64,000 nucleotides of DNA from Verrucomicrobiota bacterium (lineage in GTDB: Bacteria; Verrucomicrobiota; Verrucomicrobiia; Limisphaerales; PALSA-1396): assembly GCA_016200005.1 (NCBI GenBank), contig JACQFP010000064.1, positions 1 through 64,000 on the forward strand. Reading direction: 5' to 3'. The position numbers and the translations under genes are program-made. Positions 1 to 64,000 of this stretch are shown in pieces. Numbering within the stretch: the first letter of the stretch is position 1; every line of letters starts with the position of its first letter. The notes under the pieces are model-generated. The model saw nothing but the letters and a program-made list of their open reading frames with translations, was not told the DNA's origin and did not search any database.

Positions 1-28
1 CATGTTTCCGTTTCGGTTTTGGACCGCC

Positions 29-85
29 AGGGGCAGGCCCTGGCTCCGGTCGCCCTACGGGCTTCCTTCGCCAGGGCCTGCCCCT
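29..85. repeat. Long inverted repeat (hairpin)
   Basis: Positions 29-44 (AGGGGCAGGCCCTGGC) and 70-85 are perfect 16-base inverted arms. The 25-base loop contains a smaller hairpin at 52-62 (GCCCTACGGGC). No T-run follows either arm, so an intrinsic terminator is not supported. It resembles a dispersed palindromic element more than a gene-specific signal. The sequence before position 1 is unknown. Confidence 0.7.
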
Positions 86-455
86 CTAACCTGTAGCGTA
101 ATTCAATCCGGCTTTGAGGTCACGGACTCAGAAACGGCGCGATAATGTGCTGTAAATGTAGGTTTCTTGACGTCTTTTGTCGCTTTCGTGGTCGGTTAAA
201 TTCCCCGCGTTCGGCTTTGATTATTCACGCAAAAATGATATACATCGTGGTGCGCGAGGGCGCAGAAGATTTATGTGTTTGTTCTGTTGCGGCGAGGGTT
301 TTACAAACGGGAGCGAAGGTTATCTCAGATTGTGCGCAAGCAACTCGGCTCGCCTTTGCCACCATAAATTATGGCGGTCGATCAGACAGACTTTGGTCCT
401 CCTTCTGAAATTTGCTTTTTGCCCACCAGCTCTTATCGAGTCAGGGAGGTTTGGC
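86..455. other. Intergenic, no gene seen
   Basis: About 370 bases without a convincing coding region. Short open frames exist, but their translations are Cys/Arg-rich and have no signal peptide, ribosome site or recognisable family. The last bases (AGGGAGGT at 443-450) form the ribosome-binding site of the following broken dehydrogenase gene. Confidence 0.6.
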
Positions 456-1361
456 ATGATGACTGAAACGCTTCGGTTGCTCCAGGCGACGACTCGATTC
501 AAGAGAGCACAGTCGATCCTGGTCTCTTTGGTTTGTTTCGGCGTTTTAAGTTCAGTTCGAGTCTATGCGACGACACTTCCCGCCGACTTTGTAGAACAGA
601 CGATCGGCGGCACCTGGAACGAAGCGGTGGGACTAACCGTTGCGCCGGATGGGCGGATGTTCGTTTGGGAACGGGCTGGTCGAGTCTGGATCGTGGAAAA
701 TGGCACCAACAAACTTGCGCAACCGCTAATCGACATCAACGACGAGGTCGCCGGTTATCGTGATTTCGGTCTGCTCGGGTTTGCGCTTGATCCGAATTTT
801 CACACCAACGGTTATATCTACCTGATGTACGTGGTGGACCACTACCATTTGGTCAATTCCGGTTTGCCCGGATACAACGCCAGTTCGAACGACTACTACC
901 GGGCCACCATTGGACGAATCACCCGCTACACCGCCAATGCAGCGGACGGCTTTCACACCGTCAATACCAACAGCCGTTTGATTCTGCTTGGAGAAAGGAT
1001 CAGCAACGCTATTCCCATTCTGCACGAATCCCATGGTGTTGTCTCCCTGGTCTTTGGTGCCGACCGCACGCTGCTGGCCTCTTGCTGCGGGCCGACTCGT
1101 GGCAGGCGAGGCAGCTTGCCTGGACTGGGCGAAAACCGAGATGGTGCATCCAACGAGCAACAAGCCAGTCAGGGTTGTGGATTTCATGTGATCGGCGGAT
1201 ACCATTTCCAAACCATAATCGCAACGATCACGTCAAGGCCGGAGCTCGCTCCCCGCCTTCTATGCACGGGTAGTCACCACGGATTCACAATCGCGCATCG
1301 GCACCATGAACCGGATCTTCCCAAACTTTGTCGCATATGCGACAAAGTTTGGAAGACGTGA
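456..1361 (+). pseudogene. Truncated PQQ-dependent sugar dehydrogenase (GSDH family)
   Basis: The ATG at 456 is preceded by a strong AGGGAGGT site. The product begins with a signal peptide (basic start, hydrophobic LVSLVCFGVLSSVRVYA). It then reads like the first blades of the glucose/sorbosone dehydrogenase beta-propeller: NEAVGLTVAPDGRMFVWERAGRVWIV, DFGLLGFALDPNFHTNGY, then RITRYTANAADG and SLVFGADRTLLAS. Family members run several hundred residues further with PQQ- and calcium-binding blades. Here recognisable homology stops near position 1080, and the frame continues into unrelated sequence until a stop at 1361. Up to about 1080 the reading frame is intact, so the lesion looks like a large deletion or replacement rather than a point frameshift. 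Related proteins oxidise sugars in the periplasm; this copy should be inactive. Confidence 0.7.
1321..1352. promoter_or_regulatory. Perfect 32-bp palindrome with CATATG centre
   Basis: CCAAACTTTGTCGCAT is followed immediately by its exact reverse complement. The core TTTGTCGCATATGCGACAAA is closely matched by a second site at 26781-26802. There is no loop and no T-run, so a dimeric-regulator operator is more likely than a terminator. It lies about 265 bases before the secreted protein gene at 1618 and overlaps the tail of the decayed dehydrogenase frame. The regulator is not identified. Confidence 0.55.
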
Positions 1362-1617
1362 CCACCGCGCAGCCTTGGAAATCCGACCGCGGAATCGTCG
1401 GACGCGTCAGGTTACGATCTTCTGACTCTGGCAAAACGGTTCGTCCCGGAAATGATCACATCCGTCGGAGGGACGGTTACTTCGGGATTGGACGCGTTGG
1501 TGCTGAGGAGGCTGAACCGATTGGTCGTTGCTAAATCATCAAGCCGCTGTCGGGTTTCGCTATTGGCGCCGCGAACGCCTTTGTTACATTGACCGTACGA
1601 ACCTGGATCAAACTGAA

Positions 1618-3927
1618 ATGAAACCCTGTTCATTTTTTCCAGCGCGGGATGTTTTCCTGAAATTCCTGCTCACTTTGGCAGTTATCCATCCGGCTTCGGC
1701 GGCTGACCCTCAAATCAAGCCCGTGCCGGCACGAGTGAGCGCCAAAGCGGAGGGCGACGACTTGGTGCTCACCTGGCAGGGCGATGAAACGATTGAGGTG
1801 GCGGTCTCCAAAAGTCGCGGATTGTTTCAAGTCCCGATGCGTATCAAGGTGAACAATCGCGAGGTCAGTCTGGGCGGGTTCTATGTTCACATCAATAACC
1901 GCACCAACGGATTTGTCGTCGAAAGCACGCGCGCAAGTCTGAACGACAATCGCATTGAAGTGGCGCAAGTGCTGCGGCATCCCACATTGACGGAGCCGAC
2001 GAAAATAAACTTTGCGCTCTGGATGGAACCGCCGGACCGCGGCGTGAGAGTGCAGGTCGCGGTTGAAGGAAAGGGGCAGCACCTCGACCGATTGGGTCTG
2101 GGCGACCATCAAGGCGGCGGCCTCGAAGCCGAGCGGATGTTCTTTGGTCGGATGTACGTGTTGGATCAGCCGCAGGCTTTTGAACACGAGCACAATTACA
2201 ACACCTGTCGATTCTGGTGCTGGACGATGGCCAACGGTCTGACTGAGTTGCAGGCGACCGGCGGGCCGGCCAAAGGCTTCAGGTTCGATCCGGCGTTGGG
2301 CCGTTACGATTTGTACAACTATTGCGAATCGCCGATCCAGTATCTGTTTTTCTTTACCGGCAAAGGTCCGAACGAAGCGATCGCCGAGTATCGGAAGACG
2401 ATTCAGATCCCGGCGCCGTCAACGCTTTCACAATTGCCCGGGCGGGTCGGCATGATGACGGCGTATCCCATCGCCGAGCGCTATGAGGATTTCCTAGAGC
2501 AATGGACAGGTCGCGGCGCGCGGGATTTCGTCTGGCTCTCTTACTTTCCAACTCCGGGGGACCGGCAAAAGGTAGCGCCCTACGGTGCGCTCTACGCCAC
2601 GTATGATCTTTATCTGGATTACTTTGCCGAGGGACCGCGCAAGGCGGCAGACTGGTCGGAGGACAAAGTTCAGTTTCGTGGCAACGGCAAGCGGGTGCGT
2701 GGGTATTGGGGTTCGTCGTGGCTGCGGCCGGAGTTGTATGTGATGGAAGCCACGCAGCGCGTGATGGGAGTGTTCGGTCACGAGTTCAACGACGACCAAG
2801 GCAAGCCGGGTTTCACATCGAGCAAGGCCACGCGGTACTCCAATCTGGCCATCACGCGGGCCGAGGTTGGACCGAACGCGCTGTATCTTGACGTGCATGC
2901 GTCCAAAGCGCCCCATCACTATTTCGATTCGAAAGGCGGCCACCACGGCGCGTGGGAACACCTGCGCGGCGAAAAGGCGTTGTTCGATTTTGCGCGCTCT
3001 TTCCTCGGAAACGTGCCGATCTGGTCGGAAGGCGGCGGCGAGGATTACGTCGGGCTGATGGATGGCGGTTGGTTCATGGATTACCGGCCACCGGAGGAAC
3101 TGGGCATCAAATCCGCCAAGTGGCAGTACTTTCCGTTCATCGACCTGGTGCATCGGGAGCGGTTGTTGAACATGAGCATTTACTATCCGCCGGACCACTA
3201 CGACACCAACATGGTGAATCTCGCGCTCCTGTTTGGCCGGCCGCAAGCCGTGTCGCTGTACTACGGCACCCGGCAGGACGACGTGGGTGGGCGCTTGCAG
3301 GTTTATTACATGACCAAAGCGTTTCATCAGATGCTGGGGTTGAGCCGGATGGAGCGAATCGATTTTCAGGACAACGACATCAACCGCTGCATTGTTTCGT
3401 ATTCCAACGGCGCGCGCGCCTGGATCAACCGGAGCGGCGATGACTGGACAGTGGACGATTTCCAGCTTCCACCACTCGGGTATCTGGTGCGGGGACCGGG
3501 CGGCTTCCTGGAATATCGGGCGCGCAGGAACGGACAAATCGCGGACCACGTCCATTGCGACGAGTATGACTACTTCGCCTGTCCGAGGCCGATGGACTTT
3601 GGGCCGCTCATCATCGATGGCGCGGTAGCCGTTACCCGGGAGGGCGAGGATCGAGTCATCGTTTACGAAATTCTCAAACCGAATGGCATCACGCTCAGAC
3701 TGGGTGAGTTGCCCGGCACCGACCGCGACCAGCGGGCGCTCCAAGCCAGGGCCGTGCTGACGCGCGACCGCCGTGTTGACCTGACCTTTCCGGAGTTCCG
3801 ACAGCCCGCCGATCCCACCGACCAGCGCAAGCCCGGAAACCTGGTTCAACTTCGGCCCGTTGAGATGCGCGACGCGCTGCGTTACGAAATCCTTTTGACT
3901 CCGCGCAACATTTCCAAGCCGAAGTGA
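1618..3927 (+). CDS. Secreted putative glycoside hydrolase (TIM-barrel type, family uncertain)
   Basis: The ATG at 1618 is chosen because it gives a good signal peptide (FLKFLLTLAVIHPASAADP, residues about 13-31); an upstream in-frame start would bury it. The product is 769 residues. The first ~250 residues look like a beta-sandwich of the type preceding catalytic barrels in large glycosidases. The middle contains aromatic/acidic motifs of a TIM-barrel glycosidase: FVWLSYFPTPGD, YWGSSWLRPELYVMEA, PIWSEGGGEDYVGLMDGGW. The C-terminus is beta-rich (ARAWINRSGDDWTVDDFQLP). It recalls DUF5696/GH101-like proteins, but I cannot assign a family. The next gene, a sugar isomerase on the same strand, fits a role in polysaccharide breakdown. 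It probably acts in the periplasm or outside the cell. Confidence 0.6.
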   Translation: MKPCSFFPARDVFLKFLLTLAVIHPASAADPQIKPVPARVSAKAEGDDLVLTWQGDETIEVAVSKSRGLFQVPMRIKVNNREVSLGGFYVHINNRTNGFVVESTRASLNDNRIEVAQVLRHPTLTEPTKINFALWMEPPDRGVRVQVAVEGKGQHLDRLGLGDHQGGGLEAERMFFGRMYVLDQPQAFEHEHNYNTCRFWCWTMANGLTELQATGGPAKGFRFDPALGRYDLYNYCESPIQYLFFFTGKGPNEAIAEYRKTIQIPAPSTLSQLPGRVGMMTAYPIAERYEDFLEQWTGRGARDFVWLSYFPTPGDRQKVAPYGALYATYDLYLDYFAEGPRKAADWSEDKVQFRGNGKRVRGYWGSSWLRPELYVMEATQRVMGVFGHEFNDDQGKPGFTSSKATRYSNLAITRAEVGPNALYLDVHASKAPHHYFDSKGGHHGAWEHLRGEKALFDFARSFLGNVPIWSEGGGEDYVGLMDGGWFMDYRPPEELGIKSAKWQYFPFIDLVHRERLLNMSIYYPPDHYDTNMVNLALLFGRPQAVSLYYGTRQDDVGGRLQVYYMTKAFHQMLGLSRMERIDFQDNDINRCIVSYSNGARAWINRSGDDWTVDDFQLPPLGYLVRGPGGFLEYRARRNGQIADHVHCDEYDYFACPRPMDFGPLIIDGAVAVTREGEDRVIVYEILKPNGITLRLGELPGTDRDQRALQARAVLTRDRRVDLTFPEFRQPADPTDQRKPGNLVQLRPVEMRDALRYEILLTPRNISKPK

Positions 3928-4133
3928 GGTGTCGGCTCCAGACCACAGGGGGAAGGCCGCCATTTGAGAGGCTTAAGAACGTTTTCAAGTTCTCCTTCCC
4001 GTCCAGAACAAATTCGCCGAAACCATTTTGTGAAAATCCGACACAGCTTGGCCGGATTTCACGCTGCGACCCCTCGTATGAGTTGTGCTTGGCGTGGCTC
4101 AGTTAACAGCTACGATTGGTTCCGTTATCGGGC

Positions 4134-5612
4134 ATGAAACTTCAAACGCACCACGGCAAAGTCGGTTTGTTCGGTATCGGCCTCGCCGCGTACTGGCCGC
4201 AGTTCAACGGGCTTAAGCAACGGCTCGAGGGCTACCAGAAAACCGTCGTGCAGCGGCTCGGCGAATTCTGTGAAGTGGTGGATGCGGGGCTCGTCGATAC
4301 GGCACCCAAAGCAGCGGCTGCGGGTGAACGGTTCGCGCGGGAATCCGTTGAACTCGTTGTTTGCTACGTCGCGACTTATGCGACCAGCAGCCAGGTTTTG
4401 CCCGCGGTGCAGAAAGCTCATGTGCCGGTGCTGATCCTGAACCTGCAGCCGGTCAGCGCGCTCAATTACGCGAAGACCGACACGGGCGAATGGCTGGCGA
4501 ACTGTTGCGCGTGTTGCGTGCCGGAAATCTCCTGCGCGATTGCCCGCAGCAGGATTGATTTCCACGTCGTCACGGGTGTGTTGGGCATCGCGCGCTGCAA
4601 ATTCGGTGAAGCGCCGCCGGACCATCCCGATTCACAACGCGCCTGGCAGGAGATCCAGGATTGGCTGCGCGCGGCGTCCGTCGTCAGCCGGCTCAAGCGC
4701 AGCCGCATCGGCTTTCTCGGTCACACTTATCCCGGTATGTTGGACATGTATTCCGACTTCACCCAACACACCGCGCAACTGGGGACACACGTCGAAGTGT
4801 TGGAGATGTGCGACCTGGCGAAGCGCCTGCCCGATGAAAAATCACCCGAAATCAAAGCCAAGCAACGCGAGGCGAAAAAGATTTTCGAGATCAGCCGGGA
4901 CAGTCCTTCCGATCCGCTGGCGCGCGCGCCGGCACCGGAGCAACTGAACTGGGCAAGTCGCGTCGCCGTGGCGCTCGACCGGCTCGTGGAGGATTTCGAT
5001 CTGCACGGCCTCGCCTACTATTATCGCGGTCTCGACGGTGACGAATACGAACGGCTCGCGGCGGGAATGATTCTGGGTTGCTCGCTGCTGACGGCGCGCG
5101 GCATCCCATGCAGCGGCGAGGGCGATTTGAAGAACTGTCAGGCGATGAAAATCATGGACCTGCTCGGTTGCGGCGGCAGCTACACCGAGTTTTACGCGAT
5201 GGATTTCGATGAGGATTTTCTGCTCATGGGCCACGACGGACCGTTTCACCTCCACATCGCCGAAGGGAAACCGATCCTGCGCGGCCTCGGTCTTTATCAT
5301 GGCAAACGCGGCTTCGGCGTCAGCGTCGAGGCGCGGGTGAAGCTCGGACCGGTCACGCTCTTGGCGCTGACGCAAACCGCCGATGGCCGCTTGAAAATGC
5401 TCGCCGCCGAGGGCGAAAGCATTCCCGGCCCGACATTGCAGATTGGAAACACCAACAGCCGGATCAAATTCGCCGGCGGCTTGACGAACTTCGTGAATCG
5501 TTGGTGTCTGGAAGGACCCACGCATCATTGCGCGCTGGGTGTGGGTCGGGTGATGCCGGTCATTCGGATCATCGCTTTTCTGCTTAAAATTCCCTACGTG
5601 GAGGTGCAGTAA
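4134..5612 (+). CDS. L-fucose/L-arabinose isomerase-like protein
   Basis: A cytoplasmic 492-residue protein with no signal peptide. The N-terminus (KVGLFGIGLAAYWPQFNGL) and the following Rossmann-like segment (VELVVCYVATYATSSQVLPAVQ) match the substrate-gating domain of the FucI/AraA isomerase fold. Later segments (GYLPGMLDMYSDF-like GHTYPGMLDMYSDF, CSGEGDLKNCQAMKIMDLL, EFYAMDFDEDFLLMGHDGP) correspond to the central and C-terminal domains that hold the metal and substrate. Family members interconvert aldoses and ketoses such as L-fucose/L-fuculose or L-arabinose/L-ribulose; the substrate here cannot be read from sequence. With three rhamnosidases nearby, a deoxy-sugar or arabinose is plausible. 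The ATG at 4134 aligns with family starts; an upstream in-frame start at 4116 has no support. It is convergent with the GH106 gene that follows. Confidence 0.75.
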   Translation: MKLQTHHGKVGLFGIGLAAYWPQFNGLKQRLEGYQKTVVQRLGEFCEVVDAGLVDTAPKAAAAGERFARESVELVVCYVATYATSSQVLPAVQKAHVPVLILNLQPVSALNYAKTDTGEWLANCCACCVPEISCAIARSRIDFHVVTGVLGIARCKFGEAPPDHPDSQRAWQEIQDWLRAASVVSRLKRSRIGFLGHTYPGMLDMYSDFTQHTAQLGTHVEVLEMCDLAKRLPDEKSPEIKAKQREAKKIFEISRDSPSDPLARAPAPEQLNWASRVAVALDRLVEDFDLHGLAYYYRGLDGDEYERLAAGMILGCSLLTARGIPCSGEGDLKNCQAMKIMDLLGCGGSYTEFYAMDFDEDFLLMGHDGPFHLHIAEGKPILRGLGLYHGKRGFGVSVEARVKLGPVTLLALTQTADGRLKMLAAEGESIPGPTLQIGNTNSRIKFAGGLTNFVNRWCLEGPTHHCALGVGRVMPVIRIIAFLLKIPYVEVQ

Positions 5613-5673
5613 AGCCCAACCTCTCCCGCGGCGTTGTGCTCCACGCGCCCGGCGCGTTGGCCTCAGGAAGCAT

Positions 5674-8600
5674 TTACATTCCGTTAACGATGGTCACCGG
5701 ACCCAGCAGACCGGACTCCAGTAGCGGCGTATCCTTGGCGAATGGATTCCAAGTCGTCCATGCCACACGCTGTTCCTTTGGCAGAGCCGCGTCGCCGATC
5801 AAGCGGTTCGGCCAAAGATTCGCAACCGTGATTTCGAGCTGATTCTCGCCGGACTTCAACGACCCATTGATATTCACGCGGAACGGCGACTTCCAGACCG
5901 TGCCTGCGTCTTTGCCGTTGATTTTCACCCGTGCCATGACCTCGACGTGGCCAAGATCCAGGAAAAGTTGAGGGTTGAGTGTTGAAGGTTGAGAGTTCTC
6001 CGGCTTCCAGTTGAACGCGTTGCGGTAGGTTGCCATGCCGCTGAAATACTTCACGCCCGGGTCGGCGTGCTTCGACCAATCCGCCAGCGTCTCGAAACTG
6101 GGCTGCTCCGGCGCGCCACGGCCCGGTTGGAAACGAACCTCCCACGGACCCTTGATTTCTTGGACCGGTGCAAACTCGTCCCAATTGCGGCCGGACGCTT
6201 TCGCCGATGACGCATTTGCAGAGTGACGGAACACGACAAACACCGAATCGTGCGCTTCGAGTTTCAGCGGCACGAACGTGCGTCCATCACGCTCCTGCCA
6301 GACTTGCGCCCGGCGGATTTCTCGCGTGAGCGGATTCCACAGCTCGGGTGCTTTTCCCGAAACGCGGAATGCCGCTGTCGTGATGCAAGTCTCGGCACTG
6401 CGGTTTGCCAGAAAGTAGATTTCGGTGTTGCCGTCGTGCCGATGTGTGTACCGCAATGGCCCGTCCGACTCGAAATCCGGCGGCAAGCCGTCCGCGCGTA
6501 ACATTACCGCCAACGCGGCGTAGTCGGGATAAATCTCGAATGCCGCATCCGCCGGCAATTCAGTCGTCCCGCCGTGGTTCGTGAGTGCAGTGCTCCAAAC
6601 GATCCGACCTTTGCCAAGGCGGCGCTGCCGGTTGGGAGTTCCGCCTTCAGGCGGTTGGGACGCCCGACCGGCTAAAGCCGGGACTCCAAACGCACCCCAG
6701 ATCTCACGGGCAAGATTTTGCACCTCCGCATCACACTGTGGATAGTTCGCCAGGCTCGGTGATTTGCGCGGTGGCGTGCCTGCGATCGTGGCCCCAGCTT
6801 GCGCGAGTTCCTTCACCTTGCGCAACAATCCGGGCGTCATCGTGTCCACGTTCGGCAAGGCGAGCAGTCGGTAGCTTGTGCCTCCGGGAAAAACGATCCT
6901 GCCCCGTTTCACCGTGGCGCGCGCCCGCAGCGTCTCCGGCGAACAGGCGTCGAAGTTGTATTCCAAATGATCCGGCGGATTACCGCGCAGGGCGGACTGC
7001 GGCGGCCGAAAGACCTGCGGCGCGCCCTCGGCCGTGAGGTAGAGAATGTCCGCCACAGCCACACCTTGTCGCAGCATGAACTGGCAGCGCGCGAGGTACT
7101 CATGAAAGTTCGTCACCATGGCCCACCAGGTCTGTGTGCGCTCCCAATGGACGCCGTACGGCCCCATGGTCATTCCCGGCGCGCGGTTGAGCCACGGTTG
7201 ATGCGCGTAACGATGGAAGACGATGCGGTTCACGCCAGAGCAAAACGCCCAATCGCCGAGCGCTTTCAAACTGCCCGGATGAAATTGCCAGCGCTCCTTG
7301 TCATCGGAAGTGAAGGACTCCGCCGCCACGATGGGTTTCCCGCCGGTGTGGGCGATGGAGGCCGCTTCGAAGCAACTGTACCAAGACTCGAAGCAGTTCG
7401 CCCAGAATTCGCACATCGGCACGTCGGCCACCGCGCCGAGGTTCAAATCCGCGGTCGGATTCATGTCGTAAGGCTCGATGGAAAGTCCCATGCCGTGACG
7501 GTGCGCAAGTTCCTTCAGATGTTGCGCGTGATTTTCGATGACGAGTTCCTGCGCGGTCTGGCGCACGTCCCAGAGGAAACGCTCCGAAACTTCACTGCAG
7601 TCCACGATGCGGCCCGTGAAGGCGGGGAGGTAGCGGAGTGGATCGTACCTGCGGCGGCGGCGGAATTCTTCGCGGAAGTTTGCGGTCCAGTTCTGCGCGC
7701 CCATTTCCCAACTGTCAATGTGCAGCGAAGTCAAACCCACATCGCGGCGTTTGTCCGGGCCAAGTTCGCGCAGCAATGCGCCAACAAAATGCTCGTAGTG
7801 GGAGTCCAGCGCAGCCTTGTCGAATTTGTCGCATTCAAGCCCGAGGCCGGGCGTCGGCGCAGGCCGCGTGTTCGCGCCGGTGCTGGTACGACCGAATCGC
7901 ATCACAGTCCAGTTGCCTGACGGCGCGTTCCACGTCAGTCGGCCCTCGGAGTCGAGGCGGTCGGTAAGATCGAGAATTCCGCCGGAAGCGATGGTTGCGC
8001 CCCTGGGCGACGCGGGAAATTCCGCTGGCGCGGGAATAAACGGTTTAACGCCAGGCATGGAGGAAAACGGATCGCGCACATAAAGCGCCTTGTGGTCAAT
8101 GTCGGCAATGCGTTCGTCGCCAACCGGAGTCGGAAGCGCGAGTACGGCAACATCGCGGTAAAACTCATTTTGCGCCTTGAGCAATTCCGTCGGCAGGCCA
8201 CCCGTGCCGAAGTACGGCTTGCGCGGAATTGGGCGCGGCAGCAAGGCGTTGAAGTTGGTTGGGCCGCTGACCTCAACCGCACTGGCGACGAGGTGTTGCA
8301 TGGATTGCTCGGGCTTGACCCACGGCCCGCCGCTGCCGGTCCAACCGGGCCCGGCATTGAGGGTGATTTGCAGCCCGAGCCGCTCCGCCTCCGCGACGAC
8401 GTGTTTGAAAAGTTGCCGCCACTCGGCACTCATGAACTTCACCGGGCCTTTGGGAATCCCCACGTCCACCTCCATGATGATGACGCCGCCAATGCCCGCG
8501 CGCTGCATCGCTTCGAGATCGGCGGTGAGTCCTCCGCGGCTGAGGTTGCCGTCCATCCACATCCAATAGACCCACGGACGAGCGGCGGCAGGCGGCGGTG

Positions 8601-8709
8601 CCGCAAAGCTGGCGGCCAAATCGCCGCCATTCGCCGCCGTGACCTGAGCGGCGGCCAACGCCACCCACAATCCAGCCGCAAGGAGCAGGAGTTTCACGAA
8701 CTTGTTCAT
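5674..8709 (-). CDS. GH106 alpha-L-rhamnosidase, paralogue A
   Basis: A secreted 1011-residue enzyme: signal peptide (KLLLLAAGLWVALAAAQVTA) followed by the GH106 opening ARPWVYWMWMDGNLSRGGLT, then IGGVIIMEVDVGIPKGPV, NAGPGWTGSGGPWVKPEQSM and IDSWEMGAQNWT. The C-terminal third ends in a jelly-roll segment (LFLDLGHVEVMARVKINGKD, WPNRLIGDAALP). GH106 enzymes release terminal L-rhamnose from glycans such as rhamnogalacturonan. It is the last gene of a long leftward run, 99 bases after a URO-D family gene. Two repeat-derived segments are translated in frame: PPEGGTPNRQRR near 6630-6693 and ENSQPSTLNPQL near 5966-6000. The 99-base leader also contains a palindromic stretch near 8750. Confidence 0.9.
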   Translation of the reverse strand: MNKFVKLLLLAAGLWVALAAAQVTAANGGDLAASFAAPPPAAARPWVYWMWMDGNLSRGGLTADLEAMQRAGIGGVIIMEVDVGIPKGPVKFMSAEWRQLFKHVVAEAERLGLQITLNAGPGWTGSGGPWVKPEQSMQHLVASAVEVSGPTNFNALLPRPIPRKPYFGTGGLPTELLKAQNEFYRDVAVLALPTPVGDERIADIDHKALYVRDPFSSMPGVKPFIPAPAEFPASPRGATIASGGILDLTDRLDSEGRLTWNAPSGNWTVMRFGRTSTGANTRPAPTPGLGLECDKFDKAALDSHYEHFVGALLRELGPDKRRDVGLTSLHIDSWEMGAQNWTANFREEFRRRRRYDPLRYLPAFTGRIVDCSEVSERFLWDVRQTAQELVIENHAQHLKELAHRHGMGLSIEPYDMNPTADLNLGAVADVPMCEFWANCFESWYSCFEAASIAHTGGKPIVAAESFTSDDKERWQFHPGSLKALGDWAFCSGVNRIVFHRYAHQPWLNRAPGMTMGPYGVHWERTQTWWAMVTNFHEYLARCQFMLRQGVAVADILYLTAEGAPQVFRPPQSALRGNPPDHLEYNFDACSPETLRARATVKRGRIVFPGGTSYRLLALPNVDTMTPGLLRKVKELAQAGATIAGTPPRKSPSLANYPQCDAEVQNLAREIWGAFGVPALAGRASQPPEGGTPNRQRRLGKGRIVWSTALTNHGGTTELPADAAFEIYPDYAALAVMLRADGLPPDFESDGPLRYTHRHDGNTEIYFLANRSAETCITTAAFRVSGKAPELWNPLTREIRRAQVWQERDGRTFVPLKLEAHDSVFVVFRHSANASSAKASGRNWDEFAPVQEIKGPWEVRFQPGRGAPEQPSFETLADWSKHADPGVKYFSGMATYRNAFNWKPENSQPSTLNPQLFLDLGHVEVMARVKINGKDAGTVWKSPFRVNINGSLKSGENQLEITVANLWPNRLIGDAALPKEQRVAWTTWNPFAKDTPLLESGLLGPVTIVNGM
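5966..6000. repeat. In-frame GTTGA-type near-tandem repeat (copy in GH106 A)
   Basis: 35 bases made of variants of GTTGAG/GTTGAA units. Read on the minus strand they encode the in-frame stretch ENSQPSTLNPQL just before the C-terminal jelly-roll of GH106 A. The same 35-base element, with three substitutions, occurs at 11415-11449 at the equivalent position of GH106 B. The third paralogue lacks it. Confidence 0.7.
6630..6693. repeat. In-frame palindromic element in GH106 A
   Basis: Two small hairpins in a row, CCGCCTTCAGGCGG (6641-6654) and CCGGCTAAAGCCGG (6668-6681), separated by GC-rich linker. On the minus strand it encodes the loop GVPALAGRASQPPEGGTPNR inside GH106 A. The position corresponds to the loop where paralogues B and C carry a different repeat. 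Confidence 0.7.
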
Positions 8710-8808
8710 AGATCGTCGTTCTTTGTAAGCCGGTTCAACCCAGAGCGCGAAGCGTCTGGTCCGGACTGTGCGCAGTTGTTTTCATTCTCGCAAGCTTCAC
8801 ACGACGGA

Positions 8809-9978
8809 TCAGGAGTAGAAGCCGCACTTGTAGGCTGTGTCGAACATCGTCAAAATGTTTTCCGGCGGCACCTCACCTTGGATGTTATGCACGTTGTTGA
8901 AAACGTAGCCGCCGCCCGGCATCAAGGCGCCAACGTTCTGCCGCACGCTCGCCGCCACTTCCGCCGGTGTGCCGCGCGACAACACATGTTGGGCGTCGCA
9001 ACCACCGCCCCAAAACGCCAGTTCGCGTCCAAAACGGCGCTTAAGTTCGGCGGGATTCATGTTCTTCGCGCTGGTTTGCACCGGGTTCAAAATATGAATG
9101 CCGTTGTCGAGCAGGTCGGGGATGAAATCACTGCACGCGCCGCAGGTGTGATACCAGATGCGGGCGTTCGTGCGGGAGCGGAGGTATTGGACGAGACGTT
9201 TGTGCCGCGGCTTGACGATGCGCCGGTATAGCTCCGGGTTGAACAGCGGGCCGTTCTGCCCGGCGATGTCGTCCCCGATCATGATCACTTCCACCACGTC
9301 GCCGACTTCATCGAGGAAGAGGCGAAACCAGTCGAGCCAGAATTTCAGCGTCTGTTCCAGCATCGCTTCGCAAAACTCCGGCTGGGTCATCAGATCGCAA
9401 AACCATTGCTCCAACCCGCGCATGTACCAGCAGATTTCATAGACCACGCCCGAGATGCCGCTAACGACGGCGTAAGGCGTCTCCTGCTTCAACTGCTGCG
9501 CCCGCTCACGCAAGCCGGTGAAGCGCGAGGGATCGTCGCCCTTGGGCCAGGGAAAATCGTTCACGTCGGCAAGCGTGGCGCTGGCTAGTGGATGCAACGA
9601 GATGTCCATGTAGTACGGCGTGTCATCGGGCATGGACCAGCGGATGCCGAACTCGTCGGTGAGGTCGTGCCAAAGCTTGCCGTCGCGCTGGGTTTGGACG
9701 ATGCCGCCTTTCCAGCTCGCCGCCGCGCCGGCGCGAACATAGCGCGTGTCCACGCGCAACCGCTCGAGCACCGCCTCGCAAGGCACGGCCAGTTGTTGCA
9801 CGGCGTCCAGGATGCGCACTTCGTCCGAAACGCCGAGGTGGGCGATCAGATTGCGATAAGCGTTCTTGTGGATGCCGGTCTGGTTGCCGCCCAGATCAAT
9901 CGGCACGCGGTCCGGCGTTTCGTGCTGCAACGCCGTGAGCAGACGCTCGCGCGAAGTCATGGTTTCTCGTCTGGCCAT
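8809..9978 (-). CDS. Uroporphyrinogen decarboxylase (URO-D) family protein 1
   Basis: 389 residues, cytoplasmic. The N-terminus SRERLLTALQHETPDRVPID is the hallmark opening of the URO-D/MtaA/CmuA superfamily. HTCG at the end of a strand (ARIWYHTCGACSDFIPDL) matches the His-x-Cys zinc motif of the methyltransferase branch. The C-terminal Cys ligand typical of that branch is not obvious (PGGGYVFNNVHNIQ occupies the place). A true haem enzyme (HemE) is unlikely given the context. It starts 13 bases after the stop of the second URO-D gene, with AAAGGGA as ribosome site. In this phylum such proteins often accompany sugar-degradation genes, but their reaction is not established; methyl transfer or demethylation is one inference. 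Confidence 0.8.
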   Translation of the reverse strand: MARRETMTSRERLLTALQHETPDRVPIDLGGNQTGIHKNAYRNLIAHLGVSDEVRILDAVQQLAVPCEAVLERLRVDTRYVRAGAAASWKGGIVQTQRDGKLWHDLTDEFGIRWSMPDDTPYYMDISLHPLASATLADVNDFPWPKGDDPSRFTGLRERAQQLKQETPYAVVSGISGVVYEICWYMRGLEQWFCDLMTQPEFCEAMLEQTLKFWLDWFRLFLDEVGDVVEVIMIGDDIAGQNGPLFNPELYRRIVKPRHKRLVQYLRSRTNARIWYHTCGACSDFIPDLLDNGIHILNPVQTSAKNMNPAELKRRFGRELAFWGGGCDAQHVLSRGTPAEVAASVRQNVGALMPGGGYVFNNVHNIQGEVPPENILTMFDTAYKCGFYS

Positions 9979-9991
9979 CGTCGAATCCCTT

Positions 9992-10996
9992 TCAGCCTCC
10001 CGAGGTGTACTCGTTCAGCAACCGCAGGTAAACCAGGTATTGTTCGAGCGACACACCCGGCGGCGTCTGATGATCCACGCTCGGAATAAACCCGCCGGTC
10101 TTCATCAACGGCACGAGGCGCTCGAACTCGGCGCGCATCGCCGCCTCGCCGCGGTTCATCGTCATCTTGTCAAAATGCCCGACCATCAGCAGCCGCGGAA
10201 ATTGCCGGCGCAGCTTCAAGCCGTCCACGCACGCCTGTCTTTCCAGTGGCAGCACGCCTTGCACGCCGAGTTCCTCAAGCCACGGCACGAGGAGCGTCAC
10301 GTCGCCGTCCGTGTCCATGAACAGCGGGACGTTGTGCTCCTGGAGCCGCGGCAAAAGCTGGCGGTAGTACGGCGCGACGAACTCGTCGAACGTCCGCTTC
10401 GCGATCATCGGGCCGTGGTTGTAACTCATGTCCTCGGCAATGGTCATGAACGTCGGCACGCAGACGCGGAAGATTTGATCGAGCAGACGGAAATTGAACT
10501 CGAGCAGGTCGCGGTTGATTTGGTGCAGCAGTTCCGGCTGGTCGGCGAAGGCGAACATGAGCTTCTCGAAACCCATCAACGTCCGCGGAAACCAGAAGAA
10601 GCCCTCAACCGTCGCCCAAACCACCGCGTCGCCGCGCCGCTGGCGCTCGGCCCACGCCGCCATGCTCTCGATGGCGCGACTGTGATCCGGAAATAATTGC
10701 GGTCGGACGCGGATGTAATCGTCCAGGTTGCCGACGATGCCTTCGACGTGATGCTGCGTCGCCTCGATGGTTGGGTCGGTGGTGCTGAACCAGAACTGCT
10801 GGTAGGGATCGAGGCCGAAGTGGGCTGCAATCTCGAAGACCTGACTGAACTTCATTTCGCGCGGCAATCCTTCGTTGTGCCAGCGGGCGATGGTTTCGTC
10901 CCACCACATGGCCCATTCCCATCGCGGCAACCGGTCCAACGGCTGGAAATTCATCACCGCGCGAAAGCGCTCGACGTGATTCATGGTTTCACTCAT
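9992..10996 (-). CDS. Uroporphyrinogen decarboxylase (URO-D) family protein 2
   Basis: 334 residues, cytoplasmic. HVERFRAVMNFQPLDRLPRW is the URO-D family opening, and the rest follows the barrel (DPYQQFWFSTTDPTIEATQ, AEDMSYNHGPMIAKRTFDEF, YRQLLPRLQEHNVPLFMDTD, RQFPRLLMVGHFDKMTMN). Where the methyltransferase branch has His-x-Cys it has MDTDGD, so the zinc site seems absent and the activity may differ from protein 1. The ATG at 10996 is used; TTG at 11008 and ATG at 10984 are alternatives. It sits between GH106 B (42 bases upstream) and URO-D 1 (13 bases downstream), evidently in one transcript. Confidence 0.8.
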   Translation of the reverse strand: MSETMNHVERFRAVMNFQPLDRLPRWEWAMWWDETIARWHNEGLPREMKFSQVFEIAAHFGLDPYQQFWFSTTDPTIEATQHHVEGIVGNLDDYIRVRPQLFPDHSRAIESMAAWAERQRRGDAVVWATVEGFFWFPRTLMGFEKLMFAFADQPELLHQINRDLLEFNFRLLDQIFRVCVPTFMTIAEDMSYNHGPMIAKRTFDEFVAPYYRQLLPRLQEHNVPLFMDTDGDVTLLVPWLEELGVQGVLPLERQACVDGLKLRRQFPRLLMVGHFDKMTMNRGEAAMRAEFERLVPLMKTGGFIPSVDHQTPPGVSLEQYLVYLRLLNEYTSGG

Positions 10997-11038
10997 CGGC
11001 AAATCCAACTGCCCTCACCTGCACCAGCTCGTGCAAAC

Positions 11039-14000
11039 TCACAACCGTTTCTCGGCAACCGAAATCAGCCGCACCGGACCGAGCAGGCCGGATTCCTGGA
11101 GCGGCGAATCCTTCTTCCACAGCCGCCAGCTTGTAAAGCTGTGGCGACCCGTCGGGCTGGGCTTGTCTTTTTGCAACCATCGCGGCCACGACTTGAGCGT
11201 GCCATCCGGGTTGCGGTCGCTGTCCTCGGGCAATTGTTCGTCGCCGATCTGGCGGTTCACCCAGAGGTTGACGATTTTCATTTCGAGCACATTATCGCCC
11301 GGCTTTAAGGCATCGGTCACCTCCACGCGGAATGGCGGCTTCCAGAGGAGGCCGAGGTTCTTGCCATTCAGCCTCACTTCGGCAATCACTTCGACCCGGC
11401 CAAGGTCCAGGAAGAGTTGAGCGTTGAGAGTTGAAGGTTGAGAGTTCTCCGCTTTCCAAGAAAACGTCTTGCGGTAGGTCGCGTGGCCAGAAAAGTACTT
11501 TACGCCGGGATCATTTTGTTCGCTCCAGGAAGTCAACCTGTCGAACGTGACCCGTTCGGGCGCGCCGCGATTCGGCTCGAACTGCACTTCCCACGGGCCG
11601 GCGATTTCGACCGGCGGCGGCAACGCCGGAATCTCAATGGTTTGAACCTTGCCCGCTGCCGTCCGCAAGTCGTAGCGGCCCGGCTGCCAAGCGCGAAGCG
11701 TGACGGCCTGTCCGCGAGCGGCGATCAACTCCGCCGGCGGCGGTTCGGTTAATGAGGCGCTGGCAGTCGGCAACAAACTCAGACCGTTGCGTTCCAGCGC
11801 CACGATTTGTTTTGCATCCGCCTTGCTCGAGTTCCGAAACACGACGAACACCGAGCCAGCCGGCTCAAGCCACAATGGCAGAATTGTCCGCCCATCGCGC
11901 TCCTCGTAAATCAACTGCCGCCGGATTTTGCCCGTGAGCGGATCCCACAACTCCGGCGCCTTGCCGGTCACGCGAAACGCGCAGGTCGCGCCACACCAAT
12001 CGTTCGAGCGATTCGAGACGAAGTAAATGTCCGTGCCGCCCGCTCGCCGATGGATGTAACGAAAGGTTGGATCCGCTTCAAAGTCCGGCGGCACGCCCAT
12101 TTGCGCGAGCACGTTCGTGATGGCGCCGAAGTCCGGGAACACGTAAGCCGGAGGACGGGTTTGCTCCGGCACCGGAAACGGCTCCAAGCCAAGCGAACCA
12201 ACTTCCATCGCCGCGCTCCAACCGGAAGATGCCGCATCGCCGCGCCATTGCTCCGGCGCGGTGACGACGCTTTGCCACTGGCTATCCGTGTTCACTTCCA
12301 GTGTCCCGCCGTCGCGAAACTGCACAAGCAGCGCGCCGATCAAACTCGCGGGATTCGGTTCGGCGTGCGCGTTGAATCCGGCGACGGCGAGCAGGTTCGT
12401 CCCTGGCTTGAGCCAGCGGGTTACATCCAGTCGAAACAATTGGTTGGCGTCCTGGCCGGCCCCGGCCCGCTGACCGTTGACCCACAACTCGAAACCGTTG
12501 TCCGCCGTCATGGCCATGCGCGCGGAGGCGACTTCGCGCGCGGCGTCCAACACCAAGAGTCGGCGGAAAAACCGTTTGCCCACGGGAGCGGCCACGGCGG
12601 GATTGCCTTCCCGGTGCCAAATCCACTTGGCGTTCTTCACCGGACTGCCTTCGCCCGGCACGAGGAGCGGCGTCTTGAAGGCATCGCTCCAAATGACACG
12701 GCCTTTGCCGATGCGGCGCTGGGGGATTGGAGTGTTGGAGTGTTGGAGTGTTGGGTCACGAGTCGTGGCTTTGTTTTTTCCATCACTCCAGTTCTCCATC
12801 ACTCCATCACTCCACAGTTCTTTGGCGAGTTCTTGCACCTCCACATCACACTCCGGATAATTGGCGAGGCCCGGTGATTTCTGCGGCGGCGGACCGATGA
12901 CCGTCGCTCCGGCTTGAACCAGTTCCTTGACCTTGCGCAGGAGCGTTGGCGTCATCGTTTCGATCTGCGGCAAGACCAACAGCCGATAGCTCATGCCATC
13001 GGGCAGCACGAGCCGGCCGTCCTTGACCTTCATCCGCGTGAGCAGCACCTCCGGCGTGCAGCCGTCGAAGTTGTAGCCGGGACGTTCAGGGAGCATGCTG
13101 AGGCGATCCGGCAGTGTGGGAGAGAAACGCATCGGCGAGCCTTCTGGTTCGAGAAAACAAATGTCTGCGACGAACAATCCTTGCCGCAGCATGAACTGGC
13201 AGCGGGCCAGATACTCATGCCACGCGACGGATTGCTCCCACCAGGTTTGCGTCCGCTCGTAGTGCAGCCCCCAGGGTCCCATGGACATGCCGGGCGCGCG
13301 CTCGGGCTGCGTCCACGGTTGCAGCGCGTAACGGTGGAACACGAAGCGGTTGATGCCTTCGCAAAACGCCCAGTCGCCCAACGCCTTGATCGAGGCTGGG
13401 TGATGCAGCCACTTCTCGCCATCGGTCGCCGTGAACGCCTCCGCGCCGAGAACGCTCTTGCCATAGACGTGCGCTGCCGACGCCATTTCCGTGCAACTGT
13501 AGCCGGTGTTGAAACCCCACGACCAGAACTCCGCCATCGGCTCGTCGGCCTGGCCGGCGTAGGTCATGTCATCGCACGGATTGCCGTCGTAAGCTTCGAT
13601 GGAAAGCCGCAGGCCGTTCTGATGCGCGAGTTCTCGGAAACGCCCGGCGTAATTTGCGATCAACAAATCGGAAACCGTCCGGCGCACATCCCAAAGGAAA
13701 CGCTCCGAAACTTCGACACTCTCGACGACGCGCCCAGTCATCACGGGAAGGAACGGCAACAGATCGTAGCCCCGCAACCGCTGGAATTCCTCGCGAAACT
13801 TCGGCGTCCAGTTTTGCGAACCAGTTTCCCAACTGTCAATGTGCGTCGCCACGAGCGTCTTGCCCGCGAGCGGCTTCGAATCGGCGATGAGCCTGCCCAT
13901 CAAGCCGGCGAACATCGCGTCAGTCGCTGCGCGGCTGAGCTTGTCGGACTCCAGGCCGCGTCCGGCTTCCGGCGCCGGATGATTGTCCTTGCCCGTCAGC

Positions 14001-14734
14001 GTGTGGCCGAGGCGGAGGATCGTCCATTTGCCTGCCGGCACGTTCCAAGTCAGGCGGCCAGCGGCGTCCATTTGCACGGTCAGATTGACGACGCGATCGC
14101 GAGCCACCGTTTGCTCCGTCGGCAAGGCAGGCCAATTCGCTTGCGGCGGAACTTGCCGGGGAACGAACGCAGCCTTGGCGGGCAACCCCTCGACGTGTGC
14201 ATCACCAGCCGGGGTCGGGAAAGCCATTACGGCGATGTCGCGATAGTAGTCGGCTACCGCGTCCGGTTTGGCCAGCGCCGCTTCGAAGCGGAGCGGGCCG
14301 ATGATGTTGGTTTCCGTCGAAACGATTTTCTGCATGGCCAGGTCGGGCGTTATCCACGGACCGCCGCTGCCGCACCAGCCAGCGTCGTTGTTCATGTTGA
14401 CCTCAAGACCAAGCCGGCTGGCCTCGGCGCAAACGTGCTTGAACAGGTCGCGCCATTGCGGGCCACCGAATGCGGCGTCACCCTTCGGAGTCCCTTGGTC
14501 CACTTCCATAATGAGCACGCCGCCGATGCCGACACGCTGCATGGCTTCGAGGTCGGCGGTGATGCCGTTGCTGGTGATGTTGCCGTTGAGCCAGAACCAA
14601 TAAACCCAGGGCCGCGCCGACGCGGGTGGGACGGCGAAATCATTTTCCAATCTTCCGGCGAAGCTTGTGGCCGTTGCCGCGAGCAACACGAGCAGGCAAG
14701 CGGGGAAAGACAAAGCGCGCGATGCAGTTCGCAC
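11039..14734 (-). CDS. GH106 alpha-L-rhamnosidase, paralogue B (repeat-laden)
   Basis: From the GTG at 14734 the product has 1231 residues. It begins with a signal peptide (ALSFPACLLVLLAATATSFA), then the GH106 opening ARPWVYWFWLNGNITSNGIT and GSGGPWITPDLAMQ. An extra beta-sandwich (KWIWHREGNPAVAAPVGKRF through DNGFELWVNGQRAGAGQDA) is inserted before the C-terminal domain. An in-frame ATG at 14995 overlaps the upstream stop as TGATG, suggesting translational coupling. It would add 87 residues translated from the CCCTCTCCC repeat at 14810-14957 in front of the signal peptide, which would probably block export, so I prefer 14734. Further repeat-derived segments lie at 11415-11449 and 12724-12820. 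It should release L-rhamnose, like paralogues A and C. Confidence 0.85.
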   Translation of the reverse strand: MRTASRALSFPACLLVLLAATATSFAGRLENDFAVPPASARPWVYWFWLNGNITSNGITADLEAMQRVGIGGVLIMEVDQGTPKGDAAFGGPQWRDLFKHVCAEASRLGLEVNMNNDAGWCGSGGPWITPDLAMQKIVSTETNIIGPLRFEAALAKPDAVADYYRDIAVMAFPTPAGDAHVEGLPAKAAFVPRQVPPQANWPALPTEQTVARDRVVNLTVQMDAAGRLTWNVPAGKWTILRLGHTLTGKDNHPAPEAGRGLESDKLSRAATDAMFAGLMGRLIADSKPLAGKTLVATHIDSWETGSQNWTPKFREEFQRLRGYDLLPFLPVMTGRVVESVEVSERFLWDVRRTVSDLLIANYAGRFRELAHQNGLRLSIEAYDGNPCDDMTYAGQADEPMAEFWSWGFNTGYSCTEMASAAHVYGKSVLGAEAFTATDGEKWLHHPASIKALGDWAFCEGINRFVFHRYALQPWTQPERAPGMSMGPWGLHYERTQTWWEQSVAWHEYLARCQFMLRQGLFVADICFLEPEGSPMRFSPTLPDRLSMLPERPGYNFDGCTPEVLLTRMKVKDGRLVLPDGMSYRLLVLPQIETMTPTLLRKVKELVQAGATVIGPPPQKSPGLANYPECDVEVQELAKELWSDGVMENWSDGKNKATTRDPTLQHSNTPIPQRRIGKGRVIWSDAFKTPLLVPGEGSPVKNAKWIWHREGNPAVAAPVGKRFFRRLLVLDAAREVASARMAMTADNGFELWVNGQRAGAGQDANQLFRLDVTRWLKPGTNLLAVAGFNAHAEPNPASLIGALLVQFRDGGTLEVNTDSQWQSVVTAPEQWRGDAASSGWSAAMEVGSLGLEPFPVPEQTRPPAYVFPDFGAITNVLAQMGVPPDFEADPTFRYIHRRAGGTDIYFVSNRSNDWCGATCAFRVTGKAPELWDPLTGKIRRQLIYEERDGRTILPLWLEPAGSVFVVFRNSSKADAKQIVALERNGLSLLPTASASLTEPPPAELIAARGQAVTLRAWQPGRYDLRTAAGKVQTIEIPALPPPVEIAGPWEVQFEPNRGAPERVTFDRLTSWSEQNDPGVKYFSGHATYRKTFSWKAENSQPSTLNAQLFLDLGRVEVIAEVRLNGKNLGLLWKPPFRVEVTDALKPGDNVLEMKIVNLWVNRQIGDEQLPEDSDRNPDGTLKSWPRWLQKDKPSPTGRHSFTSWRLWKKDSPLQESGLLGPVRLISVAEKRL
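11415..11449. repeat. In-frame GTTGA-type near-tandem repeat (copy in GH106 B)
   Basis: A 35-base element nearly identical to 5966-6000. On the minus strand it encodes ENSQPSTLNAQL immediately before the C-terminal jelly-roll of GH106 B. Paralogue C has unrelated sequence there (VPSEMLGKGKELSLDLGRV), so the insertion is either shared by descent between A and B or happened twice. Confidence 0.7.
12724..12820. repeat. In-frame GGAGTGTT/CCATCACT repeat in GH106 B
   Basis: A left block of GGAGTGTT units (12724-12755) and a right block of CCATCACTCC units (12780-12820) flank about 25 bases. On the minus strand it is translated without a stop as a loop containing DGVMENWSDGKN and LQHSNTPIPQ. The same composite element occurs at 16591-16693 in GH106 C. 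Confidence 0.75.
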
Positions 14735-14809
14735 TCTTTTCTTCGGAGGCGAGGGACGCAAGGTGAGACGAGGCACGTCCGCAATTCCTGAGTTGAGACT
14801 CGCCGCTAC

Positions 14810-14957
14810 CCCCTCACCCTGACCCTCTCCCCCTCGGCGAGGGAGAGGGGAAAGCAAACTGCGACTCGCGAAATTTTCAAGCGCGCTCGCCACACCGACA
14901 GACTGCCGACGATTCTCCCTCTCCCCTTTAGAAGGGGAGAGGGCCGCGGTGAGGGGA
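14810..14957. repeat. Double-hairpin CCCTCTCCC element (copy 1)
   Basis: Two hairpins, one at 14810-14850 and one near 14915-14956 (CCCTCTCCCC facing GGGGAGAGGG), flank a spacer containing TTTTCAAGC. An element of almost the same size and design is at 51893-52043, and a single-hairpin version is at 29837-29876. Here it separates the TGATG-coupled start codon of GH106 B from its signal peptide without introducing a stop. Confidence 0.75.
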
Positions 14958-14994
14958 CAACCGGCTGCGATGCGTGCGCGGATGGGTGTTTTCA

Positions 14995-17900
14995 TCACTT
15001 CAAAACGGCCGTTGGCACTGCGACCAATCGCACCGGCCCAATCAAGCCGGATTCAAGCAGCGCATCATTCTTCTTCCACAACCGCCACATTGCAAATGTG
15101 AAACGTCCGGCCGGGCTGGGCTTGCCTTGCTCCAGCCAATCCGGCCATTTCTTCAACGTGCCGTCCGGATTGCGCTCGCTGTCCTCCGGCAATTGCTCGT
15201 CGCCGATCAGGCGGTTGGGCCAGAGGTTGACGACGCGCACTTCCAGTTTGTTCGCGCCGGCTTTCGCGGCGTCGGTGATGTTCACGACGAACGGCGGCTT
15301 CCAGAGCGTGCCAAGGTTCCTACCGTTCAATTTCACTTCCGCCATAATCGCCACCCTGCCTAAATCGAGAGAAAGCTCTTTTCCCTTGCCGAGCATTTCG
15401 CTGGGCACGATGAGCGTTTTCGAGTAGATCGCTTCGCCGGAGAAATATTTCACGCCCAGCTCGCTGTGCTCGCTCCAGGAAATGAGTTTGTCGAAAAAAA
15501 CTTGAGCGGGCGCGCCCCAGCCCGGCGCGAAACGCACCTGCCACGGACCGCTGACATCGACGACGGGCGGGGCGGCTGAGATCGTGACGTGACGTGTTTT
15601 TCCCAAGGCACTCACCAGTTCATATTCGCCCGGTTCGCGCGTTTCCAGCCGCACGCCGCCATTGTTTCCACTGCGCACCGCGAGGGTTGATCGCGGCGGA
15701 ATGATTTCTGGGGCCAGGTTGATCGTGTCCGGGTCGGTGCCGGTAAAATGGCGGCGCTCGCCATTCACCGTGGCGTCCAGTTTGAGCGTTTTCACGACAA
15801 GGACGGCCGGGTCGTCGCCTTCGGCCATGCGCGCGACCACGAAGCTGCTCACGCCGGCATCCACGAGGCGCTGCAGCTTTTCCCGTACGTCACGTGTGCG
15901 CTGCGGATCATCCAGCACGCCGTAGCGCGCTTTCTCAACTTTCACTTGCACCGCCTCACGCGTCAGATGAATTGTTTCAGGATCGCGCGCCTGAACTGTG
16001 TACGGTTTGCCATCGATGGTGTAATCCACAACGAGCGTCTTCTCTACTTTGAACGCAGGGTCGTCGCCCTCCGCCATCGTCGTTACTGGAAAGCTGAATT
16101 CACCGGTGTCGGCCTTTCGCTGAACCTTCTGCGTCACGTCGCGGGTGCGCTGCGGATCGTCCGGCACGCCGTAGCGCGCCTTGGTCACGACGATTTTTAA
16201 TCGCGGCTCGGGCGCGGCGGACAAGACCGCCTTGCCATCGCGCTTCACCAGCACAACCGGATCGCTCTTGCTGGTGCGCTCGCGAAATGCGACGAACACC
16301 GAACCGCTGGGCTCGAACGGCACCACCACATGCGTCACGCCGTCCTGCTCCTGCCACATCGCCGCCCGTTCGATGCGTCCACTGTCGGGCCACCACAGTT
16401 CCGGTATTTTGCCCGTGACACGAAAACTACAGGTAGTCGTGAATTCGTGCGGCTGCGGGTTCGCGACGAAGTAAATCTCTGCGCTGCCGGTGGTGCGATG
16501 GATGAACCGCAATGTTTGGCCGCTGGTGAAATCGGCGGACACGCCGGATTCGGCCAGCACCTTCTCCGGCGAATCGCTAACGATAACACGGTGGAGTGTT
16601 GGGGTGTTGGAGTGCTGGAGTGTTGAATCAAGAGGCCGGACGCGTTTCTTCTCATCACTCCACTTCTCCATCACTCCATCACTCCACAACTCCTGCGCAA
16701 GCTGCTTCACTTCCTCGTCGCATTGCGGGTATCCGCTCAAGCCCGGCGAGGCAGACGGTTTCGGGCCGAGCACGGTGGCGCCGGCTTGAACGAGTTCCTT
16801 CACCTTGCGCAACAACGCTGGCGTCATCGTCTGCGGCCACGGCAAGGCCAGCACGCGGTAGCTCATGCCGTCCGGCAACACGATGCGGCCATCCTTCACC
16901 GACATGCGGGTGATGACTTCGTGCGCGGTGCATCCATCCCACGCGTAGCCGCCGCGCTTGTGATCGCCGGGGCCTTGCGGCGGCGCTTCCGGCTGGACGT
17001 AGCAGATATCGGCGACGAACAACCCCTGCCGCAACATGAACTGGCAGCGCGCCAGATACTCGTGCCACGCAGGCGTCCATTCCCACCAAGTCTGTGTGCG
17101 CTCATAGTGTTGGCCCCACGGACCCATCATCATGCCGGGTCGGCGCTCGGGCGTCCACGGTTGCAGCGCGTAACGATGGAAGACGAAACGATTGATTCCT
17201 TCGCAAAACGCGCGGTCGCCGTGCGACTTCAAAGTGGCCGGATGCTCGCGCCATTTTTCCTGATCGGCGGAAGTGGACGACTCTGCGCCGATGATGGTTT
17301 TGCCATAGACGTGCCCGGCGGAAGCCATCGCTTTGCAGGTTTCAATCGCGCCGCTTGGCGTCCAGAACTCGCCCATCGGTTCGTCGCATTGCCCGCCATA
17401 GGGAATGGCGTCGCAAGGAGCGCCGTAGGCTTCGCAGGTGAAGCGCATTCCCGCCGCGTGCGCCAGCTCGCGGAAGTGGCCTCCGTAATTCTCAATCACC
17501 AGTTCCGAAATCGTCTGGCGCAAATCCCAGAGGAAGCGCTCGGAGATTTCCAGACTGCCGATGACACGTCCGGTGAAGACTGGGAGAAACGGGAACAAGT
17601 CGTAGCCGCGCCGCCGCTGAAATTCCTCACGCATCTTCGCGGTCCAGTTCTGCGTGCCGTTTTCCCAACTGTCAATGTGCGTGGCAATCAGACCGGGTTT
17701 CTGGTTGCCAGTCTTGAGTTTGTTGTCCGCCGCCAGTCTTGCCATCATGCCGGCAAAGTTCGCTTCGATGCCTTCCTTGCGGAGCTTGTCGCATTCGAGA
17801 CCGCGGCCCGACTTGGGCGCGGGTGAATTCTCGACGCCGGTGCTGGTGTGGCCAAAGCGGATCACAGTCCAATTCCCCGGCGGCACATCCCATACGAGTT

Positions 17901-18582
17901 TGCCGGAGGCATCCATGCGCGGCGTGAGGTTCGTGAGCGCGTTACGTCCGAGGATCGAGTCCGGAGCGCTGGCGCCTTTGGACGGTTTGTGGCGGCCGCG
18001 TTTTTGGAAGGCCGCTTTCCTCTCAATGTCCGGAATGCGGTAATCGCCGACGGTTGGAAACGCCTGCACGGTGATGTCGCGGTAAAAGCCGGCCGTGGCT
18101 TCGGGTTGTGCCAGCGTTCCCTCGAAATGCTGCGGGCCAGCAAGGTTCGTCTCGGTCCAGACGACTTCCTGCATGGATTGCTCGGGTTTGATCCACGGAC
18201 CGCCGCTGCCGTTCCAGCCAGCGTCATCGTTCATGTTCACCTCGAGACCGAGACGGCGCGCCTCATTGTGGACGTGTTTGAACAAGTCGCGCCAGCGCTG
18301 GCTCATGAAATCCGCCGGGCCGACGGGCGCGCCCTGGTCCACCTCCATGATGAGCACGCCGCCGATGCCGACGCGCTTCATCGCTTCGAGGTCGGCGGTG
18401 ATGCCGTTGCTGGTGATATTGCCGTTGAGCCAGAACCAATAGACCCACGGGCGGGCGTCCGGTGGTGGATGATCAAAACCTTTCGCCAATGCGTGGTTCA
18501 GGTCACGCGCGTAAATTGAATTCTGAGCGAGACCAATCATCAAAGTGAGAACGGTAAAAACTGCGTAGGTGGATTTTTTCAT
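14995..18582 (-). CDS. GH106 alpha-L-rhamnosidase, paralogue C, with tandem DUF3395-like domains
   Basis: 1195 residues with a signal peptide (VFTVLTLMIGLAQNSIYA), then ARPWVYWFWLNGNITSNGIT, MEVDQGAPVGPADFMSQRW and NGSGGPWIKPEQSMQ of the GH106 catalytic part. Before the C-terminal jelly-roll lies a tandem pair of ~77-residue repeats, each containing KARYGVxDDPQRTRDV, MAEGDDP and a DPxTIxL end. This pattern resembles DUF3395 of DnaJC11-type proteins. Other repeat-derived sequence (16591-16693) is translated in frame at LWSDGVMEKWSDEKKR and LQHSNTPTLHR. The stop overlaps the ATG of the next ORF (TGATG), and the gene follows the PPC gene by 21 bases, so it is in the leftward operon. Expected role: exported rhamnosidase. 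Confidence 0.88.
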   Translation of the reverse strand: MKKSTYAVFTVLTLMIGLAQNSIYARDLNHALAKGFDHPPPDARPWVYWFWLNGNITSNGITADLEAMKRVGIGGVLIMEVDQGAPVGPADFMSQRWRDLFKHVHNEARRLGLEVNMNDDAGWNGSGGPWIKPEQSMQEVVWTETNLAGPQHFEGTLAQPEATAGFYRDITVQAFPTVGDYRIPDIERKAAFQKRGRHKPSKGASAPDSILGRNALTNLTPRMDASGKLVWDVPPGNWTVIRFGHTSTGVENSPAPKSGRGLECDKLRKEGIEANFAGMMARLAADNKLKTGNQKPGLIATHIDSWENGTQNWTAKMREEFQRRRGYDLFPFLPVFTGRVIGSLEISERFLWDLRQTISELVIENYGGHFRELAHAAGMRFTCEAYGAPCDAIPYGGQCDEPMGEFWTPSGAIETCKAMASAGHVYGKTIIGAESSTSADQEKWREHPATLKSHGDRAFCEGINRFVFHRYALQPWTPERRPGMMMGPWGQHYERTQTWWEWTPAWHEYLARCQFMLRQGLFVADICYVQPEAPPQGPGDHKRGGYAWDGCTAHEVITRMSVKDGRIVLPDGMSYRVLALPWPQTMTPALLRKVKELVQAGATVLGPKPSASPGLSGYPQCDEEVKQLAQELWSDGVMEKWSDEKKRVRPLDSTLQHSNTPTLHRVIVSDSPEKVLAESGVSADFTSGQTLRFIHRTTGSAEIYFVANPQPHEFTTTCSFRVTGKIPELWWPDSGRIERAAMWQEQDGVTHVVVPFEPSGSVFVAFRERTSKSDPVVLVKRDGKAVLSAAPEPRLKIVVTKARYGVPDDPQRTRDVTQKVQRKADTGEFSFPVTTMAEGDDPAFKVEKTLVVDYTIDGKPYTVQARDPETIHLTREAVQVKVEKARYGVLDDPQRTRDVREKLQRLVDAGVSSFVVARMAEGDDPAVLVVKTLKLDATVNGERRHFTGTDPDTINLAPEIIPPRSTLAVRSGNNGGVRLETREPGEYELVSALGKTRHVTISAAPPVVDVSGPWQVRFAPGWGAPAQVFFDKLISWSEHSELGVKYFSGEAIYSKTLIVPSEMLGKGKELSLDLGRVAIMAEVKLNGRNLGTLWKPPFVVNITDAAKAGANKLEVRVVNLWPNRLIGDEQLPEDSERNPDGTLKKWPDWLEQGKPSPAGRFTFAMWRLWKKNDALLESGLIGPVRLVAVPTAVLK
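16591..16693. repeat. In-frame GGAGTGTT/CCATCACT repeat in GH106 C
   Basis: The same two-block element as 12724-12820: variants of GGAGTGTTGGGGTGTT at the left, CCATCACTCCATCACTCC at the right. It lies in the same loop of the paralogous enzyme and is read through without a stop. Confidence 0.75.
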
Positions 18583-18603
18583 GAGTGATCTGTTTTTGTT
18601 TTG

Positions 18604-20937
18604 CTATTGTCCGACGATTTCAAAGGGTATCGCGGGCAACGTTCCGATGGCTGCGCGCCTTTGCGGTCCTGGGTTCTTTCCGTTACCCGAACCGGTCAGG
18701 TTTTTCCCCGGCACGACATTGATAATCAGGTTGCCCGCCAGCCCCGGTTTGGTTTTCTTTGCGTCGCTTTGCAGCACGATCTCCGCGCCCCCGTTACCCG
18801 GCGAGATGTTTTGGATCGTGATTCCTTCCGGCGGCTCGTTCAACTCGAGGTCGAACCGATCGGCCAGCGCGATGGCAGGTGCCGCAATCTGGACGCGGGC
18901 CGTTCCGCCGACAGGAATTTTTAATTGTCCCTCATCAAGAATTCTGGCGGTGGCATTGAACGCCCGTCGTCCGGAAACGGCGACCAGCAGTTCTTTCGCA
19001 GGAACAAGATGCCGGTAGGCGAACGCTTGCATCATGTCGTCCGCCGGGACCGCGGCGCGAACAATCTCCTCACCGTTGATGATCGCGTGCCCCTCCAAAG
19101 CAAGGTTGACTGGCTCAAGCAGCGGTGTGGACGGCGCGGTCAAGGTGACGCGCACTTGATCTTGGTTTGCGGGCACTCGGCCACCGCTCAAGGTGAATCC
19201 CGGCGGCGCATTTTTCAATGCGAGCCCAATCTCGTTTGAGAATCCATCCTTCCGGAGCGCACGGACGGTGAGCGGTACGCTCACCCCGGCGCGCGCGTTG
19301 ATGCTGGACGGCACGACGCGCAATTCGAAATCGGGTCGTGGCGCGCTGAGGCGCAGGCGATAGGCGTATTCCGCGCCGCCGTGATGCTGCGCATCACCAA
19401 GGTGAACGTAGTAGCTGCCGTTTGTAGGCAACGTGACGCGGAGATAGGAATCGGCGTGGTGCGTGTTCAACCCTGAGGCGCTGTCGGCGTAGTCATCGTT
19501 GGAGGCGAGCAGCCGGCCGGTGGCATCGGTCAGTTTCAACAACGAGTCCAATGGCGAATCGAGTCTGCGTGCATAAACTTCCGCAACGAATTGGTCGCCG
19601 GCGCGGCCTTCGAACCGGAACACATCCGTCTCGCCGGACTGATCGATGCGCCCGTTCACAATTACGGGCAGTATGACCGGTTGTGCGGTGCTCGGCGAAT
19701 TGTTTGTCTCCCGTTGCAGACATTCCGGTAACGTGTCCACGGCAAGAGGCACAGGGTTGGAAATTTGCCGGACCGAAGTTTGTGTAGTTGGCAAGGGGCG
19801 CTGGTCATCGCAAACGGAAACCAGTTGTATTCCCGGCACGGTGTTCGTTCGCGTCAGACTGGTTGTCGGCAGATTCCAGCCGCGCAGTTCCACACTGGTT
19901 TCGTTGCCGAGTTTGCCGCCCAGGGGAAAGATGCTCGTCACAAATGGCAATTCCCCCAGCATGATGCGATAAACAAAATCTTCGCGACCGCGGTATATGG
20001 CGTCCTTGATCTCGATGATGTATTCGCCGTCCTTGGGAATCTTGTAATGCAGAACCGGGTCGGGATGGAAAGAGTAGTCGTCATCATACGCCAGTTCCTT
20101 TCCCTTTGCGTCGTAAAGCGCGAGGGTGGCCTGAAACCAGCCGGGCACGGCGTCGGCGAGATAGGGAATCAACTCGCGTGCGCTGACGACCGCCACGAGG
20201 TGCTGTCCCCCGCGCGCCGTAAAGCGAAATCGATCCACGGCGCCAGGAGTGATCTGGCCGTTCACAATCGCCGGCAGAGTGATCCGCAATTCGGACCGCG
20301 CGGGAGTCTTGATCGGCGTGCGGCCCAATCTTTCCAGAAAACGGTCGAGGTCCGGGTTGGCGGCTTTGGCCGGCGGTGCGGAGAATTCCGTCAGTGAACC
20401 GATGCAAAACTTGAGCGGGTTGGAGAGGCCAGCCAATGTTCCGAGCCGGATTTCCCGTTCGCCCGGTTCGGCGTTCGTGGCAAGTATCACGCGTACGATG
20501 ACGTTTTCTGCAATCGCGGGTGTTCCCTGCCGGTTGGGAGGATTCTTCAGAATTTTTCCGCGGATTTCCGCAATCGCTTTCTCGTCCGCCGATGACCAGA
20601 CATTTGTAGAAACGCGCGCACTGCCCTGGACACCCTTCCTGTTTTCCTTGAATGCCGCCTGTTTTTTATCCTGCAGCTCTCTCAGCTTATCTCGCAGGCG
20701 ATTGAAGTCACCTTGAGGCATTGGCTTGGTGAAATCAACGACGCTCGTCTGAACCCCTGTGCCGGAGACAAACACATTGCTGACACCGTCGAGAAATTGT
20801 CCACCGAGGGTAACCTGAAATGTCGTCCCTTGCCGGCCCCCCGCGGGATAAACGTAACCGATGTGAGGGGTGAATTGCTGCGCAGCCGCGACCGACGTTA
20901 ACGCAACGATGATACCGACAATGGCTTTTATTTTCAC
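18604..20937 (-). CDS. Secreted PPC-domain protein with IPT/TIG-like segments
   Basis: 777 residues. Signal peptide (AIVGIIVALTSVAAAQQ), then an IPT/TIG-like start (IGYVYPAGGRQGTTFQVTLG) that recurs at residues about 340-360 (SIFPLGGKLGNETSVELRGW). Two bacterial pre-peptidase C-terminal (PPC) domains follow the pattern VNGxIxxxxxxDxFRFxxxxGQ...LYDxxGKELAYDDD and VNGRIDQSGETDVFRFEGRA...LLASNDDYAD. The C-terminal part is Ig-like. Such proteins usually lie beside DUF1501 and DUF1549 genes in Planctomycetes and Verrucomicrobia, as here. They are thought to be cell-surface or periplasmic binding or scaffold proteins. No catalytic domain is visible. Confidence 0.8.
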   Translation of the reverse strand: MKIKAIVGIIVALTSVAAAQQFTPHIGYVYPAGGRQGTTFQVTLGGQFLDGVSNVFVSGTGVQTSVVDFTKPMPQGDFNRLRDKLRELQDKKQAAFKENRKGVQGSARVSTNVWSSADEKAIAEIRGKILKNPPNRQGTPAIAENVIVRVILATNAEPGEREIRLGTLAGLSNPLKFCIGSLTEFSAPPAKAANPDLDRFLERLGRTPIKTPARSELRITLPAIVNGQITPGAVDRFRFTARGGQHLVAVVSARELIPYLADAVPGWFQATLALYDAKGKELAYDDDYSFHPDPVLHYKIPKDGEYIIEIKDAIYRGREDFVYRIMLGELPFVTSIFPLGGKLGNETSVELRGWNLPTTSLTRTNTVPGIQLVSVCDDQRPLPTTQTSVRQISNPVPLAVDTLPECLQRETNNSPSTAQPVILPVIVNGRIDQSGETDVFRFEGRAGDQFVAEVYARRLDSPLDSLLKLTDATGRLLASNDDYADSASGLNTHHADSYLRVTLPTNGSYYVHLGDAQHHGGAEYAYRLRLSAPRPDFELRVVPSSINARAGVSVPLTVRALRKDGFSNEIGLALKNAPPGFTLSGGRVPANQDQVRVTLTAPSTPLLEPVNLALEGHAIINGEEIVRAAVPADDMMQAFAYRHLVPAKELLVAVSGRRAFNATARILDEGQLKIPVGGTARVQIAAPAIALADRFDLELNEPPEGITIQNISPGNGGAEIVLQSDAKKTKPGLAGNLIINVVPGKNLTGSGNGKNPGPQRRAAIGTLPAIPFEIVGQ

Positions 20938-20994
20938 AATCTGGTCTGCGTTGAATCGGCCTTGTGTTCTTTCGCAATTTTCATCGACTTTGGG

Positions 20995-21558
20995 TCACGG
21001 TTTCTGCAGGCGATAGAAGTGGTTGCCGGTGGGCGGATTGACGATGATCGTCTTGGTTGTGCCGTCGTCCTGAATCCCGCTGGTCACGTTGCTCCAGTTC
21101 AGCGAACTGACGCTGTTAATGTTCTGTTGCAGCGTCCAGCCCGGCGAAGGGGAAGGCCAGGAGACGGCCACCGTGTTGGTGGTCGTGCGGAAGATGGACA
21201 ACAATGGCGCGCCGGGTGTTTGGACCGCGTAGAGCGCCCAGAAACCGCCGGTGACGGAATACTGCCCGTTGGTCATCGGTCCGCCAGCGTCCGGCTGGCC
21301 GATGTTTCCGCTCACGGAATAAACGTCGCCCGTGCTCGTGCCGCCACCGCCGTCAATCGTGGACCAATCAATCGAGTATTGCGCGTATGCCGTGGATGCA
21401 AACAGAAGCACCAAGCACCAACTTCCAAGCACCAGAGAAACTCCACACTTCAAGCTCCAAGCCCGGGTGCGGATCACACGGCGCAACACAGATTTGGTTT
21501 GGTGTTTAGGATTTGGAATTTCTCTGGCTGTTGGTGCTTGGAATTTGGAGTTTTTCAT
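20995..21558 (-). CDS. Small secreted protein of the SIDWSTIDGGGG type
   Basis: 187 residues from the ATG at 21558, which has GAGGTG five bases upstream and lies eight bases past the previous gene's stop. The mature part starts with QYSIDWSTIDGGGGTSTGDV, then YSVSGNIGQPDAGGPMTNG and QYSVTGGFWALYAV. This repeat-poor secreted motif is common in this phylum and has unknown function. It ends like an Ig/fibronectin-like strand set (WTLQQNINSVSSLNWSNV, GNHFYRLQKP). The first ~50 residues (KNSKFQAPTAREIPNPKHQT) are translated from the dispersed repeat at 21406-21555, so the native start may be lost. Hydrophobic LVLGSWCLVLLFASTAYA serves as export signal. It may be a surface or matrix protein. Confidence 0.65.
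   Translation of the reverse strand: MKNSKFQAPTAREIPNPKHQTKSVLRRVIRTRAWSLKCGVSLVLGSWCLVLLFASTAYAQYSIDWSTIDGGGGTSTGDVYSVSGNIGQPDAGGPMTNGQYSVTGGFWALYAVQTPGAPLLSIFRTTTNTVAVSWPSPSPGWTLQQNINSVSSLNWSNVTSGIQDDGTTKTIIVNPPTGNHFYRLQKP
21406..21555. repeat. Inverted CCAAGCACCA-type repeat forming an N-terminus
   Basis: The left block (21406-21462, CCAAGCACCAACTTCCAAGC and AGAGAAACTCC variants) and the right block (21491-21555, the reverse complement type, with TTGGTGCTTGG and GGAATTTCTC) form an imperfect inverted pair. The minus strand is open throughout and supplies the N-terminus of the small secreted protein. Confidence 0.65.
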
Positions 21559-21566
21559 TTCGCACC

Positions 21567-23375
21567 TCAATTCTCGCGGTTCATCACTCGTTCCAGTTTT
21601 TCCAGTCGTTGTTTCAACTCGGCGATTTCCGTTTGCTTCTGTTTTAACTCGTCCGTGAGTTTTTGATTTAATCCCTGAATTGCCGCCAGTGCCACGCCGT
21701 GCAGGTCCGCGTCGTTGAGCGCGGTGGTGCTGTCATTGAGCGGGAATTGCCGGTGGAAATCCTGGGCCATCGGCCCGAGATGACGTTGCGAATAGCCCAC
21801 GTAACTCCACTCGGCCAGCGGCAGCCGCGCGAGCTTTTCCAGGACGCCGCGCACGTCCACGGGCGAGATTCGTTCCTTGGTGTTGCGGTCGCTGGTAAAA
21901 CTCCAACTGGCATTGCCAGGCACCCACCAGACGGTCTGATTGACGCCGGCATAACCGCTGGTGAAACGCACCCCGCCGTTGCAACGGAAACTGACCTCGT
22001 TATCTGCGGTGGAGTGAAAGAATCCGGCGCCTGGTGGAGAGGCTCCCCAGACGAAGGCGCCAACATGATCGGCTACCGCCCGATAGCCGGCGGCGAAACT
22101 GTTGCGCCCGTTTGCATAGTTTTCCACCCCGCCAGGCACCGTCGCCCCCGACCCGCTGCCGACATTATACCAGCCGCCCCCGACTGTGGCGTTGTCACCA
22201 CTGCTGCCGTTGTACACACCGCCGCCAATCGTCGCCCCGTAGGCGTTGTTGGTGTTGTGGATTCCGCCACCCACCGTCGCGTAAATCTCGCTGCACAGGT
22301 TGGCGACACCCCCGCCGACGGTCGCGTAAGACCCGCTGCTGACATTCAGCCAGCCGCCACCTACGGTAGCCTGACTGCCACTGCTGGTGTTGTCGTTGCC
22401 GCCGCCAACGGTGGCGGCGAAACCGCTGCCCGTGTTGCGGAGTCCACCGGCGACGGTGCCGAAATCGGCGGTGACCCTGTTGGTGGCTGGACTGCCAAAG
22501 TAGTCCCCCGCGCCGCCGCCGCCGATGGTGGCCCCAACTGCGTTCGATCCGACAGAATTAACCATTGCCCCGCCGATGAGATTGGGCGCGCCGTTCGTGT
22601 TGGGTTCAATGCGCAGTGCGCGTGTGCTGTTCACCTTGAGTTCCAGCGGTTGGTTGTCCGTCGTGCCCAGAAAGCTTGTGCCGGGCGTGGTGCCGGAGTT
22701 GCCGTTCAACTTCCAAAAGCTCGACGCGGTCAATCCTCCCAGCATCGCCGCGTTGACGTTGTTCAATCCGGCGCCGCTGCCACTGAAGCTGTTGCCGGCG
22801 TTGAGGAAGACAACAGGGTTGGCGTAGTTGCCGGCAAGCCGCCCGCCCGGCACGGTTCCACTCAGCAACTCAGAAGCATTCAGCGAAGTCAATCCCGCGC
22901 CGTTGCCGATAAAGTTGTTGGCGGTGTTTGCGAAAGTGACCTCGTTGGAGTAATTGCCGGCGAGCCGGCCGCTGGGCAGCACGCCGCTGATATTTCCGGC
23001 CAGCATCGCGTAGGGCGTGGCGGTGATGAGTTGGCGCGGTGCCAGGTCCGTGTAACCGCCGCCGCTGTCACCGGGCCGCACGCCGATTTCCAGCCAGAGA
23101 TTGGTGCCGGTGAACACGCCTGCCCCGAAGTCCACCGTCGCCGTGAACAGACCGTTGCTGACGATGACGTCCTCCACCTTGATCGGTCCGGCGAGGGGCA
23201 ATCCGCCGCTCGCCGAGGCAAACACAGCGAAAGTAAAGTCATTGCTGCCGTTGGCGGGAGTGCCGCCGTCGGCGAGACGACCTTGATAGGTGAAGGCGGT
23301 GCCTTGGGCGAACGTGTGACTGGCGCCGGTCAGAACAGCCAGTGTGATGAGTGAGAGCGGGATGAGCTTTTTCAT
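21567..23375 (-). CDS. YadA-head-like surface protein with S74 chaperone domain
   Basis: 602 residues from the ATG at 23375 (AGGA 8-11 bases upstream), with signal peptide IPLSLITLAVLTGASHTFAQ. Residues about 20-230 are a beta-rich N-terminal region (GTAFTYQGRLADGGTPANGS, LWLEIGVRPGDSGGGYTDLA). Then come about ten left-handed beta-roll repeats of the pattern ATVGGGxxNxxSGxxATVGG, as in YadA-type heads. The C-terminus is a peptidase S74 intramolecular chaperone with the Ser-Lys dyad motif SDRNTKERI, followed by LGPMAQDFHRQF and a coiled coil (KLTDELKQKQTEIAELKQRL). S74 domains trimerise fibres and then cleave themselves off, so a trimeric adhesin or fibre on the cell surface is expected. No phage genes lie nearby. 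Confidence 0.82.
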   Translation of the reverse strand: MKKLIPLSLITLAVLTGASHTFAQGTAFTYQGRLADGGTPANGSNDFTFAVFASASGGLPLAGPIKVEDVIVSNGLFTATVDFGAGVFTGTNLWLEIGVRPGDSGGGYTDLAPRQLITATPYAMLAGNISGVLPSGRLAGNYSNEVTFANTANNFIGNGAGLTSLNASELLSGTVPGGRLAGNYANPVVFLNAGNSFSGSGAGLNNVNAAMLGGLTASSFWKLNGNSGTTPGTSFLGTTDNQPLELKVNSTRALRIEPNTNGAPNLIGGAMVNSVGSNAVGATIGGGGAGDYFGSPATNRVTADFGTVAGGLRNTGSGFAATVGGGNDNTSSGSQATVGGGWLNVSSGSYATVGGGVANLCSEIYATVGGGIHNTNNAYGATIGGGVYNGSSGDNATVGGGWYNVGSGSGATVPGGVENYANGRNSFAAGYRAVADHVGAFVWGASPPGAGFFHSTADNEVSFRCNGGVRFTSGYAGVNQTVWWVPGNASWSFTSDRNTKERISPVDVRGVLEKLARLPLAEWSYVGYSQRHLGPMAQDFHRQFPLNDSTTALNDADLHGVALAAIQGLNQKLTDELKQKQTEIAELKQRLEKLERVMNREN

Positions 23376-23438
23376 AGGTGATTCCTGTTTCGGTTGAGGT
23401 TTGGCTGTTGCGAGTGTATTCATCGTGCGCTGAACTGC

Positions 23439-24827
23439 TCAAATGATTTCCTTCAACCGTCCTCCCGTCGTCACGCCATCCGCAGCCGACGGCGCGACGC
23501 GGACAGTCAGTCCTTGCGGATGCGGCAGCGTCGCGTTTGGGTCGATGCCCATCAGTTCATACATGCTCCCGATGAGGTCGGCTGGATACACGGGACGCTC
23601 CTTCAACTCTTCGCCCTTCGCATCCGACGCGCCGACGACCTGACCACCTTTGAATCCACCGCCTGCAACCACGGCGGAAAAAACCTTGCCCCAGTGGTTG
23701 CGTCCACCATTCCACGGCGCTTCCCATTGCACGCGCGGCGTGCGGCCGAATTCGCCGCTCCACCAGACAATGGTGCCGCCGAGCAATCCACGTTCGGACA
23801 AATCCTGGAGCAGCGTCGCGAGGGCCTTGTCCATCTCCGGCAGTTTGCGGCGCATCGTCTGGAAATGCTGTTTGTGGGTGTCCCAACCTTTGTAGTTGAT
23901 GGTGATGTAAGGCACGCCTTTCTCGACGAGCCGCCGCGCCATCAGGCACGACTGGCCGAAGGTGTTGCGGCCATAGCGGTCGCGCAGTTCGTCCTTCTCC
24001 TGCGACAAGTCGAACAACTTGCCGGCGTCGCCCAGAATCAATTCGTACGCCTGGTCCTCGGATTGATACAACGCCTTCAGCCGCGCATCACCCGGCATGG
24101 CGTTGCCGAGGGTGTTCAATTTATGCAGTAGGTCGCGGCGCGTTTTTTGCCGCGAATCAGAAATGCCCTGCGCAACGACGCCTTCCACGTTGAACCGCGC
24201 TGCCGCCGGGTCGCCGCCCGTGGCAAACGGTTTGTAGCGCGACCCCAGAAAGCCCGCTTCGGAGAAACGACCCTGTGGTTCGGTCAGCACGATGTAGGGC
24301 GGAATCAGCCCGGTGTAGCCGGCGTCATAACCTTTGAACAACGAGGTTACGGCGCCAACGCTGGGAAAAACATCCCGCCCGCCGGCGGCGCGTCCGGTTT
24401 GAACCAGGTAGGAGGCCGTCTCATGGCCGAAGTTGCCATGCGTCATGCCGCGGAGGATGGAATACTTGTCGGCCTGTTTCGCGAGCAGCGGCAGCAATTC
24501 ACCAATCTGGATGCCGTCCACGTTGGTGGGGATCGCGGTGTAGAGCGGACCGCAATAGTCGTAACCCGCACCCGGCTTGGGGTCGAACGTATCAATGTGA
24601 CAAGGCCCGCCCCACATCCAGATTTGAATGACAGATCTGGCTTTGGCTAGAGCCGTCGCGGCCAGAGTGCGAAGACCCCAGCCCTCGGCCAGCAGCAAGC
24701 CGGCGGCGCCGAAGAGACAACGGCGCATGGCCTCGCGGCGCGAGAGCGGCATGCCGCCCACGTTTGAAATCACGCGCGCTGAATCGCGATTCAATGCGCA
24801 GTCTGTTGAACTTGGTTGCGTGTTCAT
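23439..24827 (-). CDS. DUF1501 protein (sulfatase-like, twin-arginine signal)
   Basis: 462 residues. The N-terminus has a twin-arginine-like signal (PLSRREAMRRCLFGAAGLLL). It is followed by the DUF1501 hallmarks IQIWMWGGPCHIDTFDPKPG, LPLLAKQADKYSILRGMTHG, NFGHETASYLVQTGR, the metal-site-like WDTHKQHFQTMRRKLPEMDK, and the C-terminal VVWWSGEFGRTPRVQ and GRNHWGKVFSAVVAGGGFKG. DUF1501 belongs to the alkaline phosphatase/sulfatase superfamily; most members are exported and their substrates are unknown. The stop of the DUF1549/1553 gene is 15 bases upstream, the standard pairing in Planctomycetes and Verrucomicrobia. No deletion or frameshift is apparent. Confidence 0.9.
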   Translation of the reverse strand: MNTQPSSTDCALNRDSARVISNVGGMPLSRREAMRRCLFGAAGLLLAEGWGLRTLAATALAKARSVIQIWMWGGPCHIDTFDPKPGAGYDYCGPLYTAIPTNVDGIQIGELLPLLAKQADKYSILRGMTHGNFGHETASYLVQTGRAAGGRDVFPSVGAVTSLFKGYDAGYTGLIPPYIVLTEPQGRFSEAGFLGSRYKPFATGGDPAAARFNVEGVVAQGISDSRQKTRRDLLHKLNTLGNAMPGDARLKALYQSEDQAYELILGDAGKLFDLSQEKDELRDRYGRNTFGQSCLMARRLVEKGVPYITINYKGWDTHKQHFQTMRRKLPEMDKALATLLQDLSERGLLGGTIVWWSGEFGRTPRVQWEAPWNGGRNHWGKVFSAVVAGGGFKGGQVVGASDAKGEELKERPVYPADLIGSMYELMGIDPNATLPHPQGLTVRVAPSAADGVTTGGRLKEII

Positions 24828-24842
24828 GGATTGGCCTTTCGT

Positions 24843-26414
24843 TCAATGTCGATAAAGGAACTCCGCGCTGTTCACCAAAGCCCACGTCAGGTCCACGAGT
24901 TGCTCGCGCGATTTCACGTCGCCGCCGGTGGCGTGGTCTGAAACTGCTTTCCATTCATCCTCGGTCGGGTACCGCGAAAGGATCATCAGATAAATCCCGT
25001 TCACGGCATCGCGCGGACTGGCCTTGGATTGAAGCAGGTTGGCGAGGTAGCGACTCTGTTCCAGTTTGGTCTGAAGGTGACGCGAGTTGAGCAAGTGCAG
25101 TTCCTGGGCAGCGGCCGGCCGGTTGTTTCGCTCGGATTCCAAACCCGTGTCACGCGGCGGACGACCGAACAGTTCAAGGAAGGAGCTGGTGATGCTTCCA
25201 TCCGGCAACGAAATTGAACGCAGGTGTTCCGGGATGAAGGTGAAGGGTTCGGGAATCGCGCTCGTGTATTTCTCAGTCGTGCCGGTGATCTGGTTCACCG
25301 CGTCAATCAACACCTCCGCTTCCAGGCGGCGCAGCGGGTACGAGGCGAAATTCGCCGCGGCCTCGGCTCGGTCGCTTTTGGCGATGGAGGAGAGTTGATA
25401 CGTTTTGGAATTGAGGATGAGCCGGTAGATGTGCTTGAGGTCATAATGGGAGTCGATCAACTCCTGCTCCAAAAACGCGAGCAATTCGGGATTGCTCGGC
25501 GGGTTGTCAGGCCGCAGGTCGTCCGGCTCCTGAATGATGCCGCGTCCCAGCAGCCACGCCCAGACGCGATTGACAATGTTGCGGGCGAACCACGGATTCT
25601 TGGCGTCAATCAACCAATCCGCGAAGACCTCGCGCGGGTCCTGGTTTGGCGACAGGTTCACCGATTTACCGTCCGGGAACGCAGCGGCGCGCCACAGGTT
25701 GTTCGTCGCGTTGCCGGGATCAAAAAAGACAATCTCCTCCTTCCATTCCGCCGTCTGCTTGTAACCGACCTGGGAGAAAAAGGCTGCCATGCCAGACAAT
25801 TTCTCCTTCGGCCACTTTTCCGCCCGCGTGCCCATGAAGGTCAGCGCCACAGTTTGTGCGATGGCCGGCGGTTCGCGGTTTTGCATGGCACGATAGAAAT
25901 TGACCGGCGGGACTCGGAAGTTGCTGCCGCTGGACGTAAGCATCTCGCGCACGAATTTGTCATACGGTTGGTTGTCGCGGATCGAGGTGTGAATCCACCG
26001 GTGATACGCTTGCGCGGCATTCGGCCAGAGATTGATTGGGAACTCCGCCTTGACGCGCAGTAAATCACTCCACTTCATCGCCCAATAATCCGCAAACTCG
26101 TCGCGGGTGAGCAGAGTGTCGATCAGGACCTGACGTTTGTTCGGGTCTCGGTTCAGGAGAAATTCGTTGACCTCGCGCACAGTCGGAAGCGTCCCGATGA
26201 CATCGAGGCTGGCGCGTCGGACAAACACGGCGTCCGCGCAAAGGTTCGCCGGTGGGATGTCTAGTCGTTTGAGTTGCGCGAAAACGAGTTCATCAATCCG
26301 GCTGTCCGGCGTCAGGTCCGCCTGAAGTTCAAAAGGACCCATCGCTGCTCCCGTCGCCACGTTCGCGCTCAATGTTCCGATGAGCACGAGGGTTGCGAGA
26401 CGCAAGATCTTCAT
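24843..26414 (-). CDS. DUF1549/DUF1553 protein
   Basis: 523 residues with signal peptide (LRLATLVLIGTLSANVATGA). The DUF1549 part reads RIDELVFAQLKRLDIPPANL, then FVRRASLDVIGTLPTVREVN and DEFADYWAMKWSDLLRVKAE. The DUF1553 part has DPREVFADWLIDAKNPWFAR, IVNRVWAWLLGRGIIQEPDD, LRRLEAEVLIDAVNQITGTT and the terminal TWALVNSAEFLYRH. Many relatives start with a planctomycete-type cytochrome domain (CxxCH); this one does not, so it is the short form. It is the first gene of the leftward run and pairs with DUF1501. Role unknown; exported location is inferred from the signal peptide. Confidence 0.88.
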   Translation of the reverse strand: MKILRLATLVLIGTLSANVATGAAMGPFELQADLTPDSRIDELVFAQLKRLDIPPANLCADAVFVRRASLDVIGTLPTVREVNEFLLNRDPNKRQVLIDTLLTRDEFADYWAMKWSDLLRVKAEFPINLWPNAAQAYHRWIHTSIRDNQPYDKFVREMLTSSGSNFRVPPVNFYRAMQNREPPAIAQTVALTFMGTRAEKWPKEKLSGMAAFFSQVGYKQTAEWKEEIVFFDPGNATNNLWRAAAFPDGKSVNLSPNQDPREVFADWLIDAKNPWFARNIVNRVWAWLLGRGIIQEPDDLRPDNPPSNPELLAFLEQELIDSHYDLKHIYRLILNSKTYQLSSIAKSDRAEAAANFASYPLRRLEAEVLIDAVNQITGTTEKYTSAIPEPFTFIPEHLRSISLPDGSITSSFLELFGRPPRDTGLESERNNRPAAAQELHLLNSRHLQTKLEQSRYLANLLQSKASPRDAVNGIYLMILSRYPTEDEWKAVSDHATGGDVKSREQLVDLTWALVNSAEFLYRH

Positions 26415-26780
26415 GGCCGTTTACGTTCCAGCGGAGTGAACCACTGTCACCCGCTTGGCGCCTGCCTCGCGCGTGCGCATACGCAGTTCACTCGGTATCA
26501 TGTCGTCCTCATACCAATTGCGGGGGAGCAAAACCGTCAGCCCACCCAATGGACTTAAGCGTTGTCCTTATAGACGGAAGCTGGCACTCCATTTCACTTC
26601 GCTTTTATTGGCTTTCTCTTGCCGTATGTTGCCATTCGGGATGCGTGACGCAGAAGCGCCGGTTTGCGCGCGTCGTCGGCAGAATCCCGTCCGCCGCACG
26701 CGACTGAATTTCCGCTGGCCGTCGAATTCCGACAGCGCAAGGACTACCGAGCTCTGAATGTCTTCCGACGGCGTACAACC

Positions 26781-26802
26781 TTTTGTCCCATATGAGACAA
26801 AA
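26781..26802. promoter_or_regulatory. Near-palindrome related to the 1321-1352 site
   Basis: TTTTGTCCCAT followed by ATGAGACAAAA: arms of 11 bases with one mismatched pair. It shares the core TTTGTCnCATATGnGACAAA with the perfect palindrome at 1321-1352. It is 111 bases before the DUF1638 start and may be an operator for the same regulator. Confidence 0.5.
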
Positions 26803-26828
26803 CTTCGTGTAAGTGAACCGGAAACTCA

Positions 26829-26842
26829 TTGACCTGCATCAA
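26829..26842. promoter_or_regulatory. FNR/CRP-family box upstream of DUF1638
   Basis: TTGACCTGCATCAA fits the FNR/DNR-type pattern TTGAT-N4-ATCAA with one deviation. Its centre is 77 bases before the ATG at 26913, which would allow activation at -41.5 with a ~36-base leader. The identical 14-mer in reverse orientation stands before the DUF2249 gene (57607-57620). Confidence 0.5.
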
Positions 26843-26912
26843 AGCCCTTTGTCGTTTGAGCGGGGAGGCTTGTCCAAGCAGAGTGCCAGGTAAGCGGTCC
26901 AAGTAAGCAACC

Positions 26913-27695
26913 ATGTTCCTTAAAGTCATCGCCTGCGAAATCGCCTTCCGTGAAATCTGTTTTGCGGCTGCGCGGTCGCCCAATGTGATCGACCTGGAAT
27001 TTCTGACGCAAGGCCATCACGACGTTCCCGGTGCCGGCCGCCAGGAAATTCAGGAGCGCATCAACGCGGTGCCCGCTGGAAAGTTCGACGCCATTCTCCT
27101 CGGTTACGGTCTCTGCAGCAACATGCTCGTGGGTCTTCGCTCCGACCACACCCGCCTCGTCATTCCGCGCGCGCACGATTGCATCACGTTTTTTCTCGGC
27201 TCGAAGGAGCGTTACCAAAATTGTTTCGCCGAGCGGCCGGGAACGTACTATTACACTTCCGGCTGGCTCGAGTGCCGCCAGCGCCGCGGTCTGCGCGAAG
27301 ACGAGGCGGGCGGCGCCTTTCTGCCGGCGCACACCGGCGCGGGCGCGAAGGCAACCTACGAACACTGGGTCAAAAAATACGGCGAAGAGAAAGCCCAATA
27401 CCTGCTCGAAGTCATGGGCCGGTGGACGGACAACTATTCGCACGGCACGCTGATTGATTTTGATTTCACGAAGCCGCTGGCGCTGGACGAACAGGTGCGG
27501 AAAATCTGCGCCGAGCGCGGCTGGCAGTTTGAAAAGATCGAAGGCGACCTTCGCCTGCTCCAGCGCTGGCTCGATGCCCAATGGGATTCCGCGGATTTCC
27601 TCGTCGTGAAACCGGGTGAACGCGTCGTGGCGAGCTATGACGAGGGTATAATCGCTGCGACGCCTGACCACGTCATCGAACCCCAACCCGTCTGA
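26913..27695 (+). CDS. DUF1638 protein
   Basis: 260 residues, cytoplasmic. The opening LKVIACEIAFREICFAAARS and NVIDLEFLTQGHHDVPG is the DUF1638 start. It is followed by DAILLGYGLCSNMLVGLRSD, RLVIPRAHDCITFFLGSKER and the Cys/Tyr-rich FAERPGTYYYTSGWLECRQR. Conserved Cys and His (C8, GLCSN, AHDC, ECRQR) suggest a bound metal or cofactor. In methanogens and anaerobes, DUF1638 genes often lie near corrinoid-dependent methyltransferases; here URO-D and methyltransferase-like genes are elsewhere in the window. A possible FNR-type box lies upstream. It is followed within four bases by a short ORF that may be the remnant of such a partner. Confidence 0.8.
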   Translation: MFLKVIACEIAFREICFAAARSPNVIDLEFLTQGHHDVPGAGRQEIQERINAVPAGKFDAILLGYGLCSNMLVGLRSDHTRLVIPRAHDCITFFLGSKERYQNCFAERPGTYYYTSGWLECRQRRGLREDEAGGAFLPAHTGAGAKATYEHWVKKYGEEKAQYLLEVMGRWTDNYSHGTLIDFDFTKPLALDEQVRKICAERGWQFEKIEGDLRLLQRWLDAQWDSADFLVVKPGERVVASYDEGIIAATPDHVIEPQPV

Positions 27696-27698
27696 TCT

Positions 27699-27872
27699 AT
27701 GTCCTCGGACATCCCGCAACAAATCACCGATGCCGTGGTCCGACTGGAAAGGTCGGCTGGGCGGGCACTCCGCATTTACTTGATCCGCATGACCGGACGC
27801 AATCGTGAGAAATGTCATTGTTACTTGATCCTCATCCGCCCCTGTCTTCTGCGCTTTACGCCAGCCGGCTGA
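27699..27872 (+). pseudogene. Short ORF, possible remnant of a corrinoid-binding protein
   Basis: 57 codons starting 4 bases after the DUF1638 stop. The start, MSSDIPQQITDAVVRLE, resembles the N-terminal helix of small B12-binding corrinoid proteins of methyltransferase systems. After residue ~18 the translation turns basic and Cys-rich (RMTGRNREKCHCYLILIRPC) with no recognisable fold. A truncated remnant is the simplest reading, but so short a match could be chance. Confidence 0.25.
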
Positions 27873-27890
27873 AGAATACATTCTCAGCAA

Positions 27891-29153
27891 ATGAACCTGA
27901 CCAACAAAAACTCCCTTCCCAACGCAGAATCAAACGCGCAACCTCTGGTCACTCCGCCGCTGACCCGGCGCGCCTTCCTTCAAGTGGTCGGTGCCGGCGC
28001 GGCGGCCTATGGACTCCAATCCACGGCCCGAGCCGTAGAGAAGGCCACGGAAAAACCGATTCAGGGTTTTGAAAGCGCGCCCGAGAAATCGGACGCATCC
28101 AAAGGTTGGCGGCCCGTTTCCGACCGCAAACTGCGCGTGGGCCTCGTCGGCTACGGCGTCTGCAAGTTCGCCGCCGCGTTCGGCTTCCAAGACCACCCGA
28201 ACGTCGAGGTGGTCGCGGTGAGCGATCTCATTCCCGACCGTTGCGCGGAATTGGCGAAAGTGACCCGCTGCGCGAAAACTTATCCGTCCCTTGAAGAATT
28301 GGTGAAGGACGACAAGATCGAGGCGGTGTTCGCGGCCACCGACGCGCCGAACCACGCGAAGCATTGCATCGAAATTCTCAAGCACGGCAAGCACGCGGCT
28401 TCGGCAGTGCCGGCGGTGTTCGGGTCACTCGAAGAGGCCGGGAAGCTGTTTGAAGCGGTGAAATCCAGCGGCCTCAAGTACATGATGTTTGAAACCTCCT
28501 GTTTCCACGAAGACCTCTACGCAATGCGCCAGATCTTCAATGCCGGCGGGCTTGGCAAGCTCGTGTATTCCGAAGGTGAATATTACCACTACATGGAGCA
28601 GCCGATTGACTCTTACAAAGGCTGGCGCGTCGGTTTGCCGCCCCAATGGTATCCAACCCACTCGAACGCTTACTACGTTGGCGTCACCGGCGGCAGCTTC
28701 ACAGAAGTTTCCTGCATGGGCATCCCTAGCCGCGTGGACCATCTGCTACCGAAGAACAATCCATATCGGAATCCGTTCGGCACCGAGATCGCGTTGTTCC
28801 GCACGAGCGAAGGTGGCATATCGCGCATGGCGGTCAGTTGGGACACGCCCGGTTTGGGCGGCGAGATGGGCCGCATCCGGGGGCAACGCGGCAGCTTTTA
28901 CGGCAAGTACGAGGGGCTTGAAAAGACGCTGCCCAATACCCACCGCCCCCCGTTGCCACCCGGTGTCGCCTCCGGCGGACACGGCGGTTCGCACGGCTAC
29001 CTGATGAATGAGTTTGTCAACGCCATCCTTCAGGACCGCAAGCCGCTGGTGGACATCGCCAAGGCGCTGAACATGACCGTCGCCGGCATCGTCGCGCACC
29101 AATCCGCCCTGAAGGGCGGCGAACTGCTGAAGATTCCGCAGTTCAAGATTTGA
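27891..29153 (+). CDS. Gfo/Idh/MocA family oxidoreductase with Tat signal
   Basis: 420 residues. The N-terminus carries a twin-arginine signal (PLTRRAFLQVVGAGAAAYGL). The Rossmann part starts LRVGLVGYGVCKFAAAFGFQ. Next come VVAVSDLIPDRCAELAK, then EAVFAATDAPNHAKHCIEIL and KHAASAVPAVFGSLEEAGKL, where EKP is replaced by a related turn. The C-terminal sheet includes YSEGEYYHYMEQP, GWRVGLPPQWYPTHSNAY and GGHGGSHGYLMNEFVNAILQ, the usual active-site His region. Family members use NAD(P) to oxidise or reduce sugars and cyclitols; the substrate is unknown. A Tat signal fits export of the folded cofactor-loaded enzyme, as in glucose-fructose oxidoreductase. It is followed by two secreted glycosidases. 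Confidence 0.85.
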   Translation: MNLTNKNSLPNAESNAQPLVTPPLTRRAFLQVVGAGAAAYGLQSTARAVEKATEKPIQGFESAPEKSDASKGWRPVSDRKLRVGLVGYGVCKFAAAFGFQDHPNVEVVAVSDLIPDRCAELAKVTRCAKTYPSLEELVKDDKIEAVFAATDAPNHAKHCIEILKHGKHAASAVPAVFGSLEEAGKLFEAVKSSGLKYMMFETSCFHEDLYAMRQIFNAGGLGKLVYSEGEYYHYMEQPIDSYKGWRVGLPPQWYPTHSNAYYVGVTGGSFTEVSCMGIPSRVDHLLPKNNPYRNPFGTEIALFRTSEGGISRMAVSWDTPGLGGEMGRIRGQRGSFYGKYEGLEKTLPNTHRPPLPPGVASGGHGGSHGYLMNEFVNAILQDRKPLVDIAKALNMTVAGIVAHQSALKGGELLKIPQFKI

Positions 29154-29226
29154 AAGCTGCTGGGACTCGGCTGCGTAGCGGTGTGTCCCGAAGTTCCGGC
29201 GTGCGACGCGCGACGCGATTCAACAA

Positions 29227-31320
29227 ATGGCTGCCATGCGCTTGAGAAACTTCTTCGTCCGGGCTGTCTGCGGGCTGGTGGTGCAGTTCGCGCACTCTGT
29301 GGGTTCGGCCACGGTTCCCGCCAGCGAGCCGTTCGATTACTTCGTCAATTCGTGGCAGGTCATCGGCCTCAAGGACTACCAGGACGGCACACGCATCACG
29401 CCGCAGAACGAGTTGCTGCTCGGCGACAAGTCGAAACTCCGAATTTCAGTCGGCTCGCGTCTCATCCCACTTGATCGCCAGCAAACCAAGACGCTGCTCG
29501 AGGGCTGGCTGCCGGTCGTGCTGCTCAGCACGGAGGAAGCCGGCGTCCGCTATGAGTTCACGCTTTGGGCCACGCCGTTGCTGACGGTGAAAAATTGGAA
29601 AGCTGCGTTTGATTGGCCGACCGAGGGCGAGAACTTCCTGAACTGGATTCAAGTCAAAGCCCGCAACCTCGGCACCGAACGCACCGAAGCGAGTGTCCGC
29701 CTCGAACGCGTTGGCACCAACGCGGCGACGTTAGCGGAATGGCGCACGCCGCTCAAACCGCGGCAAACCGCGACGACGTGCTTCCGCATCCCGTTCGCGC
29801 CACTTTCGACCAATCTCCTCACCCGGCCTCAGGCCACCCTCTCCCCATCCGATGGGGAGAGGGCCGGGGTGAGGGGCCACAGGGATCGCTCTGACTTGTT
29901 CAGCAACCAAAGCCCGCAGGTTTGGCTGAACCGAACGGTTGCATACTGGCGCAACCTGCTGGCAACCGGCACCCGCATCGAGGTGCCGTGCGAGAAGGCC
30001 ACGCAGGCACTCAAGGCGGCCCATGTCCAGCAGTTCATTGACAACGACCACGGCGTGTTGAAAGGCGGCGAAGGTTTCTACGACGAGTTTTACATCCGCG
30101 ACGGTGCGTATCAGATTTTGCAGTTCGAGGAAGGCGGTTTCATCAACGCGGCTCGGAAGGCTGTCGAGCCATACCTGAACGCGCAGCGGCCCGATGGTCG
30201 TTTCGAGACGCAGAAGAACCAGTTCGACGCCAACGGTCAGGCGCTCTGGACGCTCTGGCAGTTTTGGAAAATCACCGGCGACCGCGAGTTCCTGAAACGA
30301 GCGTATCCGCAGATGCGGCGGGCGGTCGAGTGGATCAAGCAAGCCCGCCGGCAGGCGTCGCCCGATTCGCCGTTTGCGGGCGTGCTGCCCAACGCGGTCG
30401 CCGATGGCGAGTACCTCTGGGACGGAAAACAACACATTGTCGGATATGATTTCTGGAATCTGCGCGGCCTGCTTTGCACCGCCGACGCAGCGCAAGCGCT
30501 CGGTGAGGATGCCGAGGCCGCGGCCCTGCGGCAGGAAGCTGAGGATTACCGCAAAGCCATTGACACCGCTTGGCAGCTCACAGGTCTGTCGCATTTTCCG
30601 CCGAGTTGGGAGAAAGTCGGCACGCACTGGGGCAACACCGAAACGCTCTGGCCCACCGAATTGTTCGCACTCGATGACCCGCGCGTGATCGCGTCACTTC
30701 GTGAAGTCCGCGAGAAATTCATGGGCGGTTTCCTCGAAGGTACGATTCGCTGGTCCGGTTTCCCTGACGTGATTCATCCTTACATGTCGTCCTACACGAC
30801 GATGGCGTCGCTGGCGCGCGGCGAGCATGAGCAGTTTGTCGAAGACATCTATTGGTATCTGCTTCACTCGACCGCGACGCACGCGTTTCCCGAGGGCGTT
30901 TACTTCAAGAAACGCACCGCCTGGAGCGACACCATCCCGCACGCCACCGGCGCGGCGAACTACGCCTTCCTGCTCCGCCACGCGTTGGTGCATGAGCGTG
31001 GCGATGAACTCCACCTACTCAGTGGCGTTCCGGATTGGTGGCTCGAAGCAGGTCGGGAAATCCGGGTTGAAAATGCTCCGACGCATTTTGGTCGCTTGAA
31101 CTTGCGCGTGCGCGGCAAAGCACACGGAGTCGAAGTGAAGTTCGACCCTCCAAGCCGCCAACCGCCGAAGCACATCGTTCTTCACCTCCCCGAGTCTCGC
31201 CCCTTGGCCAAACCGCCGAAAAGGGTGAGCGTCGAATTCCGCGCTGATCAAAAGCGACGCTGGGATTTTTCAACCGTGGTCGGGCTTTACCAAGAGCGGT
31301 CCGCTTCGAAAAGCGATTAG
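29227..31320 (+). CDS. Secreted (alpha/alpha)6-barrel glycosidase-like protein
   Basis: 697 residues with signal peptide (FVRAVCGLVVQFAHSVGSAT); a second ATG at 29236 is equally possible. Residues about 30-195 form a beta-sandwich (YFVNSWQVIGLKDYQDGTRI). From about 250 the sequence is a six-hairpin glycosidase toroid: FYDEFYIRDGAYQILQFEEG, QRPDGRFETQKNQFDANGQA, LWTLWQFWKITGDREFLKRA, YDFWNLRGLLCTADAAQALG, THWGNTETLWPTELFALDDP. The acidic residues in YIRDG and WGNTE could be catalytic by analogy with GH15/GH63/GH78-like enzymes, but no family is assigned. A repeat-derived stretch (TLSPSDGERAGVRG, 29837-29876) is translated in the linker between sandwich and toroid. It ends 3 bases before the alpha-galactosidase gene. 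Confidence 0.7.
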   Translation: MAAMRLRNFFVRAVCGLVVQFAHSVGSATVPASEPFDYFVNSWQVIGLKDYQDGTRITPQNELLLGDKSKLRISVGSRLIPLDRQQTKTLLEGWLPVVLLSTEEAGVRYEFTLWATPLLTVKNWKAAFDWPTEGENFLNWIQVKARNLGTERTEASVRLERVGTNAATLAEWRTPLKPRQTATTCFRIPFAPLSTNLLTRPQATLSPSDGERAGVRGHRDRSDLFSNQSPQVWLNRTVAYWRNLLATGTRIEVPCEKATQALKAAHVQQFIDNDHGVLKGGEGFYDEFYIRDGAYQILQFEEGGFINAARKAVEPYLNAQRPDGRFETQKNQFDANGQALWTLWQFWKITGDREFLKRAYPQMRRAVEWIKQARRQASPDSPFAGVLPNAVADGEYLWDGKQHIVGYDFWNLRGLLCTADAAQALGEDAEAAALRQEAEDYRKAIDTAWQLTGLSHFPPSWEKVGTHWGNTETLWPTELFALDDPRVIASLREVREKFMGGFLEGTIRWSGFPDVIHPYMSSYTTMASLARGEHEQFVEDIYWYLLHSTATHAFPEGVYFKKRTAWSDTIPHATGAANYAFLLRHALVHERGDELHLLSGVPDWWLEAGREIRVENAPTHFGRLNLRVRGKAHGVEVKFDPPSRQPPKHIVLHLPESRPLAKPPKRVSVEFRADQKRRWDFSTVVGLYQERSASKSD
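29837..29876. repeat. CCCTCTCCC hairpin element in a coding linker
   Basis: CCCTCTCCCCATC (29837-29849) and GATGGGGAGAGGG (29851-29863) are perfect 13-base arms one base apart, followed by CCGGGGTGAGGGG. It is translated in frame as part of the linker between the beta-sandwich and the toroid. It belongs to the element family at 14810-14957 and 51893-52043. Confidence 0.75.
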
Positions 31321-31323
31321 CCT

Positions 31324-33846
31324 ATGAAAACCAAGAATACAGTAATCTTCCTCACCGCAATGCTGTTCACCATCCGCGGCGCATCCGCCACCGTCGTCGC
31401 TCCAGACGAACTGTCGGAGTCTCGCGCCTGGTCCGCCGCCAAATTCGAAGGCGTGCAGGCGAAAACCGCCGCCGAACCCGCGCTCATCGTGCTCGCCAAC
31501 CACGATCCCGTCCAGAAGAACGCCCGCGCCGGCAAACCCATGCGCATCGCGGACAAGGAATTCACGCGCGGCCTCTACTGTCATGCCTTCAGCAAGATCA
31601 TCGTGCGGTTGCCCTCGTCGGGTGCGAAGTTCAGCGCCATCGTCGGTGTGGACAGTAACGAGCAAACGAGCGGCGGGCGCGGCAGTGTGGATTTTTCCGT
31701 CAGCGTGGGCCGCACTGAAAAGTTTCGCTCCGGTGTGATGCGAGAAGGGATGGCGGGCAAACCCGTGAGCGTGGATCTCGGCGGAGCGATGGAGTTCGTC
31801 CTTCAGGTGGACGAAACACCGGACGGCATTTCCTGTGATCAGTCGGATTGGGCCGAGGCGAAAGTCACGCTGGTGGACGGGCGGGAACTGTGGCTCGCCG
31901 ATCTGCCGTTGCGGGAAGGCGAGCGGGCGCCTTACTCCACCGAATTGCCCTTCTCGTTTGTCTATGAAGGCAAGCCGTCGGCGGAATTGCTGAAAACGTG
32001 GAAGTTCCAACGTAGCCGCCGAGGTAACGAGGCGGCCCGCGGCCCGCAGACGAACTCTCCGCCTCCTCAAGTCGGCGGCTACGAACTCTCTTGGACCGAT
32101 CCCGCCACCGGCCTTCAAGTCCGCTGCGTCGCCGTCGAGTATGCCGACTTCCCGAACGTCGAGTGGACGCTCTACTTCAAGAACACCGGCACGACCGACA
32201 CGCCAATTCTATCGGACATTCTCGCGCTCGACACGCGCATCGAGAAGAGCGGCAAAGGAGACTTTGTTCTGCACCATCACAAAGGCACGTTCGTCCGCGC
32301 CGATGATTTCGAACCGCTCACCACGACGCTCAAGCCAAACAGCACGCTGCGTTTTGCCCCGCCGGCGGGGCGTCCGCTCGGCCACGTCTTCCCCTATTTC
32401 AACCTTGAGCAGCAGGCAGACGAAGGCGTGATCGCCGTCGTCGGTTGGCCGGGGCAATGGTTCGCCGAGTTCGCGCGCGACAACGGCACTGGCTTGCGCG
32501 TGATTGCCGGACAGGAAAAAGTTCACCTGCGCCTCAAGCCCGGCGAAGAAATCCGCACGCCGCTGGTCGTGCTCCAGTTCTGGCGCGGCGACTGGATTCG
32601 CGCGCAGAACGTCTGGCGGCGCTGGATGGTCGCGCACAACATCCCGCGCCCCAACGGCCAGCCGCCGCGTCCGCTGCTCACGCCGTGCAGCTCGCACCAA
32701 TTCGGCGAAATGATCCAGGCGGACGAAGCGAGCCAGAAACTTTTCATTGATCGCTACCTCGAAGAAAAGCTCGCGCCGGATTATTGGTGGATGGACGCCG
32801 GCTGGTATTTCCACTACGGCAAAGGCTGGCCGCAGGTTGGCACCTGGGAGGTGGATACGAACCGTTTTCCGCGCGGCCTGCGCGCGATCACCGACCACGC
32901 GCACGCCAAAGGCGTGAAGAGCATCGTCTGGTTTGAACCGGAGCGGGTGACGCCCGGAACGTTTCTTTACACCAACAACCCCGCGTGGCTCCTTGGCCGC
33001 GACGGTCAGCAGAAGCTCCTCAACCTCGGCCACGACGAAGCACGCGCGTGGCTGGTCAATCACATTGACCGCCTGTTGACCGAGCAGGGCATTGATCTGT
33101 ATCGCCAGGATTACAACGTTGACCCACTCAAATTCTGGCGCGAAGCGGACACCGAGGACCGGCAGGGCAGCACCGAGAATCACTACGTCACCGGCTACCT
33201 GGCGTATTGGGACGAACTGCTGAAGCGGCATCCCGGCATGTTGATTGACACCTGCGCCAGCGGCGGCCACCGCAACGATCTCGAAACGCTGCGCCGCTCG
33301 TTGCCGTTCCTGCGCAGCGATTTTATCCAGGACGCCGTCGGCAACCAGTGCCACACCTACGGCCTCTCCTTCTGGCTGCCGTATCACGGCACGGGCACGG
33401 ACCAGCTTGGCGTTTATGATCTCCGCAGCGCGATGGACTGCCCGCACTTCATCGCCTGTTGGGACGTGCGCGACCGCAAGCTCGACTACAACTTCCTCCG
33501 TAAGACCGTCAGCGACTGGCGGCAATACGCGCCGAACTACCTCGGCGATTTTTATCCGCTCACGCCCTACACCACCTCGAACGACGCCTGGCTCGCGTGG
33601 CAATTCGACCGCCCGGAAGCCGGGCAAGGCGTAGTCCAGGTGTTTCGCCGCGCGAACAGCATCTACGAATCCGCCCGCGTCAAACTCCGCGGACTCGACG
33701 TCAAGGCGCGTTATGCAGTCACGGACATTGATAAACCGGCCGGCCCGCAGGAATTCACGGGCGCTGCCCTCGCGGATCGGGGATTGCTCGTCACCGCTCC
33801 CGGCCAACCGTCCGCTATCGTGCTCACCTATCGCAAGACGAATTGA
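31324..33846 (+). CDS. Secreted alpha-galactosidase-like enzyme, NPCBM + GH36
   Basis: 840 residues with signal peptide (NTVIFLTAMLFTIRGASA). Residues about 28-195 are an NPCBM-type carbohydrate-binding domain (TRGLYCHAFSKIIVRLPSSG, KFSAIVGVDSNEQTSGGRGS). From ~220 a GH36 beta-sandwich precedes the TIM barrel: APDYWWMDAGWYFHYGKGWP, THANP-like DTNRFPRGLRAITDHAHAKG, VKSIVWFEPERVTPGTFL. The nucleophile region is LYRQDYN and the acid/base region is SLPFLRSDFIQD, as expected for GH36/GH27-like retaining enzymes. It should release galactose (or a related sugar) from polysaccharides. A paired inverted repeat (32012-32082) is translated in frame as SRRGNEAARGPQTNSPPP within the sandwich. Confidence 0.85.
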   Translation: MKTKNTVIFLTAMLFTIRGASATVVAPDELSESRAWSAAKFEGVQAKTAAEPALIVLANHDPVQKNARAGKPMRIADKEFTRGLYCHAFSKIIVRLPSSGAKFSAIVGVDSNEQTSGGRGSVDFSVSVGRTEKFRSGVMREGMAGKPVSVDLGGAMEFVLQVDETPDGISCDQSDWAEAKVTLVDGRELWLADLPLREGERAPYSTELPFSFVYEGKPSAELLKTWKFQRSRRGNEAARGPQTNSPPPQVGGYELSWTDPATGLQVRCVAVEYADFPNVEWTLYFKNTGTTDTPILSDILALDTRIEKSGKGDFVLHHHKGTFVRADDFEPLTTTLKPNSTLRFAPPAGRPLGHVFPYFNLEQQADEGVIAVVGWPGQWFAEFARDNGTGLRVIAGQEKVHLRLKPGEEIRTPLVVLQFWRGDWIRAQNVWRRWMVAHNIPRPNGQPPRPLLTPCSSHQFGEMIQADEASQKLFIDRYLEEKLAPDYWWMDAGWYFHYGKGWPQVGTWEVDTNRFPRGLRAITDHAHAKGVKSIVWFEPERVTPGTFLYTNNPAWLLGRDGQQKLLNLGHDEARAWLVNHIDRLLTEQGIDLYRQDYNVDPLKFWREADTEDRQGSTENHYVTGYLAYWDELLKRHPGMLIDTCASGGHRNDLETLRRSLPFLRSDFIQDAVGNQCHTYGLSFWLPYHGTGTDQLGVYDLRSAMDCPHFIACWDVRDRKLDYNFLRKTVSDWRQYAPNYLGDFYPLTPYTTSNDAWLAWQFDRPEAGQGVVQVFRRANSIYESARVKLRGLDVKARYAVTDIDKPAGPQEFTGAALADRGLLVTAPGQPSAIVLTYRKTN
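32012..32082. repeat. In-frame GTAGCCGCCGA inverted repeat (copy in GH36)
   Basis: Left arm GTAGCCGCCGAGG...GAGGCGG (32012-32035) and right arm TCCGCCTC...TCGGCGGCTAC (32058-32082) face each other around ~22 bases; total 71 bases. The reading frame passes through without a stop. A second copy with 25-base arms lies at 43156-43229 inside another glycosidase. Confidence 0.8.
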
Positions 33847-43500: not shown

Positions 43501-44280
43501 AGTCCCGGCAAGCTCACGGATTTTTTTCCCGGGCAGGATGCCGGCCGCAGTTGGTGTTACGATGTGGAGCTTGGCGCGCATCAACTTGTACCAACCGGCG
43601 TGCTTGACCCGCGCAGCCGTGAGGTCGAGCGAATGCTGGATCACCTCGAAGACGTGCAGTTTCTCGCTGACGGCTGGTTTGATTATCCCGCGAGGACAAA
43701 TCACACCGACTGGTTCAACCTAGGCGGCTTCTCGAAAGTGCAGCCCTACTACACGCGCAACTGCGAAGTCTATGCGCTGCGGGACGACGTTAAGCCCTTT
43801 GTCCGCTCCTATTTCAACACCATCGCCGCGATGTTGAATCCGGAAGTGCTCACGATGTGGGAACATTTTCATCACAGCGGCGCGTGGGACAAGACACACG
43901 AGACTGGATACTTCCTGCATCAGACACGCACCATGCTCGTGGAGGAACGCGGCAACGAACTCTGGCTCGCGCCGTTCGCGACGAGCAACTGGCTGCGCGC
44001 AGGGCAGCGCGTCTCGGTGAAGAATGCTCCAACTCGATTTGGCGAGGTCAGTTACGAGATAAAGTCACGCGCGGGCCAGGGCTACATTGAAGCCACAATC
44101 AATCCGCCAACCCGACGGACGCCGAGAATTTTGGTGCTTCGATTGCGGCATCCCGACGGCAAACCGATGCGCACGGTGACGGTAAATGGAAAGGCGCACC
44201 GTAAGTTCGACCCGAAGGCGGAAACCGTCCGGATCGTTCCCGACAAGGCCGCGACCATCGTCGTGCGAGCCAGCTATTGA
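40588..44280 (+). CDS. Large secreted NPCBM + (alpha/alpha)6 glycosidase-like protein
   Basis: 1230 residues with a long signal region (RRICRSLLLAILPAFVTPSG). Residues about 50-190 are an NPCBM-like domain (QIGEKTFAKGLGHHANGVIS, RVIVDGHPRFDSGVMRSGDA, INCDMANWADARLVL). A middle beta-rich part follows, then the six-hairpin barrel in the C-terminal 500 residues: SVIRGMDCMGHADFARRSLE, FLTTGYTTFGTAWHLWTLGE, DWNSFAYHFAMNAYYSAALR and WYDVELGAHQLVP-like SWCYDVELGAHQLVPTGVLD. Two repeat segments are translated: KSEIRNLKAG (41737-41760) and AADVRRRNESLPE (43156-43229). The stop is 3 bases from the next start. It likely hydrolyses a plant glycan; family unassigned. Confidence 0.7.
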   Translation: MTSPAQPSHTQPVSVARRICRSLLLAILPAFVTPSGLAAATAQPDYLSDHPELILSNTQDWGVLGFDSAAHAPDKEGVTLQIGEKTFAKGLGHHANGVISLMTDGQYESFDAEIGVQPCSGGSVIFRVIVDGHPRFDSGVMRSGDAPKPVHVSVAGAQEVRLEANDAGDGINCDMANWADARLVLAANATKVRRAETSVDMAPFARVVTWDPKRLDGARARRIEEFRADDLFTETELKPNRSGSYSVPAWTNGVGCIGLQWLNRRALRELALEFADATKVPATNAVRVEGWFGESAWQGNWRPLNGEFHREGARLIFSLAPKAGVIQTQKIRWILPATPQPSLVRLSAFTRSSWATTNLFVQFERPKAGARGELTICNGEPVAKSEIRNLKAGIAWKLSQPLHVSVRFSRPSSFKSDPTVLQFRLPTGNVGVAVEDVLTNDCVYLPDLSLFVAREPLPVTLADYKRRIAGRKTILEEVRALPDQTLAQAMARTHHDFQREGPVLLSLACDNVKFVVERDGVVRCVVATNAAVVKHETWLELKPQFGDGKPGNLSRTLDGGWLPIPIITVARDGVEYRQRSFVAPCDEPGGEPARFNRRSVCVVEFTITNTQSNPAEAMLSLNFADRRTGNAQVKFAPDSRGWLVSSERGSLALAATAAATPLLATAQEGILKLSGTLPANGTAQFAIFVPAQADTALDRLEVAPLRAATEDYWKAVLAPAMQIATPDPLLNDVIRSSQVRCWIDARNEADGARLAAWIAAMHYGPLESESHSVIRGMDCMGHADFARRSLEFFVHRYNTNGFLTTGYTTFGTAWHLWTLGEHYQLTRDKAWLRQIAPEIARVGHWIVRQTDKTKTSVAADVRRRNESLPETPVRLFTSAATPECGLMPPGVLADWNSFAYHFAMNAYYSAALRGLGDALGDIGHPDATFFKRHAAELRANTLRAYAWTQSRSPALALRDGTWIPHYPSQVQSPGKLTDFFPGQDAGRSWCYDVELGAHQLVPTGVLDPRSREVERMLDHLEDVQFLADGWFDYPARTNHTDWFNLGGFSKVQPYYTRNCEVYALRDDVKPFVRSYFNTIAAMLNPEVLTMWEHFHHSGAWDKTHETGYFLHQTRTMLVEERGNELWLAPFATSNWLRAGQRVSVKNAPTRFGEVSYEIKSRAGQGYIEATINPPTRRTPRILVLRLRHPDGKPMRTVTVNGKAHRKFDPKAETVRIVPDKAATIVVRASY
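41737..41760. repeat. AAATCCG near-tandem micro-repeat in frame
   Basis: AAATCCGAAATCCGAAATCT units, about 24 bases, encode KSEIRNLK in the middle of the large NPCBM glycosidase. Short AAATCCGAAATC runs of this type occur as dispersed repeats in related genomes as far as I recall; I cannot verify this here. Confidence 0.5.
43156..43229. repeat. In-frame GTAGCCGCCGA inverted repeat (copy in NPCBM glycosidase)
   Basis: Left arm 43156-43180 and right arm 43205-43229 are 25-base inverted arms with two mismatches, starting GTAGCCGCCGACGTGAGG and ending TCACGTCGGCGGCCAC, around a 24-base spacer. It is translated in frame as SVAADVRRRNESLPETPVRL. It is the same family as 32012-32082. Confidence 0.8.
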
Positions 44281-44283
44281 GGC

Positions 44284-45102
44284 ATGAAACGAACGATTTT
44301 CGCGCTGCTGGTCCTGCTCGCCAACCTGGGTGCGGTTTGGGGCGGGACGAACGATGCCCTGACCACGGATGTCGCTTTCACTGCGGCGTGTGACGGTACG
44401 GAGCAGCGTTATGTGCTGATGCTGCCGGCGAGCTTCAAGTCCATGCAACCACACGACCTGTTGGTCGCGTTGCACGGCCACGGCTCGGATCGCTGGCAAT
44501 TTGTCCGCGATACGCGCGACGAGTGCCGCGCGGCGCGGGACGTGGCGGCGGCCCACGGGATGATCTACGTCTCGCCGGATTATCGCGCGAAAACTTCATG
44601 GATGGGCCCAAAGGCGGAAGCCGATCTTGTCCAGATCATCGGCGAGTTGAAAAAGGCGTATCGGGTGTCGCGCGTTTTCCTGTGCGGCGCTTCGATGGGC
44701 GGCACCGCGAGCCTGACGTTCGCGGCGTTGCATCCGGAACTTGTGGACGGCGTGGCTTCGATGAACGGGACGGCCAACCTGGTCGAGTATGCCGGTTTTT
44801 CGGAAGCGATTGCGGCCTCGTTCGGCGGCAGCAAGGCGGCGATCCCCGAGGAATATAAAAAGCGCAGCGCCGAATTTTGGCCGGAGCGCTTCACGATGCC
44901 GGTGGGCATCACGTCGGGCGGCAAGGACGACGTCGTGCCGCCCCAAAGCGTCGTGCGACTGGCCAATGATCTGAAAGCGCGTGGCCGCGAAGTGCTGCTG
45001 ATCCATCGCGAGGAAGCCGGCCACTTGACGAGCTACGACGACGGCCGGGCCATCATCGAGTTCGTCATCCAAAAGGCGCGGCCCGGAAGAACCAATTTAT
45101 GA
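44284..45102 (+). CDS. Secreted alpha/beta-hydrolase (esterase-like)
   Basis: 272 residues with signal peptide (IFALLVLLANLGAVWGG). Oxyanion motif HGHGS (64-68), nucleophile elbow GASMGG with Ser138, acid in SGGKDDVVPP (D215/D216) and His247 in EEAGHLTS: a complete Ser-Asp-His triad in the order of prolyl-oligopeptidase/dienelactone-type hydrolases. Similar enzymes remove acyl groups such as acetyl or feruloyl from polysaccharides, which would suit the neighbouring glycosidases; the substrate is inferred. Start 3 bases after the glycosidase stop. The stop overlaps the next start (ATGA), so translation is coupled. Confidence 0.8.
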   Translation: MKRTIFALLVLLANLGAVWGGTNDALTTDVAFTAACDGTEQRYVLMLPASFKSMQPHDLLVALHGHGSDRWQFVRDTRDECRAARDVAAAHGMIYVSPDYRAKTSWMGPKAEADLVQIIGELKKAYRVSRVFLCGASMGGTASLTFAALHPELVDGVASMNGTANLVEYAGFSEAIAASFGGSKAAIPEEYKKRSAEFWPERFTMPVGITSGGKDDVVPPQSVVRLANDLKARGREVLLIHREEAGHLTSYDDGRAIIEFVIQKARPGRTNL

Positions 45103-46400
45103 CTGCTGAAACCGACACCAAAATCACGCTGGGACCGTATGCGACGAAAATTCACGAGGAAGAGTTGATCGAACTGCTAGACCTGTGGGAGTTCGCCCCG
45201 GGGCTCAAGGAGAAGATCGCCGGACTGATCCACGACCAGGCGGATGCTTTGAAGGGGCCGCACCTCTTCCGCTACTACAACCCGCGACCGAGCAAGGTCG
45301 CCGCCGCGGAGCAGGCGTTCGCGGAGTTGCTGGGCGTCAAACACGTGCTGGCCGTGAACTCCTGCACGTCAGCGCTCATCGCGGCGCTGCGGGCGTTGGG
45401 CGTAGGCGCGGGCGACGAGGTGATCGTGCCGGCCTACACGTTCTTCGCGTCCGCCGCTGTGATTGGCACGTGCAACGCGATCCCGGTCATCGCGGACGTG
45501 GATGACACGCTCACACTGGATCCGAAAGACGTGGAGCGGAAGATCACGCCGCGCGCGCGCGCGATCATCGTCGTTCACATGCGCGGCAAACCGGCGCAGA
45601 TGGATGAATTGATGGCGATTGCGGCACGGCACAAGCTCGCGGTGATCGAGGACGTGGCGCAGGCCGCCGGTGGTTCCTATAAAGGCCGCATGCTCGGCTC
45701 CATCGGGACGATGGGCTGCTTCAGTTTCGACTACTACAAGATTCTGAACTCTGGCGAAGGCGGCTTTGTCGTGACCAACGATGAGTGGCTGCACACCCGC
45801 GCGCAGTCGTGGCACGATTGCGCCGCGTGCTGGCGTCCCAACCGGTTCGCCACCGAGCGGCGCGAGGGCGAATTGTTCTGCGGCGAGAATTATCGTATGA
45901 GCGAATTGCAGGGCGCGGTGGCGCTGGCACAAATCCGGAAGGCGCGGAAGTTTATTCTGGGCTATCGCGCGGCGTTCACAAAGATCGTGGGCCAACTGAA
46001 GCTGCCAGCGGGAGTAACGCTCCAGCGGGTGTCGGATCCCACCGGCGATGCGTGCTCCAATCTGATTCTCTTCCTGCCGAGTGTGGAGCAGACCAAGCGT
46101 GCGCTCGCCGCGATGCAGGCCGCCGGCGTTCCGGCGGGCGGCATTTACGACAGCAAGGTCAAGGACTGGCACATCTACACGTACTGGGAGCATATCCTGG
46201 ACAAGAAATCTGTGGCCCGCGATGGTCTGCCGTGGTCGGGCGTGCCGGCGGAGGAACTGCCGCGCTACTCGCCGACGATGTGTCCGCAATGCACGGATTA
46301 CCTGTCGCGCGCAATCATGATAGACATCCACTGGCAATACTCGAAGGACGACTGCGCGGCCATTGCGCGGGCGATCAATCAAGTGCTGGCGGCGCTGTAA
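45099..46400 (+). CDS. DegT/DnrJ/EryC1-type PLP aminotransferase
   Basis: 433 residues, cytoplasmic, overlapping the esterase stop by 4 bases. Motifs: NSCTSALIAALRALGVGAGD (~87-106), VIVPAYTFFASAAVIGTCNA, and the PLP pocket AVIEDVAQAAGGSYKG (D185, Q188). The Schiff-base lysine is K214 in FSFDYYKILNSGEGG. The C-terminus (MCPQCTDYLSRAIMIDIHWQ) fits the family. Such enzymes transfer an amino group to a keto-sugar, or are dehydratase variants. Lys is retained, so transamination is likely. A role in making or remodelling a sugar within a degradation cluster is unusual; GDP- or CDP-sugar pathway genes are not nearby. Confidence 0.85.
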   Translation: MTAETDTKITLGPYATKIHEEELIELLDLWEFAPGLKEKIAGLIHDQADALKGPHLFRYYNPRPSKVAAAEQAFAELLGVKHVLAVNSCTSALIAALRALGVGAGDEVIVPAYTFFASAAVIGTCNAIPVIADVDDTLTLDPKDVERKITPRARAIIVVHMRGKPAQMDELMAIAARHKLAVIEDVAQAAGGSYKGRMLGSIGTMGCFSFDYYKILNSGEGGFVVTNDEWLHTRAQSWHDCAACWRPNRFATERREGELFCGENYRMSELQGAVALAQIRKARKFILGYRAAFTKIVGQLKLPAGVTLQRVSDPTGDACSNLILFLPSVEQTKRALAAMQAAGVPAGGIYDSKVKDWHIYTYWEHILDKKSVARDGLPWSGVPAEELPRYSPTMCPQCTDYLSRAIMIDIHWQYSKDDCAAIARAINQVLAAL

Positions 46401-46441
46401 AATATTGCCCCAAGACGAAAGCGCTTTTGAACGAATCTGCA

Positions 46442-48505
46442 ATGAAAAACAATGCCAATTCCTTCCGTGGAATCTTCACCAAGTGGCTTGCCACCTGCGC
46501 GGTTGTGGCTGTGGTGGGTGCCAGTTTGTCAGCAACTGAAAGCAAATCCGCCGATGCGAAAGATACCATCAAGGCGCAACCAGCCTACCCCAACTCCACG
46601 GGCCAACTGGTCTGGGACACGTTGCGTGGACACTTTCGCATAAGCTTCACCCTTGATCCGCCCGCGGCCACTTGGGACGCGCTCAAACGCGATGATCCCC
46701 GACTGGCCAGCGGCGAATACAAGAGTGGCGCCTACCGGCTCAAGCTCAGCGAGAAGGACGCGGGCAAACAAACGCGCCTGATCAACTATGAACTCACCCG
46801 CGCGGATGGTCAGCCCTTCCGGAGGCTTGAGAGTCGCCTTGAGTGCAAGACCAGCTATTCGGGCGTTTACAAGATTTTCGAGCCCGGGTCCTTCAGCCAG
46901 CAGAACTACAAGATTGATCTGCCCTTCCGCATCAGCGGCAGAGCGCGCGCTGAGATTGATCAACCGGTGCTCTGGATGCAGCAAACCGACGGTCGCAACA
47001 CGCTGACCCTGGGTCTGCTGGACCAGGTGGCGGTCACCAGCTTTGAAGGCTCGACCTACGACCCCAGCAATGGCGGCGAAGCGCCCGGCATTGCCAACAG
47101 CTATGTGCGCATCGTTCTGAAACAAACCTGGTCCAATGGCGCGCCCGCGCTGGTTTTCAAGGACGCCCTTTACTTCAACGCCAATCCGGACCTTACCTGG
47201 TTCGAGGCCCTCGAAGGTTACAGCGCGGCCGTTGACGCGGCGCGCGACTTCAAGGCGCGACCGGTGAGTGAGTGGGCCTTGAACCCGATGTGGCACTCCT
47301 GGTATGCCCACGGCGACAAAATTGACGAGGCGCAGATCCGGGACGACGCCCGCCATGCCCGCGCCCTCGGCGCAACGACCATCGAGCTTGACGCCGGCTG
47401 GAACATGCCGCGTGGGGTTCCCTACTCCTTTGATAACGAGGGCGACTACGACTTCGACTCCGGCCGTTTCCCCAACCCCAAGGGGATGATCAGCGAGATG
47501 CACGCCGCCGGCCAGCGCGTCGTCCTCCACGTCGCCCCGCTCCTGATGGGTAAGAATTCCCGGGCTTGGGCACAGATGAAGGACGGCATGATTATGGTGG
47601 GCAGCAAGCCGGATGCGCACCTGGACCCGCGCCTCAAGAAAGTTCAGGATTACCTGCTGGCTGCCTGGGAACACATGTTCACCGAGTATGGAATTGACGG
47701 GCTGTGGTACGACTTTCTCGAAATTCCCGATCGTGCCGACCCGCCGGCAGCCGGGATGGGAGTCGCCTCATCCGACCTGCACGTTGCCTACACGCAACTG
47801 ATGCAATCGCTCTATAACAAATCTCTCGCGCTGAACTCCAATGCCGTGATCATTCTGCGCCGTCCCTCGGCCAACCTGAACGCCAAGACTTACTGCACGC
47901 ACGTCTGGCCGATGGACACGCCGCAGGATTACAACATGAACCGGCGCGACATCGTCTATATGAAGACGTTCGGGCCGGGGGTGTTGACCCACGCGTGCTG
48001 CACGAGTTGGGCGATCACCGAAAGCGATGTGAACGTCGCCCGGCAGATGGCCAGCATGGTCCTGGCTGGCGTGCCGGCCTTCTCGGTCAAGCTGGCCGAG
48101 TCGCCCGCCGCGCACAATGCCATCGTCAAAGCCTGGCTGGCGTTCTACGAACCGAACAAGCGCGACCTCGTGCTTGGCCGGACGACGCCGCTGCTGCCCA
48201 CGCCGCCCTCGGCCGCCCTGCGGATTGAGGGTGAGAAACAGGCGTTCTTCGGTTTCTTCGAAGCCGTGCCGGGCCTCATCGAAGTCTCGAAGCCCGTGGA
48301 CAGAATCACCATCGTCAATGCCTTCAGCAAACGCACCGCGACCCGGTTGGAAGGTGTAAAAGGCGACTGGGCGGCCCAAGTTTACGATCAAGCCTGGCAG
48401 CCGATGAGTAAAACGAAACTGAAAACTGACGCGCAGGGCAGCCTGAGCCTCAACTTCACCGGCGCGACCGGATGTCACACCATCGTGCTGACGAAGAAGT
48501 TGTGA
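46442..48505 (+). CDS. Secreted TIM-barrel glycosidase (GH31/GH36-like)
   Basis: 687 residues from the ATG at 46442, with a signal peptide (KWLATCAVVAVVGASLSATE). Earlier in-frame starts run back into the aminotransferase gene in another frame and are rejected. Residues ~40-270 are beta-rich. The barrel has WHSWYAHGDKIDEAQIRDDA, ARALGATTIELDAGWNMPRG, NPKGMISEMHAAGQRVVLHV and the nucleophile-like DGLWYDFLEIP at the strand end. Later parts are CCTSWAITESDVNVARQMAS and a C-terminal sheet. It resembles clan GH-D alpha-galactosidases or GH31, but the acid/base residue is not identified. It likely acts outside the cytoplasm on the same glycan as its neighbours. A 41-base gap follows the aminotransferase. 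Confidence 0.7.
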   Translation: MKNNANSFRGIFTKWLATCAVVAVVGASLSATESKSADAKDTIKAQPAYPNSTGQLVWDTLRGHFRISFTLDPPAATWDALKRDDPRLASGEYKSGAYRLKLSEKDAGKQTRLINYELTRADGQPFRRLESRLECKTSYSGVYKIFEPGSFSQQNYKIDLPFRISGRARAEIDQPVLWMQQTDGRNTLTLGLLDQVAVTSFEGSTYDPSNGGEAPGIANSYVRIVLKQTWSNGAPALVFKDALYFNANPDLTWFEALEGYSAAVDAARDFKARPVSEWALNPMWHSWYAHGDKIDEAQIRDDARHARALGATTIELDAGWNMPRGVPYSFDNEGDYDFDSGRFPNPKGMISEMHAAGQRVVLHVAPLLMGKNSRAWAQMKDGMIMVGSKPDAHLDPRLKKVQDYLLAAWEHMFTEYGIDGLWYDFLEIPDRADPPAAGMGVASSDLHVAYTQLMQSLYNKSLALNSNAVIILRRPSANLNAKTYCTHVWPMDTPQDYNMNRRDIVYMKTFGPGVLTHACCTSWAITESDVNVARQMASMVLAGVPAFSVKLAESPAAHNAIVKAWLAFYEPNKRDLVLGRTTPLLPTPPSAALRIEGEKQAFFGFFEAVPGLIEVSKPVDRITIVNAFSKRTATRLEGVKGDWAAQVYDQAWQPMSKTKLKTDAQGSLSLNFTGATGCHTIVLTKKL

Positions 48506-48590
48506 GACTCATAACCGGCAATGGAAGCAATCAAGATAATGGCAGCATGAATACTTCATTGAAAAATCACTTTCAACGGGAGGAACGATT

Positions 48591-49406
48591 ATGAAATACG
48601 GGGTTTGCCTGGAAATGCAGTTTCCCGACCGTCCGTTTCTCGACCGCATCGCGGCGGCGGGACGGGCGGGCGTCAAGTTCGCCGAGCTGTGGTTCACCGA
48701 CCTGACGGCGTGGACGAACGGGATGAACAAAGACGACGTGAAGCGCCCGGACAAAGTCCGCACCACCGCTGCCAAGGCGGGCGTGACGCTCACCAACGCC
48801 GTGATCGGTTCACCGGACGGCTCGATTGGCGGTGGGTTGACTGACGCCAAAAACCGCCGCGCCTGGCTCGCGCGGGCGAAGGACACGCTGGAATTCTGCC
48901 GCGAGGCGGGCGTCGGCGCGGCCATCGTCTGCACGGGCAACGTGGTGAAGGCCCTGCCGCGGCCACGCCAGCGCCGGAACGTGCTCGACGGCCTCGCGGC
49001 CACTGCGGAGTTGGCGGAGAAACTGAAGGTGAATCTTTGGCTGGAACCGTTGAACGACAAGGTTGACCACCCGGATTATTTCCTTACGAGTTCGGACGAG
49101 GGCGCGGCGCTCTGCCGCGAGGTTGGGTCGGCACAATTGAAGTTGCTCTTCGACTGCTATCACATGCAGATCATGGAAGGCGACTTATGCGGGCACATTT
49201 TCCGGAATCTGGACGTCATCGGCCATTTCCACTCGGCTGGGCATCCGGGCCGCCACGAACTGTGGCTGGGCGAGACGAATTATCCGTTCGTGGTCCGGGA
49301 AATTGAAAAGACCGGTTACAAAGGCGTGTTCGCCTTCGAATACCAGCCCACGCTGCCGCCGGCGGAAAGTTTGAAACGCACCCTCCGTTACCTGAAGGAG
49401 ATTTGA
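48591..49406 (+). CDS. Hydroxypyruvate isomerase-like TIM-barrel protein
   Basis: 271 residues, cytoplasmic; the start is fixed by GGGAGGA upstream. The xylose-isomerase-like fold is clear: CLEMQFPDRPFLDRIAAAGR, FAELWFTDLTAW, then the metal-site strands LWLEPLNDK (Glu), LLFDCYHMQIMEGDL (Asp, His), IGHFHSAGHPGRHEL (His) and GVFAFEYQPTLPPAES (Glu). This is the COG3622/Hyi arrangement. Hyi interconverts hydroxypyruvate and tartronate semialdehyde; relatives epimerise or isomerise sugars. It lies 1 base before the deacetylase gene and 4 bases from the transporter in the same set, so it probably handles an imported sugar or sugar acid. Confidence 0.8.
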   Translation: MKYGVCLEMQFPDRPFLDRIAAAGRAGVKFAELWFTDLTAWTNGMNKDDVKRPDKVRTTAAKAGVTLTNAVIGSPDGSIGGGLTDAKNRRAWLARAKDTLEFCREAGVGAAIVCTGNVVKALPRPRQRRNVLDGLAATAELAEKLKVNLWLEPLNDKVDHPDYFLTSSDEGAALCREVGSAQLKLLFDCYHMQIMEGDLCGHIFRNLDVIGHFHSAGHPGRHELWLGETNYPFVVREIEKTGYKGVFAFEYQPTLPPAESLKRTLRYLKEI

Positions 49407-49407
49407 C

Positions 49408-50199
49408 ATGCATCGAGTACTGGCTTTCGGCTGTCATCCGGACGACGTGGAGTTCATCTGCGCCGGCACACTGGCGTTGCTCGCGCAACGCGGCTGCGAA
49501 ATTCACATCGCCATCATGGCCGGCGGCGACGTCGGCTCGCCGACCTTGCCGCGTGCGGAGATTCGCGAGTTGCGGCTCAAGGAAGCGCAGGCCGCCGCGG
49601 ATGTCATCGGAGCGCGTTTCCATTTCGCAGGCGGCCAGGACATCGAGGTGGAATACAACGCCGAGTATCGCCGCCGCGCGATCCGCGTGATGCGCGTGGT
49701 GAACCCGACCATCGTGTTCACCCACCCGCCGTACGATTACCTGCCGGACCACGAGGAAACCTCCCGCCTCGTCCGCAACGCCGCCTTCATCGGTCCCGTG
49801 CCCAACTATGATTGCGGCACGCCCACGCCGCCGACCTTGCGCATCCCGCATTTGTATTACGCAAACGCCATCGGCGGGCGCGACATCTTTGGCCGCCCTT
49901 TGCCGCTCACCTGCGCGGTGGACATTTCCACCGTCATGGAAACCAAGACGCGGATGCTCGCCTGTCACGCCTCGCAGCGCGAATGGCTGCGCGCCATCAT
50001 GAACTGCGACGAGTATCTGGACCTGATGCGGAAGCTGGCGGTCAACGACGGCCGACGGGCGGGCGTGGCACAGGCGGAAGGTTTCATCCAGCACGTCGGC
50101 GAAGGCCATCCGCAGGACAACGTGTTGAAACAACTGCTGGGCGAGAAATGCATTGAGTTCGTGAAGGAGTCCCGGCCCGGAGAAGCGCAAACCCGATAA
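49408..50199 (+). CDS. PIG-L/LmbE family deacetylase
   Basis: 263 residues, cytoplasmic. The zinc motif CHPDDVEF (residues 9-16) near the start and THPPYDYLPDHEETSRL (with the third His) match the PIG-L family, whose members remove N-acetyl groups from sugar amines such as GlcNAc-PI or mycothiol precursors. The start has GGAG upstream and lies 1 base after the isomerase stop. The substrate here is unknown. A catalytic Asp in the first motif is present. Its neighbours suggest deacetylation of an imported acetylated aminosugar or derivative. Confidence 0.85.
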   Translation: MHRVLAFGCHPDDVEFICAGTLALLAQRGCEIHIAIMAGGDVGSPTLPRAEIRELRLKEAQAAADVIGARFHFAGGQDIEVEYNAEYRRRAIRVMRVVNPTIVFTHPPYDYLPDHEETSRLVRNAAFIGPVPNYDCGTPTPPTLRIPHLYYANAIGGRDIFGRPLPLTCAVDISTVMETKTRMLACHASQREWLRAIMNCDEYLDLMRKLAVNDGRRAGVAQAEGFIQHVGEGHPQDNVLKQLLGEKCIEFVKESRPGEAQTR

Positions 50200-50203
50200 C
50201 CAA

Positions 50204-51802
50204 ATGACCTTCGCCCTCAGCCCCCTGGATATCGCGGTCATCGCAGTTTCCATCCTGGCCGTGGTCGCGGTGGGGTTGTGGGCGGCGCGCAACCAGGAGA
50301 AATCGGCGCGCGGCTACTTCCTCGCTTCGGGCCGGCTGCCGTGGTACATCATCGGCGCGGCGTTTGTCTCCACGAGCGTGTCGAGTGAGCAGATCGTTGG
50401 CACGGTCGGCGCCACCTACAAATACGGCATGGGCATCGCGAACTGGGAATGGTGGTTGGTGCCCACCTACGGCCTGATGACGCTCGTGTTCATTCCGATC
50501 TGGATGCGCAACCGCGTCATCACCATCCCGGATTTTTTGGCACGCCGCTTTGGGCCGGGGTGCGCGGACATTTACAGTTGGGTGATGCTCGTTGCGTACG
50601 TCTTCGTGTTCCTGGTGCCGGTGCTTTACAGCGGGAGCCTCGCGCTGACCGAACTGACCCGCTGGAATTTTTACGCGGTGCTGTGGGGCATGGTCGCGCT
50701 CGTCGCGCTCTACACGACCAAGGGCGGCCTCTCGTCGGTCATCTGGACGGATGCCTTGCAATGTCTGATGCTCGTGGGCGGCGGGGTGATTTTGTTTTTC
50801 ATCGCGTTGGGCAAAGTGCCGGGCGGCTGGGCTGCGATGGCAGCCGCGAACCCGGATCGGTTTCACCTTTACCGCCCACCCGGCGACGAAGCCGCGCCGT
50901 TTCCCGGCATCCTGCTGGCCACGTTCGGCGTGTACATCTTTTACTCCGCCGGCAACCAGGTGATGGCCCAACGAATCCTTGCCGCGCGCTCGACGTGGGA
51001 CGGGTTGATGGGCGTGTGGTGGGCCGGCGTGGTCAACCTGCTCCGTCCGCTGGTCACGTGTTTCCTGGGCTTGATCGTGTTCCACTGGATCAACGTGATG
51101 CACGCCGCGCCGCCACTGAAGAATCCGGATGAGGCGTTCCCGTTTGCGCTGCGCTACCTCGCGCCCGATTGGGGACTGCGCGGCATCATCCTCGCCGGCT
51201 TTCTCGCCGCGGTCATGTCCACCGTCAGCGCGCTGGCCAACTCGACAGCCACGATTTTCGGCCTCGACGTTTACAAACGCATCTTCCGCCCCGACGCGGA
51301 CGACGCGCGGCTGGTGCGGATGGGGCGCGTCGCCTCGCTGGCGGCGATGGGCATCGCCGCGCTTGTGGCCCCATCGGTCGCGCACTTGGGCGGCGTCTTC
51401 AAATATTTTCAAAATGGCGTGACTTACCTAGCCACGCCGTTCATCTCGGTGATGCTGCTCGGGCTGTTGTGGAAGCGGACCAATCGCCAGGGCGCGCTGT
51501 TCGGGTTGATCGGCGGCTCGGCGATCACGTTGGCGATGGCGTTCGGCGCGCCGTTGGTCGGCATCAAGCTGCACTGGCTTTACGTCGCGGCCATCGCGCA
51601 GGCGATCACCATGGCAGGAATCGTGGTGATTTCGCTGCTCACCTCACCGCCCCCGGAAAGTCAGTGGCGGCCATTCCACTGGACGCTCACAGCGCTCAAG
51701 CAATACGACGACGGCGTGAAACGCCCGTGGTATCAGAGCGTTTTGCTTTGGTGGGTCATTTACACCATCGTCTGGGTGTATCTCTATTGGCGGTTCTGGT
51801 GA
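50204..51802 (+). CDS. Sodium:solute symporter (SSS family)
   Basis: 532 residues with about 13 hydrophobic segments, starting DIAVIAVSILAVVAVGLWAA. Family motifs: GRLPWYIIGAAFVSTSVSSE in TM2-3, VPAYRTKGGL-like ALYTTKGGLSSVIWTDALQC near TM5-6, and AGFLAAVMSTVSALANSTAT, the sodium-site helix. Located in the inner membrane; it takes up a sugar, sugar acid or other small solute with sodium. It is the end of a tight set: isomerase, deacetylase, symporter, with gaps of 1 and 4 bases, so the isomerase and deacetylase may act on its cargo. The next 380 bases are repeat-bearing intergenic sequence. Confidence 0.9.
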   Translation: MTFALSPLDIAVIAVSILAVVAVGLWAARNQEKSARGYFLASGRLPWYIIGAAFVSTSVSSEQIVGTVGATYKYGMGIANWEWWLVPTYGLMTLVFIPIWMRNRVITIPDFLARRFGPGCADIYSWVMLVAYVFVFLVPVLYSGSLALTELTRWNFYAVLWGMVALVALYTTKGGLSSVIWTDALQCLMLVGGGVILFFIALGKVPGGWAAMAAANPDRFHLYRPPGDEAAPFPGILLATFGVYIFYSAGNQVMAQRILAARSTWDGLMGVWWAGVVNLLRPLVTCFLGLIVFHWINVMHAAPPLKNPDEAFPFALRYLAPDWGLRGIILAGFLAAVMSTVSALANSTATIFGLDVYKRIFRPDADDARLVRMGRVASLAAMGIAALVAPSVAHLGGVFKYFQNGVTYLATPFISVMLLGLLWKRTNRQGALFGLIGGSAITLAMAFGAPLVGIKLHWLYVAAIAQAITMAGIVVISLLTSPPPESQWRPFHWTLTALKQYDDGVKRPWYQSVLLWWVIYTIVWVYLYWRFW

Positions 51803-52184
51803 GCGGCCATGCGTGGCGCTCCGCTCGCCAAGAATTCAGGTGAACGCGGGCACCTCAAAAAATGAGCGCGTCAAATCCAGTTCAGCGGCTCTCCCTCACC
51901 CTTACCCTCTCCCGCTGGGAGAGGGAACAGCAGGCGAATACTCTTCGACTTGCGGACGATAGTCCGGCCGATTCAAACGCACGACTTTTCAAGCACCGGC
52001 GAAGACGACTCCCTCTCCCAGCGGGAGAGGGCCGGGGTGAGGGAGGACCTTCCGCTTTGGCAGCCGTGCTCAAGAATTGAGATGCCCCCAACGCCATCGC
52101 GTGTTTGACTCCGGAGCAGAAACGATCACCATCACGCCCGGCGCATTGCCAATCAGGCTGCGCCCCGAATTCTGAGGAAAAACC
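51803..52184. other. Intergenic region with CCCTCTCCC element
   Basis: About 380 bases between the symporter and the beta-helix gene. No gene is seen. The double-hairpin repeat fills 51893-52043; the promoter of the next gene would lie in 52044-52184. GAGGAAAA just before 52185 is the ribosome site. Confidence 0.6.
51893..52043. repeat. Double-hairpin CCCTCTCCC element (copy 3, intergenic)
   Basis: CCCTCTCCCGCTGGGAGAGGG near 51905-51926 and CCCTCTCCCAGCGGGAGAGGG near 52010-52030, each flanked outward by CCCTCACCC/GGGTGAGGG. The spacer contains CTTTTCAAGC as in the copy at 14810-14957. Length 151 versus 148 bases, so they look like one element type. Confidence 0.8.
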
Positions 52185-53516
52185 ATGAAACTACGCATCG
52201 CCCTGCTGATCGCCTGCCTGCCGTCATTTTTAACTCCGTTGCGAGTCGGAGGGGGCGAGCCATCCGCGAGCGACCTCGCCGTGGAAGGGATCTTCTCGGC
52301 GAAATCCGCCGGCGCCACAGGCGATGGCGTGACTGATGACACCGCCGCCATCCAGAAAGCGCTCGACGACGCGGGCAAAACCGGTGGACGCACTTGGTTG
52401 CCGCCCGCGCGCTACCTCGTCAAAGGCAGTTTGCGTATTCCGCCCGGCGTCACGCTGCAGGGCGACATGGAATCGCCCGTGTGGACTGAACCGCTGAACG
52501 GCTCGATTATTCTTGCGACCGGCGGACGCGACAACGAGGACGGCCCGGCGCTGTTTGAACTGGGTCATTCCTCTGCCGCGCGCGGCTTGACGGTATTTTA
52601 TCCCGAACAGATCGCGACAAACATTCATCCGTACGCCTGGACATTTCACCTGCAAGGTCACGACAACACCGTGGAGAACGTCACCCTCATCAACAGCTAT
52701 AACGGCATTCGCATCGGCCCGGAAGGCAACGTGCGACATCGCATCCGCAGCGTTTATGGCTGCGTGTTGCGGCGCGGAATTTTTGTGGATTCCTGTTCGG
52801 ACATCGGGCGCATCGAGAACGTCCAGTTCCACTGCCATTGGTGGTCGGCAAAGGAAGTGGGCGGCGACTGGAAACCGGTGCATGAGTTCATGTGGAAGAA
52901 CTGCGAAGCCTTCATCTTCGGCCGCACGGACTGGGAGTACGTGAACAACACGTTCGTCTTTCCCGTGAACATCGGTTACCGGTTCATTCAAACAAAAGCC
53001 GGCGCCGCCAACGGCCAGTTCTCCGGCATTGGCGCGGACGAATCGCAAATTTGCGTCAAGGTCGAGGCGATCCAGCCGATGGGCCTGCTCATCTCAAACG
53101 GCCAGTTCGTCTGCATGCACGGCGACACGCGCGTCCCCGTGGTGGTCGAGAACACTTGTCAAGGTTCGGTGCGCCTCGTGAACTGCGCGTTCTGGGGACC
53201 AAACCGGCAATGCGTCGTGTCGCACAGCAAGAGCTTCGTCTCGCTTTCGGATTGCTACCTGAGCACGACTTTCGGCGGGAAGAACAAATCCCGCCTGCCC
53301 CTGGTTGAGGCTGATGGCGGCAAATTGCAAGTGCGCGGGTGCAGCTTTGGAACAGATGAACCGGCCATCGCGTTGCGCCCGGGACTTCAGCACGCCATCA
53401 TCAGCGAGAATAACGGCGTCAAGGGGGTGGAAATTCTAAATGAAATCGGCGAACAGGCCATCCTCGCCAATAACGAGCAAACGTTTTCAGCTACTAATCG
53501 GCCCGCCGTGAAATGA
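52185..53516 (+). CDS. Secreted right-handed beta-helix protein (pectate lyase superfamily)
   Basis: 443 residues with signal peptide (LRIALLIACLPSFLTPLRVG). The start FSAKSAGATGDGVTDDTAAI, then QKALDDAGKTGGRTWLPPAR and YLVKGSLRIPPGVTLQGDM, is the N-terminal cap and first rungs of the pectate-lyase-superfamily/GH28-like beta-helix (Pfam12708 type). Further rungs (NTVENVTLINSYNGIRIGPE, RGIFVDSCSDIGRIENVQFH) and a long C-terminal set follow. No catalytic triad is assigned, so it could be a lyase, epimerase or hydrolase acting on pectin or another glycan. The neighbouring rhamnosidases and symporter point to rhamnogalacturonan. It is convergent with the radical SAM gene, 55 bases apart. Confidence 0.8.
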   Translation: MKLRIALLIACLPSFLTPLRVGGGEPSASDLAVEGIFSAKSAGATGDGVTDDTAAIQKALDDAGKTGGRTWLPPARYLVKGSLRIPPGVTLQGDMESPVWTEPLNGSIILATGGRDNEDGPALFELGHSSAARGLTVFYPEQIATNIHPYAWTFHLQGHDNTVENVTLINSYNGIRIGPEGNVRHRIRSVYGCVLRRGIFVDSCSDIGRIENVQFHCHWWSAKEVGGDWKPVHEFMWKNCEAFIFGRTDWEYVNNTFVFPVNIGYRFIQTKAGAANGQFSGIGADESQICVKVEAIQPMGLLISNGQFVCMHGDTRVPVVVENTCQGSVRLVNCAFWGPNRQCVVSHSKSFVSLSDCYLSTTFGGKNKSRLPLVEADGGKLQVRGCSFGTDEPAIALRPGLQHAIISENNGVKGVEILNEIGEQAILANNEQTFSATNRPAVK

Positions 53517-53571
53517 CCGCCCGCCGAGGTCCTCCGCCCGCCCCGATCCGCCAAGGCTGCAAGGTGCCTGC

Positions 53572-55044
53572 TTAGAGGCGGCTGGCGATGCGGCGAAAAT
53601 GGTAGCCCAGAACGGCGAGTTCGATGGCATGACGAAACTGCCTTGGCCGACGCAGCAACGTGCTCCAGAAAAACTTCCAGTAAAAGTGGCGACCCCGGTC
53701 CCAAACGCCGAGCAGCCAGAAGGTTTTCACGAACGCGCGAAAATCAGTTCCCGAAAGCCGCAAACGCGGGCCGCGGGACCGGTGCTGTTCCATGAAAGTC
53801 CGGATTCTTTGGTAATAAACTTTCGGCTCGTAAAGTTTCTTCATCAATTCACGGTAACCAGATTGCAGGAACTCCCGGTCCAGCTTGGTTCTGAAATTGA
53901 GCACCGCTTCGGTGTTGTTACCGGTGCTGGCCGTTTCCATGCGACCCTCCTTCACCAATCGTTGATACAGTCTGGTTTGCGGCAACGCCTGCAAGAGACC
54001 CACCATGGCGGTGACCACGCCCGAGTTTTGGATGAACTCGAATTGGCGCTTGAAGATGTCATGCTTGTCGCTGTCGAAGCCGACAATGAATCCGCCCATC
54101 ACTTCCATCCCGGCGCGCTGGAGGGTGTGGATGGTGGCGACGAGATCGCGGCCTTTGTTCTGGAGCTTGTGACATTCCTGGAGGCTTTCGGGCGATGGCG
54201 TTTCGATGCCGACAAAAACTTTTTTGAAGCCCGCCTTGACCATCAACTCGCAAAGTTCTGCATCATCAGCCAGATTGACGGAGGCCTCCGTAAAGAAACC
54301 CAGGCTGGGCCGCGTGCGCGAACGCCAGGCAATCAACTCGCGGAGCAGACTCTTCGTCCGCTTTTTGTCGCCGATGAAATTATCATCCACGATAAAAACC
54401 ATGTCCTGCCACCCATGTCGCCGCAATGATTCAAGCTCCTCGATGAGTTGCGCCGGGGTCTTGGTGCGGGGCACGCGGCCATTCATGATGATGATGTCGC
54501 AGAATTCGCAGTCGTAGGGGCAGCCCCGCGAGAATTGAACCGCCATCGTGACGTACAGCCGCAAATCAATGAGGTCCCAGCGCGGCACGGGCACGCGCGT
54601 GATGTCGGGCCGGCCCGTGGCCTGATAGAGCGGACGCACCGTTCCACCGATCAGGTCCGAAACCAGTTCCGGCATGATTTCCTCAGCTTCGCCCAAAACG
54701 AAATGCTGAATCGCGGGAAACGCTTCGTGGCCGGTCGTGAAGAGCGGACCGCCGGCGATGACCGGTTTTTTAAGCGCCAGACACCGCGCCACGATTTCAT
54801 TTGCTGAATCCCTGTGCACGATCATCGCGCTGATCATCACGTAATCGGCCCGGCGTAAATCGCTGTCCGTGAGCCGCTCCACATTCAAATCCACCAACTT
54901 GAGCTTCCAATCGGCGGGCAGCATCGCGGCGATGGTGAGCAGGCCGAGCGGCGGGAAGGGGGATCGCTTCGAAACAAAACGCAGCACGTGTTTGAAACTC
55001 CAAAACGTGTCCGGGTTTTGCGGATAAACCAAGAGAATCCTCAT
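53572..55044 (-). CDS. B12-binding radical SAM protein with DUF4070-like C-terminus
   Basis: 490 residues from MRILLVYPQNPDTFWSFKHV. Residues 1-130 form a B12-binding-like Rossmann part (FPPLGLLTIAAMLPADWKLK, VMISAMIVHRDSANEIVARC). The radical SAM cluster is CPYDCEFC (C175, C179, C182), followed by VFIVDDNFIGDKKRTKSLL and the C-terminal domain (QFSR..., GLLQALPQTRLYQRLVKEGR, VYYQRIRTFMEQHRSR). This is the layout of HpnP/HpnR-like and other methylases or oxidoreductases of this class; the substrate is not readable. Alternative start at 55089 adds 15 unsupported residues. It is the last gene of the leftward set and probably acts with cobalamin. Confidence 0.8.
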   Translation of the reverse strand: MRILLVYPQNPDTFWSFKHVLRFVSKRSPFPPLGLLTIAAMLPADWKLKLVDLNVERLTDSDLRRADYVMISAMIVHRDSANEIVARCLALKKPVIAGGPLFTTGHEAFPAIQHFVLGEAEEIMPELVSDLIGGTVRPLYQATGRPDITRVPVPRWDLIDLRLYVTMAVQFSRGCPYDCEFCDIIIMNGRVPRTKTPAQLIEELESLRRHGWQDMVFIVDDNFIGDKKRTKSLLRELIAWRSRTRPSLGFFTEASVNLADDAELCELMVKAGFKKVFVGIETPSPESLQECHKLQNKGRDLVATIHTLQRAGMEVMGGFIVGFDSDKHDIFKRQFEFIQNSGVVTAMVGLLQALPQTRLYQRLVKEGRMETASTGNNTEAVLNFRTKLDREFLQSGYRELMKKLYEPKVYYQRIRTFMEQHRSRGPRLRLSGTDFRAFVKTFWLLGVWDRGRHFYWKFFWSTLLRRPRQFRHAIELAVLGYHFRRIASRL

Positions 55045-55326
55045 AACATTTTCAGCGCCGCCAGCAACTGTGCAAAACAAACCTATCACCCGATCGCCGC
55101 GGCCACATCAAGATTTCCTCTCCGTCTTTAGCGCCATATTGAGCAATGGGCGGGTGGAGTTCGGAGGCCGGAGTTTGGCCAGCGACTTCGGCTGGTGAAC
55201 TTTCATCAGCACCACGCCTGAAGGGAGTCTCCCAGGCACCCGGTGAGAGCGACAGCGTCACCAACATTTCGGCCAGAAGGGTCATCTATTCGCGTCATTT
55301 CCCAGGCAAGAGTTTTGGTTTCCAGC

Positions 55327-56343
55327 TCAAACAGGTGTTTGACGGCGTGCATACTCTGCCAGTGCGTGAACATTTTCCCGGGGCGTGTCGCGCGGAATTT
55401 CACAACCTGCGCCGACGATGTAACGCGCCCCTGCCTGGCGATGACATTCCGCAATCGCCTTCGTCACGCCGAGGGCATCGCCGTTGCGCAACACCACCAC
55501 AGGATTGATGTTGCCAAGCAGAACCTGGCTGGCGCCCATTTGCTGCCGTGCTTCGGACAGGGTCGCCAGTGAATCCAAATCCACAATGTCGCAGCCGAGC
55601 CGGCCCATGCCGCCGAGAATGGGACGCGTGTTGCCGCAAATGTGCAATCGCACCAAAGCCCCGAGCGCCTGAATGCCATCCACCAGTTTCTTCTCGTACG
55701 GCCAGACAAAGGTTTCGTAGATTCGCGGACCGACGAGGGACGCAGCGGCGTCGCCGATCCCAATCGCCTCCGCGCCCGCTTCGACCTGGCAGCGGGCAAA
55801 GCGCAATTCCAGATCGATGACGAACTGGAACAGGTCGCGCACGAATGGCGGGTCGTCGAAAAAATCCAGCATGAGATTGTTGATGCCGCGCAGGTCGGCC
55901 GCTTCGGCGCACGGGCCTTCAACCCAGCCTTCGATCAATTTGTCGCCGCGCAACTTTTCTTTGTGGAGCGCAACCGCCTGGACAGCGTTGTGCATTCGCC
56001 CACCGCCGAGCGGGTCGGGCATTTTCAGCCGCGCCAGCCTGGTCTTGTCCGTCAACAACGCTTGTTCTTCGACTATCGCCACCGGCTGGTCGTCGAAATA
56101 CTCCACGACCGCGCCGCAATCCGCCGCTTCGCGCGCCGGGTCGGACATCGTATTGACGTAATCGAAGCCGAAGGTTTCCGCCGTGCGGATCTGCGCTTCG
56201 ACCCGCACGCGATGATCGGTGCAATAATCGCGATACCGCGCGCCAATCTGGTCGCACGCGAACATCATGGTGATGGGCATCAGCGGCAGTCGATCCACTG
56301 GACGACCGTTCAAGTGGGCTAAAATTCGTTCACGACCAGTCAT
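55327..56343 (-). CDS. URO-D family protein 3, MtaA/CmuA-like
   Basis: 338 residues from the ATG at 56343; upstream in-frame starts are unsupported. TGRERILAHLNGRPVDRLPL is the family opening. The zinc motif His-x-Cys is present (VRLHICGNTRPIL), and a second Cys lies near the C-terminus (IVGAGCEIPRDTPREN), matching the three ligands of methylcobamide:CoM methyltransferases. This makes a methyltransferase role likelier than for URO-D proteins 1 and 2. The start is 22 bases after the stop of the homocysteine methyltransferase-like gene, so the two are cotranscribed. The methyl donor is unknown. Confidence 0.8.
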   Translation of the reverse strand: MTGRERILAHLNGRPVDRLPLMPITMMFACDQIGARYRDYCTDHRVRVEAQIRTAETFGFDYVNTMSDPAREAADCGAVVEYFDDQPVAIVEEQALLTDKTRLARLKMPDPLGGGRMHNAVQAVALHKEKLRGDKLIEGWVEGPCAEAADLRGINNLMLDFFDDPPFVRDLFQFVIDLELRFARCQVEAGAEAIGIGDAAASLVGPRIYETFVWPYEKKLVDGIQALGALVRLHICGNTRPILGGMGRLGCDIVDLDSLATLSEARQQMGASQVLLGNINPVVVLRNGDALGVTKAIAECHRQAGARYIVGAGCEIPRDTPRENVHALAEYARRQTPV

Positions 56344-56365
56344 GTTTCGGTTCTCTGCTAAAGCA

Positions 56366-57253
56366 TCAGCGGATGGAGTGCACGGCGAAGAGACGCTGCT
56401 GGATGGCCGCAATGAACTCCGGTCGCGTGCCGCAACAGCCGCCCACAAAGTCCGCACCCAGTTCGATCAGTTCAGGAACGTAGCTGGCGAATATTTCGGG
56501 CGTCACGTCGTAGTGCGCCCGGCCATCGACCAGCCTGGGCAAACCCGCGTTGGGCTTGAGCCAGATCGGGCGGTCGGTGGCCGCCCGCAGCCGCCGGCAA
56601 ATTGCGGCGAACGACGCGATGCCCTGCCCGCAGTTTGCGCCGATCACATCCGCGCCCGCCGCGACCAAGTCCGCGACGGCCTGCTCCGGCGTGTTCCCCA
56701 TCATCGTGCGGTCTTTGTTTTTGCCCGAATCAAACACCAGGCACGCCACAATCGGCAAACCGGTCGTGTGCGCGCCACCCACCGCCAAGCGCGCTTCCGC
56801 CAGGTCCGCCATTGTTTCGATCACGAGCGCGTCCGCGCCGGCGTTGGCCAGTGCCTGCGCCTGTTCCGCAAAGGCGTCGGCCAATTCGTCCGCGCCGATG
56901 TCGCCACTCATCAACAATTTTCCGCTGGGGCCAATCGACGCGAAAACGCGGGCGTGGCCATTGGCCGCTTCCCGCGAGATCTCAACACCGGCTCGATTAA
57001 TCTCCGCAACCCGGTCGGCCAGACCAAACTCCGCCAACCGAATCCGGTTGGCGCCGAAGGTATTGGTCAAAATGATCTGGCTGCCGGCCGCAACATAGGC
57101 GTCGGCAACCTCACGGACGAGGTCTGGATGGGCGAGGTTCCAAGCATCGGGATTTTCGCCGGTGGCCAATCCACGCGCCTGTAGCTCCGTCCCCCAGGCG
57201 CCGTCGGTCACAACCGGCCCTCGGGCAAGAAGATTAGCGATTAGTGAACTCAC
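56366..57253 (-). CDS. Homocysteine S-methyltransferase-like protein
   Basis: 295 residues beginning with a GTG at 57253. The fold of BHMT/MetH N-terminal modules is clear: VVTDGAWGTELQARGLATG, LTNTFGANRIRLAEFGLADR. The zinc ligands are Cys208 (GANCGQG) and Cys273/Cys274 (GGCCGTRPEF). It lacks the other MetH domains, so it is a stand-alone module that would take a methyl group from a donor such as S-methylmethionine, betaine or a methylated corrinoid. Next to the URO-D family protein 3 gene, a corrinoid-linked methyl transfer route is plausible but unproven. The gene lies 63 bases after the DUF2249 stop. Confidence 0.85.
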   Translation of the reverse strand: MSSLIANLLARGPVVTDGAWGTELQARGLATGENPDAWNLAHPDLVREVADAYVAAGSQIILTNTFGANRIRLAEFGLADRVAEINRAGVEISREAANGHARVFASIGPSGKLLMSGDIGADELADAFAEQAQALANAGADALVIETMADLAEARLAVGGAHTTGLPIVACLVFDSGKNKDRTMMGNTPEQAVADLVAAGADVIGANCGQGIASFAAICRRLRAATDRPIWLKPNAGLPRLVDGRAHYDVTPEIFASYVPELIELGADFVGGCCGTRPEFIAAIQQRLFAVHSIR

Positions 57254-57316
57254 TTAAGTGTGGCAAGACCCACGGCCATTTCCAAATCAATCAACCAAAC
57301 AAAAATCTGTCTATCC

Positions 57317-57571
57317 TCAAGCGCCCTTCCGGAATTCCACCCGCCAGGTGCCGTCTTCCATTTGGGTCGTCTGGTGCACAAACCCTTCTCTGCCCAGCTT
57401 GGTGTAAAGCGGCACCGGCTCGAAGGGTACGAGCAGGACCAAAGGTTGTCCAGGCCGCAGCCGCGCGACAACGTTGTCAATCGCATCGCACGGTGTGGCG
57501 CCGCGCGCAAAGAATGGGCGCGTGTCCAGCACGAGCGGGCTGGTTTGCGGGGCCTTCAAGGTTTCGTTCAT
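57317..57571 (-). CDS. DUF2249 protein
   Basis: 84 residues from the ATG at 57571, cytoplasmic. SPLVLDTRPFFARGATPCDA followed by IDNVVARLRPGQPLVLLVPF, EPVPLYTKLGREGFVHQT and GTWRVEFRK are the DUF2249 pattern (TusA-like fold, related to sulfur-transfer proteins). DUF2249 proteins are often next to nitric oxide or denitrification genes; none is seen here. The FNR/CRP-type box 36-49 bases upstream supports redox control. An upstream in-frame start at 57580 is less likely. Confidence 0.75.
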   Translation of the reverse strand: MNETLKAPQTSPLVLDTRPFFARGATPCDAIDNVVARLRPGQPLVLLVPFEPVPLYTKLGREGFVHQTTQMEDGTWRVEFRKGA

Positions 57572-57606
57572 GCCAATCAAATTAAATTTGCCCGCGGCCG
57601 TCTGCT

Positions 57607-57620
57607 TTGATGCAGGTCAA
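57607..57620. promoter_or_regulatory. FNR/CRP-family box upstream of DUF2249
   Basis: TTGATGCAGGTCAA, centred 42.5 bases before the DUF2249 ATG on the minus strand, fits the TTGAT-N4-ATCAA consensus except for one base. It is the exact reverse complement of the box at 26829-26842, before the DUF1638 gene. Confidence 0.55.
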
Positions 57621-57813
57621 GACCGCCGGACAAATCCATGATCATGGACCGAACAAATTTCCAGATGGAGCAGCTTGGGAACGCGGGGCGCGTCCTGCCA
57701 CGCCTGATTTTCGCAAATCATTATCGCCAACGACTTCAACCGCCAGGCCGTTTCGACCGCTTTCGCTTCTGGTCCGGCGTCCAGACGGGTGAAGAACGCG
57801 GCCGATGGAAAAA

Positions 57814-58692
57814 TTACCAGCCGGGTTTTTCCGGGAGACTCGCGTCGAACTCGCTCACGAGTTGCGCCTCGTAATCACCGGCGTATTCGCCGGCGAAAAA
57901 CCTTTCGAGAGCTTCGTCGTATAAACGTTGCCAGGAAGCTTCCTCGCGGCCGGGCACGATAGGATAGAAAAGCGCCTGGTTCGATTTCGCCGCTTTGAAA
58001 TCCCCTGGGGCATCGCCGATCATCAAGATCTTCTCTGACGGATATTTTCCAGCCGCGGCGAATTTGATGTGTTCGGTTTTCGTGCCCAGTTCCTGACCCG
58101 CGATCAGTTGCACCGCGCTGGCGATGTCGTGCTCGGCCCACTCCCGTTCCAAAGCCTCGGTCGGAGTTTGGGAAACCACAATCGTATCGGCCTTCTGCTT
58201 CATCTGGCCAAGGCTCTCGCGAAACCGCGGGAAGGGCGGCACGCCTTTGACAATGTCCCCGATCATGGCGTTGACCGCGTGGGACCAGGTCAAAACCGTT
58301 GCGAGTTCCTGGTTCCCGTTTCTGACCGCCGCGCTCAACGTGGCGTTGCTCAACTTGGTTTCGTGAGCAACCCATTGGTCGAGCGTTTTGGTGGCGGGCA
58401 CGACGACCTTGCGGGCGACGACTTGTGGACGTTCGCGCAGCAGATTCAAAGCGCGCGAGAGGGCGGGGAAGCGATTCGCGCCGCGCGTCTTCGAGTAGAG
58501 ATTGACGAAGTCCCAAACCTCGCGGGCGTATTTGCTCGCCGCTTGCAGGTTGAAATGCTTGATGAACATCGGCGCGAAACATTCCTTGTGTTTGATCTCC
58601 ATCGTGTCAAACACGCAGCCGTCCGAATCAATACCAATGAAAAATTCCTTCGTTGGTTTGAAGTCGCGCAATACTTGGGCCGGGTCGCTCAT
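57814..58692 (-). CDS. HAD-family hydrolase
   Basis: 292 residues from the ATG at 58692; a longer frame to 58758 is possible but unsupported. Motif I is FIGIDSDGCVFDTMEIKH (nucleophile Asp). Motif II is DTIVVSQTPTEAL. Motif III/IV lies around EKILMIGDAPGDFKAAKSNQ. The cap inserted between I and II is helical (ECFAPMFIKHFNLQAASKYA), as in phosphoglycolate-phosphatase-like members. It dephosphorylates a small phosphorylated metabolite, here unknown. It lies between the MFS transporter (88 bases upstream) and the DUF2249 gene. Confidence 0.8.
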   Translation of the reverse strand: MSDPAQVLRDFKPTKEFFIGIDSDGCVFDTMEIKHKECFAPMFIKHFNLQAASKYAREVWDFVNLYSKTRGANRFPALSRALNLLRERPQVVARKVVVPATKTLDQWVAHETKLSNATLSAAVRNGNQELATVLTWSHAVNAMIGDIVKGVPPFPRFRESLGQMKQKADTIVVSQTPTEALEREWAEHDIASAVQLIAGQELGTKTEHIKFAAAGKYPSEKILMIGDAPGDFKAAKSNQALFYPIVPGREEASWQRLYDEALERFFAGEYAGDYEAQLVSEFDASLPEKPGW

Positions 58693-58780
58693 AAACTGAT
58701 GCGGGCAAAGTAGGCGGAGAAAGCCATGCGGAGTCAAACTCGATTTAAGTCCCGGCACTGAACCGCATCAAATTGACCAG

Positions 58781-60052
58781 CTATAATTTCGCCGGCTCCA
58801 GTCTCGGCACCAACCCGTGAATGATCAGCAGCCCCACAAGGTACGCCACGCTACAGGCCGCAAAAACCGGCAGGTAGTTGCCGTCGGTCCATTGCAGTAT
58901 GTGTCCGGTCGCGCTGCTGAAAAGAATGCCTCCCACGGCACCCGCCATGCCGCCAATTCCGACCACCGAGCCCACCGCGCGGCGGGGAAACATGTCCGAC
59001 GCCAGCGTGAACAGATTCGCGGACCAGCCTTGATGCGCCGCTGCCGCCACGCTTACCAGCGCAACCGCGATCCACAAATCCTTCGTCTGCGACGCGAACA
59101 TCACCGGCACAACGCAGAGCGCGCACCACAACATCGCGGTCTTTCGCCCGGCATTGACGCTCCAGCCGCGCTTGATGAGCCGCCCCGAGAGCCAGCCGCC
59201 GCCAATGCTCCCCACATCCGCGACCAGGTAGATCACGACCAGCGGCAAACTGACCTGCGCCAGGCTGATGCCGTAGTTCTTGTCGAGAAACTTTGCCGTC
59301 CAATAAAGATAGAACCACCACACGGGATCGGTGAGAAACTTACCGATGGCGAACGCCCACGTTTGCCGATGCGGCAGCAACCGTGGCCAGGGAATTTTCT
59401 CCAGACTTTCAGACGGGTCGCTGCGGATGTGGGCCAGTTCCGCCGCCGACAACCGCGGGTGTTTTTCCGGCCGGCGATAAAGCGGCAGCCAAAGGGCCAG
59501 CCAGAGAAAACCAACGGCGCCGACCATCACGAAGGCCCATTGCCAGCCCCAGTTCAATGCAATGAACGGCACTGTCAATGGCGCGATGATGGCGCCAAAG
59601 TTGGTGCCCGAGTTGAAAATGCCAGTGGCCAGCGCCCGCTCGCGTTTCGGAAACCACTCGGCCACCGTTTTGATGGCGGCTGGAAAATTGCCAGCCTCAC
59701 CGAGACCGAGCGAAAACCGCGCGATCGCAAAACCGGCTACCGAATGCGCCAATCCGTGAGCCATCGCCGCCACACTCCAAATCGCAAGCGCGACCGCATA
59801 GCCGAGCCGCGTCCCGAACCGGTCGATCAACGCTCCGGCCACGAGCAATCCCAGTGCGTAAGCCAATTGAAAAGCCACGACGATGTTGCCGTAGTCCACC
59901 TCGCTCCAGCCAATCTCCTTTTGCAACAGCGGCGCCAGAATGCCCAGAATCTGACGGTCCATGTAGTTGATCGTCGTCGCAAACAAGAGCAGCGCGCAGA
60001 TGATCCAACGATAATAGCCTATTCGCGGTGATGCGATTTCGCCTTCAGTCAT
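58781..60052 (-). CDS. MFS transporter (hexuronate/anion:cation symporter type)
   Basis: 423 residues from the ATG at 60052 (a GTG at 60088 would add 12). Twelve hydrophobic segments; the opening IICALLLFATTINYMDRQIL and the first loop GALIDRFGTRLGYAVALAIW, then ARFSLGLGEAGNFPAAIKTV, and FPKRERALATGIFNSGTNFG match the anion:cation symporter branch (ExuT/GudP-like). Likely cargo: galacturonate, glucarate or other sugar acids produced from pectin, by analogy. It is the first gene of a leftward set, with a HAD hydrolase behind it. Inner membrane. Confidence 0.85.
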   Translation of the reverse strand: MTEGEIASPRIGYYRWIICALLLFATTINYMDRQILGILAPLLQKEIGWSEVDYGNIVVAFQLAYALGLLVAGALIDRFGTRLGYAVALAIWSVAAMAHGLAHSVAGFAIARFSLGLGEAGNFPAAIKTVAEWFPKRERALATGIFNSGTNFGAIIAPLTVPFIALNWGWQWAFVMVGAVGFLWLALWLPLYRRPEKHPRLSAAELAHIRSDPSESLEKIPWPRLLPHRQTWAFAIGKFLTDPVWWFYLYWTAKFLDKNYGISLAQVSLPLVVIYLVADVGSIGGGWLSGRLIKRGWSVNAGRKTAMLWCALCVVPVMFASQTKDLWIAVALVSVAAAAHQGWSANLFTLASDMFPRRAVGSVVGIGGMAGAVGGILFSSATGHILQWTDGNYLPVFAACSVAYLVGLLIIHGLVPRLEPAKL

Positions 60053-60397
60053 GGGAGACTTTTTGGTGGATGGCGAATGATCTTGCACGGTTTAGATCGG
60101 TTTCAAGTTCCAGCAGATTGAGCTCTTGTCCGGAGTAATGGTTTCGGTCAAGGATTGCCGCTCATCCAATCGCACGCAAACGATTTTGTGACAGGCTGCG
60201 GGTTTTTCCTACCCGTCGTTGACTTCTCGCGTCGCTAGGTGTTCACTGCTTTTCGCCCCGGCGGGGTTAATGAGCGGCCTCCAACAAGCATTGTTGTCAC
60301 TCATTGCGAATGTGACTCAGCAGATGCAGATCTGTTCTCGGCCGTGCTCAATATCAGCCCAGCTTCGGGGTACCAATGCAGCAAACTGGAGCGCGTT
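60053..60397. other. Divergent intergenic region
   Basis: About 345 bases between the leftward MFS gene and the broken rightward slipin gene. No coding region or clear regulatory repeat was found; it should carry both promoters. Confidence 0.5.
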
Positions 60398-61264
60398 ATG
60401 AGCCGAACCAAACTCGAGATCATTATCAAGGACACCCATCGCGGACTGTGGTACGAGGACGGCGTGCTTACCAAAGTGGTCGAAGCCGGCCGCTACTAGA
60501 TTCCCCTCAAACGCTTGCTCTTCTTCCGGCCAAAACCCCGCGTCGAAGTTCAGCTCGTGGACATGCGTGAGCGCGACCTGACCATCAAAGGCCAGGAAAT
60601 CCTCACCGCCGACAAAGTCTCCCTGCGCGTGAGCATCATCGTGCAGTTTCGCGTCGTTGACTCGAAGCTCGCGCTGCACGCCGTCGAGAAATACGAAGAC
60701 CGCCTTTACAGCGACGTGCAACTTGCCGCCCGCCGCTCGCTGGCCACCATGACGCTGGAGGAAATCCTCACCAACCGCAATCGCCTCAGCCAAGACATCC
60801 TGCGCGACGTGAAGAACACCGCCGCCACCTACGGCGTCACCATCCAACGCGCCGACGTGAAAGACCTCGTCTTCCCCGGCAACCTTCAGGAGATCATGAA
60901 CAAGGTGCTCGCCGCCGAACGCATGAGCCAGGTGCAACTCGTGGAAGCCCGCACCAAGGCCGACGTGCAAAAGATCGAGTCGCAAAGCAAAGCCGACGCA
61001 CAACGAACGGAAGCCGAAAGCCGGGCCCACGCCCAACGCCTCGCCGCGCAAGGCGATGCCGAAGTCCAGCGCCTGCAAACCGAAGCCGAAATCAAACGCC
61101 TGCAGGAACGCGAACGTAACGCGCAAGCCTACGCAAAACACCCGGCTCTCATGCGCATCTTGGAACTGGAAACCCTTCGCGAGTTGGGAGGAAATGCCAA
61201 CGCGCGAATCTACATCGGGTTTGATAAACACGCCGTTGCTGACGCGGCCAAAGACGGGAACTGA
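60398..61264 (+). pseudogene. Slipin/prohibitin-like (SPFH) gene with in-frame TAG
   Basis: The frame runs from the ATG at 60398 through TKLEIIIKDTHRGLWYEDG, then VLTKVVEAGRY, and meets TAG at 60497-60499. Exactly the same frame continues with IPLKRLLFFRPKPRVEVQLV, then DMRERDLTIKGQEILTADKV and SLRVSIIVQFRV, on to a coiled coil (ADVQKIESQSKADAQRTEAE) and the end at 61264. Relatives have Glu after GRY, so GAG to TAG is a one-base nonsense change. SPFH proteins form membrane-associated rings. An internal start at 60515 would give a 249-residue protein lacking the N-terminal membrane region. A sequencing error or stop readthrough cannot be excluded. Confidence 0.75.
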
Positions 61265-61343
61265 TTCGCAGAGTCTCGCCCCGTGCGCAGGCTCTTGCAC
61301 CGCAGCTCTGAACGTTCGTCTGCAGTCGAATCCTATTTAATTC

Positions 61344-61573
61344 ATGCCTGCCATTTACCGCATCCAATGCACTGCGTGTGGTAAAGCGCCGGAAGTCGAA
61401 GGCGTCTTAGCTGGCTGCGTTGGCGAAAAGAAAATCTCCAGCTGAAGTTGGGCAATTGTACCCACTGTGGAGCGGCGGACTTTACGACAGTCGCAAAAGC
61501 GACGAAACAAGAATTGATGTGTCCACATTGCCGGACACAAAATGTGCGCTGCAGGTTTGCAGGAATGTCCTGA
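61344..61573 (+). pseudogene. Zinc-ribbon small protein broken by a frameshift
   Basis: From the ATG at 61344 the frame reads PAIYRIQCTACGKAPEVEG and ends early at a TGA after ~33 codons. Moving to the next frame near 61401-61410 gives a continuous SWLRWRKENLQLKLGNCTHC, then GAADFTTVAKATKQELMCPH and CRTQNVRCRFAGMS, ending at 61571-61573. Joined, the pieces make a ~76-residue protein with CxxC pairs (CTAC, CTHC, CPHC). A one-base deletion near 61405 explains it. It follows the broken slipin gene by 79 bases. Confidence 0.6.
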
Positions 61574-61582
61574 GGGTAGGTG

Positions 61583-61647
61583 TGTCGCCCTTACAGGGCT
61601 TGGGATTTATTGCCGATTAACCCGGGGCTTCACCCCGGGCTATTATC
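61583..61647. repeat. Dispersed repeat with CCCGGGG hairpin
   Basis: TCGCCCTTACAGGGCTTGG at the left and CCCGGGGCTTCACCCCGGG (61621-61639; 7-base arms, 5-base loop) at the right. A related hairpin is at 38341-38360. It sits between two convergent genes, so it could also act as a weak bidirectional terminator; the T-run on the plus strand is short. Confidence 0.6.
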
Positions 61648-61650
61648 TTT

Positions 61651-63054
61651 TCACCGCTTGTCCGCCGCAGGCATCGCGTTGGTCGCAGGACGCAACAGGT
61701 CGGGATTCATGCTGACCACGTAGTAGATGCCGTTCAGGTTCGCAATGGTGTCGCGGATGAATTCGGTCATGGCGTCGGGTGAATAATGGCCTTCCCGCAA
61801 ATCCTGGCTTTCGCGTTTCAAGGCGAGGTCCAGGGATTCCTGCGGTGATTTGTAGAGGCAGATGCCGCCAAAGACATTCCAGTGCCGGCTTTTATCCGAG
61901 CCGTCCTCCTTGTTGCCCGGGAGCAGGAAGTTTTCCTGCGCCACCGAGCCGGGGAGTTTGTCGCGCGGGATGGATTTGACCCAAAAGAACGGGATGCGGA
62001 TGGTTTCGTCCACGAGTCCCACGGCGGCGCGCTTGTCGCCGGTGATGCGGACGGCTTCGCGGAACAGCAGGATCATGGGCAGGTTGTGATTCTCGACGCC
62101 GGGGTCGCCATGCTTGGGCGTGGTCTGGCACACGGCGCGCAGATAACGGCGGTCGTGCTGAGCGAAGTGGATGAGTTGCTCGAACTGTTCGACGCGCGTG
62201 CGGGACTTGTAATACTGCCACTGCGTGCGACTCAGGTAATTCTTGAGATGCGTCAGGTCGCGCGGTGGCCCGAGTTTTTCCAGCGTGACCTCCAACCCCA
62301 GGTCTTGTTTGAGGTAACGTTCGATGGTTTTCAAGATTTCCGGCGCCGTTACGCGGCCCGCCTCGAATTTCGAGTATTGCGGTGAGTCGAGCAACTCGCG
62401 CAGGTGATCGCGGAAGAAAAGCGTCTTGGAAATAAACTCGTCCTGCCCCCGGGTGGTGAGCGTTTCCGCGTCTTCGACCAGCCCGATCAATTCAAGCAAT
62501 AGATCGTAGCCCATGCCTGCCGCGTAAAACTGGTTGCAGTCTTCGATCTTGCCGCGGCAATAGGTCTGTTCGGTCTCGGTCAATTGCGGGAGGCGCGCGT
62601 GGTAAGCCAGATCGAAGCGCACGGCTTCGTTGTAAGTCTCTTCCGCCAGTTGCCGCGCGTACGGCGAATCGGCAGCGGGCGGTTTGGGGTGACTGAGGGA
62701 ATCGAGCGGACTTTGTTTCGCCCCGGCGTAAGGCAGCGCGAACAGAGGGCGGTTCACATAATCTTGCGGTGACACGTAGCGATAAAGCTCACGCGGTCGG
62801 GGGAAAGGTTTGCCCGCGTCCACGGCTTTGGCTTCGGTCTCGTAGGGATCGCCGGTGGCGGTGAGTTGCTCCAAAATTGCGAGGTCCTCGGCGTCCAGTC
62901 GGCCGTCGTTGTTCAGGTCGGCCCTGATGCAATCTTTGGCGCTGCGCTGAAAAGGGTTCGCGAGCAACGACTGCATGAGTTCGCGGTCCTGTTGATCCCA
63001 ACGCTTGTCGCTGTTGAAATCGCCTAGCATGACCAGTTCGGAGCGCACGCCCAC
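61651..63054 (-). CDS. Hypothetical protein with EF-hand/dockerin-like repeats (5' end disputed)
   Basis: 467 residues from the GTG at 63054. Two calcium-loop motifs of dockerin/EF-hand type: FNSDKRWDQQDRELM (near residue 13) and LNNDGRLDAEDLAIL (~46-60). The rest is helical and of unknown family (AETLTTRGQDEFISKTLFFR, RYLRAVCQTTPKHGDPGVEN). No signal peptide is visible. The same frame is open eight codons further upstream (SWLLPLYR) to a stop at 63079-63081, and the sequence WLLPLYRVGVRSELV looks coding. The true start was probably lost at the junction near 63055-63080. Confidence 0.55.
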   Translation of the reverse strand: MGVRSELVMLGDFNSDKRWDQQDRELMQSLLANPFQRSAKDCIRADLNNDGRLDAEDLAILEQLTATGDPYETEAKAVDAGKPFPRPRELYRYVSPQDYVNRPLFALPYAGAKQSPLDSLSHPKPPAADSPYARQLAEETYNEAVRFDLAYHARLPQLTETEQTYCRGKIEDCNQFYAAGMGYDLLLELIGLVEDAETLTTRGQDEFISKTLFFRDHLRELLDSPQYSKFEAGRVTAPEILKTIERYLKQDLGLEVTLEKLGPPRDLTHLKNYLSRTQWQYYKSRTRVEQFEQLIHFAQHDRRYLRAVCQTTPKHGDPGVENHNLPMILLFREAVRITGDKRAAVGLVDETIRIPFFWVKSIPRDKLPGSVAQENFLLPGNKEDGSDKSRHWNVFGGICLYKSPQESLDLALKRESQDLREGHYSPDAMTEFIRDTIANLNGIYYVVSMNPDLLRPATNAMPAADKR

Positions 63055-63104
63055 GCGATAGAGCGGCAGCAGCCAGGATCATCGTTGACGCAGCCGAGCA
63101 ACTT
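63055..63104. other. Head-to-head gene junction
   Basis: Between the dockerin-like gene (minus) and the GAF gene (plus), both reading frames appear coding right up to about 63060-63080 and no promoter space is left. Both genes lack a plausible start, as if two unrelated fragments were joined here. Confidence 0.5.
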
Positions 63105-64000
63105 ATGGGCTGGGACGCCTGTCTGGTTGGGCTGTGTGATCCGCAGCAAGAACTCTGGGAACTGGTCCTGAGAATGGACACCATCAACGGGGAAAAGGTG
63201 ACCGTTCCTTGGGGTGCGGCCGGCCGCCCGGGACCGCTCATGCGCCAGGTCATCCTGGAAGGCCCGCGTCTGATTCTACGCGGCCAGCCTGACGAGGCTG
63301 ATTCGGGATTGATTCCCTTTGGAAGCGAAACCCGCCGGTCCGCTTCCCTGATGTTCGCCCCCATGCCCATCGGAGAGCGGGTCGTGGGCATCGTTTCGAT
63401 TCAGAGCTATACCCGTCACGCTTACACGCAAAACGATCTGACCACGCTGCAAGCGCTGGCGGATCATTGTGGTGGCGCCCTCAACCGCATTCAAGCGGGC
63501 GAAGCGCTCGCGCAACACGCCGGCCTCGCGGCCTTGGGCGCCAATGTGGGGATGGCTCTGACTCGATCCGGGTCATTGCAAGAGGTTTTGCGGCACTGCG
63601 CCGAAGCGCTGGTCAAACATCTGGACGCGGCGTTTGCCCGCGTCTGGACACTCAACGAAGCAGAACAGGTGCTCGAGTTGCAGGCGAGTGCCGGCATCTA
63701 CACGCACCTGGACGGATCGCACGGACGTGTGCCGGTCGGCCAATTCAAAATTGGTCTCATTGCGCAGGAGCGAAAGCCGCATCTCACCAACTCGGTGATT
63801 GGCGACCCACGCGTCAATGACCAGGAATGGGCCAGGCGCGAGGGCATGGTCGCGTTTGCCGGCTATCCGCTGTTGGTCGAAGACCGTGTCATCGGGGTCA
63901 TGGCTCTCTTTGCCCGACACCCGCTATCAGACACGACGTTAACAGCTTTGGGTTCGGTGGCGGACGCTATTGCCGTAGGCATCGAACGCAAGCGCGCCGA
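63105..64000 (+). CDS. GAF-domain sensor protein (runs off window; 5' end truncated?)
   Basis: Two GAF domains are visible. Upstream of the first in-frame ATG (63105) the frame already reads AARIIVDAAEQL, typical GAF opening sequence, so the true N-terminus is missing. GAF 1 extends through PLMRQVILEGPRLILRGQPD and MFAPMPIGERVVGIVSIQSY. GAF 2 contains LTRSGSLQEVLRHCAEALVK, DAAFARVWTLNEAEQVLELQ, then the signature VAFAGYPLLVEDRVIGVMAL. It ends at the window edge with VGIERKRA, the usual linker to a PAS or histidine-kinase part, so this is probably the sensor part of a signalling protein. Confidence 0.7.
   Translation, partial: MGWDACLVGLCDPQQELWELVLRMDTINGEKVTVPWGAAGRPGPLMRQVILEGPRLILRGQPDEADSGLIPFGSETRRSASLMFAPMPIGERVVGIVSIQSYTRHAYTQNDLTTLQALADHCGGALNRIQAGEALAQHAGLAALGANVGMALTRSGSLQEVLRHCAEALVKHLDAAFARVWTLNEAEQVLELQASAGIYTHLDGSHGRVPVGQFKIGLIAQERKPHLTNSVIGDPRVNDQEWARREGMVAFAGYPLLVEDRVIGVMALFARHPLSDTTLTALGSVADAIAVGIERKRA

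Follow-up and report, generated by a model that had tools for sequence, protein, structure and literature searches.

The window, a stretch of 64,000 nucleotides from a Verrucomicrobiota assembly (GCA_016200005.1, contig JACQFP010000064.1), carries three genes on the reverse strand, A (5674-8709), B (11039-14998) and C (14995-18582), whose products each score above the curated PF17132 cut-off in a profile search (E 5.5e-187 for A) and therefore belong to the GH106 alpha-L-rhamnosidases; the modelled fold of A matches structures 6q2f and 5mqm. In each gene, extra codons start immediately past a conserved ...CDxEVxxLAxE(L/I)W; they occupy the loop that joins the helix with (L/I)W at its end to the GxGR(V/I)-bearing beta-hairpin. 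The extra codons of A form a palindromic element of about 64 bp, here called P (6630-6693, reverse strand, encoding about FGVPALAGRASQPPEGGTPN), and those of B and C form elements of a second type, G8 (12724-12820, SDGVMENWSDGKNKATTRDPTLQHSNTP, and 16591-16693, SDGVMEKWSDEKKRVRPLDSTLQHSNTPTL, both on the reverse strand). The sequence-only reading that preceded this analysis had placed the elements at these coordinates, all at one loop, and had them read in frame without stops; both points stand, and the reading frame is open through all three. The insert of A is predicted by AlphaFold2 to be disordered: in a model with a mean pLDDT of 87, residues 675-691 have pLDDT below 50 and are flanked by a helix (658-671) and two strands (694-705).

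A tandem repeat of seven nucleotides, (CTCAACN)n, constitutes a third family that had gone unnoticed in the sequence-only reading (166 matches in the genome, with 82 in the control). It is read in frame in the C-terminal domain of A (5973-5994, reverse strand, ENSQPSTLNPQ) and at the same position in B (11416-11443, reverse strand, ENSQPSTLNAQ), and at this second shared site it is absent from C and from the compared relatives of A and B. Directly after its repeat loop (window positions about 12150-12670), B also has an extra domain of sugar-binding type (NAKWIWHREGNPA...), which is present in several homologues and absent from A and C. A further dispersed-looking repeat (CTCCCC...GGGGAGAGGGCCGGGGTGAGGG) occupies 14800-14955 in the N-terminal part of the B reading frame, with more copies at 29841 and 52009 of the window; it precedes a likely signal peptide, and the GTG at 14998 is probably not the real start of B, which would lie downstream of it.

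P and G8 are both dispersed through the genome. G8 spans about 100 bp. Its two arms consist of units of 8 nt, one arm of GGAGTGNT and the opposite arm of the inverse; a 22-mer from G8 matches the 6.54-Mb assembly 68 times at up to three mismatches, in about 25 places, and a 25-mer from P matches 31 times, with zero matches for the reversed-pattern control in both cases. In scans of the window, about zero matches to the P motif or the G8 units would be expected by chance. As single-stranded DNA the elements fold better than shuffled sequences (z -2.3 in A, -4.8 in B and -6.0 in C), and copies of P begin with (GTTT)GGAGT next to the hairpin. It could be argued that the extra residues are ordinary GH106 loop sequence that owes nothing to repeats, given that WSDG and DGVxE are similar to the usual WGDxDGxxVxE, but the close copies elsewhere in the genome, both intergenic and in unrelated genes, together with the zero controls, refute this for A, B and C and leave it virtually no probability. 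The loop insertions thus come from dispersed repeat families, and the earlier expectation that the elements recur elsewhere in the genome is confirmed by the whole-assembly search.

Related sequences were also seen outside this genome. In G016, a relative (labels with G denote genomes and those with L loci or homologues), a variant of the P arm, (A/G)GAGTCCCGCCTTTAGGCGG, reaches nearly 300 copies, which are often spaced by about 142 or 211 bases. Beyond the order, inverted pairs of G8-like 8-nt arms occur, among the matches listed, at L272, L292, L294, L289, L315 and L328, on contigs titled Desulfobacteria, Deltaproteobacteria, Acidobacteria, Planctomycetota and Prosthecobacter, so that the G8 type is not confined to this order, bearing in mind that the listed matches of the exact G8 scan of the genome collection include many tandem arrays and define no clean taxonomic range.

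In-frame insertion of P and G8 is not peculiar to GH106 and is general in this genome. A census by coding score, covering the 538 kb that surround the matches, places in-frame copies of P in folP, folC, mutS, mutL, prmC, selA, selB and apbE, as well as in genes for a UPF0261 protein, an M19 peptidase, a glycosyltransferase and a kinase. In-frame copies of G8 came to light in polA, hemW, two kinase genes, a gene for a PQQ-type protein and one for an AcrB-type pump. The housekeeping genes, named by curated models, include mutS (L103, 5963-6030), mutL (L114, 6013-6032), polA in its 5' nuclease part (L086, 6381-6436), folP (L096, 6057-6119), folC (L101, 5973-6020) and prmC (L112, 5991-6010). When MutS is aligned with the MutS chain 7ou2_A, its insert of 31 residues falls between 608 and 610 of the latter, shortly before GPNMAGKST; in DHPS the profile match is interrupted at about position 105-107. 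In these genes P occurs in several reading frames, which argues against a selected or conserved peptide. Different repeat families also share a site in a second case, the hinge of three Ser/Thr kinases of the source genome, which carry repeat inserts after YYVMELAD (L076, about 6130-6210 on C2; L090, about 6280-6400 on C36; L091, about 6012-6100 on C55): two of these inserts belong to G8, and the third consists of a GAAATCC repeat, itself found at 10 places within the 538 kb read. L076 and L090 also have in common a CTCAAC-type stretch slightly past the hinge insert.

The GH106 loop was then compared among about 125 homologues extracted from the order, in which the segment from (L/I)W to GxGR(V/I) mostly measures 9-14 residues (13-14 being most common). 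Close relatives of A and C have repeat-free loops: L178, 81% identical to A, and L186, its other sister, have a loop of 10 residues lacking P, and L196, L198 and L158, relatives of C, have loops of 13 residues lacking repeat sequence. P loops occur in A, L171 (G105), L172 (G040) and L174 (G047), all of 27 residues and in one phase, and G8 loops in B, C, L187 (G143) and L175 (G264), which adds to the source genome three genomes with the P type and two with the G8 type. L194 (G265) looks like a partial G8 and is counted only as G8-like, L173 retains a GGTPN that resembles a P end, and the long loops of L165, L166, L151 and L152, which contain no recognisable repeat, are assigned to neither family. 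L171, the closest relative of B, has P at the very place where B has G8. Recurrence at one loop, which the sequence-only reading had found striking in three paralogues, therefore extends to several genomes and, as seen below, to separate places on the tree.

How many events lie behind this pattern can be approached from a tree of 91 proteins, built on the part before the loop with the loop left out (quick search, LG+G4), on which gain and loss are not distinguishable. P carriers and G8 carriers each sit at four positions, as forced by the starred branches; neither group of four makes up a single clade, and B is not sister to C. The AU test rejects a single P clade (p 3e-149), a single G8 clade (p 6e-51) and the union of B and C as sisters (p 3e-64), and together with the tree this rules out a single insertion before a B/C duplication. 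Gene conversion among the tandem paralogues could instead have copied the loop between A, B and C, as B and C adjoin each other, their elements show 97% identity over the first 30 nt (which also weighs against our preferred explanation) and A and B have the 7-nt repeat at a common site. Against this, identity is not raised in the flanks, other pairs of elements are closer than that of B and C, the family in A is a different one and the same loop is used in other genomes. A conversion tract between B and C is accordingly rejected, very short tracts excepted, and we regard gene conversion as quite improbable; the insertions would rather have been independent.

The loop copies of G8 are linked to the genomic pool of the family. 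All that were found belong to genomes rich in dispersed copies of the family (G000, G143, G264, G265 and G009, with 19-158 matches, as opposed to 0-2 in G8-poor genomes), in 4 of 10 GH106 genes there versus 0 of 45 in the G8-poor genomes (p 6e-4, with genes sorted by hand and related genes treated as independent). Insertion from a local pool is thus better supported for G8 than for P, for which one old insertion followed by losses or transfer is possible because the four loops are equal in length and phase, L173 has a P-like end and G040 and G047 show no P pool above background. That the P loops share one length and phase, and that two of them are in genomes lacking a pool, counts against our preferred explanation. 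They also bear on the earlier statement that the same loop residues in homologues free of dispersed repeats would speak against a repeat origin: G040 and G047 do carry P-derived residues with no pool, so that these insertions may be old, transferred, or survivors of their source, and to this extent the statement applies. Generalised to one ancestral insertion per family, with the repeat-free loops as later deletions, the same three observations are accounted for; yet such a history demands many precise losses on the tree, leaves the link of G8 to local pools unexplained and has to accommodate P and G8 in the near relatives L171 and B, and we consider it unlikely.

Altogether, the explanation that we favour, and hold to be probable, is that short non-autonomous hairpin repeats enter genes, where they survive if the frame stays open and the loop is neutral, and that the GH106 loop has been filled more than once. 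P and G8, which look like selfish DNA and appear to be mobile, would be dispersed hairpin-forming repeats that spread within this bacterial order; purifying selection would keep intragenic copies only where the frame remains open and the loop is structurally neutral, and the inserted peptide presumably has no function. Repeated filling of the loop would fit with its G8 copies matching a family that is abundant in the same genome. Neither a transposition event nor a target duplication nor a mobiliser was observed for P or G8. The four Y1 transposase (Y1_Tnp) genes have other inverted repeats nearby and neither P nor G8, and mobilisation by a RAYT was rejected on this ground.

Whether the loop merely tolerates insertions or attracts them is a separate matter. 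By length variation it ranks ninth of 35 gapped segments in 71 repeat-free homologues, and among 136 GH106 frames, other matches to P or G8 were at control level or unconvincing; tolerance alone is therefore not an obvious full answer. Targeted insertion would mean that P, G8 and other families prefer short DNA contexts and hit this loop beyond what tolerance explains. The empty record of the eight more variable segments agrees with this, as do the three kinases with repeats at one hinge site and the mutual similarity of the gene site TGGGGNGA, the G8 unit TGGAGTGA and the P end TTTGGAGT, which may add a preference. That similarity is weak, however, and the element junctions in GH106, examined for target-site duplication of the MITE type, are blurred; moreover, the most variable GH106 segments are sites of whole-domain insertion and do not lend themselves to direct comparison. 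How many independent events took place is also too uncertain for targeting to be proven, and we judge it unlikely. The suggestion of the sequence-only reading thus holds for two element types in one equivalent loop, and neither of its alternatives, a hinge that tolerates or one that attracts, is decisively favoured. Only tentatively, and with rather low confidence, would we extend targeting to a shared rule by which unrelated families keep reaching particular loops (that of GH106 and the hinge of the kinases) across genomes, making repeats a recurrent source of new loop sequence in paralogous enzymes.

These observations have practical consequences. Loops in mutS, polA, folP and other genes of such genomes are repeat-derived and should be annotated with caution, and the empty, P and G8 loops of GH106 constitute a natural comparative series for asking whether insertion is targeted or only filtered by selection.

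Among known systems, the Rickettsia palindromic elements (RPE) are palindromes within coding genes of Rickettsia. The Rickettsia-like picture proposed earlier holds as a way of working because P and G8 are also read in frame within housekeeping genes whose functions are unrelated, although sequences and host phylum are different, the G8 arms are made of 8-nt units and recurrence at one loop in paralogues sets P and G8 apart. MITEs are likewise short, non-coding, dispersed and bounded by inverted repeats, but for P and G8 no target duplication was found, nor any parent transposon with matching ends at the Y1 genes, where alone a parent was sought. A further precedent is that of the GTAG/CGTC REPs, which are known within genes from many bacteria, with DNA repair genes among their targets; in two Xanthomonas species, recB carries a REP at nearly the same site (PMC3733652). 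Intragenic GTAG REPs are most numerous in Opitutus terrae, itself a verrucomicrobium, so that the claim of the sequence-only reading that no such system is described for this phylum is wrong (PMC3733652, the one paper to the point in limited searches for verrucomicrobial cases). Like these REPs, P and G8 are short dispersed palindromes, often dimers, in frame in genes that include DNA repair genes, and the recB case parallels their use of one site. Unlike them, P and G8 have no visible GTAG or CGTC tag and are not counted as members; GTAG REPs have copies beside a RAYT gene, whereas no P or G8 adjoins a Y1 transposase gene here; and different families share one loop across several genomes. As far as limited searches of papers show, what is new is the G8 type, together with the recurrent occupation of a single loop by different families in several genomes; this extends the in-frame invasion of genes by repeats to an order in which different hairpin families are found repeatedly in one loop.
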